Notes under the pieces: model-generated | The model's database searches: none | The model's input: only the letters and a program-made list of their open reading frames with translations | Told to the model about the DNA's origin: nothing | Shown: in pieces, positions 1 to 45,570 of the stretch | Layout: every line of letters begins with the position of its first letter | Position numbering within the stretch: position 1 is the first letter of the stretch | DNA from: Gemmatimonadota bacterium | Lineage (GTDB): Bacteria; Gemmatimonadota; Gemmatimonadetes; Longimicrobiales; Gaopeijiaceae | DNA length: 45,570 bases | Reading direction: 5' to 3' | Assembly: GCA_009692205.1 (NCBI GenBank) | Contig: SHZR01000022.1 | Location: 1 to 45,570 of the forward strand | Made by a program: the position numbers and the translations under genes

Positions 1-1
1 G

Positions 2-115
2 CAGCTGCCCGCCTGGTTCGCTGATTACAACGCCGTGGCGCCGCACTCGGCGCTCGGCTATCAGTCCCCTCACCAGTACCGCACCACCCTGCTCTTGGCA
101 GGTCCCAAGTCTTAG
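2..115 (+). CDS. IS3-family transposase (OrfB), C-terminal fragment
   Basis: The window opens inside this gene; 37 codons are visible before a TAG stop. The peptide contains WFADYN and HSALGYQSPHQYR, the typical C-terminal tail of the DDE integrase (OrfB) of IS3-family elements, just after the catalytic core. The catalytic residues lie outside the window, so activity cannot be judged. A TG...CA-type inverted-repeat end seems to follow four bases later, as usual at the right end of IS3-type elements. The family call rests on the HSALGY tail; the subgroup cannot be resolved. Confidence 0.8.
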   Translation, partial: QLPAWFADYNAVAPHSALGYQSPHQYRTTLLLAGPKS

Positions 116-118
116 CCT

Positions 119-143
119 GAACTGCCTCTCGAAACGGGGTACA
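119..143. repeat. Candidate right terminal inverted repeat of the IS3-type element
   Basis: Directly after the transposase stop, the segment ends in GGGGTACA; read on the minus strand it begins TGTACCCCGTTTCGAG, with the TG...CA ends typical of IS3 elements. The left end is outside the window, so neither the repeat match nor a target duplication can be checked. Inference from position and terminal dinucleotides only. Confidence 0.3.
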
Positions 144-351
144 GAGCACTCCGCGGGACCTGGAAGCGTAGCGATTTTGCGACACCCACCCGTGAACACG
201 CTCGGCACCCCCGAGGCACTAAGTGCGTCCGACGCGCCGTCAGCCCTAGGTTTCGCGCTCGACGTCGGCCTATGGCTCGGTGACACACCGACCTCTCCGC
301 TGAAGGGAGCAACCCGATCAGGAGGACCCCGGCCCGCGCCTATACTCGACC

Positions 352-465
352 AAACTTGCTCAACGCCTGCTGGCGAGCCTCGAAAGCGATCCCAAAGTCG
401 AGGCGGCATGGGATAAAGAGATCGAACGGCGGGTCGTGGCTCTTGAGGCCGGCTTGAAGTCCTAG
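352..465 (+). pseudogene. Remnant of an addiction-module antitoxin (TIGR02574-like)
   Basis: An open stretch of 37 codons ending in TAG reads KLAQRLLASLES...VEAAWDKEIERR..ALEAGLKS. This matches the middle and end of the short 'putative addiction module component' antitoxins; compare RLAQRLIASLD in the intact copy at 1762-1983. The N-terminal part is missing, no start codon fits, and no toxin gene follows. It lies about 200 bases from the IS right end, so IS-linked truncation is a reasonable guess. Recognition is by similarity to the nearby intact homologue. Confidence 0.55.
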
Positions 466-505
466 CCGAAGCGCGGGCACGGCTCAAGCCTTAGGTGCGG
501 GTTGA

Positions 506-1629
<1,124 letters not shown>

Positions 1630-1717
1630 TCATCCCAGGCCCCTGGGTCGCCGGGGGCCCTTGGCTCGTGACGGGTGTGTGCTATGAGGTCCCATCCTGA
1701 CATGGCACGACGTAGCC

Positions 1718-1741
1718 GGTCAGCTGTATCATGACCTGACC
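1718..1741. promoter_or_regulatory. Candidate operator upstream of the toxin-antitoxin pair
   Basis: A perfect inverted repeat, GGTCAG-N12-CTGACC, ends 20 bases before the antitoxin start at 1762. Type II antitoxins commonly autorepress at such palindromes. The arms are only 6 bp and no good -10/-35 pair stands out, so this is an inference from position and symmetry. Confidence 0.35.
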
Positions 1742-1761
1742 GCGCAAATGGAGCCGCCTCT

Positions 1762-1983
1762 GTGACGATCGAACAGCTGGAAGCGGAGGTCCTGAATCTT
1801 CCGCAGACCGAACGGGCCCGCCTCGCCCAGCGGTTGATCGCGAGCCTAGATGCGAACGCGCCCCTGGAACGAGCGTGGTACGATGAGGCCGAGCGAAGGC
1901 TTGCTGCCGTTGAGTCTGGCGGACTACCTGAGTTCCCCGCGGACGAGGTTCTCGCGGAGTTTGGCCTCGCGCCGCTCCGATAG
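1762..1983 (+). CDS. Addiction-module antitoxin (TIGR02574-like)
   Basis: A 73-residue acidic protein starting with GTG, preceded by GGAG seven bases upstream. It has the family pattern: N-terminal helix IEQLEAEVLNLP, then ERARLAQRLIASLD, an aromatic/acidic stretch AWYDEAERRLAAVESG and a C-terminal FPADEVLAEF tail that typically wraps the toxin. It should neutralise the RelE/ParE-type toxin that starts four bases after its stop, and probably represses its own promoter. A decayed homologue without toxin lies at 352-465. Confidence 0.8.
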   Translation: MTIEQLEAEVLNLPQTERARLAQRLIASLDANAPLERAWYDEAERRLAAVESGGLPEFPADEVLAEFGLAPLR

Positions 1984-1986
1984 TCA

Positions 1987-2277
1987 TTGAGGGTCAGTGT
2001 CAATGCGGCGGCCCGCGCCGAACTGGTCGAGGCTGTGGCTTTCTACAACGAACGGACCGCCGGACTCGGCGACGCCTTCGCCGTGGAAGTCCGTTCCACG
2101 CTTCTGCGCATCCTCGAAAACCCTGATGCAGGTTTCGAGATAGGATCACGGATCCGTCGACGTCTCCTGCTCCGTTTTCCGTTCAGTATTCTCTACAACG
2201 TCGACAGCACGCGGCTTCGCGTCATTGCCATCATGCATCATAGTCGCGAGCCAACGTACTGGCAGGACCGCATTTGA
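1987..2277 (+). CDS. RelE/ParE-type toxin
   Basis: A 96-residue protein beginning at a TTG codon four bases after the antitoxin stop. It has the RelE/ParE superfamily order: VNAAARAELVEAVAFYNER (N-terminal helix), a central helix VRSTLLRILENPDAG, and strands RIRRRLLLRFPFSILYNVD and LRVIAIMHHSREPTYWQDR. The paired antitoxin family usually accompanies such toxins. Whether it cleaves ribosome-bound mRNA or targets gyrase cannot be decided. There is no clear ribosome site before the TTG, consistent with translational coupling to the antitoxin. Confidence 0.8.
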   Translation: MRVSVNAAARAELVEAVAFYNERTAGLGDAFAVEVRSTLLRILENPDAGFEIGSRIRRRLLLRFPFSILYNVDSTRLRVIAIMHHSREPTYWQDRI

Positions 2278-2314
2278 GTCTTGGGGCCGGTCGGGGCTCG
2301 CCGCCGTCTTCCTC

Positions 2315-3502
2315 CTACGGTGACACGATCCGCCCCACCGTTCCCTGCGTGAGGCTCACGACGTACAGCTCCCCGGCCGCATCCTCGCCGAATGACGAGG
2401 TGCCCGCCAGCGCCCCCGTGGTGGCCGTGTGGTCCTGCAACCCCACCGCCGCGCCGCCCACCACGACGAAGCTTCGGAGCCAGGTGCCGCAGTAGTCCGC
2501 GAAGAAGTAGCGGCCTACGAGGGCAGGGGAGCGGCTCCCGCGATAGACGTATCCGCCGGTGATTGAGCACCCATCGGAGTGGTCGTACTCGTGGACGGGG
2601 AGGGTAATCCCCGCCGTGGAGCACCCGGTCGAGGGGTTGTAGCGGCGGGACCCCTCCATGATCCGCCAACCGTAGTTCTCGCCTCACGCGCTCGATGCCG
2701 GTTGGTACGAGACCTCCTCGCGCGCGCCTTGTCCGACGTCGCCGATGTAGAGGTCCCCAGAGGCAGCATCGAACGAGAAGCGCCACGGGTTCCGGAGGCC
2801 GGATGCCCAGATCTCCTCGCGTACGGACAGGCTACCCGCGAAGGGGTTGTCCACCGGAATGGCGTAGGGTGAGCCGGCATCGACATCGAGGCGGAGCATG
2901 TCGCCGAGAAGCGTCATGCGGTTCTGGCCGTGATTCTGGGGATCGCCCCCACTCCCCCCGTCGCCCATGCCCACGTAGAGCATGCCGTCGTGGGGGCCGA
3001 AGGCAATCATGCCGCTGTTGTGGTTGGAGTACGGCTGCGCGACGGTGAGAATGGGGAGAGCGGACCCGAGGTCGGCGATGTCGGGGTTCGCGGAGACCTG
3101 GTACCGAACCACCTGGGTGTGGCCGAGCGTGTCCGTGTAGTTGACGTAAAAGCGACCGTTGGTGGCGTACCCGGGGTGGAACGCCATGCCGAGGAGTCCC
3201 TGCTCGCCGCCCGCGGTGAGGAGCGGTCCGACATCGAGGAACGGCGTGGCGAGTACGCTGTCGTCCCGGATGATGCGGACGGTGCCCCCGCGCTCGACCA
3301 CGAACAGACGGTCGAGGTCGCCGGGCGGCGCGGTGAGGAAGAGCGGGGCGCTGAGGCCCTGGGCCACCGGCTCGAGGGTCACGGATACCGGATCACTGGG
3401 ATCGGGGCCGACGGCCTCGTCGGAGCAGGCGAGCGGGGCCGTGGCCAGCCCGAGGATGAGCACGGCGTTTCGAAGGCTCGGCGGGTCGGTCCTGACCATC
3501 AC
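2315..3502 (-). pseudogene. PQQ-type glucose/sorbosone dehydrogenase, interrupted by an in-frame TGA
   Basis: Secreted six-bladed propeller of the glucose/sorbosone dehydrogenase family: an N-terminal hydrophobic signal ending PLAC (lipoprotein-like), then LFVVERGG, GLLGMAFHPGY, YSNHNSG, GMLYVGMGDGGSGGDPQNHGQ, EEIWASGLRNPWRFSFD and DVGQGAREEV. A TGA at 2684-2686 (codon 273) stops it, but the same frame continues as GENYGWRIMEGS...ADYCGTWLR to a TAG at 2315, so only one codon is wrong; GGA would restore the expected SAGGENYGW. Start is GTG at 3502 or ATG at 3499 after GGAG. Either a recent nonsense mutation or a base error; TGA is a normal stop elsewhere in this window. Confidence 0.85.
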
Positions 3503-3595
3503 GGGTCTCCTGGGGGCCGGCCAGCGCCCGGCGGGGCCGCCGGAGAGGCCGATCTTTTCGTAGATTTCCCGCCCAAGCTAATCTGCGAGCCGAGC
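3503..3595. promoter_or_regulatory. Divergent intergenic region (sugar dehydrogenase / thrS)
   Basis: The 93 bases between two divergent starts must hold both promoters. I see no convincing hexamer pair, no T-box-like leader and no hairpin for thrS, and no strong ribosome site before the thrS ATG. Confidence 0.3.
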
Positions 3596-5518
3596 ATGTC
3601 CGAACCACAGATCGAGATGAAGTTGCCCGACGGCAAGGTCCTGACCGTGGAGCGGGGCTCCACGTCGGCCGACGTCGCAGCCATGATCGGGCCGAGGCTC
3701 GCCAAAGCCGCGCTCGCCGCCGTCGTCGACGGCCAGACGGTGAGCCTGATGGAGCCCCTCGAGTCGAGTGGGGACATCCGCATCCTGACCGAGAAGGACG
3801 CCGCCACGCTGACGGTGCTCCGTCACTCGGCCGCCCACATCCTCGCCACGGCGGTGCGCGAGCTGCGGCCAGGTGCAGGCATCGGGTTCGGCCCGGCCAT
3901 CGACGAGGGCTTCTATTACGACTTCGAGGTCGAGGCGCCCTTCACGCCCGACGACCTGGCGACGTTCGAGGCCAAGATGGCCGAGGTTGCCGCGGCGGAC
4001 ATGCCGTTCGGGCGCAGGCGCGTCAGCAATGAGGAGGCGCGCGGTCTCTTCGCCGATGATCCGCTGAAGCTCGAGCGCCTCGAGGAGTTCGATGACGCCG
4101 AGGTCATCACGGTCTATCAGAACGGCCCGTTCCTCGACCTCTGCAAAGGCCCCCACGTCCCCAGCACGGGACGGCTGAAGCACTTCAAGCTCCTCTCCGC
4201 CGCCGGCGCGTACTGGAGAGGGGACCACAGACGCCAGATGCTGCAGCGCATCTACGGCACGGCCTTCCACACCAAGGCCGAGCTGGACGAACATCTGCAC
4301 CGCCTGGAGGAGGCGAAGCGTCGCGACCACCGGCGGTTGGGCCGCGAGCTGGATCTCTTCCAGTTCTTCCCGGTCTCTCCGGGCGCGGCGTTCTGGACGC
4401 CGCGCGGGACTATCCTTTACAACACGCTCGAGCAGTTCGTCCGCGAGCGGCAGCGCGAGCAGTTCCTCGAGGTCAAGACGCCGCTGCTCTACACGAAGCA
4501 GCTATGGGAGCAGTCGGGCCACTGGGGGAAGTACCGCGAGAACATGTTCCTCGTGCTCGACAACGAGACGGGCGAGCACGACATGTCGCTCAAGCCGATG
4601 AACTGCCCGTCGCACCACCTCTACTACGCGTCGGCGACGCATTCGTACCGCGAGCTGCCCCTGCGCTACGTGACGCTCGACGTGCTGCACAGGAACGAGG
4701 CGTCGGGCGCACTCTCGGGCCTCACCCGGGTGCGGCAGTTCGCGCAGGACGACTGCCACGTCTATCTGCGCGAGGACCAGATCGCCGCGGAGGTGAAGTT
4801 CCTGATGGACTTCATCCTTGGCCACTACGACGCGTTCGGGCTCTCCTCGAGCCTCAAGTTCGCTACGCGGCCCGAGCAGCGGATCGGCAGCGATGAGACC
4901 TGGGACCGGGCGGAGGGCGCGCTCCGCGAGGCGCTGGAGGCGACCGGCCGGGCCTACGAAGTCGTGCCGGGTGACGGCGCGTTCTATGGTCCGAAGATCG
5001 ACTTCCACGTCACCGACTCGATCGGACGGCACTGGCAGCTCGGCACGATCCAGCTCGACTACAACGCCCCCGAGCGCTTCGACCTCGAGTACGTCGGCGA
5101 GGACAACTCGCCTCATCGGCCGGTGGTGATCCACCGTGCGGTCTGCGGCTCGTTCGAGCGCTTCATCGCCATCCTCATCGAGCACTACGCGGGTGCGTTC
5201 CCGACCTGGCTCGCCCCGGAGCAGGTGAGGGTGCTTCCAGTGTCGGAACGGTGGACCGCGAGCGGCGCGGAGCTCGTGTCGCAGCTCACCGCAGCCGGCG
5301 TGCGCGCGCAGCTCGTCGACCGAGAGACGCTCCCGTACCGCATTCGGGAGGCCGAGACGCTCAAGGTCCCCTACATGGCAATCGTGGGAGAGCGCGAGGC
5401 GGCCGCCGGGACGGTGGCGGTTCGGCAGAGGGGCGCGGGGAACAAGCAGGACGTGATCGCCCGCGACGAGTTCGTCGCGCGGCTGGTTCAGGAGATCCGG
5501 GAGCGGGCGCAGGGCTGA
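3596..5518 (+). CDS. thrS: Threonyl-tRNA synthetase
   Basis: Charges tRNA-Thr in the cytosol. The 640 residues match the usual full length. Order: TGS domain (1-62); editing domain with zinc-type motif HSAAH (His77, His81) and DLCKGPH (Cys183, His187); class II core with motif 1 near FLEVKTPLLYT, motif 2 HRNEASGALSGLTRVRQF and motif 3 near IHRAVCGSFERF; then an anticodon-binding domain from about 530. Active-site zinc ligands Cys337 (MNCPSH), His388 (DDCH) and His513 (VIHRA) are all present. The ATG at 3596 gives the standard N-terminus; the frame is open further upstream, but that part is antisense to the dehydrogenase gene. Confidence 0.98.
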   Translation: MSEPQIEMKLPDGKVLTVERGSTSADVAAMIGPRLAKAALAAVVDGQTVSLMEPLESSGDIRILTEKDAATLTVLRHSAAHILATAVRELRPGAGIGFGPAIDEGFYYDFEVEAPFTPDDLATFEAKMAEVAAADMPFGRRRVSNEEARGLFADDPLKLERLEEFDDAEVITVYQNGPFLDLCKGPHVPSTGRLKHFKLLSAAGAYWRGDHRRQMLQRIYGTAFHTKAELDEHLHRLEEAKRRDHRRLGRELDLFQFFPVSPGAAFWTPRGTILYNTLEQFVRERQREQFLEVKTPLLYTKQLWEQSGHWGKYRENMFLVLDNETGEHDMSLKPMNCPSHHLYYASATHSYRELPLRYVTLDVLHRNEASGALSGLTRVRQFAQDDCHVYLREDQIAAEVKFLMDFILGHYDAFGLSSSLKFATRPEQRIGSDETWDRAEGALREALEATGRAYEVVPGDGAFYGPKIDFHVTDSIGRHWQLGTIQLDYNAPERFDLEYVGEDNSPHRPVVIHRAVCGSFERFIAILIEHYAGAFPTWLAPEQVRVLPVSERWTASGAELVSQLTAAGVRAQLVDRETLPYRIREAETLKVPYMAIVGEREAAAGTVAVRQRGAGNKQDVIARDEFVARLVQEIRERAQG

Positions 5519-6822
5519 CCCACCCCTTTACGCTTGCCTCGGAGGACACCTGCGTCCCTCTCGCCAAGGATGACATCGACGCGGTTCAGATCACGCAGTT
5601 CGTGAACGGGGACGCAACGTTCATGATCTACCTGACTCGCGGGGGCCTGACCAAACGCCAGGGATCGAGCGACCGGGTCGATCCCGGTGCGCTCGTGATC
5701 ACGGGCGGCACCGATGGCTTCGGCCCGTTCATGGAGGCGCTGCCCGAGCACCTGCTCGAGCAGGGTGCTTCCATGGAGGACGGCGGGAGTGAGGGACCGC
5801 GGCACGAATGGCGGTTCGAACTCGCCGGGGGCATGAACTCCATCGTGTACGACATCGCGTACCACTCGGGCTCGGCGAGCCTGCCGGACGAGTTCGCGGA
5901 CATGGTCGTCGTAGCCGAGCGCCTGACCCACTCATGGTACACCGCCGCGGTGGCCGAGGAGACGGGTGTGCCGATTCCGTCCGTGGCCAAGCCGGTGGCG
6001 CCTCCCCCACCGCGCGCGGCCAGCTCCAGCCCGAGGAAGGCGGCCGGGAAGCGACCGGGCGGGGCGGGTGTCGCGTCGCCAGGGCAACTCGTGCCCGCGA
6101 CGAGGGAGCGGATCGCGTTGGCAATTCTGCTGGACCTCTTCGCGTGGACGATCCCTTACTCGTTCCTCGCCTGGCTGTTCGTGGGCGGGAGCCAGCGATC
6201 CGGGCCGCCGGGCGCGGGCCTGGTCCTGTTCGCGATCGTCGAGTTCCTCGTGCTCCTAGTCGCTCGCAAGTCTCCGGGTTACTGGCTGCTCGGCATCTCC
6301 GCGCCCGTGGGCGAGAGGCCTCAGGTGGACTCGACGTGGCACACACGGGAGTCACAGGTCACGCTGGCGACCGGGGTGGGGTTGTGTGGGTTGGGTGTGG
6401 CCGCTCTGACCTCGTGGACGCTCTATCACACTCCGGTTCCCTACTTCGGCCTCGGCTTCCCGCTCTGGCTGTCGATCCCCATCGCTCTCCTCGGGAGCGT
6501 CGCGATGGTCCTGGCAGGCGCGCTCGTGTTGAGGACCGACCCGCGGGGCGTCTGGGTGGGTGGCTCCCTCGCGCTCCTGCTGCTCCTGCTGGGTGCCACG
6601 GGCTGGGATGCTTGGGGCAGCTTCGTCGCGACGGCGTCGGCCAACCGGAGCGCCTATGAAGGTCGACCCGTCGGCGAGGGGCTGTTCGCCTCAGTGCGCG
6701 ATCTGGTCCCGGTGTTGTTCGTCGTCGTGCCGGCGCTGCTCCTCGGGGGCGTGTTCCAGACATGGAAGCGACAGACCGGTCCGACCGACCGAGTGACCGC
6801 CAAGAACCCAAAGCGGAGTTGA
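5515..6822 (+). CDS. RDD-like multi-pass membrane protein with a soluble N-terminal domain
   Basis: About 435 residues. An N-terminal soluble region (near ITQFVNGDATFMIYLTRGG and LVITGGTDGFGPFME) is joined by a Pro/Ala/Ser/Lys linker (about residues 160-190) to roughly six hydrophobic helices. The first pair, with RIALAILLDLFAW and SPGYWLLGI, resembles an RDD domain. Function unknown. The start is unclear: no ATG, GTG or TTG lies in frame between the thrS stop and a GTG at 5602, yet the residues before 5602 look coding. I used the CTG at 5515 that overlaps the thrS TGA. It probably shares the thrS transcript. Confidence 0.65.
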   Translation: MTHPFTLASEDTCVPLAKDDIDAVQITQFVNGDATFMIYLTRGGLTKRQGSSDRVDPGALVITGGTDGFGPFMEALPEHLLEQGASMEDGGSEGPRHEWRFELAGGMNSIVYDIAYHSGSASLPDEFADMVVVAERLTHSWYTAAVAEETGVPIPSVAKPVAPPPPRAASSSPRKAAGKRPGGAGVASPGQLVPATRERIALAILLDLFAWTIPYSFLAWLFVGGSQRSGPPGAGLVLFAIVEFLVLLVARKSPGYWLLGISAPVGERPQVDSTWHTRESQVTLATGVGLCGLGVAALTSWTLYHTPVPYFGLGFPLWLSIPIALLGSVAMVLAGALVLRTDPRGVWVGGSLALLLLLLGATGWDAWGSFVATASANRSAYEGRPVGEGLFASVRDLVPVLFVVVPALLLGGVFQTWKRQTGPTDRVTAKNPKRS

Positions 6823-7084
6823 CCCACCACCGCCCCTAGGGCATCTTCCACCCTCTCGCTTCGGCGGGAGACAGATGGTATAGATGGTTTGGAAGCGGCC
6901 CGCTGACCGGCGGTCCCACCTTCAGGGCTCGGATGAGCCGACGTGAGGGTCGCACGACACGAGGCTTCACCCGGAGGGTTCGGGTGAGCGTCGCGGTTGC
7001 GGCCCGAGAAGTTGTCGGGCCTTTTTCTTTGCACGAAGTCCTTGTCGTCCGAGACCCTGGTCCCTAGACGGAGGTAGAGAGCAC
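6823..7084 (+). promoter_or_regulatory. Structured infC leader region
   Basis: This 262-base gap before infC holds three short hairpins in series: GGCTC-GGAT-GAGCC (6926-6939), TCACCCG with CGGGTGA around a 7-base loop (6967-6987), and the terminator-like hairpin at 7001-7030. Such an arrangement is what a leader-attenuated ribosomal-protein operon would show; infC-rpmI-rplT operons are controlled by L20 or IF3 in several phyla. Whether this leader binds L20 here is inference. No gene is seen in it. Confidence 0.45.
7001..7030 (+). terminator. Terminator or attenuator hairpin before infC
   Basis: GGCCCGA (7001-7007) pairs perfectly with TCGGGCC (7015-7021) around a short loop, and the run CTTTTTCTTT follows at once. 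This is a classic intrinsic terminator. Since it lies about 55 bases before the infC start, it may end the upstream transcript or act as an attenuator of the infC operon. Confidence 0.65.
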
Positions 7085-7603
7085 ATCACCGATAAGAGAG
7101 TCCGCGTCAACGAACAGATTCGGATCAGTCCGGTGCGGCTGATCCAGGACGATGGCGAGCAGATCGGCATCGTCTCCATCGACGAGGCCCGGGAACGGGC
7201 CAGAGATCGTGGGATGGATCTGGTGGAAGTCGCGCCGGAGGCTCGGCCCCCCGTGGTCAAGATGATGGACTACGGAAAGTACAAGTACGAGGCCGCTCGA
7301 GCCGCCCGCGAGGCGCGGAAAAAGCAGCACACGATCAAGGTCAAGGAAGTGAAGTTCAGGCCGGGAATCGAGGACCACGATTACACCTTCAAAGTGGCCC
7401 ACGTCCGGCGCTTCCTCGACGAGGGGAACAAGGTCAAGCTGACGATGATGTTTCGGGGGCGGCAGATCACCCACCCGGAGCTCGGCCTCGAGGTCCTGAA
7501 GCAGGTGATGGTGGATCTCAAGGAAGTAGCCAAGGTGGAGTCGCATCCCAACATGGAAGGGCGCGCCATGTCGATGGTGGTCGCGCCACTCAAGATGAAA
7601 TGA
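7085..7603 (+). CDS. infC: Translation initiation factor IF-3
   Basis: IF-3 binds the 30S subunit, blocks 50S joining and checks the start codon and initiator tRNA. The coding frame opens with the rare start AUC at 7085, ten bases after GGAGG (7070-7074), giving 172 residues beginning (M)TDKRVRVNEQIRISPVRLI. The N-domain signature VNEQI needs this early start; the first GTG at 7133 would cut it off. The linker is YKYEAARAAREARKKQ, and the C-domain has VKLTMMFRGRQ. Rare AUU/AUC-type starts let IF-3 repress its own translation in other bacteria, and the same is likely here. It heads infC-rpmI-rplT-pheS-pheT. Confidence 0.96.
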   Translation: MTDKRVRVNEQIRISPVRLIQDDGEQIGIVSIDEARERARDRGMDLVEVAPEARPPVVKMMDYGKYKYEAARAAREARKKQHTIKVKEVKFRPGIEDHDYTFKVAHVRRFLDEGNKVKLTMMFRGRQITHPELGLEVLKQVMVDLKEVAKVESHPNMEGRAMSMVVAPLKMK

Positions 7604-7623
7604 GCGCCGAGAGGGTATAGAGT

Positions 7624-7824
7624 ATGCCGAAGATGAAGACGCACCGCGGGGCGGCGAAGCGCCTGAAGAAGACCGCCAGCGGGAAGCTGAAGAGGATGCG
7701 CGCCTTTAAGAGCCACATCCTCACGAAGAAGTCGAAGAAGCGTAAGCGCCGCCTGCGGAAGCCCGACCTCGTGTTCAAGGGCGACGCGAAGCGCATCAAT
7801 AGAATCCTACCCTACGGCGCCTAG
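7624..7824 (+). CDS. rpmI: 50S ribosomal protein L35
   Basis: Sixty-six residues, strongly basic, with the family start [17 protein letters not shown] and the central [12 protein letters not shown]. Length matches L35 (64-66). It lies 20 bases after infC with GAGAGGG upstream, and 11 bases before rplT, the conserved infC-rpmI-rplT order. Structural protein of the large subunit. Confidence 0.98.
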
Positions 7825-7835
7825 GAGGAAGACCG

Positions 7836-8204
7836 ATGCCAAGAGCAACTTCGGCCCCGGCGCGTAAGAAGCGCAGGAATAAGCTCTTCAAGGCCGCGAA
7901 GGGATACTTCGGCGGCAGGAAGAACCTCTACACGGCCGCGAAGGACGGGGTCGAGAAGGGTTGGGAGCACTCCTATCGCGACCGCAAGAAGAAGAAGCGC
8001 AATTTCCGGCGTCTCTGGATCGCGCGCATCAACGCCGCGGTCCGGGCTCACGACCTGTCCTACTCCCGCTTCATCAACGGGTTGAAGCACGCCGGTATCG
8101 AGCTCGACCGTAAGGCGCTCGCCGACCTGGCGGTCCGCAGCCCGGAGGCGTTCAGCGCGGTCGTCGACCGGGCCAAGGAGGGCCTGGCCGCCAAGGTCGG
8201 TTAG
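7836..8204 (+). CDS. rplT: 50S ribosomal protein L20
   Basis: L20 is needed for early 50S assembly and binds 23S rRNA. The 122-residue protein shows the family pattern: a basic N-terminal extension ([21 protein letters not shown]), then [21 protein letters not shown] and a C-terminal globular domain with [18 protein letters not shown]. The ATG at 7836 has GGAGGAAGA just upstream. In other bacteria L20 represses this operon through its leader RNA, which makes the hairpins at 6926-7030 a possible target. Confidence 0.98.
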
Positions 8205-8252
8205 GCCCCCGGGCCTCGCCAAGCGCCGTCCGATGCTTCGGCGACACGGCAC

Positions 8253-9275
8253 ATGAGCGACACCGACCTCATCGGGGCCCTCAGGGTCCTCGAGCGCGAA
8301 GCCCTCGCCGCCGTCTCGGGCGCGACCGACGAGGCCGCGCTCGAGACCGTGCGCGTCACCTACCTCGGCCGCACCGAGGGCAGCATCTCGAAGGTGCTTC
8401 GCGGGCTCGGCGCTCTACCCACCGGGGCTCGCCCGGCAGTCGGCCAGGAGGCGAACCGCGTGAAGATCGCGGTGAGCGAGGCGCTCAAGGTGCGGGGTCT
8501 CGCACTCGCGCCGCAGACCCGGGGCTCGGCTGAGGACCTGACGCTGCCCTCGCGGGGTCCCTGGCGGGGCGGGCTGCATCCGATCACGCAGGCGGTCGAC
8601 GAGATCTGGCACATCTTCCGCGACATGGGCTTCGCCCGTGCGCGGGGGCCCGAGGCCGACACGGAGTGGTACAACTTCGAGGCGCTCAACACGCCGCTCG
8701 ACCACCCCGCGGCCGACGAGCAGGATACGCTCTACCTGGTCGACTCGGTGCTCCTGAGGAGTCACACGTCGCCCGTGCAGGTGCGGACGATGGAGGCCTA
8801 CGAGCCGCCCATTCGCATCATCGCTCCGGGGTGGGTCTACCGACGCGATACCTACGACGCGACGCACACGCCCGCGTTCATGCAGATCGAGGGGCTCGTG
8901 GTTGACGAGGGCGTATCGTTCGTCGACTTCAAGGCGACGCTCGCCGAGTTCGCGCGTCGTTACTGGGGTCCGGACACGCGCGTGCGCTTCCGCCCGTCGT
9001 TCTTCCCGTTCACGGAGCCCTCCGCGGAGGTCGACGTGAAGCGGGTCATCACGAAGCCCGACGGCACGCGGGTCGAGACCGACTGGCTCGAGGTCATGGG
9101 CGCCGGCATGGTGGATCCCGCGGTGCTCGAGAACGTCGGCTACGACTCGGAGCGTTACACGGGCTGGGCCTTCGGTATGGGCCCGGCGCGCATCGCCATG
9201 CTCAAGCACGGCGTGGACGATCTGCGCACGTTCTTCGAGAACGACATGCGCTTCCTGGCGCAGTTCTCGTCGTGA
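8253..9275 (+). CDS. pheS: Phenylalanyl-tRNA synthetase alpha subunit
   Basis: Catalytic subunit of the cytosolic alpha2-beta2 enzyme that charges tRNA-Phe. The 340 residues are the usual length. An N-terminal coiled-coil (1-85) is followed by the class II core: HPITQAVDEIWHIFRDMGF, LRSHTSPVQVRTM, the motif-2 region WVYRRDTYDATHTPAFMQIEG, FRPSFFPFTEPSAEVDV, and the C-terminal GWAFGMGPARIAMLKHGVDDLR. The ATG at 8253 lacks a clear ribosome site. The stop overlaps the pheT start by four bases, so the two subunits are probably coupled. Confidence 0.97.
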   Translation: MSDTDLIGALRVLEREALAAVSGATDEAALETVRVTYLGRTEGSISKVLRGLGALPTGARPAVGQEANRVKIAVSEALKVRGLALAPQTRGSAEDLTLPSRGPWRGGLHPITQAVDEIWHIFRDMGFARARGPEADTEWYNFEALNTPLDHPAADEQDTLYLVDSVLLRSHTSPVQVRTMEAYEPPIRIIAPGWVYRRDTYDATHTPAFMQIEGLVVDEGVSFVDFKATLAEFARRYWGPDTRVRFRPSFFPFTEPSAEVDVKRVITKPDGTRVETDWLEVMGAGMVDPAVLENVGYDSERYTGWAFGMGPARIAMLKHGVDDLRTFFENDMRFLAQFSS

Positions 9276-11677
9276 AGGCCTCGGCGCGCTGGCTCAGGGA
9301 GCTCGTTCCCGGCCTCGACCTGTCGGCTCCGGCCATGGCGGATCGCCTGGCGCTCCGCGGGGCTCCCGTCGAGTCGATCGTCTCGCCCGGGGAAGGGCTC
9401 GCCGACGTCGTGGTCGCGAAGGTGCTGACGGCGGACCGGCACCCGAACGCGGACCGGCTCAGCGTGTGCACCGTGGATGGCGGACAAGGTGTCGTGCCGG
9501 TCGTGTGTGGCGCGCCCAACGTCCGTGCGGGAGGCTGGTACCCCTTCGCTCCGGTGGGCGCGGTGCTCCCGGGCGGCCTCGAGATCAAGAAGGCGAAGAT
9601 ACGAGGTGAGGTATCCCATGGCATGTTGTGCTCCGCCAAGGAGTTGGGCCTGAGCGGGGACCACGGCGGCATCCTCGCGCTCGAGGGCGAGTTCACGCCT
9701 GGGCAGTCCTTCGTGGCGGCCCTCGGGCTCGACGACGCGACCCTCGATGTCGAGGTGACCTCGAACCGCGGGGACCTGCTCTCGCACGTCGGCCTCGCGC
9801 GGGAGTTGGCCACGGCGGGCACGGGAGACATCGCGCTCACCGAGCTGCCGGGCAGTCCGCGCCTCGAGTTCGCCTATCAGGAGGGCACGCCGGAAGCCCG
9901 AGCCGGGGGCGTATCGGTCCGCATCGACGATCCGGACCTGTGCCACCGCTACCTCGGGGCGGTGCTGCGCGGCATCCAGGTTCGTCCCTCACCCGCATGG
10001 CTCCAGGAACGCCTGCGGGGTGCGGGCGCGCGTCCGATCAACAACGTGGTCGACGCGACGAACTACGTGATGCTCGAGCTGGGGCACCCGCTGCACGCCT
10101 TCGACCTTCGGCGCCTCGCAGGCTCGGCAGTCGTGGTTCGGCGGGCGCGCGTCTCCGAGCGCGCGTTCACGACGCTCGACGGCGTGGAGCGGCCGCTCGG
10201 CCCCGACATGCTGATGATCTGCGACGCCGAGAAGCCGGTCGGCGTGGCGGGCGTCATGGGCGGTCTGCACTCCGAGGTCGAACCCGACACGACGGACGTG
10301 CTGCTAGAGTGCGCGCTCTTCGCCCCCAAGTCCATCCGCGCCACGCGCAAGGCGCTCGGCATGTCCACGGACGCCTCGTATAGGTTCGAGCGCGGCGTCG
10401 ACCCGGCGGGCATGCAGCAGGCGCTCGAGCGCTGCGTGCGGCTCATCCTCGCGATCGCGGGCGGGGCGGTCGACGGACCCGTGCTCGACTGCGTGCCCGT
10501 GGGGTTCGAGGCGCAGATCGTTCCGCTTCGGCTCGCGCGCATCGAGCGGCTACTCGGCGTGCCGTTCACATCGGCGCAGGTGCGGACGCTCCTCTCACCC
10601 CTTGGCTTCCAGGTCATCGGCGAGGGGGACGGCACGCTCCAGGTCCGCGTCCCGGGGTTCCGGAGCTACGACGTGCGCCGCGAGGTCGACCTCATCGAGG
10701 AGGTCGCGCGCACGCACGGGTTCGACGCCTTCCCGTCGGATCTCGGTCCGTACCGGGCGGGGAACGTGCCAGACCATCCGCTCTTCCGCCTAGAGGACGA
10801 GCTGCGCGCGTCGCTCGTGGCGCGGGGTCTCTACGAGGCGCACACGCCTGCGTTCGCACCCGAGAGCGACGGGAACGTCGAGGTCTCGAACCCACTCTCG
10901 GCCACCGAGCGGTACATGAGGGGCTCGCTGCTTCCGGGTCTGCTTCGTCGGGTGGAGCACAACTTCGCCCACGGCAATCGAGACGTGCGCCTCTTCGAGA
11001 TCGGGACCGCGTTCGCGAGACGGGGCCCGGGTGAGCCGCCTCTCGAGTCGACGCGCCTCGCCGCCGTGCTGACGGGCCTGCGCGCGCCCGCGCACTGGAC
11101 GGCCGAGGACGAGCCTTTCACGGTGTGGGACCTGAAGTCGCTGCTGGAAGACGTCGTCCGCCGCGCGCACGGGGATGCCCTCGTGCTCGCGCCGGGCTGC
11201 GAGTCCGCGCGGCTCGACGCTTCCGCGGCGTTCACCGTCACGGACGCGCGCGGCGCGATCGTGGCCCGAGGCGGTAGGGTGGCCGAGGGCGCGGTGGACG
11301 CTCCGGTCTGGGCCGGCGCGGTGTGGGCGCTCGAGGTCGAGCTCCCGAGCGAGGTGCCCGCCCGCGGAGCCGTGAGCTATCGCGCGCTGCCGACCTTCCC
11401 GCCCGTCGATCGCGATCTGGCCCTGTTGGTTCCCGACCAGATCCCGTCGGCTACCGTCACGGCTGCGATGTCCGCGCATGCGGGTGCCCTGCTCGAGGAG
11501 GTCGCGCTCTTCGACGTCTACGCGGGCGAGGGGATCCCCGCGGGGAAGCGCTCGCTCGCGTTCCGCTTGCGCTTCCGGGCGGCGGAGCGGACCCTCAAGG
11601 ACACCGAAGTCGACAAGACCGTCCGGTCGGTGCTCGAGAGGCTCGAGGAGGAGTTGGGTGTCGAACCCCGGGGGTAA
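9272..11677 (+). CDS. pheT: Phenylalanyl-tRNA synthetase beta subunit
   Basis: Forms the alpha2-beta2 enzyme with PheS; handles tRNA binding and editing of Tyr-tRNA-Phe. It has 801 residues, normal for the bacterial type. Domains: OB-fold tRNA-binding part near 40-150 (HPNADRLSVCTVDGG, KIRGEVSHGMLCSAKELGL), B3/B4 editing domain near 215-390, B5 domain near 410-490, the core-like domain, and a C-terminal ferredoxin-fold anticodon domain with PPVDRDLALLVPD and LRFRAAERTLKDTEV. Start is GTG, overlapping the pheS stop as GTGA. Confidence 0.97.
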   Translation: MKASARWLRELVPGLDLSAPAMADRLALRGAPVESIVSPGEGLADVVVAKVLTADRHPNADRLSVCTVDGGQGVVPVVCGAPNVRAGGWYPFAPVGAVLPGGLEIKKAKIRGEVSHGMLCSAKELGLSGDHGGILALEGEFTPGQSFVAALGLDDATLDVEVTSNRGDLLSHVGLARELATAGTGDIALTELPGSPRLEFAYQEGTPEARAGGVSVRIDDPDLCHRYLGAVLRGIQVRPSPAWLQERLRGAGARPINNVVDATNYVMLELGHPLHAFDLRRLAGSAVVVRRARVSERAFTTLDGVERPLGPDMLMICDAEKPVGVAGVMGGLHSEVEPDTTDVLLECALFAPKSIRATRKALGMSTDASYRFERGVDPAGMQQALERCVRLILAIAGGAVDGPVLDCVPVGFEAQIVPLRLARIERLLGVPFTSAQVRTLLSPLGFQVIGEGDGTLQVRVPGFRSYDVRREVDLIEEVARTHGFDAFPSDLGPYRAGNVPDHPLFRLEDELRASLVARGLYEAHTPAFAPESDGNVEVSNPLSATERYMRGSLLPGLLRRVEHNFAHGNRDVRLFEIGTAFARRGPGEPPLESTRLAAVLTGLRAPAHWTAEDEPFTVWDLKSLLEDVVRRAHGDALVLAPGCESARLDASAAFTVTDARGAIVARGGRVAEGAVDAPVWAGAVWALEVELPSEVPARGAVSYRALPTFPPVDRDLALLVPDQIPSATVTAAMSAHAGALLEEVALFDVYAGEGIPAGKRSLAFRLRFRAAERTLKDTEVDKTVRSVLERLEEELGVEPRG

Positions 11678-11969
11678 CGGAGCAGAGCCCGAGCGGGCGG
11701 CGTTCGACGCGCTGGAGCGTGCGGTCGCACACACGCTCCGTCGTCTCGCGAGCCTGAACGAGCGCGTGGCTCGCGCGGAGGGGAGGGGCGCGGAGCTCGA
11801 GGAGCTGCTGAGGCAGTTCACCGGTCACGAGGTCGAGCCCGGCCAGATCGTGACGCGCCTCCGCCTGCTCGAGGAGGAGAACACCGAACTCCGGTCCAGG
11901 GTCGACGAGGCGAGAGCCGGCATCGAGCGCTTGCTCGCGAAGATCCGCTTCCTGGAGGACCAGCAGTGA
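11658..11969 (+). CDS. Small coiled-coil protein, ZapB-like by context
   Basis: A 103-residue acidic, all-helical protein with heptad-like runs from about residue 15 to the end (ALERAVAHTLRRLASLNERV, LLEEENTELRSRVDEARAG). No cysteine, no signal peptide. It begins at GTG 11658 inside the 3' end of pheT, after AGGAGGAG, and its TGA overlaps the zapA GTG. Direct coupling to zapA and the coiled-coil form suggest a division-ring partner of the ZapB type, but coiled coils cannot be assigned by sequence alone, so this is inference. Confidence 0.75.
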   Translation: MSNPGGNGAEPERAAFDALERAVAHTLRRLASLNERVARAEGRGAELEELLRQFTGHEVEPGQIVTRLRLLEEENTELRSRVDEARAGIERLLAKIRFLEDQQ

Positions 11970-12274
11970 GCGTGGAGAAGACGTCGGTCACGGTGCGCAT
12001 CGCGGGGGAAGAGCACACCATCCGCGCCAGCGCGGAGCCCGCCTACACGCGCCGCTGCGCCAAGCTGGTGGACGATCGGATCCACCAGATCCGCCTCCAG
12101 GCCGGCCTGATCGAGGGGCACAAGGCGGCGATCTTGGCCGCGTTGTCCATCGCGGACGAGTGCTTCCAGGCCCAGGAGGATCTCGCCGGGATCCGCCAGG
12201 ACCTGGCGGCTCGCGCCGCGGAACTCTCGCGGCGGCTCCGGGACGCAACCGAGGGACGGCCCGCCGGCGGCTGA
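11966..12274 (+). CDS. zapA: Cell division protein ZapA
   Basis: Promotes FtsZ filament bundling at the division site. The 102 residues show the ZapA order: an N-terminal strand region SVTVRIAGEEHTIRA, the central helix TRRCAKLVDDRIHQIR with GHKAAILAALSIADE, and a C-terminal coiled-coil helix from about residue 65. Start is GTG, overlapping the previous stop. Co-transcribed after pheT and the coiled-coil gene. Confidence 0.9.
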   Translation: MSVEKTSVTVRIAGEEHTIRASAEPAYTRRCAKLVDDRIHQIRLQAGLIEGHKAAILAALSIADECFQAQEDLAGIRQDLAARAAELSRRLRDATEGRPAGG

Positions 12275-12311
12275 ACCCCGCAGCCCCCCGGCATCCAGCG
12301 GGCCCGCCCGC

Positions 12312-12341
12312 TTGCGTGGCCGTTCGAGCCCGGTCTATTGT
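12312..12341 (+). promoter_or_regulatory. Candidate sigma-70 promoter for rny
   Basis: TTGCGT (12312-12317) and TATTGT (12336-12341) are 18 bases apart in the 172-base gap after zapA, about 105 bases before rny. It agrees reasonably with the housekeeping consensus and is more A/T-rich than its surroundings. Nothing else, such as a recognisable 6S RNA, is seen in the gap. Confidence 0.35.
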
Positions 12342-12446
12342 CCCCCCGTCAATCAACCCGCTCCCGTCGCATACACACCACGCGGCTCTTAGCGGGCTTT
12401 TCGCTCACCTTCGGCTGCTGCGTGCAGTCGATTTTGGAGTACTTAC

Positions 12447-14018
12447 ATGAACACCGCGCCTGTGTTGTGGGCGGCGGTGGGGGTCGTCCTCGGGGCGCTG
12501 ATCGGCTTTGCGGTATCCACGACGCGTGAACGGGCGCGGCAGCGACTAGAGAAACAGCGCGCACAGGACGAATCCTCCCGCATTCTCGAGCGGGCCAAGG
12601 ACCAGGCAGAAGGCGTACGAAAAGCGGGTGAGCTCGCGGGGCGCGAGGAAGGGATCCGCCTGCGTGAGGCCTGGGAGAAGGAAGAGGACCGACGTCGTGA
12701 GGAGGTCGAACGGGCCGAGCGCCGAGCTTCGGAACGGTCCGACGCGCTCGACCGTCAGTTCGAGCGTCTCAATGTCCGCGAGACGGAGCTCGACGCCCGC
12801 GGTGACAAGCTGAAGCAGCGGGAGGCCGAGGCGGTGGCCGAGGTGGGCCGGCTCGACGAGCAGCGCGAGGACGTCCGCCGGCGACTCGAGAAGCTGGCCG
12901 GCATGAGTCCCGAAGACGCCAAGCGCGAGCTCATCGAGGCGATGCGCGACAAGGCGCGCGCCGAGGCCGCCAACTCGCTCCGTGAGATCAAGGAGCAGGC
13001 GCAACGGGAAGCGGAGCGCGAGGGACGCAAGATCGTCGCGCTCGCCATCCAGCGGATGGCCGCCGACCTGACCGCAGAGACCACCGTGTCGGTGGTGCAG
13101 CTTCCTTCCGACGAGATGAAGGGGCGCATCATCGGCCGCGAGGGGCGCAACATCCGCTCGTTCGAGCAGGCCACCGGCGTGGACGTGATCATCGACGACA
13201 CGCCCGAGGCCGTGGTGCTGTCGGCGTTCGACCCGGTACGGCGCGAGACCGCGCGCATCGCGCTCGAGCGCTTGGTCGAGGACGGCCGCATCCACCCGGG
13301 CCGGATCGAAGAAGTGGTCGCCAAGGCGGCGGAGGAGGTCGAGCAGACGATGGTGACCGCCGCCGAAGAGGTGCTCTACGAGCTCGGCATCCACAACGTG
13401 CACCCCGAGATCGTGAAGACGCTCGGGCGTCTACGCTTCAGGACTTCCTACGGGCAGAACCAGCTGCTGCACGCGAAGGAGGTGGCGCTGCTCGCCGGCA
13501 ACATGGCCGCGGAGATGAAGCTCGACGTCCAGGCGACGAAGCGTGCCGGGGTCCTGCACGACGTCGGCAAGGGGATGACGCACGAGCACGAGGGGACGCA
13601 CGTCGAACTCGGCTATCGCCTGTGCAAGAAGCACAACGAGGGCGAGATCGTCCTCAACGCGATCCGCGCGCACCACGACGAGGAGCCGCACTTCTTCGCC
13701 GAGACGTTCCTCGTCTCTGCCGCCGACGCGATCAGCGGGTCCCGGCCCGGTGCGCGGCGCGAGATGTTCGAGGGCTACGTGAAGCGGCTGGAGAAGCTCG
13801 AGGAGATCGCGATGGAGCATCCGGGCGTCGAGCGCTGCTTCGCCATTCAGGCGGGCCGCGAACTACGCGTGATGGTGGAGCCCGGCAAGGTCAGCGACGC
13901 CGAGATGGCCCAGATCTCGGAGGCCGTGGCCCGCCGGATCGAGAGCGAGCTCCAGTACCCCGGTCAAATCAAGGTCGTGGTCGTGCGCGAGACCCGCGCG
14001 ATCGACTTCGCGCGGTAG
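12447..14018 (+). CDS. rny: Ribonuclease Y
   Basis: Membrane-anchored endoribonuclease that starts mRNA decay. It has 523 residues, the standard length. Order: a transmembrane helix (about 5-24), a long charged coiled coil (about 27-190), a KH RNA-binding domain with GRIIGREGRNIRSFE near 227-242, and an HD domain with the metal pair His371-Asp372 in VLHDVGKGMTHE plus AIRAHHDEE. The C-terminus QIKVVVVRETRAIDFAR is typical. ATG at 12447 lies seven bases after GGAG. Its end faces the convergent lipoprotein gene across a 29-base gap. Confidence 0.97.
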   Translation: MNTAPVLWAAVGVVLGALIGFAVSTTRERARQRLEKQRAQDESSRILERAKDQAEGVRKAGELAGREEGIRLREAWEKEEDRRREEVERAERRASERSDALDRQFERLNVRETELDARGDKLKQREAEAVAEVGRLDEQREDVRRRLEKLAGMSPEDAKRELIEAMRDKARAEAANSLREIKEQAQREAEREGRKIVALAIQRMAADLTAETTVSVVQLPSDEMKGRIIGREGRNIRSFEQATGVDVIIDDTPEAVVLSAFDPVRRETARIALERLVEDGRIHPGRIEEVVAKAAEEVEQTMVTAAEEVLYELGIHNVHPEIVKTLGRLRFRTSYGQNQLLHAKEVALLAGNMAAEMKLDVQATKRAGVLHDVGKGMTHEHEGTHVELGYRLCKKHNEGEIVLNAIRAHHDEEPHFFAETFLVSAADAISGSRPGARREMFEGYVKRLEKLEEIAMEHPGVERCFAIQAGRELRVMVEPGKVSDAEMAQISEAVARRIESELQYPGQIKVVVVRETRAIDFAR

Positions 14019-14047
14019 AGCCTGCCAGGGCGGGCGATCGGGCGCGT

Positions 14048-14683
14048 CTAGTGCCCGAAGTATCCCGTCAGCGTAGCGGCCGCCAGTACATGTCCCGCCA
14101 TCGCACTCGTGACGGCGGTGAAGTCGCTTGCCAGGGTCACCCCCGTCAGAGTCGGCACGTCGAGCGCGTAGAGGACGAACCGGTAGGCGTGGGCCTTCGT
14201 GCCGGGAGGTGGGGCAGGCCCGCCGTACTGGTTCGGCATCCCGCCCATGAGCGCGAAGCTGTTCGCGGGCTCGAGGGTCCCGGCCGGCATGTTCCCGGGG
14301 CTCGCGCCGTCGGGCAACGAGGTGAGCGTCGCAGGAATGCCGGTGACGATCCAGTGAATGAAGAAGTCAGCAGGCTGCGTGCCCGGCGGCGGCATCTCCC
14401 CGTAGACAGCAACCGTCTGTCCCCACGGGACGTCAGGATCCACGAGGACGAGTGCAAAGCTCTGCGTGCCGGACGGCGCTCCCCGCCATTCGAGTGGGGG
14501 CGACACGTTGTCGCCGTCCCCGCTGTAGCGCACGGGAATCACGCTGCTCTCCACGAACGCCGGGGACGTGAGACTGAACGGCCGCGACTCCGGTTGCGCG
14601 GGCGGTTCCGCCGGCGCACACGCGGCTGCCAGCCCGCTCAAGGACACAACCACCATCGCCCGAACCACCAAAGGGCCATCCAT
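14048..14683 (-). CDS. YbhB/YbcL-type PEBP lipoprotein
   Basis: A 211-residue phosphatidylethanolamine-binding-protein family member (Raf kinase inhibitor-like). Positions 1-22 form a lipoprotein signal with lipobox LAAAC; then come FSLTSPAF, RYSGDGDNVSPPLEW, the ligand-pocket segment LVLVDPDVPWG (DPD motif), DFFIHWIVTGIP and AHAYRFVLYALDVP. Likely envelope-located; the physiological ligand of bacterial members is unknown. It is an isolated gene, convergent with rny and divergent from folD. Confidence 0.9.
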   Translation of the reverse strand: MDGPLVVRAMVVVSLSGLAAACAPAEPPAQPESRPFSLTSPAFVESSVIPVRYSGDGDNVSPPLEWRGAPSGTQSFALVLVDPDVPWGQTVAVYGEMPPPGTQPADFFIHWIVTGIPATLTSLPDGASPGNMPAGTLEPANSFALMGGMPNQYGGPAPPPGTKAHAYRFVLYALDVPTLTGVTLASDFTAVTSAMAGHVLAAATLTGYFGH

Positions 14684-14846
14684 CGTCAGGATCTCCTAGT
14701 CTGTCGTCGCGGCCCGATTCCGCCGTGGAGGGCCGCGACCCGAAGCCCATTATCGAGCAAGTGCACTTGGAGGGGCAAGGCGGAGCCGCCCCGCGTGTTA
14801 TCTTCCCACCTTCGCCGACAGCCGAAGCCCTGACCACAGAACCCCG

Positions 14847-15743
14847 GTGAGCGCACAGATCATCTCCGGTCGCGCGATCGCCGACGAGATCCGGACGGAG
14901 CTGAGACCCCGCGTCGCGGCGCTACGCTCCCGAGGCATCACGCCCGGGCTCGCGACCGTCCTCGTCGGCGACAACTCGGCGTCGCAGATGTACGTGGGGA
15001 TGAAGAACAAGGCGGCCCAGGAGTTGGGCCTCCACTCCCGCCAGATCACGCTGCCTGCCGACACGCCCGAAGCCGAACTGCTCGGGATGGTGGCCGGTCT
15101 GAACGCCGATCCGACGATCCACGGCATCCTCGTGCAGGTGCCGCTCCCCGCGCACATCGACGAGGGGAAGGTGATCGAGGCCGTGCATCCGTCGAAGGAT
15201 GTGGACGGATTCCATCCGATGAGTGTGGGCCGACTCGCGACCGACTCGGGTGACTTCTTCGCGCCCTGCACGCCCGCCGGCGTCGTCGAGATGCTGCTAC
15301 GCAGCGGGCACGACCCCGCCGGCGAGCACGTCGTGGTGGTGGGCCGGTCGAACCTCGTGGGGAGGCCGATCGCTTCGCTCCTACTCAGGAAGGGACGTGG
15401 AGGCGACGCCACGGTCACCGTGTGCCACTCGCGCACGCGCGACCTGGGCGCGATCACGCGCACGGCGGACATCCTCGTGGTCGCGATGGGCCGCCCCGAG
15501 TCGATCACCGCGGACATGGTGCGCCCCGGAGCCGTGGTGATCGACGTGGGTACGCACCGCGTCCCGGATCCGAGCTCGGAGCGCGGATACCGCGTCTGCG
15601 GCGACGTGCTCTACGATGAAGTGAAGGAGGTCGCCGGCGCGATCACGCCGTCGCCCGGAGGCGTCGGGCCGATGACGATCGCGATGCTGCTCGCGAACAC
15701 GGTGAAGTCCGCCGAGCTCGCGGCGGCCGAGGCGAGGGACTGA
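14847..15743 (+). CDS. folD: Bifunctional methylene-THF dehydrogenase / cyclohydrolase
   Basis: Interconverts 5,10-methylene-, methenyl- and 10-formyl-tetrahydrofolate using NADP in the cytosol. The 298 residues match the family. Tyr49 and Lys53 of YVGMKNKA are the catalytic pair (as Tyr50/Lys54 in E. coli), Asp120 lies in KDVDGFHP, the Rossmann loop is VVGRSNLVGRP, and the C-terminal signature is PGGVGPMT. Start is GTG at 14847 without a strong ribosome site. It leads a tight run folD-xseA-xseB-ispA, as in many bacteria. Confidence 0.97.
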   Translation: MSAQIISGRAIADEIRTELRPRVAALRSRGITPGLATVLVGDNSASQMYVGMKNKAAQELGLHSRQITLPADTPEAELLGMVAGLNADPTIHGILVQVPLPAHIDEGKVIEAVHPSKDVDGFHPMSVGRLATDSGDFFAPCTPAGVVEMLLRSGHDPAGEHVVVVGRSNLVGRPIASLLLRKGRGGDATVTVCHSRTRDLGAITRTADILVVAMGRPESITADMVRPGAVVIDVGTHRVPDPSSERGYRVCGDVLYDEVKEVAGAITPSPGGVGPMTIAMLLANTVKSAELAAAEARD

Positions 15744-15749
15744 CGCGCG

Positions 15750-17048
15750 ATGGAGAGCGAAGCCACGCTCGATCTGTTCGGCAGCGAAGGTGAGGGCGAT
15801 ACGCCCGCTCCGCCGCCTCCCCCGCCGGTCGAGGTCCGTCCGAAGGTCTGGTCGGTCTCGCAGGTGAATCGCGCGGTTCGGGGTCTGCTCGAGTCGAGCG
15901 TGGATCCGCTCTGGGTGGGAGGGGAGGTGGCGGGGTGGACGCGCTCGCGCGCGGGCCATTGCTACTTCGGGCTCAAGGACGAGCGCGCCCAGCTCCGCTG
16001 CGTGATGTTCGGCCGTGAAGCGGCCCAGCTCCCGACCGACCCCGAGGAGGGCATGCAGGTGCGCGTGTTCGGCGAGCTCACGCTCTACGAGGCGAAGGGC
16101 GACTACCAGCTCGTCGCGCGGCGAGTCGAGGCCGAGGGCGCGGAAGGACTCTGGCGGCTCGCGTTCGAGAAGCTGCGCGCCAAGCTCGAGGGCGAGGGGC
16201 TGCTCGCCCCCGAGCGCAAACGTCGGCTGCCGCGCGTTCCCGCCTGCGTGGGCGTCGTGACCTCGCGGGACGGCGCCGCGCTGCACGACATCCTGTCCGT
16301 GCTCGCGCGGCGGGCGCCGTGGACCCGCGTCGTGCTCCGCAGCACTAAGGTGCAGGGCGAGGGCGCGGCGCTCGAGATCGCCGCGGCGCTCGAAGCGCTC
16401 GGCGCGAGCGGCCTGGCGGACGTGATCATCGTGGGACGTGGGGGCGGGTCCGTCGAAGATCTGTGGGCCTTCAACGAGGAGCCCGTGGCCCGCGCCATCG
16501 CCGCGTGCCCGGTTTTCGTGGTGTCGGCCGTCGGCCACGAGATCGACGTGACGATCTCGGATCTGGTCGCCGACCTGCGGGCGCCCACACCCTCCGCGGC
16601 GGCCGAGGCGGTCGTTCCGGACGCGAGCGTCGTGCTCGAGATGCTCCGGCGGGCGCCCGGACGGTTGGGCCGAGCACTCGGCGCCGGCTCCGAGCGGAGG
16701 CGCGCGGCGCTGGAGCAGCGCGTACGCCGCCTGGAGCGCACGATCGAGCGGCGATTCGTCCCCGCGCGCCAGTCGCTCGACACGGCGGCCGCTCGCCTGG
16801 AGCGCGCGGCCCACGCCGGAGTGGACCGGCGGCGCTCCTCGCTCGTGGCGCTGGGAGGCCGGCTCGACGCTCTCTCTCCGCTCTCGACGCTCGGGCGCGG
16901 GTACGCCGTTCCGCGCGCACCCAGTGGCCGAGTGCTGCGCGCGGTCGGAGACTTCCCGTCCGGCTTCCGGTTTCATCTGCGCGTGGCGGACGGCAGCGTG
17001 GCTGCGGAGTCCGCGGGCCCCATCGAACGGGAGGATGCCTTTGGCTGA
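15750..17048 (+). CDS. xseA: Exodeoxyribonuclease VII large subunit
   Basis: With XseB forms the single-strand-specific exonuclease VII. The 432 residues contain an N-terminal OB-fold (about 30-130: VSQVNRAVRGLLE, WVGGEVAGWTRSRAGHCYFGLKD) and the catalytic domain with RVPACVGVVTSRDGAALHDI, IIVGRGGGSVEDLWAFNEE and VSAVGHEIDVTISDLVADLRAPTPSAAAE, followed by a coiled-coil region. The N-terminal 26 residues are Pro-rich. The ATG lies six bases after the folD stop. Confidence 0.96.
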   Translation: MESEATLDLFGSEGEGDTPAPPPPPPVEVRPKVWSVSQVNRAVRGLLESSVDPLWVGGEVAGWTRSRAGHCYFGLKDERAQLRCVMFGREAAQLPTDPEEGMQVRVFGELTLYEAKGDYQLVARRVEAEGAEGLWRLAFEKLRAKLEGEGLLAPERKRRLPRVPACVGVVTSRDGAALHDILSVLARRAPWTRVVLRSTKVQGEGAALEIAAALEALGASGLADVIIVGRGGGSVEDLWAFNEEPVARAIAACPVFVVSAVGHEIDVTISDLVADLRAPTPSAAAEAVVPDASVVLEMLRRAPGRLGRALGAGSERRRAALEQRVRRLERTIERRFVPARQSLDTAAARLERAAHAGVDRRRSSLVALGGRLDALSPLSTLGRGYAVPRAPSGRVLRAVGDFPSGFRFHLRVADGSVAAESAGPIEREDAFG

Positions 17049-17274
17049 CAAGACGAGCGGGGACCTGCCACTCGAGGCTCGCCTCCGGCGCCTGGAAGAG
17101 ATCCTCGCGAGCATGGAGTCCGACGAGGTCCCTCTCGAGGAGGCTCTAAGGCTGTTCGAGGAGGGCGTCGTGCACGTGCGCGAGGCCGAGCGCGTCTTGG
17201 CCTCGGCGGAGCTCCGCGTGGAGGAGTTGCTCGCCAGCGGGCGCCTGCGGCCGCTGGACGTCCAGAAGGATTGA
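17041..17274 (+). CDS. xseB: Exodeoxyribonuclease VII small subunit
   Basis: Small helical partner of XseA, about 77 residues, with the family pattern LEARLRRLEEILASMESDEVPLEEALRLFEEGV. Two starts overlap the end of xseA: ATG at 17035 and TTG at 17041. The GGGAGG at 17029-17034 touches the ATG but sits six bases before the TTG, so I chose the TTG; the ATG would add two residues. Its stop overlaps a possible TTG start of ispA. Confidence 0.93.
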   Translation: MADKTSGDLPLEARLRRLEEILASMESDEVPLEEALRLFEEGVVHVREAERVLASAELRVEELLASGRLRPLDVQKD

Positions 17275-17279
17275 CCACG

Positions 17280-18185
17280 GTGAGCCCGATAGACCCGCTC
17301 AGCCAGCGTCTCGCGGCCGAACGGGAGCGGGTGGAGGAGGCGCTCGAGCGCGCGGTCGAGCGCCTTGCGCAGCAACTCCCCGCTGACATGCTCGCAGCGG
17401 TGCGTCATGGCGTGCTCGGGGGAGGCAAGCGTCTCCGGCCGATCCTCTGCGTGAGCGCCTACGAGGCGTGCGGAGGCCCGCCGAGCCCGAGCGTCTACGA
17501 CCTGGCCGCCGCCCTCGAGCTCATCCACGCCTACTCGCTCATGCACGACGACCTGCCGTGCATGGACGACGCGGACCTGAGACGCGGACGACCCAGCACG
17601 CACCGGGAGCACGGCGAAGACGTCACCATGAGGGCGGGGGCCGCGCTCATCCCGGCGGCTGCGCTCCAGGCGCGCTCGGCATGCGCGGCGCTCGGCTGCT
17701 CCCCGGCGCGCGCACGCGCGGTAACCGCCGCGCTGCTCGAGGCCTCGGGAGCCGGCGGCATGGTCGGCGGCCAGTGGGCCGACCTCCTCGGGGAGGGCCG
17801 CGCACTCGGCGCCGAGGAGCTCGAAGCGCTCCACGGCCGGAAGACCGGCGCGTTGCTCGCGGCGTCCCTGGTCATGGGCGCGTTGGCGGCAGGGGCGCCG
17901 GACCGCGTGGTGGCAGCGTTGGGTGCCTATGGGCGAGCCATCGGCCTGGCCTTCCAGATCGCGGACGACATCCTCGACGCCACCCAGCAGGCGGAGACGC
18001 TCGGCAAGAACCCGAGCGACATCGCGCTCGGCAAGTCGACGTATGTGGCGCTCTTCGGGCTCGAGGGGGCCCGCGAGCGCGCCCGGGTCGAGGCGGCGCG
18101 TGCGGTCGAGGCGCTCCGCGCGGTGGGGCTCGAGGCGCCCACGCTCGTGGAGTTGGCCGACTACGTGGTGGCGCGGGAGCGGTAG
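17280..18185 (+). CDS. ispA: Geranyl/farnesyl diphosphate synthase
   Basis: Condenses IPP with allylic diphosphates to make the C15 (or longer) precursor for undecaprenyl phosphate, quinones and carotenoids. 301 residues from GTG 17280. GGGKRLRP (substrate-binding), the first Asp-rich motif DDLPCMDD at 90-97 followed by RRGRPSTH, and the second DD(I)LD motif in FQIADDILD near 225 with GKSTYVALFG are all present. The small residues before the first motif fit a short-chain product, but chain length is inferred. A TTG at 17271 overlapping xseB is an alternative start. Dxs lies directly downstream. Confidence 0.94.
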   Translation: MSPIDPLSQRLAAERERVEEALERAVERLAQQLPADMLAAVRHGVLGGGKRLRPILCVSAYEACGGPPSPSVYDLAAALELIHAYSLMHDDLPCMDDADLRRGRPSTHREHGEDVTMRAGAALIPAAALQARSACAALGCSPARARAVTAALLEASGAGGMVGGQWADLLGEGRALGAEELEALHGRKTGALLAASLVMGALAAGAPDRVVAALGAYGRAIGLAFQIADDILDATQQAETLGKNPSDIALGKSTYVALFGLEGARERARVEAARAVEALRAVGLEAPTLVELADYVVARER

Positions 18186-18210
18186 GGCCGGTAGGACGTC
18201 GTACTGTTCG

Positions 18211-18232
18211 GCACGGTCCGTGCGGGTATCTT
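18211..18232 (+). promoter_or_regulatory. Palindrome and -10-like element before dxs
   Basis: A perfect inverted repeat GCACGG-T-CCGTGC (18211-18223) is followed closely by TATCTT (18227-18232), a fair -10 hexamer; the matching -35 position is poor. A palindrome in a promoter spacer would suit a repressor site. This is a weak inference. Confidence 0.25.
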
Positions 18233-18269
18233 AGGATCCGGAGCCCCCCTACGTCCTGAAGGAGCCCAG

Positions 18270-20177
18270 GTGTCGCTGCTCGACAGCATCGAGTATCCGG
18301 CGGATCTGCGCCGGCTCAAGCCCGAGACCCTTCGCCGCGTCGTCGAAGAGGTGCGTGAGCGCCACATCGACGTGGTATCCGAGAAGGGCGGCCATTTCGG
18401 CGCGAGCCTCGGCGTGGCCGAGCTCACCGTGGCGCTCCATTACGTCTTCGATACCCCGCGCGATCAGCTCATCTGGGATACCGGGCACCAGGCCTATATC
18501 CACAAGATCCTGACCGGGCGGAACGCGCGCCTCCCGACGATTCGCACGCACGGCGGGCTCTCGCCCTTCCTCAGGCGGGACGAGTCGGAGTACGACGCGT
18601 TCGGCGCGGGGCATGCCGCGACGTCGATCTCCGCGGCGTGGGGCATGGCGGTGGGCCGCGACCTGAACCATGAGGACTTCAAGGTCGTCGCGATCATCGG
18701 CGACGGCGCGATGGGGTGTGGCCTGGCCTACGAGGCCCTCAACAACGCGGGCCACACCGGCCGCGACTTCATCGTCGTGCTGAACGACAACGACATGTCG
18801 ATCGCGCCCGCGGTCGGCGCGATGAACAAGTACCTGACCGGGCTGATCACGAACCCGGCGTACAACAAGGTTCGGGGTCTGGTTCGTGACATCATCCACC
18901 GCACACCGACCGCGCTCGGGGACGTGATGGAGGAGGTCGCGGTGAAGCTCGAGGAGAGTGTGAAGCACATGCTCACCCCCGGGCTGATTTTCGAGGAGCT
19001 CGGCTTCCGGTATGTGGGTCCCATCGACGGGCACGACGTGGACAGCCTCGTCGAGACGTTCCGCCGCGTGAGGGAGATGAAGGGCACGATCCTCGTGCAC
19101 GCGATCACGCAGAAGGGGAAGGGGTTCACCCCGGCCGAAGCCGACCCTTGGACGTGGCACGCGTCCGGTCCGTTCGACAAGGTCACCGGAAAGGGGATGA
19201 AGGCCGCGGCCGGGCTACCGCGCTATCAGAAGGTGTTCGGCAAAGGGCTGATCGAGCTCGCCGACGCCGATCCGCGCGTCGTCGCCATCACCGCCGCGAT
19301 GCCGGACGGGACGTCGACCGACGTGTTTCAGAAGGCGCACCCGGACCGCTACTTCGACGTGGGCATCGCCGAGGGCCACGGCGTGACGTTCGCCGCGGGT
19401 CTCGCGACGCAGGGCGTGAAGCCGATCGTCGCGATCTACTCGACGTTCCTGCAGCGCGCCTACGACAACATCGTCCACGACGTGGCCCTCCAGAAGCTGC
19501 CGGTCGTGTTCGGAATGGACCGGGCGGGCATCGCGGGCGAGGACGGTCCGACGCACCACGGCGCGCTCGACATCGCCTACATGCTCGCGGTGCCGGGGAT
19601 GACCGTGACCGCGCCCAAGGACGGGAGCGAGATGCTCGCGCTCCTGCGGCTCGCGACCGAGCGGAACGACGGGCCTTGGAGCATCCGCTGGCCTCGCGCC
19701 GAAGTGCCGGCCGAGGTGCCGCACCTCCGGGACATCCCGCCCATCGAGCCCTATACGTGGGAGATCCTGCGAAACGGCGCGGACTGCGTCCTGCTCGGCA
19801 CCGGGACCATGGTGCACGCCGCACTCGACGCCGCGGTGCGCCTCGACGCCGAGGGCATCCGCTGCACCGTCGTGAACTGCCGGTTCCTCAAGCCTTACGA
19901 CCACGACATCCTCGAAGAGATGGTCCGGAGCCACCCGGCGGTGCTGATCCTCGAGGAGGGCCAGGTCACCAACGGGTTCGGCGCCTTCATGGCCCGCGAG
20001 ATCGACGCACTCGACCTGCGCTCGGCGCCGCGCGTCGCGTCCGCCGGTCTGCCGGATGCGTTCATCGAGCACGGGTCACGGAGCCAGCTGCTCGCGGAGG
20101 TCGGGCTCGACACGGCCGGCATCGCGGAGCGCGTCCGACGGCTCGTGCGCCGGACCGCGGAGCTGGAGACGGCGTGA
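18270..20177 (+). CDS. dxs: 1-deoxy-D-xylulose-5-phosphate synthase
   Basis: Thiamine-diphosphate enzyme that condenses pyruvate and glyceraldehyde-3-phosphate, first step of the MEP isoprenoid pathway. 635 residues, full length. Visible: GGHFGASLGVAELTVALHYVF, DTGHQAYIHKILTGR, the ThDP motif GDGAMGCGLAYEALNNAG...LNDNDMSI, HAITQKGKGFTPAE, the transketolase pyrimidine domain with FDVGIAEGHGVTFAAGLA and MDRAGIAGEDGPTHHG, and a C-terminal domain. GTG start, with GAAGGAG five bases before it. It follows ispA and its stop overlaps nadK. Confidence 0.97.
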   Translation: MSLLDSIEYPADLRRLKPETLRRVVEEVRERHIDVVSEKGGHFGASLGVAELTVALHYVFDTPRDQLIWDTGHQAYIHKILTGRNARLPTIRTHGGLSPFLRRDESEYDAFGAGHAATSISAAWGMAVGRDLNHEDFKVVAIIGDGAMGCGLAYEALNNAGHTGRDFIVVLNDNDMSIAPAVGAMNKYLTGLITNPAYNKVRGLVRDIIHRTPTALGDVMEEVAVKLEESVKHMLTPGLIFEELGFRYVGPIDGHDVDSLVETFRRVREMKGTILVHAITQKGKGFTPAEADPWTWHASGPFDKVTGKGMKAAAGLPRYQKVFGKGLIELADADPRVVAITAAMPDGTSTDVFQKAHPDRYFDVGIAEGHGVTFAAGLATQGVKPIVAIYSTFLQRAYDNIVHDVALQKLPVVFGMDRAGIAGEDGPTHHGALDIAYMLAVPGMTVTAPKDGSEMLALLRLATERNDGPWSIRWPRAEVPAEVPHLRDIPPIEPYTWEILRNGADCVLLGTGTMVHAALDAAVRLDAEGIRCTVVNCRFLKPYDHDILEEMVRSHPAVLILEEGQVTNGFGAFMAREIDALDLRSAPRVASAGLPDAFIEHGSRSQLLAEVGLDTAGIAERVRRLVRRTAELETA

Positions 20178-21082
20178 GCGCACCCGAAGGCGTTCGGCTC
20201 GAGGGCCCCATCCGCAGGGTGGGGGTGGTCCTGCGGGAGCGGAACGCGGAGATCGAGTCGGCGCTCGGGCGGCTGACGCGCTGGCTCGAGGCGCGCGGGG
20301 TCTCCATGACCGTGGAACGGCTCGAGGCTCGTGGGGCCTCAGGGGATGTGTCGCTCGAGAACCCGGGACTGGACCTCGTGATCGCGCTGGGGGGCGATGG
20401 CACGCTGCTCCGAGCCGCGCGGGCCGTCGTGGGCAAGAACATCCCGGTGCTCGGCGTGAACCTCGGACGGCTTGGCTTCCTGACCGCATTCCCGGATGCC
20501 GAACTCGAGGCCGGACTCGGCGCTGTGCTCGGCGGGCAGGCCATGCTCGATTTCCGCTTCGCGCTTCGCGGTCGCATCGAACGGGATGGTGAGGTGCATG
20601 AGGACAACTTCTTTGCCCTCAACGATATCGTGGTCCACACCTCGGGTGCCGCGCGAGTCACGCCGCTGACGCTTTACGTCGGAACCGGGAGCGCGCGGGA
20701 GGAGGTCGGGAGCTTCGCGGCCGATGGCGTCATCCTGGCGACGCCCACCGGCTCGACCGCCTACTCCATGTCGGCGGGTGGGCCGATCATCGTCCCAGGG
20801 GTCGAGTGCATCGTGGTGACGCCGATCTGCCCGCACTCCCTGGCCGTGCGTCCGCTCGTGATGCCGGCTACGTCCGAGATCCGCGTCAGCTCGCCGCACC
20901 CCGACGCCGGGCACCAGGTCACGGTGGATGGCCAGGTCGAGCGCGGCCTCGCGGCCTCCGAGTTGCTGGTGGTAGTGCGGGAACCGAAGCCCATCGCCCT
21001 GGTGAGGCTTCCCGGGCAGACGTTCTTCCGCACGATGCGCCACAAGCTCAACTGGGCCCAGCGCCTCCCCGAGAGGACGTAG
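20174..21082 (+). CDS. nadK: NAD kinase
   Basis: Phosphorylates NAD to NADP. 302 residues from GTG 20174, overlapping the dxs stop. The active-site GGDGT lies at 73-77 (LVIALGGDGTLLRAAR), followed by VLGVNLGRLGFL, FALNDIVVH (the NE/ND motif) and the second conserved block GVILATPTGSTAYSMSAGGPIIVP. C-terminal region TVDGQVERGL is typical. Cytosolic. Confidence 0.96.
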   Translation: MSAPEGVRLEGPIRRVGVVLRERNAEIESALGRLTRWLEARGVSMTVERLEARGASGDVSLENPGLDLVIALGGDGTLLRAARAVVGKNIPVLGVNLGRLGFLTAFPDAELEAGLGAVLGGQAMLDFRFALRGRIERDGEVHEDNFFALNDIVVHTSGAARVTPLTLYVGTGSAREEVGSFAADGVILATPTGSTAYSMSAGGPIIVPGVECIVVTPICPHSLAVRPLVMPATSEIRVSSPHPDAGHQVTVDGQVERGLAASELLVVVREPKPIALVRLPGQTFFRTMRHKLNWAQRLPERT

Positions 21083-21135
21083 CCTCCGCCCAACCAGCCA
21101 TTGTAGGTCCCCACGCCGCCTCCGTACCTTCGCCC

Positions 21136-22851
21136 ATGCTCGTCGAGTTGCGCATCCGTGACTACGCCGTCGTCGAGGACCTGAGACTCGAGCTCGGGCC
21201 GGGCCTCAACGTGCTCACCGGCGAGACCGGAGCGGGTAAGTCGATCATCGTCGGCGCCCTCGGGCTTCTCCTCGGGGAGCGGGCGTCCGCCACGGTCGTG
21301 CGCACCGGCGCCGAGCGCGCGACCGTCGAGGCGGTCTTCGACGTCTCGAACCTTCCCGACGTGAGCCGCTTGCTCGAGGAGCACGGCTTCCGCGCCGAGG
21401 ACGGCCTCCTGATCCTCCGCCGCGAGGTGGCGGCAGCTGGACGGAACCGCGCCTGGGTGAATGGTTCGCCGGCGACTGCGGGAGCCGTGGGAGATCTGGG
21501 CACGTCGCTCGTGGATCTGCACGGCCAGCACGAACATCAGACGCTGCTGCGCTCCAAGGACCAGCGCGCGATCCTGGATGCCTTCGGTGGGGCGGAGGTG
21601 GTGGCCGCGCGCGTGGCGGCGTTGCACGCGGACGTAGAGGCCCAGCGGCTCGCGCTCGAGGAACGTGAGGCGCGCGTCCGAGCGATCGAGACCCGTGCCG
21701 ACTTCCTCCGCTTCCAGCTCGAGGAGATCGACGGCGCGCGAGTTGAGCCCGGAGAGGATGCCGCGCTCGAAGGCGAGGCCCGGCGCCATGAGCACGCGGC
21801 CGAGCTGGTGCAGGGGGCGGCGGCCGTCCACGAGGGGCTCTACGAAGGGGACGACTCGGTGGCCGATCGCCTGGCCGCGGTGCGACGCACGCTCGAGCGC
21901 CTGGCGGCATTCGATCCCGACCTGGCGGATGATGTCCAGCGCCTCGACGAGGCCCTACTCACCGTCGAAGAGGTCGGCCGCCGGGCCGGCGACTACGCGA
22001 GCTGTGTCGAGCACGACCCGGCCCGGCTCGAGCACGTGCGCGAGCGGCTCGACAAGCTGTTCCGTCTGAAGCGGAAATACGGGCCCGAGCTGGCGGACGT
22101 GCTGGCCGCGGCGCAGCGCGTGCGCGCCGAGCTGTCGGCCCTCGACGAGGCGGACCGCGACCTTGGCCTTCTCAGGCGGCGCATCGATGAGGCGGCCTCC
22201 GCGCTCCAGGAAGCGGCGCGTGAGCTCAGCCGGCTGCGAGGCACGGCCGCCGAGGGGCTGGGCGCCGCAGTGGAGGACGTGCTGCCCGAGTTGGGCCTCG
22301 TGGGCGCCTCGTTCGAAGTCAGGCTCAACCCCCACGATGTCGTCACGGCGGGCGGGGCGGAGGGCGTCGAGTTCCTCGTCTCACCCAACGCGGGATTCGA
22401 CCCCATGCCGCTCGCGCGGATCGCGAGCGGGGGCGAGCTGTCGCGGGTGATGCTCGCGCTGAAGTCTGTGCTCGCGGACGTCGACCGCGTGCCCGTGCTC
22501 GTGTTCGACGAGATCGACGCGGGGGTCGGAGGCGTCGTGGCGAGCGCGGTCGCCGAGAAGCTCGCCGAGGTGGCGTCGCGGCATCAGGTGTTCGTGGTCA
22601 CACACCTCGCGCAGGTGGCGTCGCGCGGGAAGCAGCACCTGCTCGTCGAGAAGGGGGCGGCGGACGGCGTGACCGCGGCGAGCGTGCGATTCCTCGCGGG
22701 CGAGTCTCGCGTGGAGGAGATCGCCAGGATGCTCGGCGGCGATCCAGACTCCGCCACCTCGCGACAGCACGCGCGCGAACTGCTCGGCGCGGCTAGCTCG
22801 GGCCCCAGAGCCTCCGGAAGAGGCGCACGCCGAACTCGACCTGTGTCGTAA
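21136..22851 (+). CDS. recN: DNA repair protein RecN
   Basis: SMC-like ATPase acting in double-strand-break repair. 571 residues. Walker A GETGAGKS at 29-36, DLHGQHEHQTLLR, a coiled-coil middle (about 150-340), the signature SGGELSRVMLALK near 430 and Walker B VLVFDEIDAGVGG near 453, then VFVVTHLAQVAS. The C-terminal tail after residue 545 is basic and unconserved-looking. Its last 59 bases overlap, tail to tail, with the end of the outer-membrane barrel gene on the minus strand. Confidence 0.96.
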   Translation: MLVELRIRDYAVVEDLRLELGPGLNVLTGETGAGKSIIVGALGLLLGERASATVVRTGAERATVEAVFDVSNLPDVSRLLEEHGFRAEDGLLILRREVAAAGRNRAWVNGSPATAGAVGDLGTSLVDLHGQHEHQTLLRSKDQRAILDAFGGAEVVAARVAALHADVEAQRLALEEREARVRAIETRADFLRFQLEEIDGARVEPGEDAALEGEARRHEHAAELVQGAAAVHEGLYEGDDSVADRLAAVRRTLERLAAFDPDLADDVQRLDEALLTVEEVGRRAGDYASCVEHDPARLEHVRERLDKLFRLKRKYGPELADVLAAAQRVRAELSALDEADRDLGLLRRRIDEAASALQEAARELSRLRGTAAEGLGAAVEDVLPELGLVGASFEVRLNPHDVVTAGGAEGVEFLVSPNAGFDPMPLARIASGGELSRVMLALKSVLADVDRVPVLVFDEIDAGVGGVVASAVAEKLAEVASRHQVFVVTHLAQVASRGKQHLLVEKGAADGVTAASVRFLAGESRVEEIARMLGGDPDSATSRQHARELLGAASSGPRASGRGARRTRPVS

Positions 22852-24367
22852 CGGGGGTCAGGCCTCCACCCCCCCCGACCGCGCGTAGGACGCGCAGGTG
22901 GGCCTGGAGCGGGCGAGCGCCTTCGCCGAGCCAGCGCGCCATGGTGTCGAATCGCAGGGTGCCACCGACCTCGTGGAGCGTGACGCCGCTCTCGATCTCG
23001 AGGACCGCGGGGTCGACCGGCGCGCCGACAGACGTGCCCGTGAGCGCATACTCGTCGCGGTACTTCCGGAAGACGCGGTACTCGCCGGCGATACTCAGCT
23101 CATCGGACAGACGCCACACCGGAGCGATCTCGACGCCGAAGTACGCGCCCGGCGTCCACTCGACCATGTGGCGCGTCGAGTAGGCCGCGAGCACGGTCTC
23201 GGGCGGCGCCACGCGGAGCACGAGCGTGCGCGGGAGCTGCACGCCGTAGCGCACACCCATCTGCATCCCCAGGTGGCGGCCGAACGTCGCCTGGCCCAGG
23301 AGACGGCCCTCGAGGTCCGCCTGGCCGTCCCCGGTGCCCACGTCGAGGAACACATCGGGGTCGTCGATCTGGCCCGTCGGAAGTCGGCCGAGGACCGTCC
23401 CGAGGAGGCGATACGTGAAGCGCGGGGCAGCCTCGGCCGAGCCCCCGCCGCTGCCTTCCAGCAGGCGCATGGTCGCCGACACTTCGACGTCGCCCGCGTG
23501 CCAAAGGCCCTTCACGCTGCCCAGCGGGGCCCCTTGGACGCCGACGCCGACCGGGAGCGACCAGTAGTCGGACTCACTGATGGCCTGTGTGGCGAACGCC
23601 ATCGGCACCGCGATGCCTCCGAGGCCCGCCGCAATCAGGTCGGCCGAGAGCGTCGTGACCGCCTGCGAGAGTGACGTCTGGGTCGCCGACCCCGCGAGGG
23701 GGAAAAAGGCGGACGCTCCGTATGCTGTGGCCGCCGAGCCCCGGAACGCTGCCGTGCGGTCCGCCAGCGCCTGCGCTGATGTGCACGCCCCGCTTCCGGG
23801 CGAACCGCCGCACACCTGCGACGCGTTCGTTTGCGCGGCCGACGCGGCCGAGGAGAGCGACTGCAAGAAGGACGTGACGGCCGAAGCGCTCGTAGCGGTC
23901 GGGTTCAGGCCGAGGTCTCCAGCGATCGTATCCGGCCGGAAGGCGACGTCGACGCTCGTGCGCGTCCGGGTCCACGGGAGGACGGCTCCGACCGTGAGCC
24001 AGTCGAAGACCCCGACGTGGCCCCCGAACTCGATCCGCGTGATGTCCTTCGCGACGCGCGCCTGCGCCTCGCCCAGCACCGCCGTGTATCCCGCGATGCC
24101 CGACATCGCTTCGATCGCCGTGCGGAGGGACTCGGCGCCGGGGAAGAGCGTCTGGGCTGCGCCGCTCGTCAGGTCTTCTCCGAGCTGCTCGCGGTCCGTG
24201 GCTCCGGCCGCAGTCCTTCCGAAGCGCGACTCCCAGCGAGTGAAGACCGGCACCATCTCGATCCGCGCCCGGCCCCTCGGGACCAGTGCATCGTCGAGCA
24301 CCTGAGCCGCCAGATGCGCAGCGCCGACGAGCGAAAGGAGCGTGACGAGGGCCAGGCTGCGGCGCAT
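22793..24367 (-). CDS. Large outer-membrane beta-barrel protein, function unknown
   Basis: 524 residues. A signal peptide (MRRSLALVTLLSLVGAAHLAAQ) precedes a long region of alternating amphipathic strands, with VFDWLTVGAVLPWTRTR, GRLPTGQIDDPDVFLDVGTGDGQ and a final strand VEFGVRLFRRLWGPS. The PTGQ...DVGTGDGQ block recalls the MetA-pathway/phenol-degradation-type barrels. An Ala/Ser/Thr-rich, low-complexity insert with two cysteines sits around 170-260. I chose the ATG at 24367 since the signal peptide starts there. Likely a porin or small-molecule channel, by inference. Confidence 0.75.
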   Translation of the reverse strand: MRRSLALVTLLSLVGAAHLAAQVLDDALVPRGRARIEMVPVFTRWESRFGRTAAGATDREQLGEDLTSGAAQTLFPGAESLRTAIEAMSGIAGYTAVLGEAQARVAKDITRIEFGGHVGVFDWLTVGAVLPWTRTRTSVDVAFRPDTIAGDLGLNPTATSASAVTSFLQSLSSAASAAQTNASQVCGGSPGSGACTSAQALADRTAAFRGSAATAYGASAFFPLAGSATQTSLSQAVTTLSADLIAAGLGGIAVPMAFATQAISESDYWSLPVGVGVQGAPLGSVKGLWHAGDVEVSATMRLLEGSGGGSAEAAPRFTYRLLGTVLGRLPTGQIDDPDVFLDVGTGDGQADLEGRLLGQATFGRHLGMQMGVRYGVQLPRTLVLRVAPPETVLAAYSTRHMVEWTPGAYFGVEIAPVWRLSDELSIAGEYRVFRKYRDEYALTGTSVGAPVDPAVLEIESGVTLHEVGGTLRFDTMARWLGEGARPLQAHLRVLRAVGGGGGLTPVTTQVEFGVRLFRRLWGPS

Positions 24368-24497
24368 GAGATCCCGAAAAGGGGGTGCGTCCCGGGTGCC
24401 GATGGAGGTGATCCGCGGGGTGATCGCCGGACCGTCCCGATCCCTCGATCGGCCGTGAAACATAAGGACTTGCAGGGACCCGAGGTACCGCGCGCGA

Positions 24498-24541
24498 CCC
24501 CCTGAAGCGGCATTGACCGCCTCAGGGGACGTGTCTAGGTT
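24498..24541 (+). promoter_or_regulatory. Promoter of tRNA-Gly, with an overlapping hairpin
   Basis: TTGACC (24513-24518) and TAGGTT (24536-24541) are exactly 17 bases apart, and the tRNA starts ten bases later. The -35 box sits in the loop of a strong inverted repeat: CCCCTGA-a-GCGG (24499-24510) against CCGC-c-TCAGGGG (24517-24528). The promoter call is good; any regulatory role of the inverted repeat is open. Confidence 0.6.
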
Positions 24542-24551
24542 CGATCCTCAC

Positions 24552-24624
24552 GCGGGAATAGCTCAGTTGGTAGAGCACAACCTTGCCAAGGTTGGGGTCG
24601 CCGGTTCGAGTCCGGTTTCCCGCT
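24552..24624 (+). tRNA. tRNA-Gly (GCC)
   Basis: Full cloverleaf: acceptor GCGGGAA/TTCCCGC, D arm GCTC...GAGC with AGTTGGTA, anticodon stem CAACC/GGTTG with loop TTGCCAA (anticodon GCC), and T loop TTCGAGT. Discriminator is T24624; CCA is not encoded, so it must be added after transcription. Confidence 0.97.
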
Positions 24625-24637
24625 CTCACACGTGACG

Positions 24638-24673
24638 AGACCCGGCAGGGCATGACGCCCTACCGGGTCTTTC
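24638..24673 (+). terminator. Intrinsic terminator after tRNA-Gly
   Basis: AGACCCGG-c-AGGGC pairs with GCCCT-a-CCGGGTCT around a 5-base loop, followed by TTTC. It ends the tRNA transcript 14 bases after the gene. It lies just beyond the stop of the convergent barrel gene and could serve both directions. Confidence 0.8.
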
Positions 24674-24694
24674 GTTACCCGGTGCTGAGTCGGA

Positions 24695-25230
24695 TCAGGG
24701 ATTGAGCACGAAACTGATTCCGACGCTCGCGACGACGATGTCCGTACCATCGATGTCGCCGAACCCCGTGAGGTACATCCCCTCGACGTAGCCCGTCAGG
24801 CCGCCCATCGGGATGTTGACTCCGGCGCCGCCCGAGGCTGCCAGGCCTGAGGCCGAGGCATCCGGAAACGTGTCCGACATGAACGAGTGCTTGACGTACC
24901 CTGGACCGCCGAAGACGTAGCCCGACGTCGATGCAGGGTCGCCGATCGTGTACTGCACGAACGCGGCCGCGCCGAGTAGGTCGGTCCTGTCGCCGTCGAT
25001 GTCGTGGCCGTTGCTGCCGTAGAGCCCACCGACGCCAACCGCCAGTCCGGGGCTACCGACCGGGAACGCGACGCCGCCCTGCGCCATCCAACCCACGCTG
25101 GCGTAGTCGGCGTAGTCGCTCACCGGAATGCCGGCGCCCGCGGACAGGAACATCGTCGCTTGGGCCGACGCGCTCTGCGCAGACAGCCCCCCCACGCGAC
25201 CGCGAGTGCACTGCTGAAGAACCGCTTCAT
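24695..25230 (-). CDS. Small outer-membrane beta-barrel, frameshifted at a G7 tract in the signal peptide
   Basis: An ATG at 25230 begins a textbook signal peptide (MKRFFSSALAVA), but after a run of seven G (25187-25193 on the minus strand) the frame is lost. The body continues in another frame from GLSAQSASAQATMFLSAGAG, through NGHDIDGDRTDLLGAAAFVQ and GYVFGGPGYVKHSF, to the last strand VVASVGISFVLNP. One G more (or two fewer) in the run would join both parts into about 178 residues. The barrel is paralogous to 26406-26972. Either a phase-variable switch in the off state, a decaying gene, or a homopolymer error. A second G7 run lies four bases before the ATG. Confidence 0.75.
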
Positions 25231-25377
25231 GGACCCCCCCTGTTGAGTGAAACCCCGACCACCCCCACACGACCTTACGATCAACCGACGGACTACGTTT
25301 GGGTAGGTGCTGTGAGCCCCGTCGGTGCACGATTCGCAGGTCCCCGCCCGCGGGCCATCGAAGGACCCGCGCCAGTG

Positions 25378-25405
25378 TTGTAACCGGAACCAGACGAGTT
25401 ACGTT
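25378..25405 (+). promoter_or_regulatory. Possible promoter of tRNA-Cys
   Basis: TTGTAA (25378-25383) and TACGTT (25400-25405) are 16 bases apart, about 24 bases before the tRNA. The -10 match is only fair. The rest of the 25231-25428 gap shows no gene or clear structure. Confidence 0.3.
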
Positions 25406-25428
25406 TTCGGGCCCTTTCGAGGGCTATC

Positions 25429-25499
25429 GGCGCCGTGGCCAAGTGGTAAGGCAGAGGACTGCAAATCCTTTATCCCCGGTTCGAATCCGGGCGGCGCCT
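25429..25499 (+). tRNA. tRNA-Cys (GCA)
   Basis: Acceptor GGCGCCG pairs with CGGCGCC; D region CCAAGTGGTAAGGC; anticodon stem AGGA/TCCT with loop CTGCAAA (anticodon GCA); T arm CCCGG-TTCGAAT-CCGGG. Discriminator T25499 (U73, typical for tRNA-Cys); no encoded CCA. Its 3' part recurs downstream (see the repeat at 25485-25709). Confidence 0.97.
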
Positions 25500-25709
25500 C
25501 TGAGATACTCGTAGTCAGCCGGCTCTTCGCCGCCCGGATGAGAACCATGGTTCGAGCCGAGGCGCAGAGACGGTGGTCCGCGCAAGCGGACCCGTCACCG
25601 TGACCGCCGAGACGAGCGAGGATCGCGAAGCGACCGCAGTTCCATCCGGGCGGCGCCTCTAGCGAGTCGGAGACCTCATAGCTGTTTCTCCGCCCGGATG
25701 AGAACCATG
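25485..25709 (+). repeat. Two hairpin units derived from the tRNA-Cys 3' end
   Basis: The 17-base segment ATCCGGGCGGCGCCTCT occurs at 25485-25501 (inside and just past the tRNA) and again at 25644-25660. Each copy is followed, after about 28 unrelated bases, by CCGCCCGGATGAGAACCATG (25530-25549 and 25690-25709). Since ATCCGGGCGG and CCGCCCGGAT are complementary, each unit can fold into a long-stem hairpin, with the first one using the tRNA's own 3' half. Between them, GGTCCGC-GCAA-GCGGACC (25575-25592) forms a hairpin with a GNRA loop. Could be an att-site scar, a tRNA-derived repeat family, or a processing structure. The stretch 25500-25847 holds no gene. Confidence 0.7.
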
Positions 25710-25747
25710 TCACGCTCCGCACCGATTGATGGCGCCTACCAAGCGAA

Positions 25748-25777
25748 AGCGGGACGACGCTTTCGCGTCGTCCCGCT
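25748..25777 (-). terminator. Terminator of the small secreted-protein gene
   Basis: A perfect 13-bp stem AGCGGGACGACGC / GCGTCGTCCCGCT with a 4-base loop, followed on the minus strand by TTCGCTT. It lies about 70 bases beyond the stop of the minus-strand gene ending at 25848. The T-run is weak. Confidence 0.5.
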
Positions 25778-25847
25778 CGCTTCGATCTGCCATTCGCGTG
25801 CAGGAGAAGTCGCTATGCCGCTCTCCTTCGCTACGCTGCCCGCTTGG

Positions 25848-26267
25848 TCAGCTGGCCGCCCGCGTCGCCCTCCCGGTCGCCAGGAACGACCCGCCCATCG
25901 CCGCCAGGTCCACGTTCAGGCCGTCGCCGTCGGGCGTCAGCACCAGCGCGATGTCGATCGACTGACCCTGCACATCCACGAAGAAGCTCATATGCATCGC
26001 TTCGCCCGCGCGGGTGATGTCGCTGACGTCCTGTAGGCCGAGGTCGGCCGTGCCGAAGCTCGCTGCGACCTTGCCGCCCTGATCGACGATCTTGATCTCC
26101 ATGCTCATGGCGCCCATGTCCGTGGTCAACGGAAGCGTCCAGTTCCCGAGGAACGCCTGGGCCTGCGACGTATCGAGCTGGGACTGCGCGGAGGCGGGGG
26201 ACGCGACCGCGGCGACCAGGGCTGCGCACAGCGCCATGCTCCGCGCTTGAATGCTCGCAATTCTCAT
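25848..26267 (-). CDS. Small secreted protein, function unknown
   Basis: 139 residues from the ATG at 26267, which has GGAGG upstream. A signal peptide ending ASPASAQ (about residue 27) is followed by a compact domain, FLGNWTLPLTT...MSMEIKIVDQGGKVAASF, with several predicted strands and a C-terminal LNVDLAAMGGSFLATG. The GxW near the mature N-terminus and the small beta-rich form recall lipocalin-like domains, but I cannot place it in a family. Divergent from the barrel gene at 26406. Confidence 0.7.
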   Translation of the reverse strand: MRIASIQARSMALCAALVAAVASPASAQSQLDTSQAQAFLGNWTLPLTTDMGAMSMEIKIVDQGGKVAASFGTADLGLQDVSDITRAGEAMHMSFFVDVQGQSIDIALVLTPDGDGLNVDLAAMGGSFLATGRATRAAS

Positions 26268-26405
26268 CTGCAACCTCCGTGGGGTGATCATCGAGTGCGG
26301 CGGCGGTGACCGCCATGTTCCGGCTACGGCTGAGCTATACACCCGACAGCCCTGCGGGAGCCGTCGGCCCCACCGACCGGCTTGGCCACGGGGCCGCCCG
26401 TGGTC

Positions 26406-26972
26406 ATGTTGGCGCCCGTGTCCACCCGGTTCCCCCTCATGGTTTCGGCCGTCGCGCTCCTGCTCGGCGCGGGCGCTTCCTCGGCGCAGACGCGCGCCTT
26501 TGTTGCGGGCAGCGCGATGGTTCCGGTGGGCGACTTCGCCTCGGTAGCAGAGCCCGGAGCAGGCGTGGCTGCCGGCGTGCTCCTAGCGGCGGGGACGCGC
26601 GGGCTCGCCATGGGAGTGGGGGCCTCGTACGGTCGGTTGGGCCATTCCAGCGGGGACGCGCGCAGCGACGTGTACGGACTGATGGCACTCGTCGGCTACA
26701 CGCTCGGCGGTCTCGGCCCGGTCGAGCTCACGCCCCTCGTGGGTGTAGGTGCGCTGGTGCACGCTCGGCGCTCTGCCGCCCTTCCTGGTCTCGACGCGAC
26801 CCGAGTTGGTGCGGGTGCGTCGCTCGACCTACGCGCGACGCTTCCGGTCGGCGGCGTGAAGGCGTTCGCAGCGGGAAGCTACGCCATGGGATTCGGCGAC
26901 GTGAACGGCGCGGCGTTTCCCACGGAGCTACTGAGCGTCACGGCCGGAGTGACAATCTCCCTCGGAGGCTGA
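26406..26972 (+). CDS. Small outer-membrane beta-barrel protein
   Basis: 188 residues with a signal peptide (to ASSAQ, about residue 28) and strand-rich, Gly-rich repeats: FVAGSAMVPVGDFA, GLAMGVGASYGRLGH, GLMALVGYTLG, YAMGFGDVNG and a final strand LLSVTAGVTISLGG. It aligns by eye with the gene at 24695-25230 (shared VPVGDF/IPVSDY, GLAxGVG, YTxG, GFGD[VI][ND]G), so the two are paralogues. Probably an eight-stranded OmpA/OmpX-like barrel. The start is ambiguous (TTG 26382, GTG 26400, ATG 26406); I used the ATG nearest the signal peptide. Confidence 0.75.
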   Translation: MLAPVSTRFPLMVSAVALLLGAGASSAQTRAFVAGSAMVPVGDFASVAEPGAGVAAGVLLAAGTRGLAMGVGASYGRLGHSSGDARSDVYGLMALVGYTLGGLGPVELTPLVGVGALVHARRSAALPGLDATRVGAGASLDLRATLPVGGVKAFAAGSYAMGFGDVNGAAFPTELLSVTAGVTISLGG

Positions 26973-27006
26973 GAGATCGCTCGGGGCCGGCGCGGCCCCG
27001 GTCTCA
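26969..27006. terminator. Convergent hairpin between the barrel gene and the DRR-repeat gene
   Basis: GGGGCCG-GCG-CGGCCCC (26983-26999) is nested within CTGAGA (26969-26974) and TCTCAG (27002-27007). It overlaps the barrel stop and the restored stop of the minus-strand gene, so it may separate the two convergent transcripts. There is no T-run. Confidence 0.45.
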
Positions 27007-27226
27007 GGCGAACGCGACGGTGCGGCGGTCGTTGAACTCACGCCGGTCGCCGGCGCGGCGGTCCGCTCCGCTCCGCCGAAGCATGTCGCCGATCCGTCGC
27101 GCGACGATCGGAGCTCGAGGCGGTCATGGCCTGGCGACGGAGCTGCGCTCGACGCGTCTCGGCGCGACGCTCGTCGCTCTGACGTCGATTGTCCTCACTG
27201 CGTCGCGGCATGCTTCGCTCCAACAT
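27004..27226 (-). pseudogene. Short DRR-repeat protein, apparently frameshifted
   Basis: From ATG 27226 the frame reads MLERSMPRRSEDNRRQSDER and goes on with DRRATDRRHASAERSG, then leaves the pattern (PPRRRPA, stop at 27038). A one-base shift restores the same pattern: DRRAGDRREFNDRRTVAFA with TGA at 27004. Both parts share spaced (D/E)RR triplets, so they look like one small, highly charged, disordered protein of about 73 residues, broken once. Alternatively a 26-residue frame from ATG 27084 is itself a gene. Function unknown. Confidence 0.45.
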
Positions 27227-27363
27227 ACGGGTGCCTCTGGGGGGTGAGCGCTGGGGTCTACATGTAGAAGATGTCCCGGGCGTGGTCGAGGCGTCCAGAG
27301 GAACGAACGCGGGCCCCCGCCCGTGAGGACGAGGGCCCGCTCGCTACGGTGAGTCGATCCGCG

Positions 27364-28719
27364 TCAGCTGGGGGGCCGTCTGCTCGGCGAATCGCTGGAA
27401 CGGGTCGGTCGCGGTGCGGCTGAAGGCGCGCTCCGCGGGGCGGCAGAAGGAGCCGACCGCGGTGCCGCCTGCGGTTCGGACCTCGGCGCTGCCCTGGGGG
27501 TGCTTCCGGCCGAAGGCGCCCGACTCGGCTGGGACCTCGCCGATGGCGCACGCGCCGGCTCCGACCTCGCCGATGGAGCCCGACTCGGCGCTGCACGGGC
27601 CGCCGGCGTCCGGCTCGGCTCCACCCTCGTCGACGGGGTGCGTGCGGGGGAAGCCTGCTCCCTCCGGCCCTGGCCCGACGGCGCCGTCGTTGCTGCCGGC
27701 GCGCGCGTCGGCGCGGCCCTCGTCGGTGCGATCCGATCCGAGGGGCGTCCAGCCGCGGGCGTCCGGACGCTCGCCGGCTCACGGGCTGGATTGGCTGCGC
27801 CACGTTGCGTTCCGCGATCGACCGCCGGCTGACGGCCGACGGCCGGGGCTTCCCGCTCCGCGCCTGGCGTACGCGCCTGCGACCCGACTCCCGACGACCG
27901 GGGTGCGGTCGTCGCCGGCCGCTCTCCCGAGCTCGCACGGTCGGACGGCCGAGCCTCGGGGCTCGCCGCACGCGTGGGAGTCGCCTGCGGAGGCATCCGG
28001 TTGACGGCCGGCCGCCCTTCAGGACGCGCCCTGGCGCTGGCCGGCGACCCGACCCTGGCAGGCGCCGTCGCGGGCGCAGCAACGGCCGTTGTCGCCGGGC
28101 GACGAGTCGCAGTCCGCACGCTCGTGCCGCGCGGATTCTCTTTGTACCGGGTTCCACCCAGCGCGAACGGCGACGGCCGCACGACGCTGACGCCGCGGCT
28201 TCCGCCGGCTGCGTAAACCGTGCGGACGCGGCCACCGTAGTAGTCGTCGAATCGCCGGCCGTCCCAATACCCGTCACCGTACCCATTCCAGTACGAGTTC
28301 CAGGGGTCGTAGGACCAGTAGGGGCCCCACGGCGAGGCGTAGGGGTCCTGCCAATAGGCGAAGCTCGTGCTCGGGCCGTACCAGCCCGACCACCTGGAGC
28401 GCCAGCTACTCGAGCGGAACGAGCTGTGGCGATAGGGGCCGTAGACGACGCAGTCCGAGTACCAGCCACTCCACGGATCCCAGTAGCTGTCCCAGTAGCG
28501 ATCCCAGCAGGTGTCCCGGCTGAAGCGGTATTGCCGGTGGCCTCCGTACCCGAGCCCCCATCCGTCGGATGTGCTCGAGTAGATGCCGTAGGCCTCTCCG
28601 TAGCCATAACCCAAGCCGAAGCCCACCCCGACAAAAAGCCCAGACTGCGCCTGGACCGGCGCGACCCCCACGGCCGCCGCCGCCGTCAGTGCCCACATCA
28701 CACGCGCCTTGGTACGCAC
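27364..28719 (-). CDS. Secreted Tyr/Trp/Gly-rich protein with a basic Pro/Ala/Ser tail
   Basis: 451 residues from GTG 28719, five bases after AGGAGG. After a signal peptide (to APVQAQ, residue 25) comes a domain of about 140 residues very rich in Tyr, Trp, Gly, Ser and Asp (RYWDSYWDPWSGWY, WGPYWSYDPWNSYWNGYGDG) with two cysteines (CWDRY, SDCVVYG). From about residue 190 to the end the chain is disordered, rich in Ala/Pro/Arg/Ser/Thr, with imperfect repeats such as APSARSEPARAPSARS and APRSAPSA. No known family recognised. The composition suggests a surface or cell-wall-associated, sticky or nucleic-acid/polysaccharide-binding protein; that is inference. Confidence 0.75.
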   Translation of the reverse strand: MRTKARVMWALTAAAAVGVAPVQAQSGLFVGVGFGLGYGYGEAYGIYSSTSDGWGLGYGGHRQYRFSRDTCWDRYWDSYWDPWSGWYSDCVVYGPYRHSSFRSSSWRSRWSGWYGPSTSFAYWQDPYASPWGPYWSYDPWNSYWNGYGDGYWDGRRFDDYYGGRVRTVYAAGGSRGVSVVRPSPFALGGTRYKENPRGTSVRTATRRPATTAVAAPATAPARVGSPASARARPEGRPAVNRMPPQATPTRAASPEARPSDRASSGERPATTAPRSSGVGSQARTPGAEREAPAVGRQPAVDRGTQRGAANPAREPASVRTPAAGRPSDRIAPTRAAPTRAPAATTAPSGQGRREQASPARTPSTRVEPSRTPAARAAPSRAPSARSEPARAPSARSQPSRAPSAGSTPRAAPRSEPQAAPRSAPSAAPRSAPSAAPRPTRSSDSPSRRPPS

Positions 28720-29137
28720 GGTGTCCTCCTTGGCTGTACCTACCCGCACCGGGAGAGAGGCATGGCGCGTGCCAGGGGCTTATATGTGTCTTAAGGCTAT
28801 GTGAGGCAGATCTCTACGTAATTCCTGGCGCCACCATCCCACACGGCCCCATGTCCGGTCGCTGGGACACCCGGCGCGCCTCCGAGGAGACACGCGAGGG
28901 CAGGCCCACGCCGACTCGGACTCGTGCTTCAAACACGAGCGCCTTGCTCCGCGACGGAGAACGTGGAACATTCCTGCGTCAAGCCGACGGTTTGTCGTCG
29001 GCACCGGCGCGACCTCTTTGGCCCGCCGAGGAAACCCGACCCCCGAGCGCATCGTTCGAGGATCATCACCGGACGGGTCCGCGATCGTCGCGAGGCTTCG
29101 GTGAACGCCGTACCCGTCGCAATAGGTTTGGAGCGTC
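28720..29137. promoter_or_regulatory. Divergent 418-base region with hairpins upstream of rho
   Basis: No gene is seen here. Two clean hairpins lie on the rho side: CTCGTG-7 nt-CACGAG (28921-28939) and GCCGACG-GTTTGT-CGTCGGC (28983-29002). Rho is autoregulated through its leader in other bacteria, so a long structured leader is plausible. On the minus strand, TATAAG near 28780 could be the -10 of the secreted-protein gene, but no good -35 is seen. Confidence 0.4.
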
Positions 29138-30460
29138 GTGGAATCTTCAGAACCACAACCGACTGGCGGTAGCCAGGACGGTCGGGGCCCCCGCGGAAAG
29201 CGCCCCCGTCGGCGCGGCCGTCGCCGCCGCAAAGGCCCGCGTGAGCGCGAGCCGGAGGTCCGAAACGAAGCGGAGTTGATGGTCGATCTGCCGCAAGATC
29301 CGGCAGAGCTTCTGGCCATGTCGCGCCCGCTCGGCCTCCTCGAGGTACTCGGGAGCGGATCGGGATTCGTCCGCCGACGCGAGTCCGGCTACACGCCCGG
29401 GAGCGACGATGTCTACGTGAGTTCGCGCCTCATCCAACGGTTCGGGCTACGCACGGGTGATGAGCTCATGGGCATCGTGGCTACGCAGCCGAGGGCCGGG
29501 AAGAGCCCGCCGCTCGCCCATCTCTCGCTCGTGAACGACCGGCCGGCGGAGGACATGAAGCGCCGGCCCGAGTTCCAGCGGCTCAGCGCGATGCACCCGG
29601 ATCAGCAGTTGGTGCTCGAGTGCGGCCGCATGATTCGCAACGAGCCCGACATGACGAACCGGGTCATCGACCTATTCTGTCCGTTCGGCAAGGGCCAGCG
29701 CGCGATGATCGTCGCGCCGGCGAAGGCCGGAAAGACGATGGTGCTGCAGGCGGTCGCCGAGGGGATCGTGAAGAATCACCCCGAGTGCCACCTGATGATC
29801 CTCCTCGTGGACGAGCGCCCCGAAGAGGTCACGGAGATGGAGGCGTGCGGCTTCGGCGAGGTCATCGCATCGACCTTCGACCGGCCGCCCGAGCGACACG
29901 CGCAGGTGGCGGAGATGACGCTCGAGCGTGCACGGCGCAGGGTGGAGCAGGGCGAGGACGTCGTCATCATTCTCGACTCGATCACCCGACTGGCCCGCGC
30001 GTTCAACACCCTCGAGGGTGGGGGCGGCCGGACGATGTCCGGAGGCCTGGACTCGAACGCGCTCGAGAAGCCGAAGCGCTTCCTCGGCAGCGCGCGCAAG
30101 GTCGCGCCGGACCAGGGCGGAGGATCGCTCACGATCATCGGCACCGCGCTGGTCGACACCGGGTCCAGAATGGACCAGGTGATCTTCGAGGAATTCAAGG
30201 GAACGGGGAACAGCGAACTCGTGCTGAGCCGTGATCTCGCCGACCGCCGCGTTTATCCTGCGATCGACCTGCAGGCCTCGGCGACCCGTAAGGAGGAACT
30301 GCTCCTCGACGACGACAGCCTGTGGCTCTCTCGCGCAATGCGACGCCAGCTGGCCGGTGGCGATGCCACGGGGCAGATGGTCGAGCTGCTGAACGCGATG
30401 AAGAAGACGAAGACGAACCGTGAGCTGATCGACTTCGTGCGGAACCGGGCTAGGGATTAG
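29138..30460 (+). CDS. rho: Transcription termination factor Rho
   Basis: Hexameric RNA helicase that ends transcription. 440 residues from GTG 29138. A short Arg/Gly-rich basic leader (PRGKRPRRRGRRRRKGP, 17-35) precedes the cold-shock-like RNA-binding domain (about 50-130: GLLEVLGSGSGFVRR, GSDDVYVSSRLIQRF). Then come the ATPase core with Walker A APAKAGKT near 192, LLVDERPEEVTEM, Walker B VVIILDSITRLARAFN, the Q/R-loops (GGLDSNALEKPKRF) and the C-terminal FRNRARD-like end. All key motifs are intact. Overlaps the convergent SRPBCC gene by 11 bases. Confidence 0.97.
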   Translation: MESSEPQPTGGSQDGRGPRGKRPRRRGRRRRKGPREREPEVRNEAELMVDLPQDPAELLAMSRPLGLLEVLGSGSGFVRRRESGYTPGSDDVYVSSRLIQRFGLRTGDELMGIVATQPRAGKSPPLAHLSLVNDRPAEDMKRRPEFQRLSAMHPDQQLVLECGRMIRNEPDMTNRVIDLFCPFGKGQRAMIVAPAKAGKTMVLQAVAEGIVKNHPECHLMILLVDERPEEVTEMEACGFGEVIASTFDRPPERHAQVAEMTLERARRRVEQGEDVVIILDSITRLARAFNTLEGGGGRTMSGGLDSNALEKPKRFLGSARKVAPDQGGGSLTIIGTALVDTGSRMDQVIFEEFKGTGNSELVLSRDLADRRVYPAIDLQASATRKEELLLDDDSLWLSRAMRRQLAGGDATGQMVELLNAMKKTKTNRELIDFVRNRARD

Positions 30461-31046
30461 GCGCGGACGGGGCACCGCCGACCGCCGCGAGCGAGTCGGC
30501 GGGCTCCGCCGCGGCCGCGCGTTCCTGTGCGAGCGCGCGCAACCGATCGAGCCCTTTGGCGAGTTCCTCGCTCTGGGCTCGGCTCATCGCGAGCACCCAG
30601 TACCCCATGAGGGGGTTCCGGCCGAAGTCACCCTCCTCGCGCCATGTCACACGGACGCCGCCCTCTTCCAGGGCCAGGTCGAGCGAGCCACTCGTCCTCA
30701 TCGTGCCTTCTTGGACGAGCACGGAGTACTCGACGCGAGAGGAGGTTGCGCCGACGATCCTGAAAGAGCCCGAACCGAATTCGAGATCGTTCCACGCGAG
30801 CGTCGCGCCTACGCCCCGCGCGGGCCCTGAACGTTCGACGCCCGACTCGGGCCACGGGGTCCAGCCCTGCCATCCCTCGGGCGAGTCGAGGAGGGCGTAG
30901 ACGGCGGCGGGCGTCACCGGCATGCGGGTCGTCGCCTCCGCTTGCCAGTCGTGCGGAAGCAGGTAGCCGACGAGCAGAAACAGCCCGAGCACCGAAGCTC
31001 CGCCTGCGAGGATGACCGTGCCGAAGCTGAACGGGCCTCTGCTCAC
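30450..31046 (-). CDS. Membrane-anchored SRPBCC-family protein
   Basis: 198 residues. An N-terminal membrane anchor (VILAGGASVLGLFLLVGYLL, 11-30) is followed by a START/SRPBCC-type domain: TRMPVTPAAVYALLDSPEGW, WTPWPESG, RVEYSVLVQEGTM, VRVTWREEGDFG and a final long helix (AQSEELAKGLDRLRALAQE). This family binds lipids or other hydrophobic ligands in a deep pocket; the ligand here is unknown. Start GTG overlaps the tesA stop (GTGA), so the two are co-translated. The Ala/Pro-rich tail overlaps the end of rho. Confidence 0.85.
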   Translation of the reverse strand: MSRGPFSFGTVILAGGASVLGLFLLVGYLLPHDWQAEATTRMPVTPAAVYALLDSPEGWQGWTPWPESGVERSGPARGVGATLAWNDLEFGSGSFRIVGATSSRVEYSVLVQEGTMRTSGSLDLALEEGGVRVTWREEGDFGRNPLMGYWVLAMSRAQSEELAKGLDRLRALAQERAAAAEPADSLAAVGGAPSAPNP

Positions 31047-31753
31047 GGCGTCGCCGCCAACTCGGTGAGGAGCGGGCCGAGGACGGTCCAGACGTTCCGT
31101 GCCAAGAGTCGGTGGCCTTCGGGAGTGGGATGGATGCCGTCGCTCTGGTTGAGCGCGGGGATGCCCGCGACCCCGTCGAGCAAGAAGGGGATGAGCGCGG
31201 TGCCTTCCGAGGACGCCACCGTGGGATAGACCTGATGGAATGCCCCCGTATACATCAGGCCGAGGTTGGGTGGGGCTTCCATGCCGGCGAGCACGATCCG
31301 CGCCTCGGGGTACCGTGCCCGTGTGCGTCGCACGATCTGCGTCAGGTTATCGGCGAGCGCAAAGGGATCCTGTCCGCGGAGGCCGTCATTGGCGCCGAGC
31401 TCGAGCACGAGCACGTCGAGCGGCTCGCGGAGCACCCAGTCGAGACGCCGGAGACCTCCCGCGCTCGTCTCCCCCGACACGCCCGCGTTCACGGCCCGGA
31501 TGGGCGTGCCGGCGGAGTCGGCGAGTTCCGCCACGCGCGCCACGTAGGTATCCTCGTCCGCGGGGAGGCCGAGTCCGGCCGTGAGGCTCGTTCCCAGGAA
31601 GACGACCACCGGGCGGTCGTCCGGGACGGCGGGCGCGGTGGCGGCCGGCGGTGCGCCGTTGCCTGGGCGCGCCTGCTCCGAGTCCCCGGAGGAACCGGGC
31701 ACCGTGCACGCCCACGAGATCAGCGCGAGCAGGAGGAAGAGGAAGCGTGTCAT
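31043..31753 (-). CDS. tesA: GDSL-type arylesterase / lysophospholipase, TesA-like
   Basis: 236-residue SGNH hydrolase exported by an N-terminal signal (MTRFLFLLLALISWAC, lipoprotein-like although the lipobox is atypical), followed by a Pro/Ala spacer. Catalytic Ser56 sits in LGTSLTAGLGL (block I; GTS instead of the usual GDS), with block II NAGVSGETSAGG, Asn122 in ELGANDGLRG and Asp205/His208 in DGIHPTPEGH. Likely hydrolyses acyl esters in the envelope. It diverges from a YbbA/YbbP-like ABC transporter two bases away, the same neighbourhood as tesA-ybbA-ybbP in E. coli, which supports the name. Confidence 0.88.
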   Translation of the reverse strand: MTRFLFLLLALISWACTVPGSSGDSEQARPGNGAPPAATAPAVPDDRPVVVFLGTSLTAGLGLPADEDTYVARVAELADSAGTPIRAVNAGVSGETSAGGLRRLDWVLREPLDVLVLELGANDGLRGQDPFALADNLTQIVRRTRARYPEARIVLAGMEAPPNLGLMYTGAFHQVYPTVASSEGTALIPFLLDGVAGIPALNQSDGIHPTPEGHRLLARNVWTVLGPLLTELAATP

Positions 31754-31755
31754 CA

Positions 31756-32463
31756 ATGATCGTGGCCGAAGGCCTGGAGAAAAGCTACACCAGCGGCGGC
31801 CGACCACTACCCGTGCTCCGCCGGATCGACCTCGAAGTGCCGCCCGAGGCCTTCGTGTCCATCGTGGGCCCCTCGGGCAGCGGCAAGACCACGCTGCTCG
31901 GACTGCTGGCGGGACTCGACGAGCCCACCTCGGGCCGGGTGAAGCTGGATGGGCAGGACCTCTTCGCTCTTACCGAGGATGGCCGCGCTGAGTTTCGGTC
32001 GCGCAACGTGGGCTTCGTCTTCCAGACCTTCCACCTGCTGCCCACGCTCACGGCGCTCGAGAACGTGCTCGTTCCTCTCGAGCTCCGGGGAGAGTACGCC
32101 GGAGCTAGGGAGCGCGGGGAGGCGCTGCTCGGGCGCGTCGGCCTCGGCGAGCGCATGGACCACTATCCTGCGCAGCTCTCGGGCGGTGAGCAGCAGCGCG
32201 TCGCGCTCGCCAGGGCGTTCGCCAACCGGCCCAAGATCCTGTTCGCCGACGAGCCGACCGGGAATCTCGACCGCGAGACCGGCGGCGCCATCGTCGCGAT
32301 GCTCGAGGAGCTGAACCGCGACGCGCACACCACGCTCGTGCTGGTCACGCACGACCCCGCGCTCGCCGAGCGCGCGCACCGCGTGATCAGTCTCTCGGGC
32401 GGACGCATCGCGACGGACCGTCCGGGAACCGCGGTGGCGACGGGCGCCGGAGTCGCGTCGTGA
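31756..32463 (+). CDS. ABC transporter ATP-binding protein, YbbA/LolD-like
   Basis: 235 residues. Walker A GPSGSGKT at 38-45, Q-loop VFQTFHLLPTLTALENV, signature LSGGEQQRVALARAF near 141, Walker B ILFADEPTGNLD and the switch His in LVTHDPALAE. It belongs to the MacB/LolD/YbbA subfamily that powers FtsX-type permeases. I used ATG 31756; a GTG at 31747 has better ribosome-site spacing (AGGAGG 31731-31736) and would overlap the divergent tesA start by seven bases. The stop overlaps the permease start. Confidence 0.92.
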   Translation: MIVAEGLEKSYTSGGRPLPVLRRIDLEVPPEAFVSIVGPSGSGKTTLLGLLAGLDEPTSGRVKLDGQDLFALTEDGRAEFRSRNVGFVFQTFHLLPTLTALENVLVPLELRGEYAGARERGEALLGRVGLGERMDHYPAQLSGGEQQRVALARAFANRPKILFADEPTGNLDRETGGAIVAMLEELNRDAHTTLVLVTHDPALAERAHRVISLSGGRIATDRPGTAVATGAGVAS

Positions 32464-35054
32464 GCACGCCGGTCCGACCCCATTTCGCGCCGAGGTTCGC
32501 GATACGGCTCGCCATCCGGGAGCTGCGTCACGGCTTTCGGCGCGTGGGCATCTACATGGCCTCGATCACGCTCGGCGTGGCGGCGCTCGTGTCCATCCAC
32601 TCGTTCCGGGAAGACGTCGCGCGATCCGTGCAGGAGGAGGCGGACGTTCTCATGGGCGCGAACGCGCGCCTCTCGGACGACCAGCCCCTGCCGCCCGAGA
32701 TCGAAGCCGTCCTGGACTCCCTGGGGGGGGCGGGCACGGGTGTCGCGCGCGTGACGACCGCGACGTCGATGGTGTTCGCGCCGTCGTCGAACCTGGTGCG
32801 CCTCCTCCAGGTGCGCGCACTCGACGCGGGGTATCCGTTCTACGGCGACGTGACCACGCGGCCGGCGGGACGCTGGGGCGAGCACCTGGAGCCGGGACGC
32901 GTGCTCGTCGATCCCGCGGTACTTACGCAACTCGCCGTCGACATCGGCGACACGCTGGTGGTCGGGCGCTCGCGGCTCGAGATCGCGGGCACGGTCGACG
33001 ACCTGCCGACCGATTTGGCGTATCAAACTGCGATCGGCCCGCGCGTGCACGTGTCGCAGGCCACGCTCGCGGAGTCCGAGCTGCTCGTGGTCGGAAGCCT
33101 CGCGCGCTATGAGGCGTTCGTGCGGCTCCCGGACATCGAGGAGCGCCGCCAGGTGCGCGAGCGCTACGACTCGATCTTCGACGCGGCGGACGTCGACTTC
33201 ACGCTCGCGGAGGAGCAGGCCCAGAGCCTCTCGAACGGCGTGCGCTTCCTCGGTCGGTTCCTCGGCCTCGTGGGTCTCGGGGCCCTACTCCTCGGCGGCG
33301 TCGGCGTGGCGAGCGCCATCCACGTCTACATTCGCGAGAAGAGGACCTCGATCTCCGTGCTCCGGTGCCTCGGCGCGCACCAGGCGACGGCGTTCGCGGC
33401 GTACCTCATCCAGGCGTCGCTCCTCGGCCTGTTCGGCGCCTTGGCGGGCGTGGCGGTCGGTCTGCTCGCGCAGGCGCTCCTTCCCACGCTGCTCGCCGAC
33501 GTGCTGCCGGTCGACGTGACCACGCGTGTGTCGCTCGGGTCTGCTGCGGCGGGACTGGGCATCGGAGTTTGGGTCGCGCTGATCTTCGCGCTCATTCCGC
33601 TCCTCGAGGTGCGCAACGTCCCGCCGCTCGCGGCGCTCCGGCACGACTTCGAAACGACCGGCCAGCGGTGGGACGCCCTCCGCGTGGGGGTCTACGCGCT
33701 CGCGGGCGGCAGCATCCTTCTGCTCTGCGTCCTCGAGGCGCCGGAGCCCGATGTCGGCTTCGCGTTCGCAGGGGCGCTCGCTGTGGCCGCCGCGCTCGTC
33801 GCCGGCGTCGGTTGGCTACTGGCACGAGGGGCGCGCCGCTGGTTCCCGTCGCGCGCGCCGTACCCGGTGCGGCAGGGCGTCTCGAACCTCTTCCGGCCCC
33901 AGAACCAAACGCTCTCGGTCACGCTCGCGCTCGGGTTCGGCGCATTCGTCATCGGCACGATCGTGGAGGTGGGGGAGAGCATTCGCGAGGAGCTCACGCT
34001 CTCGTTCGGCACCGGGCAGCCCAACGTGCTGCTCTTCGACGTGCAACCCGATCAGGTGTCGGGGGTGCTCGATCTGCTCCCGGCCTCGGTACGGCCGTCG
34101 GCGGACGTGACGCCCCTCGTGACCTCGCGCATCGCGGCCATCAACGGACGCACCCCGGACGAGCTGCGGGACAACCCCGACCGTGAGGAGCGGCCGGAGG
34201 GATGGGCGGTCCGCCGCGAGTACCGGAATACCTACCGGGATTTCATCAGCCGCGCGGAGACGCTGGTGGTCGGCCGCTGGTGGGATGGGACGCCTGGCTC
34301 CGAGGACGACACGGAAGTCGATCCGGGCGACCTTCCCGGTGTGTCGCTCGAAGAGGATGTGGCGGTAAGCCTGCGCGTCGGCCTCGGCGACACGATCACC
34401 TGGGAGGTGAGCGGCATCGAGGTGCCCTCGGTGGTGATGAGCCTGCGTCGCGTGGACTGGGACCGGCTGGAGCCGAACTTCTTCGCCGTCCTGGAACCGG
34501 GCGTGCTGGAAGATGCACCCCAAACGATCGTCATGGTGGCGCGGCTGCCCGACGCGACGCAGCGCGCAGCGATCCAGCGGGACCTCGTGGGGAGGTTCCC
34601 GAACGTGTCGGCGCTCGACTTCTCGCGTGTGCAGGAAGCGATCGACAACGTTCTCTCGCGGGTGCGGCAGGCGGTGGGCTTTCTGGCTGCATTTAGCGCA
34701 CTGGCCGGCGTGATCGTGCTGCTCGGCGCGCTCGCGACCTCCCGCCAACAGCGGCTCCGCGAAGGTGCTCTACTCAAGACGCTCGGTGCGCGCAGGCGGC
34801 AGATCCTCACCGTACTGCTCTCCGAGTACATCGCGCTCGGCACGGTCGCGACCGGCAGCGGACTCATGCTCGCCGTGGCGGGCGCTGCGATCGTCGTGCC
34901 CACGGTGTTCGACATGGCGTACGCTCCGCGCTTCGGCTCCCTCGCCATCATCTGGCTGGTCGTGGTCGCGCTCACGGTCCTCGTCGGTTTCCTCGGGTCG
35001 CGCGACCTGCTGTCGCGGGCTCCGCTACCCGTCCTGCGCGAGGCCCCCGAGTAG
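32460..35054 (+). CDS. FtsX-like ABC permease, YbbP type
   Basis: 864 residues with the duplicated permease layout of YbbP-like proteins: an N-terminal TM helix (about 29-50), a large periplasmic domain, three TM helices near 265-390 (FLGLVGLGALLLGGVGVASA, ASLLGLFGALAGVAVGLLA, GIGVWVALIFALIPLLEV), a central pair near 410-460, a second TM plus periplasmic domain from about 480, and a final set of three TMs ending SRAPLPVLREAPE. It forms a transporter with the preceding ATPase. By analogy with the tesA-linked system it may move a lipid or lipoprotein-type substrate, but the substrate is unproven. GTG start overlaps the ATPase stop. Confidence 0.92.
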   Translation: MSTPVRPHFAPRFAIRLAIRELRHGFRRVGIYMASITLGVAALVSIHSFREDVARSVQEEADVLMGANARLSDDQPLPPEIEAVLDSLGGAGTGVARVTTATSMVFAPSSNLVRLLQVRALDAGYPFYGDVTTRPAGRWGEHLEPGRVLVDPAVLTQLAVDIGDTLVVGRSRLEIAGTVDDLPTDLAYQTAIGPRVHVSQATLAESELLVVGSLARYEAFVRLPDIEERRQVRERYDSIFDAADVDFTLAEEQAQSLSNGVRFLGRFLGLVGLGALLLGGVGVASAIHVYIREKRTSISVLRCLGAHQATAFAAYLIQASLLGLFGALAGVAVGLLAQALLPTLLADVLPVDVTTRVSLGSAAAGLGIGVWVALIFALIPLLEVRNVPPLAALRHDFETTGQRWDALRVGVYALAGGSILLLCVLEAPEPDVGFAFAGALAVAAALVAGVGWLLARGARRWFPSRAPYPVRQGVSNLFRPQNQTLSVTLALGFGAFVIGTIVEVGESIREELTLSFGTGQPNVLLFDVQPDQVSGVLDLLPASVRPSADVTPLVTSRIAAINGRTPDELRDNPDREERPEGWAVRREYRNTYRDFISRAETLVVGRWWDGTPGSEDDTEVDPGDLPGVSLEEDVAVSLRVGLGDTITWEVSGIEVPSVVMSLRRVDWDRLEPNFFAVLEPGVLEDAPQTIVMVARLPDATQRAAIQRDLVGRFPNVSALDFSRVQEAIDNVLSRVRQAVGFLAAFSALAGVIVLLGALATSRQQRLREGALLKTLGARRRQILTVLLSEYIALGTVATGSGLMLAVAGAAIVVPTVFDMAYAPRFGSLAIIWLVVVALTVLVGFLGSRDLLSRAPLPVLREAPE

Positions 35055-35064
35055 GTCGAGGGCC

Positions 35065-36243
35065 TCAGGCTCCTCGACGCGCGAACTCCCTGAGCCGCGC
35101 GCCCGCCTCCGCGAGCGTCTCGAACTTGTTGCAGAACGCGAAGCGGATAAGCGACCGGCCGCGCTCGGGTACACTGAAGAAGCTCGAGCCGGGCACCGAT
35201 GCGACGCGCGCCTCGCGAGCGAGCCGCTTGGCGAACGTGGTGTCGTCCTCGTCGGAGAGCTCACCGAAGTCCGCCAAGATGTAGTAGGCGCCCTCGGGCA
35301 TGGCGCAACGGAAGCCCGCGTCCCGGAGCGCCGCGATCAGCATCGCTCCGCGCTCCGCGTAGCCTGCGGCGAGCGATGCGTAGTACTCCGGGCCGAGCTC
35401 GTCGAGCCCGACCGCGCACGCCTCCTGGAGCGGGGCGGGGGAGCCGACCGTGAGGAAGTCGTGCACCTTCCGAATCGCGTCCGTGAGGTCGGGCGGCGCC
35501 ACGATCGTGCCCACGCGCCATCCCGTGACGCTGAACGTCTTGGAGAGACCGCTCACGGTCACGGTGCGATCGGCCATCCCGGGGAGCGTCGCCAGCGGGA
35601 TGTGCTCGCCCTGGTAGAGGATGTGCTCGTAGATCTCATCGGTGATCGCCAGCAGGTCGTGCTCGATGCAGAGGTCAGCGACGGCCTGGAGTTCCTCGCG
35701 ACTGAAGACACGCCCGGTAGGGTTGGTCGGCGTGTTGATTGCGATCACCTTCGTGCGCGGGGTGATCGCCGCCGCGAGGCGCTCCTTCTCCAAGCGATAC
35801 GCGGGCGCCTCCAGGGTGAGGAAGACCGGGCTCGCGGCGCAGAGCACCGCGTCGGGGCCGTAGTTCTCGTAGAACGGTTCGAGGATGACGACCTCGTCGC
35901 CCGGATCGATCAGCGCGAGCATCACGGCCGCCATCGCTTCCGTGGCTCCGCAGGTGACGGTGATCTCGCGCTCGGGATCGACGTGCATGCCGTAGCGCGT
36001 GGCGTACTTGCGCGCTAGCGCCCGGCGAAGGCTCGGGGCGCCCCACGTGATCGCGTATTGGTTCACGTCCGCGCGGATCGCGGCCGCGGCGGCCTCCTTG
36101 AGGAGGTCCGGCGCGGGGAAGTCCGGAAACCCCTGCGCGAGGTTGACCGCATCGTGCTCCTTCGCGACCCGGGTCATCTCCCGAATCACGGACTCGGTGA
36201 AGGACTGCGTGCGGCGCGCGGTGCGGTCGACGGTCTGCTTCAT
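35065..36243 (-). CDS. Pyridoxal-phosphate aminotransferase, class I/II
   Basis: 392-residue fold-type I aminotransferase. PLP is held by Lys235 (SGLSKTFSVTGWRVG), with Asn174 (INTPTNPTG), Asp202 and Tyr205 (TDEIYEHI), and the ring-stacking loop CGATEAM near 98-104. NLAQGFPDFPAP and the overall pattern resemble methionine/kynurenine-type aminotransferases (YbdL/KAT group) more than AspC. Cytosolic; the substrate is uncertain. I chose ATG 36243 because homologues start there; in-frame ATGs at 36279/36276 would extend it. Convergent with the YbbP-like gene (10-base gap). Confidence 0.92.
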   Translation of the reverse strand: MKQTVDRTARRTQSFTESVIREMTRVAKEHDAVNLAQGFPDFPAPDLLKEAAAAAIRADVNQYAITWGAPSLRRALARKYATRYGMHVDPEREITVTCGATEAMAAVMLALIDPGDEVVILEPFYENYGPDAVLCAASPVFLTLEAPAYRLEKERLAAAITPRTKVIAINTPTNPTGRVFSREELQAVADLCIEHDLLAITDEIYEHILYQGEHIPLATLPGMADRTVTVSGLSKTFSVTGWRVGTIVAPPDLTDAIRKVHDFLTVGSPAPLQEACAVGLDELGPEYYASLAAGYAERGAMLIAALRDAGFRCAMPEGAYYILADFGELSDEDDTTFAKRLAREARVASVPGSSFFSVPERGRSLIRFAFCNKFETLAEAGARLREFARRGA

Positions 36244-36391
36244 GGCCTCAGCGGGAGTGGGAGCAGGGCGGCGCATCATGCTCGGTGCGGGAGTCGGAAG
36301 CAACGGGGTCGGAGCCGCCCTTGCCCGCCCCGTCGCCTCGGGTAGCATTGGGCGTCCCGCAGCGCGACGGTCAGGAGGGGAGCCGCAAGGA

Positions 36392-37306
36392 ATGTTGCGT
36401 CAGGCGTTGCTCTGGGCGTCCACCAACCCGCCGCTCGCCGAGCGTCTGCCTCGCTACGGCTTCGTGAAGCGCGCCACCCGCCGCTTCATGCCGGGAGAGA
36501 AGCTCGAAGACGCTCTCGGCGCCGCTGCCGAGCTCGGGACGTCCGGAATCACCACGACGCTCACGCAGCTTGGCGAGCACCTCCGCTCGGAGGCCGAGGC
36601 GGACGAAGTGCTCCAACACTACCGCGTCTTGCTGGCCGCGATCGGCGAGCAGGGTGTCGATGCCGAAGTCTCGGTGAAGCCCACGCAGCTCGGCCTCGAC
36701 TTCGGTGCCCCCGCCACGCGCGAACGCATCGCGAGCCTCGCACGATCCACCCGCTCGACCGTGTGGATCGACATGGAGAGCTCGAAGTACGTCGACGCGA
36801 CACTCGACATTTTCCGGAGCCTCCGGGGCGAGGTCGACAACGTGGGCGTATGCCTCCAGTCGTACCTGCGCCGCAGCGAGGCGGACCTCGAGAAGCTCCT
36901 GCCGCTCGACCCCTCCATCCGCGTCGTGAAGGGCGCCTACCAGGAGCTCGCGTCCGTCGCGTTCGCACGTAAGAGCGACGTCGACCGCAGCTTCGTGCGC
37001 ATCGCCTCGCGGCTACTTCGCGCGCGTGCCCAGGGGGGGAAGGGGCGACCCGTGATCGCGACGCACGATCCTCGCATGATCGCCGAGGCGGGACGCATGG
37101 CGATCGAACTGGGCCTCGCGAAGGGGACGTACGAGTTCTCTCTCCTGTTCGGGATCGCTCGAGCCGAGCAGCAGCGGCTCGAGCGGAACGGACACCGGGT
37201 CCGGGTGCTGATCAGCTACGGCTCCGCGTGGTTCCCGTGGTACATGCGGCGGCTCGCGGAGCGGCCGGCCAACCTGTGGTTCGTGGCCAAGCAGATCGTA
37301 GGGTAG
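36392..37306 (+). CDS. Proline dehydrogenase
   Basis: Monofunctional, 304 residues, FAD-dependent; oxidises proline to pyrroline-5-carboxylate. TIM-barrel signatures: SVKPTQLGLDFG, VWIDMESSKYVDATLDIFRSL, VGVCLQSYLRRSEADLEKL, VRVVKGAYQE, VIATHDPRMI, YEFSLLFGIA and the C-terminal VLISYGSAWFPWYMRRLAERP. The arginines contacting proline fall in the YMRRLAERP segment. No P5C dehydrogenase gene lies nearby, so the second step must be encoded elsewhere. ATG 36392, with AAGGA and GGGGAG upstream. Divergent from the aminotransferase. Confidence 0.95.
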   Translation: MLRQALLWASTNPPLAERLPRYGFVKRATRRFMPGEKLEDALGAAAELGTSGITTTLTQLGEHLRSEAEADEVLQHYRVLLAAIGEQGVDAEVSVKPTQLGLDFGAPATRERIASLARSTRSTVWIDMESSKYVDATLDIFRSLRGEVDNVGVCLQSYLRRSEADLEKLLPLDPSIRVVKGAYQELASVAFARKSDVDRSFVRIASRLLRARAQGGKGRPVIATHDPRMIAEAGRMAIELGLAKGTYEFSLLFGIARAEQQRLERNGHRVRVLISYGSAWFPWYMRRLAERPANLWFVAKQIVG

Positions 37307-37370
37307 GCTATAGGCTAGGGGAGACCTTGGCCACCGCACGAGGTCGCGGGTCTGCGCGGTCTCGCGATTA

Positions 37371-37396
37371 TGGCCACATGTGGCTATAATGAACCG
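37371..37396 (+). promoter_or_regulatory. Promoter with palindromic operator; probably leaderless
   Basis: A perfect -10 box TATAAT (37385-37390) directly follows a perfect palindrome GCCACATGTGGC (37373-37384); with one mismatch the symmetry extends over 20 bases and into the -10. The -35 region (near 37362) is weak. Transcription would start about seven bases past the -10, at or next to the ATG at 37397, leaving no room for a ribosome site. Phd-type antitoxins repress at such palindromes. Confidence 0.65.
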
Positions 37397-37681
37397 ATGG
37401 AAACCGGCATTCGAGAGTTGAAGGACAACTTGAGTCGATACGTCCGCCGCATCGAGGCTGGCGAGCGCATCGTCGTGACCGCGCACGGGCGCGTGGTGGC
37501 CGAGCTTGTGCCTCCGTCCATATCGAAAGCAGGGCACAGAAGTCGTTACGACCAACTCGTGGCGAGCGGCGTCATTCGGCCGGCCCTCGAAGATGGGGAC
37601 CCGCTCGAAGACTGGCCTGACATCAGCCTACCGGCTGGTACTGCCGCGGTCTTGATCGACAGCGACCGTGGCGAAGCGTAG
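37397..37681 (+). CDS. Phd/YefM-type antitoxin
   Basis: 94 residues. The N-terminal DNA-binding and dimer part has the family pattern GIRELKDNLSRYVRRIEAGE then RIVVTAHGRVVAELVP; the C-terminal part (from about 50) is acidic and should fold on the toxin (EDGDPLEDWPDISLP). It neutralises the PIN-domain protein whose start overlaps its end by 14 bases and represses the promoter at 37371-37396. An upstream in-frame start at 37370 lies within the promoter and was not used. Confidence 0.88.
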   Translation: METGIRELKDNLSRYVRRIEAGERIVVTAHGRVVAELVPPSISKAGHRSRYDQLVASGVIRPALEDGDPLEDWPDISLPAGTAAVLIDSDRGEA

Positions 37682-38162
37682 AGCATCCGCCGGTCGCGTG
37701 GGTCGCCGTCCCCGAAGCAAGGAGCGCACGTCGCCGGAGGTCCTGCTGGCGACCCGCTACATCGAATCGAGCGCATTGGTCGCGGCGTTACTGGAGCGTG
37801 ATCTGTCAGCCAGGGCCTCGATACGCGCGCAGGGTAAGCGGGTAACCTCCGCGCTGACGCTGGCCGAAGCTGCTCGCGCCATCCTCCGCGGGCGCGCCAC
37901 CGGGCGCCTGAGTGAGGTGGATGAACGCGCCGCGACACGGGGGCTCCAAATGTTCGCGCGCCGTTGCGACCTCGTCGGCATCACTGACGCGGTTCTCGCG
38001 CGAGTCGGCCGCCGCTTCCCGGTGGAACCCATTCGCACGCTCGACGCGATGCATCTTGCGACGGCAGAAGAGTTGGCCGAACCGCCCGCGCTCGTGACGA
38101 TCATCACCCGGGACGCTCGGGTCCGAGACAACGCACGAGCGCTCGGCTACGCCGTCGAGTGA
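37668..38162 (+). CDS. PIN-domain toxin (VapC-like)
   Basis: 164 residues; a metal-dependent RNase by family. The four acidic positions are all filled: Glu33 in RYIESSALVAALLE (usually Asp), Glu67 in ALTLAEAARA, Asp126 in IRTLDAMHLATA and Asp149 in IITRDARVRDNARALG. The first 27 residues are basic (KRRASAGRVGRRPRSKER) and precede the usual start of the domain, so translation may really begin later. GTG 37668 lies inside the antitoxin gene without a ribosome site, which suggests coupling. The tRNA or rRNA target cannot be predicted. Confidence 0.85.
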   Translation: MAKRRASAGRVGRRPRSKERTSPEVLLATRYIESSALVAALLERDLSARASIRAQGKRVTSALTLAEAARAILRGRATGRLSEVDERAATRGLQMFARRCDLVGITDAVLARVGRRFPVEPIRTLDAMHLATAEELAEPPALVTIITRDARVRDNARALGYAVE

Positions 38163-38268
38163 AGGAAGGGGTTGCGATTGGTCTGGCAACGGTACCGACG
38201 AGCTTCCCAGAGCGCCGGGTAGCTCTTGGCCACCTCACGCGGCTTTTCCCACCCCACAGGTTGCGTTG

Positions 38269-38706
38269 ATGGCGTACGACCTCGATCGCTTCCTGCCCGC
38301 TCAGGAGGAGTCGTACGACCGCGCCCTCGACGAGATCGCCCAAGGCGCGAAGCTCAGCCACTGGATGTGGTACATCTTCCCGCAGATCGCCGGCCTCGGC
38401 TCGAGCTCGTTATCGAAACTCTATGCCATCGCGAACGAATCCGAAGCGCGCGTCTACCTCGCTCACCTGATCCTGGGGCCGCGACTGATCGAGTGCGTGG
38501 AGGCACTCCTCCGCATCGATGATCGCTCGGCTCGGCAGATCTTCGGCTCTCCCGACGACCTCAAGATGAGGTCCTGCGCGACGTTGTTCGAGGTGGTGTC
38601 GCCCGAGGGCTCGGTCTTCACGCGGCTGCTCGAGAAGTACTTCAAGGGCGAGCGCGACCCAAAGACCACCGAGATCCTCGCAATGGGTGTAGGCTACGCG
38701 GAATGA
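38269..38706 (+). CDS. DUF1810 family protein
   Basis: 145 residues, cytosolic, with the whole DUF1810 pattern: YDLDRFLPAQEESYDRALDEI, LSHWMWYIFPQIAGLG, SEARVYLAHLILGPRLIECV, IFGSPDDLKMRSCATLFEVV and a C-terminal VFTRLLEKYFKGERDPKT. The function of the family is not established. ATG 38269 follows an AGG nine bases upstream. It stands between toxin-antitoxin genes, a common type of accessory location. Confidence 0.9.
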   Translation: MAYDLDRFLPAQEESYDRALDEIAQGAKLSHWMWYIFPQIAGLGSSSLSKLYAIANESEARVYLAHLILGPRLIECVEALLRIDDRSARQIFGSPDDLKMRSCATLFEVVSPEGSVFTRLLEKYFKGERDPKTTEILAMGVGYAE

Positions 38707-38734
38707 CCTCTACGACCCAGCGGCGCCATACCTG

Positions 38735-38827
38735 GTGCTGAGCTTTATGGTTGCGCTAGCCGTGCACGTGATGATCGTGCCGGTGCTGATCTTCGGGTTG
38801 AGGCAGGTGAGGAGACTGTTTCCGTAG
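38735..38827 (+). CDS. Possible small single-span membrane peptide
   Basis: Thirty codons from GTG 38735 (or 26 from ATG 38747) encode a hydrophobic helix FMVALAVHVMIVPVLIFG followed by a basic end LRQVRRLFP and TAG. The same frame is open upstream to 38693 (DLYDPAAPYLV), which also reads well, but no start codon is found there. It may be a real small membrane protein or the tail of a lost gene. There is no ribosome site before either start. Confidence 0.3.
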   Translation: MLSFMVALAVHVMIVPVLIFGLRQVRRLFP

Positions 38828-38870
38828 GGCGCATCCAGTCCTCTCACCCCGGCACGCTCGCGGATCCGAG

Positions 38871-39827
38871 TCAGCGGGTCCGAGCTTCCTCGGCGCGCGC
38901 GCCGCTCAACATGCCGGTCATGGAGTAGTTCGCCTCATGGCAGGCGTACTCGTAGATGTTGCCGGTCGACCTGGCGAGCGTAAGCTCGCCCTTCCACGCC
39001 GCGGTGAAGGCCGTCGGGTCGTGGATCTCGAACCGATAGAGCAGCGTATCGGAGTCGTAGAGGCTGAACCGCTCCACGACGCGCAGGTTCTCGTCCCAGC
39101 CGAAGTTGCCGCCGGCGCCCCCGTAGAAGCCACCGGCGTCGTTGAAGTTCTCCGTGTCCACGACCAGCGTGTCGCCCTCCCAGCGACCCGCTGAATAGCC
39201 CGATGGAAGCCTGATGCTCGGCGGAGGACCGGGGCGTCCGTCCAGATAGATCACCCGGGCGTCGTGGATCATCTCCACGTGCAACAGAATCGCATCCCGG
39301 GTCTGCACGATCTGATAGTTGCTGTTGTAGGTGTACGGGAGCATGGGCGGTCCGGACGTGCTGAAGGCCACGCAGCGATCCTGGAGCGAAAGATCCTCGG
39401 GATTCTCCATGTTCTGCTGCCGCTCGATGCTGCGGCGCCTGACTTCGGCGGCTGTGGATGTGAGGGGGGGGATGCGACCGTCGGAGGGCTCGGTGATGAT
39501 CGCCGTTCGGAGGGTCTTGACGACCCCGGTGCCGTACTCACGGTAGACCGTGTTGAACGTGCCGATGCCTGCCTGGGCGGATCCCCTAGCGGGCTCCTCG
39601 TTCCCCTCGATGAAACTCTGCACCCACTCCGCCGCTTCCTCCGGCGTGAAGAAGGGCTTGTCCGCCAGCTCGCTCGGACGCTCGAGGGGCGTAGCCGTCG
39701 CGGAGTTCCAGATGCCCTGGAGATCGGGACGGCCGTCGGGCGTTCTCTGCTGACCTGAGACGGCCGTCGGAAGGACGCTGAGCGCTACGACCAGGGAGCG
39801 CAGAGGGATCGTGGAGGAGTGAGGCAC
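38871..39827 (-). CDS. Secreted protein of a TPDGRPDLQGIW family, function unknown
   Basis: 318 residues with a signal peptide (to VSGQ, about residue 25). The mature N-terminus RTPDGRPDLQGIWNSATATPLERP and later blocks LQDRCVAFSTSGPPMLPYTYNSNYQI, IHDARVIYLDGRP, GYSAGRWEGDTLVVDTENFND and EIHDPTAFTAAWKGE mark a secreted family that I know as common and often multicopy in Acidobacteriota and Gemmatimonadota, without an assigned activity. GTG start at 39827. It is an isolated gene. Confidence 0.85.
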   Translation of the reverse strand: MPHSSTIPLRSLVVALSVLPTAVSGQQRTPDGRPDLQGIWNSATATPLERPSELADKPFFTPEEAAEWVQSFIEGNEEPARGSAQAGIGTFNTVYREYGTGVVKTLRTAIITEPSDGRIPPLTSTAAEVRRRSIERQQNMENPEDLSLQDRCVAFSTSGPPMLPYTYNSNYQIVQTRDAILLHVEMIHDARVIYLDGRPGPPPSIRLPSGYSAGRWEGDTLVVDTENFNDAGGFYGGAGGNFGWDENLRVVERFSLYDSDTLLYRFEIHDPTAFTAAWKGELTLARSTGNIYEYACHEANYSMTGMLSGARAEEARTR

Positions 39828-39925
39828 GAGCTCAGGATATTCTGGAGCGATTCAAATGGCCAACCGTGGGGCGTGGTGGCGACCCCTGGGTTGGCAAGAA
39901 GCTGTCCGCTGGCTATACAAATGGT

Positions 39926-40069
39926 ATGAAGACGGCGATATCACTCCCGGACGAGGAACCCAGTGGTAGCGCTCTACGAGGGGAGTTCTGGTGGGCGGAC
40001 ATCCCTGAGCCCGTTCGCCCAGGCCCTGACGGGGATCGACGTGGTGGGGGGCAGGTAACGCCGTTCTGA
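39926..40069 (+). pseudogene. Collapsed MazE/MazF-type toxin-antitoxin relic
   Basis: From ATG 39926 the frame reads MKTAISLPDE, the usual start of ribbon-helix-helix/MazE-like antitoxins, and then after a few residues ALRGEFWWADIPEPVRPGP, the usual N-terminus of MazF/PemK toxins. The rest of the antitoxin and of the toxin is gone, and the 47-codon frame ends in TGA at 40069. So it seems to be a deletion fusion of the two genes. No other homologous part is seen around it. Confidence 0.6.
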
Positions 40070-40095
40070 ACGAGCGCGGCGAGGGATCCGGACCG

Positions 40096-41319
40096 GTGGT
40101 GATGCGGCCGTCCACCACCGACGACGACCCGCGCCGCTGGCGCATGCTCGCGCTCTTGTCGGGCGCGATGCTCCTCTCGCTCTCCGCCTGGATCACGGCC
40201 ACCGCGGTCGGGCCGGAACTCCAGCTACGCTGGGGGCTCAGCGACGGCCAGGTCGGTCTCCTGACGACGGTCGTCCAGCTCGGCTTCGTGGTCGGCACCG
40301 CGGCGGGCGCCGTGCTCAATCTCGCAGACGTCCTTCCTTCCAGGATCTACTTCGCCGTGTCGGCCCTGCTCGGCGCCGCGGCCAACGCCGCGCTCCTGAT
40401 CGTGCCCGGTTACCGCACCGCCCTCCTTGCGCGCTTCCTCACGGGGGCGTTCCTGGCAGGAGCCTATCCGCCGGGAATGAAGATGGTGGCGACGTGGTTC
40501 CGCTCGGCCCGCGGCTTCGCAATCGGCACGCTCGTCGGAGCGCTCACGGTGGGGAAGGCTCTTCCCTACCTACTCAAGGCGATCGGGGGCACGTCCTCCG
40601 CGGTGGTGATCGGCGGCGCGTCGATCGGCGGGATCCTCGCCGCGCTCATGGTCGGCACGACGTATCACGACGGGCCGTTCTCCTTCCCGTCGCGGCCCTT
40701 CGAGTGGAGCCGCGTGGGGCGGATCCTCGGGGACCGCCGCACCATGCTAGTGACGGGCGGCTACCTCGGGCACATGTGGGAGCTCTACGCCATGTGGACC
40801 TGGGTGCCCGCGTTCCTCGCGGTCGCAGCAGCGGGCAAAGTCGGCAGCACGACCGTCGACCTGGTCGCGTTCGGTGCGATCGCCTCGGGCGGTCTCGGGT
40901 GCGTGTGGGGTGGTGCCGCAGCCGACCGCTTCGGCCGGCACGGGGTGGTGAACCTGGCCATGGGCGTAAGCGGCGTGTGCTGCCTGCTCGTGGGTCTCTC
41001 GCTGGGTGCCCCGTTCTGGGTGGTGGCACTCCTCACGTGGGTGTGGGGCTTCTTCGTGGTCGCGGACTCGGCGCAGTTCAGCGCGCTCGTGACCGAGGTA
41101 GCGCCTCCGGACTCCGTGGGGACCGCACTCATGCTCCAGACGTCTCTCGGCTTCCTTCTCACGATGGTCACCATCCAGGCGGTGCCCGCGCTCGTCGCCG
41201 CCGTCGAGTGGCGTTGGGCGTTCGCCTTTCTGGCGCTCGGCCCGGCCGTCGGAATCGGGAGCATTCGTCGCCTCGTGGTGCTACAACGCCTACATTCAGC
41301 GCCACATCGGTCGTCCTGA
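40096..41319 (+). CDS. MFS transporter
   Basis: About 407 residues with twelve hydrophobic segments. Typical motifs: the first TM (LALLSGAMLLSLSAWI), loop 2-3 N/L-ADVLPSRIYF in place of a perfect motif A, RFLTGAFLAGAYPPGMKMVATWF after TM4, and loop 8-9 GGAAADRFGRHGVVN, a clear motif-A copy. Resembles the CynX/NimT/YnfM-type drug or metabolite exporters; the substrate is unknown. GTG 40096 is used, with ATG 40102 as alternative. It lies 29 bases before the CopC-like gene and may be co-transcribed with it. Confidence 0.88.
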   Translation: MVMRPSTTDDDPRRWRMLALLSGAMLLSLSAWITATAVGPELQLRWGLSDGQVGLLTTVVQLGFVVGTAAGAVLNLADVLPSRIYFAVSALLGAAANAALLIVPGYRTALLARFLTGAFLAGAYPPGMKMVATWFRSARGFAIGTLVGALTVGKALPYLLKAIGGTSSAVVIGGASIGGILAALMVGTTYHDGPFSFPSRPFEWSRVGRILGDRRTMLVTGGYLGHMWELYAMWTWVPAFLAVAAAGKVGSTTVDLVAFGAIASGGLGCVWGGAAADRFGRHGVVNLAMGVSGVCCLLVGLSLGAPFWVVALLTWVWGFFVVADSAQFSALVTEVAPPDSVGTALMLQTSLGFLLTMVTIQAVPALVAAVEWRWAFAFLALGPAVGIGSIRRLVVLQRLHSAPHRSS

Positions 41320-41348
41320 CCCCCCCCGGGGCCCTCGAGAGGTGAACC

Positions 41349-41720
41349 ATGAAGGCCAAGTCCCTGCTCCTCGCGGTCGGAGTCCTGCTTGCCGTCGGGG
41401 CGACCTACGTCGACGCACTCCACTTCGCGCTCAGCCGCTCGGTTCCTGCGGCGGATGCGGCGGTGGCTGCACCGGCCGAAGTGCGACTCTGGTTCACCGA
41501 GGCCGCGGCTGAGAACTCCGTCGGTATCCGCCTCGTCAATGCGGCGGGCGCGGTCGTCGAGACCGGCGAGACCGCGCAGGCCGCCGACAATGCCCCTGTC
41601 TACTCCGTTGCCGTAGGCCATACGCTCGCGGCGGGCCGCTATACCGTCGCATGGCGGGGTATCGGGGACGACGGCCACGTCGTGCAGGGCGATTTCGCCT
41701 TCACGGTGAGCGCCCAGTAA
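41349..41720 (+). CDS. CopC-like copper resistance protein
   Basis: 123 residues, exported (signal MKAKSLLLAVGVLLAVGATYVDA). The CopC beta-sandwich is clear: LSRSVPAADAAVAAPAEVRLWFTEA, IRLVNAAGAVV, GRYTVAWRGIGDDGHVVQGDFAFTV. A His lies near the mature N-terminus (LHF) and another in DGHVV, the usual copper(II)-binding area; the family's N-terminal His position looks shifted by one residue, depending on cleavage. Likely a periplasmic copper chaperone. No CopD partner is nearby. Confidence 0.85.
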   Translation: MKAKSLLLAVGVLLAVGATYVDALHFALSRSVPAADAAVAAPAEVRLWFTEAAAENSVGIRLVNAAGAVVETGETAQAADNAPVYSVAVGHTLAAGRYTVAWRGIGDDGHVVQGDFAFTVSAQ

Positions 41721-41731
41721 CCCTCGGCGGC

Positions 41732-42436
41732 GTGGCCTTCATCCTCGGTTCCCTATCTCGCCGGACGCTGCTCGTCCTGTTGCCGGTCGCGGCCACAGCG
41801 TGCGCGCACGGCAATCGACTGGCGGATTTCGACTACCGGGATAGGACGATCTCGGTCGTATCCGACCTTCCGCTTCGACCGGAGGTGCTTTCCGGGCCCT
41901 ACTTCCTGGGTGAACGGTCCGGGGACCCGCTCCGCGACCTCCTACGCGTGGGCGCACGCATCGTCCGGGAGGCGGAGGCGATCGCGGTGCAGGAACGGCT
42001 GGATTCCGCGGCCACGCTGATCGACGTCGGGTACGTCCTCGAGGAGAATGCGCACGAGCGCACCGCGAGGTACCTCGGCGCAGACGCGGTGACGGCGGAT
42101 GAGGATGCGGATTACGTGCTCGAGATCATCGTCGGCGAGTACGGCATCGATGCCGAAGCGTGGGACGCCGCAGCCCAGTTCTTCATCGAAGCGGACGCTG
42201 CGCTGCTGGATGAGGACACGGGCACGGAGATCTGGCGAGCCGAGATCGAGGCTCGCGATCCCATCGGACCGGCGGTCTTCGGCGGGCCCTCCGCGGTGAG
42301 AGACATCGTGACCGCAGCGACGATCGCCGATCTCTCGGTGCAAGAGATCGTCGACATGCTGGAGTCGCTCGCCGACTTCTCCGCACGCGTGATCACCGAC
42401 CGGCTGCGAGACGACCTGCGGGAAGCCCGGCGGTAG
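41732..42436 (+). CDS. Outer-membrane lipoprotein of unknown function
   Basis: 234 residues from GTG 41732. Lipoprotein signal ends at VAATAC (Cys about 24). The body is acidic: VGARIVREAEAIAVQERLDSA, then ADYVLEIIVGEYGIDA and ADAALLDEDTGTEIWRAEIEA, a strand pattern (L.D..TG..IW) like that of CsgG/LpoB-type envelope lipoproteins. The ending is helical (VQEIVDMLESLADFSARV). No defined family recognised. It sits three bases before the adaptor gene, so it is likely part of that exporter operon, perhaps as its outer-membrane partner. Confidence 0.75.
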   Translation: MAFILGSLSRRTLLVLLPVAATACAHGNRLADFDYRDRTISVVSDLPLRPEVLSGPYFLGERSGDPLRDLLRVGARIVREAEAIAVQERLDSAATLIDVGYVLEENAHERTARYLGADAVTADEDADYVLEIIVGEYGIDAEAWDAAAQFFIEADAALLDEDTGTEIWRAEIEARDPIGPAVFGGPSAVRDIVTAATIADLSVQEIVDMLESLADFSARVITDRLRDDLREARR

Positions 42437-42439
42437 CGG

Positions 42440-43618
42440 ATGTCCGAGAGCTCTCCGCGCCCCCCATCCCCCGTCCGCTTCGTACGGTGGGCATTGTTAG
42501 GCGGGGCGGTCGTGGTCGTCGGGCTTCGGCTGACGTCTCCTGTCGAGGTGCAGGCCGTCGCCCTGAGCCGGCAAGACATCGTGCAGACGCTGGCGGTCGT
42601 GGGACGCGTTCGGGTGCCTTCCCGGGTGGGGCTGGGCGCCACGGTAACGGGCACCGCGGACGAAGTACGCGTCCGGGAAGGCGACCGTGTGCGAGCGGGC
42701 GACGTCCTCGTCACCCTGGACGACCGCGAGGCTCGGGCCGCCCTGCTGCAGGCCGAGGCGTCACTGGCCGAGATCGCGGCGGGCTCGGCCGAGGCCGTGG
42801 AGCAGGCCGAAAGGGAAGCGGGGCAGGCTCAGCGCGACTTGGAGCGCATCCGTGCGGTGCGGCAGGCCGGCGGCCTCACCCAACAGCAGTTGGAGCAGGC
42901 GGAGCAGCGTGCGGCGGACGCCGGGAGCCGACTCGAATCCCTCCGCGCCCAAGCCTCGGGCGCATCGGGCGCCGGTGAGCCGGCCGCGGTGGCCAGGGCG
43001 CGCGCAGAGCTCGAGGCCGCGCGGGCCCGGCTCGCGTTGACCCGCATCACGGCGCGCGCCGACGGGGTCATCCTGACCCGAGCGGTGGAGCCCGGTGACG
43101 CGGTATCGCCAGGCCGAGTCTTGCTGGAGATGGCGATCGACGGCCCGGTCCAGCTCGTCGTCTTCCCGGGCGAGGAGAACCTGGATCAGTTGAAGCTCGG
43201 GGCGGTCGCGACGGCGACCAGCGACGCCTTCCCGGACCGGACCTTCGAGGCCACGGTCGCTCTCATCGCTCCCGCCGTGGATCCGACGCAAGGGACCGTG
43301 GAGGTGAGGCTCACGGTTTCCGATGTGCCGGACTACATCCGCCCGGAGATGACGGTCTCGGTGAACATCGAAGCCGGACGTCGGGTCGGCGCGAGTGTGC
43401 TCCCGGAGGATGCGGTGCAGGGGTTGGGGACCGCGCAACCTTGGGTCGGCGTGATCCGGGATGGACGCCTCTCTCGGCAGGACGTGGGGGTGGGTCTAAG
43501 GGCCGGCGGGTTCGTGGAGATCCTGTCCGGATTGGAGCCGGACGAGGCCGTGGTTCTCTCGGCGGCCGCCTCGGACCTGGGCAAGAAGGTGAGGGTCGAG
43601 GACGCGGCTCCGGCTTAG
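42440..43618 (+). CDS. Periplasmic adaptor (HlyD/MacA-type membrane fusion protein)
   Basis: 392 residues. An N-terminal anchor (FVRWALLGGAVVVVGLRL, 14-31) is followed by a lipoyl-type half (GTADEVRVREGDRVRAGDVLVTLDDREA), a helical hairpin (about 95-185, Ala/Glu/Gln-rich), the second lipoyl half (ARLALTRITARADGVILTRAVEPGDAVSPG) and a beta-barrel domain with PAVDPTQGTVEVRLTV. It links an inner-membrane pump to the outer membrane. Order with the next two genes (adaptor, permease, ATPase) matches DevBCA. Confidence 0.92.
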   Translation: MSESSPRPPSPVRFVRWALLGGAVVVVGLRLTSPVEVQAVALSRQDIVQTLAVVGRVRVPSRVGLGATVTGTADEVRVREGDRVRAGDVLVTLDDREARAALLQAEASLAEIAAGSAEAVEQAEREAGQAQRDLERIRAVRQAGGLTQQQLEQAEQRAADAGSRLESLRAQASGASGAGEPAAVARARAELEAARARLALTRITARADGVILTRAVEPGDAVSPGRVLLEMAIDGPVQLVVFPGEENLDQLKLGAVATATSDAFPDRTFEATVALIAPAVDPTQGTVEVRLTVSDVPDYIRPEMTVSVNIEAGRRVGASVLPEDAVQGLGTAQPWVGVIRDGRLSRQDVGVGLRAGGFVEILSGLEPDEAVVLSAAASDLGKKVRVEDAAPA

Positions 43619-43619
43619 C

Positions 43620-44837
43620 ATGCCCTTCGAACTCTTCGTGGCGCTTCGCTACCTGAAGGACCAGCGCCGGCAGAGTGGGCTGATCCTGGCCGGGATCGGT
43701 GTGGGAGTCGGCGTCATCATCTTCCTGTCGGCGCTCATCACGGGGCTGCAGCAGAGCATCGTCGACCGCACGCTCGGCAGTCAGGCCCATGTGGTGATCC
43801 GCCCGCCTGAGGAGGCGCCGCGCGTGCATGCTTCGCCGACCGGCGAGCTGCAGGCGGTGACCGTCGAGCGACCACCCCAGCGCGTCCGCTCGATCGACGG
43901 CTGGCAGGAGATCGAGGCCACGCTTCGGCGGACGGCCGGCGTGACCGGCGTCGCCCCGACGGTCACCGGTCCGGCGATCGCGGTCCGAGGGCAGGGCTCC
44001 ATCGGGATCTCGGTGCGAGGCATCGACGTGGAGAGCTATCAGACGATCGTGGACGTACAGGACCGGCTGGTCGAGGGCACGTTCGACCTCGCCGGCTTCC
44101 GGGCCGTGGTCGGCACGGAGCTCGCTGCCAAGCTCGGGGTCTCCATCGGCGGTCGCATCCGCGTCCAGACCGCGGCCGACCGGGGCGGGGTCTACACGAT
44201 CTCCGGGATCTTCGACTTCCGCTCGGTCGCCCTGAACGAGAGCCTGGTCTTCGTGTCGCTCCGGGGTGCGCAGACGCTGTTCGACCTCACCGGTGGGGTG
44301 TCCAGCCTCGAGGTGAAGGGCGGCGACGTGTTCGAGGCCGAAGCGCTCGCGGCGCGTATCCGAGACCGCACGGGCCTGCTCGCCGAGAGCTGGATGGAGC
44401 AGAACGGCGATCTGTTGGTCGCGCTCCGCTCGCAGAGCATGTCGAGCATCATGATCCAGGTCTTCGTCATCCTCGCCGTGGCGCTCGGCATCGCCAGCGT
44501 CCTGGCGGTGTCGGTCGTGCAGAAGGCCCGGGAGATCGGGATTCTGCGGGCCACCGGGACCCGGTCGGGGAAGGTGACCCGGATCTTCCTTCTCCAGGGC
44601 ACGATCCTCGGCATGCTCGGGTCGCTGCTGGGGATCGCCCTCGGGACCTTTCTGGCTCTGTTCTTCGCGGGGATGGCGCAGGGTCCGGATGGGTCGGCCA
44701 CGTTCCCGGTGGCCCTCACGGGCTGGTTGTACGGGCGCTCCGTCGCGGTGGCTGTGATCGTCGGACTCTTCGCGGCGGTGCTCCCGGCCCGTGACGCGAC
44801 CCGAATGGACCCGGCCACCGTCATTCGCAATGGCTGA
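43620..44837 (+). CDS. FtsX/LolE-type ABC permease
   Basis: 405 residues with four TM helices: one near 21-45 (SGLILAGIGVGVGVIIFLSA), then a periplasmic domain (about 50-270) and three near the end (MIQVFVILAVALGIASVLAV, ILGMLGSLLGIALGTFLALF, VAVAVIVGLFAAVLPA). N-terminal FELFVALRYLKDQRRQSGLI and C-terminal RDATRMDPATVIRNG are typical of LolC/E- and DevC-like permeases. It starts one base after the adaptor stop and overlaps the ATPase start by eight bases. Confidence 0.92.
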   Translation: MPFELFVALRYLKDQRRQSGLILAGIGVGVGVIIFLSALITGLQQSIVDRTLGSQAHVVIRPPEEAPRVHASPTGELQAVTVERPPQRVRSIDGWQEIEATLRRTAGVTGVAPTVTGPAIAVRGQGSIGISVRGIDVESYQTIVDVQDRLVEGTFDLAGFRAVVGTELAAKLGVSIGGRIRVQTAADRGGVYTISGIFDFRSVALNESLVFVSLRGAQTLFDLTGGVSSLEVKGGDVFEAEALAARIRDRTGLLAESWMEQNGDLLVALRSQSMSSIMIQVFVILAVALGIASVLAVSVVQKAREIGILRATGTRSGKVTRIFLLQGTILGMLGSLLGIALGTFLALFFAGMAQGPDGSATFPVALTGWLYGRSVAVAVIVGLFAAVLPARDATRMDPATVIRNG

Positions 44838-45558
44838 GATGCCTGCGCCGAACGGCACGGGTCGAGGCGTCATCGTGCGTGCGGAGCGGATCGGGAAGAC
44901 CTACGGCGAGCGCGTGGTCACCGAGGTCCTCAAGGGAATCGACTTCGAGTTGAAGCAGGGCGAGTTCTGTGCGCTCACGGGGCCGTCCGGCTCGGGCAAG
45001 ACCACGTTCCTCAACCTGGTCGGGCTTCTGGACCAACCCACGAACGGTCGAATCCTGATCGACGGCCAGGACACGGGCGCGTTGAGCGACGCCGCGCGCA
45101 CCGACCTAAGAGGCACCAGGCTCGGCTTCGTCTTCCAATTCCACCATCTGCTGCCTGCGTTCACCGCGCTCGAGAACGTCATGATGCCGCTGCTGGCCCA
45201 GCACGGACGTCCGGCGGCTTGGATGCGGGAGAAGGCGGCGGCACTCCTGGACGAGGTCGGGCTCTCCGAGCGAGCGCGCTACCGCGTCACCGATCTGTCC
45301 GGGGGTCAGCAGCAACGCGTGGCGGTAGCCCGGGCCCTGGTGGCGGATCCGATGCTGGTGCTGGCGGACGAGCCCACCGGGAATCTGGACACCGAGACGA
45401 GCTCGCAGGTCATGGAACTCCTGCGGGACTCCAACAGGCACCGGGGCACGGCGTTCCTGATCGTCACCCACGACGAGGGCATCTCGTCCCAATGCCCGCG
45501 CGTCATCCACATGGTGGATGGGCGGGTGGACTGGGAACGCAACGACAGTCCGACCTAG
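44830..45558 (+). CDS. ABC transporter ATP-binding protein, LolD/DevA-like
   Basis: 242 residues. Walker A GPSGSGKT at 51-58, Q-loop VFQFHHLLPAFTALENVM, signature LSGGQQQRVAVARAL near 156, Walker B LVLADEPTGNLD and switch His in IVTHDEG. Same subfamily as the ATPase at 31756 but only moderately alike. Powers the preceding permease. ATG 44830 overlaps the permease stop; ATG 44839 is an alternative. The stop lies 12 bases before the window end, so later genes of the operon may be missing. Confidence 0.93.
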   Translation: MAEMPAPNGTGRGVIVRAERIGKTYGERVVTEVLKGIDFELKQGEFCALTGPSGSGKTTFLNLVGLLDQPTNGRILIDGQDTGALSDAARTDLRGTRLGFVFQFHHLLPAFTALENVMMPLLAQHGRPAAWMREKAAALLDEVGLSERARYRVTDLSGGQQQRVAVARALVADPMLVLADEPTGNLDTETSSQVMELLRDSNRHRGTAFLIVTHDEGISSQCPRVIHMVDGRVDWERNDSPT

Positions 45559-45570
45559 CGTCGGTACCGT

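Follow-up and report, generated by a model that had tools for sequence, protein, structure and literature searches.

RtT RNA, described as a stable RNA of ~170 nt freed in tRNA processing, has until now been regarded as an oddity of the tyrT operon in E. coli. RtT repeats number four in E. coli K-12: one separates tyrT from tyrV, the other three follow tyrV at a spacing of 178, and the tRNA-Tyr end is found in all four. A passage of PMC4986893 that cites Bosl and Kersten 1991 describes RtT as an RNA set free from the primary transcripts of tRNAs, with a proposed influence on the response to amino-acid starvation. Northern blots have also revealed RtT RNAs in Actinobacillus pleuropneumoniae, next to genes for tRNA-Asn and tRNA-Lys (PMC4986893). 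The RtT structure contains a covariation-supported helix that frames a tandem GA (PMC8250186; PMC7657543), as does arm A of the element described below.

Here we analyse an array of tRNA-derived repeats located behind the tRNA-Cys gene in a 45,570-nucleotide stretch of a Gemmatimonadota genome (contig SHZR01000022.1 of assembly GCA_009692205.1, our contig C30; hereafter the window). We describe its anatomy, the family to which it belongs, the covariation within this family, the tRNA specificity of the direct (R) and inverted (I) arms, and the kinship with the RtT repeats of E. coli. The array belongs to a real, structure-conserved and RtT-like type of element, which extends the RtT/tyrT kind of repeat to another phylum and is general to tRNA genes.

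Anatomy of the array behind tRNA-Cys

The array is composed of the following features.

25429-25500, plus strand: intact tRNA-Cys (GCA) gene (ARAGORN; Rfam RF00005, 69.5 bits)
25485-25501, plus strand: R0, the tRNA 3′ end from A59 onward, copied downstream (direct repeat D2)
25502-25527, plus strand: V1, a spacer unlike V2 (sequence; repeat analysis)
25528-25546, plus strand: I1, the inverted T-arm and acceptor 3′ strand of the tRNA (CGCCGCCCGGATGAGAACC), whose partner is R1 (inverted repeats I1 and I3; I tracks R across tRNA types)
25549-25555, plus strand: GGTTCGA, the T-arm 5′ half to A58 and left border of E (border conserved in 29 copies)
25556-25643, plus strand: E, a structured module of 88 bases inside a T-loop copy, between A58 and A59 (covariance model R1, 82 bits)
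25556-25613, plus strand: arm A of E, with base GCC/GAC, tandem G.A (25559-25560 with 25609-25610) and a stem (25561-25564 with 25605-25608) (alignments, pair counts)
25575-25592, plus strand: GCAA-capped hairpin GGTCCGC-GCAA-GCGGACC within arm A, variable among copies (sequence, fold, alignment)
25614-25642, plus strand: arm C of E, with stem GAGC/GTTC, internal loop GA/GCA, hairpin GG(A)TCGC-GAA-GCGACC and a bulged A (alignments, pair counts)
25644-25660, plus strand: R1, the second copy of the tRNA 3′ end (direct repeat D2)
25661-25689, plus strand: V2, the second spacer (sequence, repeat analysis)
25690-25709, plus strand: I2 (25690-25706) with the shared GAGAACCATG, where the array stops without a second E (direct repeat D1)

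The order 3′ of tRNA-Cys is R, V, I, E, R, V, I, i.e., a partial tandem of 1.4 units R-V-I-E. The original prediction, made from the window alone, named a tRNA 3′ end copied 159 bases downstream, inverted complements, a GNRA-capped hairpin and a degenerate T-arm, all of which are confirmed in the sequence. Indeed, repeat analysis places ATCCGGGCGGCGCCTCT at 25485-25501 and 25644-25660 with 100% identity (spacing 159), and TTC[G/T]CCGCCCGGATGAGAACCATG at 25526-25549 and 25686-25709 (spacing 160). The inverted arm (25478-25496 with 25528-25546) extends over 19 nt with 89% complementarity, so that GAGAACC, the inverted T-arm, is included too. GGTTCGAGCC begins at 25549, and the junction of E in the T-loop copy reads GGTTCGA^ATCC; because GGTTCGA is followed by E and then by R1, E lies between A58 and A59 of the second T-loop copy. 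The two spacers differ while their ends agree, which identifies a partial tandem array and counters the concern, raised with the prediction, that the second copy is an assembly artefact.

When 25429-25710 is folded, which had been proposed as a check, none of 200 dinucleotide shuffles reaches the stability of the native sequence (z -3.2). I is complementary to R0 as well as to R1, and the inverted arm is equally able to pair with the downstream R. The I-R helix comprises 12 bp and corresponds in length and sequence to the T-stem plus the acceptor stem. Within each full unit, I-R pairing closes a junction, inside which lie both arms of E and a hairpin resembling a T-arm.

No terminator match was found in the window between tRNA-Cys and the unit, and no promoter-like match in 25230-25850; the frames surrounding the unit match nothing in Pfam. 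Directly past the array, at 25748-25777, lies a perfect 13-bp hairpin (AGCGGGACGACGC-TTTC-GCGTCGTCCCGCT) without a T-run, which is possibly the true end of the tRNA-Cys transcript. On the upstream side, the gap between tRNA-Gly and tRNA-Cys (24626-25428) measures 803 bp here, 877 bp in one relative (G003) and ~20-160 bp in the remaining relatives in which both genes were located. It holds a 211-aa frame on the minus strand (24695-25330), and no copied tRNA-Gly end was found in 24626-25428.

A structure-conserved family of modules

A search of 59 relatives at the DNA level gave partial matches to 25528-25660, mostly adjoining tRNA genes or tRNA fragments. A pattern of two conserved blocks, run on 84,980 species genomes, matched 32 stretches, 30 of them in Gemmatimonadota. 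The alignment of 29 E copies served as the basis of covariance model R1, which detects E in 67 of the 121 family genomes, with up to 18 copies per genome. Of 298 genomes drawn evenly from across the phylum, 34 were positive, 32 of them from this same family. The original prediction had proposed a search for the unit elsewhere: the exact unit has no other occurrence in the assembly, and the structured core recurs at tRNA-Leu and tRNA-Ser loci of the same genome and in relatives, which share its stems.

Unconstrained RNAalifold on the 29 copies recovers the structure drawn by eye, with 14 pairs, 9 of them changed on both sides. Covariation on the stated structure reaches 0.319 in these copies, vs 0.105 when shuffled and at most 0.07 when slid. 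Among the 129 distinct copies found with model R1, 95.6% of cells are paired, 302 double changes are distributed over all 15 pairs, and covariation rises to 0.408 (0.099 shuffled, at most 0.03 slid). The structure thus supported by strong covariation consists of two arms, each with a G.A motif, and GNA-type loops. G14 A15 and G64 A65, the tandem GA within a helix, are invariant in the 29 copies, and the I-R helix is also altered on both sides across copies. The suggestion of a structured RNA or mobile-type repeat is borne out to this extent, the core being a structure-conserved family behind many tRNA genes. G.U pairs account for 1.6% in E vs 3.7% in the tRNA stems at the same loci (p 4e-5), and are hardly commoner than A.C (27 vs 16); degraded copies may contribute to this low excess.

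E was not found in plasmid and phage records. In viral contigs, three patterns gave 0, 2 and 3 matches, which were taken as chance since none was recognised by model R1. Recent spread among tRNA types within a genome is not seen either, identity being 0.65 within vs 0.63 between genomes; within a genome, copies at one and the same tRNA resemble each other, and the other copies are old. Where orthologous empty and filled tRNA-Cys sites were compared, the flanks were too diverged for dating the insertion.

Other arrangements are found at tRNA-Cys in relatives. Three loci (L017, L025 and L182) carry minimal units, with an inverted and a direct tRNA end capped by short GCGAAGC-type repeats and without a full E. 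In another (L163, 880-1660), a tRNA-Cys fragment starting at the anticodon arm is followed by three near-identical units of ~233 bp, each with a terminator-like hairpin.

Genomic location of the copies

In 65 of 124 copies, R agrees without a mismatch, for 10 nt or more, with the 3′ end of a tRNA lying on the same strand of the same stretch. Eleven tRNA kinds are represented, namely Pro (CGG, GGG, TGG), Arg-CCG, Ser (GGA, GCT, CGA), Cys, Leu (TAA, CAA) and Gly-CCC; Ser-TGA is a further host beyond those counted. Further copies are located at tRNA fragments that start in the anticodon arm, or where tmRNA ends (3′). In 63 of 102 copies, the local R finds its complement in I or in the 5′ strand of the T-stem; this share is 20% once tails of different tRNA types are interchanged, a drop indicating that the sequence of the closing stem is remade for each tRNA. 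Direct-type copies lack I. At tRNA-Pro(GGG), a mirrored form is found, in which E is placed in the anticodon arm of an extra 5′-half copy (CCTGA^ATGGGG).

Where tRNA genes form an operon, the unit occupies a gap between two of them, and several units end 18-35 nt upstream of the next tRNA. A terminator-like hairpin separates tRNA and unit in 24 of the 61 copies located directly behind a tRNA; these copies are mostly behind single tRNA genes (Arg-CCG, Pro-GGG). The genome of the window has three E loci: the tRNA-Cys array, two tandem modules at tRNA-Leu(CAA) (contig C7) and one short unit at tRNA-Ser(TGA) (contig C51).

Kinship with RtT RNA

At the Rfam gathering score, only two tRNAs are reported in the window. 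At a low threshold, the RtT model (RF00391) aligns end to end with 25517-25661 at 17.5 bits vs a cut-off of 45, and the conserved boxes are in register (GGAUGAGAACC, GGUUCGAG.CGAG, CGCGAAGCG and AUCC). The short unit at tRNA-Ser(TGA) in the same genome is matched both by model R1 (28 bits) and by the Rfam RtT model (21.2 bits). The gathering score of 45 bits is reached in none of the 121 family genomes.

Because 17.5 bits are meaningless alone, the test was reversed and our own models were run on E. coli. Without filters, model R1 ranks the four RtT repeats at the top of the 2-kb tyrT locus (14.1, 10.7, 9.0 and 8.7 bits). A second model, R2, was built from 11 full Gemmatimonadota units including I and R. 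Applied to 40 kb of E. coli and with E-values allowed up to 10, it returns four matches, all of them RtT repeats, the best at 23.4 bits and an E-value of 0.0003, which is rough owing to the short calibration. The reverse test and the shared anatomy together identify an RtT-like element in another phylum, a connection that the original prediction had not made; since the Rfam gathering score is not reached, the element is termed RtT-like and not a member of RF00391.

Recombinase genes near the modules

In two relatives (G010 and G105), a full integron integrase gene (TIGR02249) lies directly 3′ of tRNA-Ser(TGA)-E (L206, 1299-2648; L223, 907-1959), and in L223 attC-like ends (GTTAGAC..GTCTAAC) follow past the integrase. 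At L205 (3516-5364), a tRNA-Pro fragment with E is followed by an integron integrase that lacks the N-terminal third, then by a HigB/HigA-like toxin-antitoxin pair. The genome of the window has only a partial integron integrase match, with a stop. Two further sequences of this genome resemble, by eye, the C-terminus of tyrosine integrases. One is a frame on contig C7 (L133, 1079-1279; VMKELGHRSIGLIESTYGHL) ending ~100 bp upstream of the tRNA-Leu(CAA) with the two tandem modules, and the other lies on the minus strand directly past the tRNA-Ser(TGA) unit (L135, 340-700). G010 also carries trios of consecutive tyrosine recombinase genes on contigs C15, C73 and C84, apparently unrelated to E. The window contig has no match to PF00589 or to a tyrosine recombinase, so that the search for an integrase using tRNA-Cys, proposed with the prediction, was negative there. 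With few integrases near E in six genomes as well, a tyrosine integrase was rejected as a constant partner of E.

Proposed mechanism and alternative explanations

We propose that the unit is an RtT-like tRNA-linked repeat from which tRNA maturation probably frees one small folded RNA per unit. The unit would be co-transcribed with its tRNA where no terminator intervenes, as at tRNA-Cys, or inside tRNA operons. Each copy of R would then offer a tRNA-like 3′ end to processing, so that maturation would yield one RNA per unit; since the I-R helix copies the 12-bp stack of T-stem plus acceptor, processing at each R is plausible. At the DNA level, recombination between the repeated tRNA ends may lengthen or shorten the array, and an island that enters the tRNA would shift the array downstream. 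Co-transcription cannot maintain all copies, given the terminator-like hairpin before 24 of 61 and the many copies at tRNA fragments.

These hairpins, the scarcity of G.U pairs and the almost equal frequency of A.C make a DNA-level role the main rival. Strand-specific RNA usually shows more G.U than the low share found here, and strand bias is not clear. The unit would then act as a small integrating or recombining DNA element whose folded single strand, with I-R as a stem that copies the tRNA end and E in the loop, recombines at the tRNA T-loop, an exchange that keeps the tRNA intact and places E distally; the tandem 160-bp units would be empty elements and the gene-bearing E-to-E segments filled ones. 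Consistently, the same border, GA^AT, is used in T-loops and, mirrored, in the tRNA-Pro anticodon arm. GNA loops such as those of the unit are typical of stable DNA mini-hairpins. Genes lie between consecutive E modules over 0.8-1.7 kb in L200, L181 and L069 and over 7.7 kb in L202; these segments include ones of ~1.2 kb with a lipoprotein-like frame (tRNA-Gly), 0.8 kb (tRNA-Leu), 1.7 kb (tRNA-Pro) and 7.7 kb behind tmRNA, and a further one of 3.7 kb has a permease-like frame (L159). Besides the three integron integrases adjoining E, one of them truncated, E is present in 17 of 19 genomes with an integron integrase vs 50 of 102 others (p 0.0009, ancestry not corrected). However, recombinases are missing from the window contig and few near E in six genomes, array ends have no single fixed border, and the similar identities within and between genomes speak against recent spread. 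In addition, many gene-bearing segments end at a fragment starting in the anticodon arm, so that ordinary tRNA islands explain most of them, and L223 at least has ordinary attC-like ends. As such ends lie near at least one integron, E is not claimed as a substrate of the integron integrase. Altogether, we consider this DNA element possible, yet unlikely, and prefer an RNA freed by tRNA processing to a DNA hairpin. It appears improbable that the units serve a tRNA-anchored cassette system as its sites, in which a folded single strand with a stem copied from the local tRNA end recombines with the tRNA gene and stacks empty and gene-bearing cassettes; if this were true, the E. coli tyrT repeats would be the fossil of such a system.

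A Y1 transposase of the IS200/IS605 or RAYT type, moving the unit as a non-autonomous hairpin element, would fit the two bulged hairpins and the lack of target duplication. Its gene (PF01797) is found in only 4 of 121 genomes and is absent from the genome of the window, so that it was rejected as the general mover, and we give this origin practically no credence. A functionless leftover of past tRNA-Cys integration, i.e., an att-site duplicate, is suggested by the copied tRNA 3′ end, the usual mark of tRNA-targeted islands, and by the E-bearing tRNA fragments at island ends in relatives. Such a duplicate explains neither I, nor E, nor the covariation seen at 15 pairs across the 129 distinct copies. 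This refutes it as a family-wide explanation and vindicates the doubt voiced in the original prediction about a plain att origin of the paired inverted arms. We regard it as very unlikely for the array, and it could hold for single decayed copies, e.g., L009. Finally, the unit might be a switch acting on the tRNA: in the read-through transcript, I would pair either with the tRNA 3′ end, causing misfolding, or with R, and E would decide between the two. Such a switch agrees with the complementarity of I to both R0 and R1 and with the lack of a terminator match ahead of I in the window. It is hard to reconcile with the terminator-like hairpins that precede the unit elsewhere and with the direct-type copies devoid of I, and it seems most improbable. 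Capture of the tRNA T arm and acceptor by a read-through transcript is accordingly not favoured in general.

The existence of a structure-conserved, multi-tRNA family in Gemmatimonadota shows that RtT is not tied to tyrosine: each tRNA has its own version of the outer stem, and the inner module is retained throughout. The family provides a comparative data set of well over 100 copies and leads to the prediction of processing products at each copy of the tRNA end. Many copies behind many tRNA genes allow an RNA function to be tested cleanly against a DNA function and make the role of the element easier to probe.

Comparison with known systems

Integron attC sites and E are both hairpins with bulged bases in which structure is kept over sequence, and IntI genes adjoin E in a few relatives. 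However, the attC core boxes RYYYAAC/GTTRRRY are absent from the unit (25485-25710), which has GTTCGAG instead. No integron integrase (TIGR02249) stands beside the array here; the gene adjoins E only in G010, G105 and, truncated, L205, and attC-like ends are separate from E in L223 and L224. Like the array, tRNA-targeted islands combine a duplicated tRNA 3′ end with an intact tRNA, and islands adjoin many copies of E. Ordinary att sites lack the inverted arm and the E module, and the window contig has no integrase next to a tRNA. REP/BIME sequences are, like the unit, short intergenic repeats with hairpins, and an enterobacterial BIME-type element cluster has been reported to resemble rtT (PMC2965389). 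In contrast to REP/BIME, the unit is nearly always linked to tRNA or tmRNA in our set and has no RAYT/Y1 partner.

RtT is the closest known system. The unit differs from it in occurring behind more than 10 tRNA kinds and tmRNA, with a closing stem that tracks the local tRNA, in its larger arm A, in the absence of an encoded CCA and in an Rfam score under the cut-off. Both form tandem units behind a tRNA, each with a tRNA 3′ end, and in both an inverted copy pairs with this 3′ end to form the outer helix, as judged from the Rfam alignment and from folds. They also share a GAA(C/G)C/GGTTC hairpin, a tandem-G.A arm and a terminal arm with GNA loops, and the boxes GGATGAGAA.C and GGTTCGA..CGAG are in register. 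Some of the agreement, in GGTTCGA and ATCC, is expected, since both elements are made from T-arms; this does not hold for the arms or for the alteration, common to both, by which the inverted T-arm has become GGATGAGAA.
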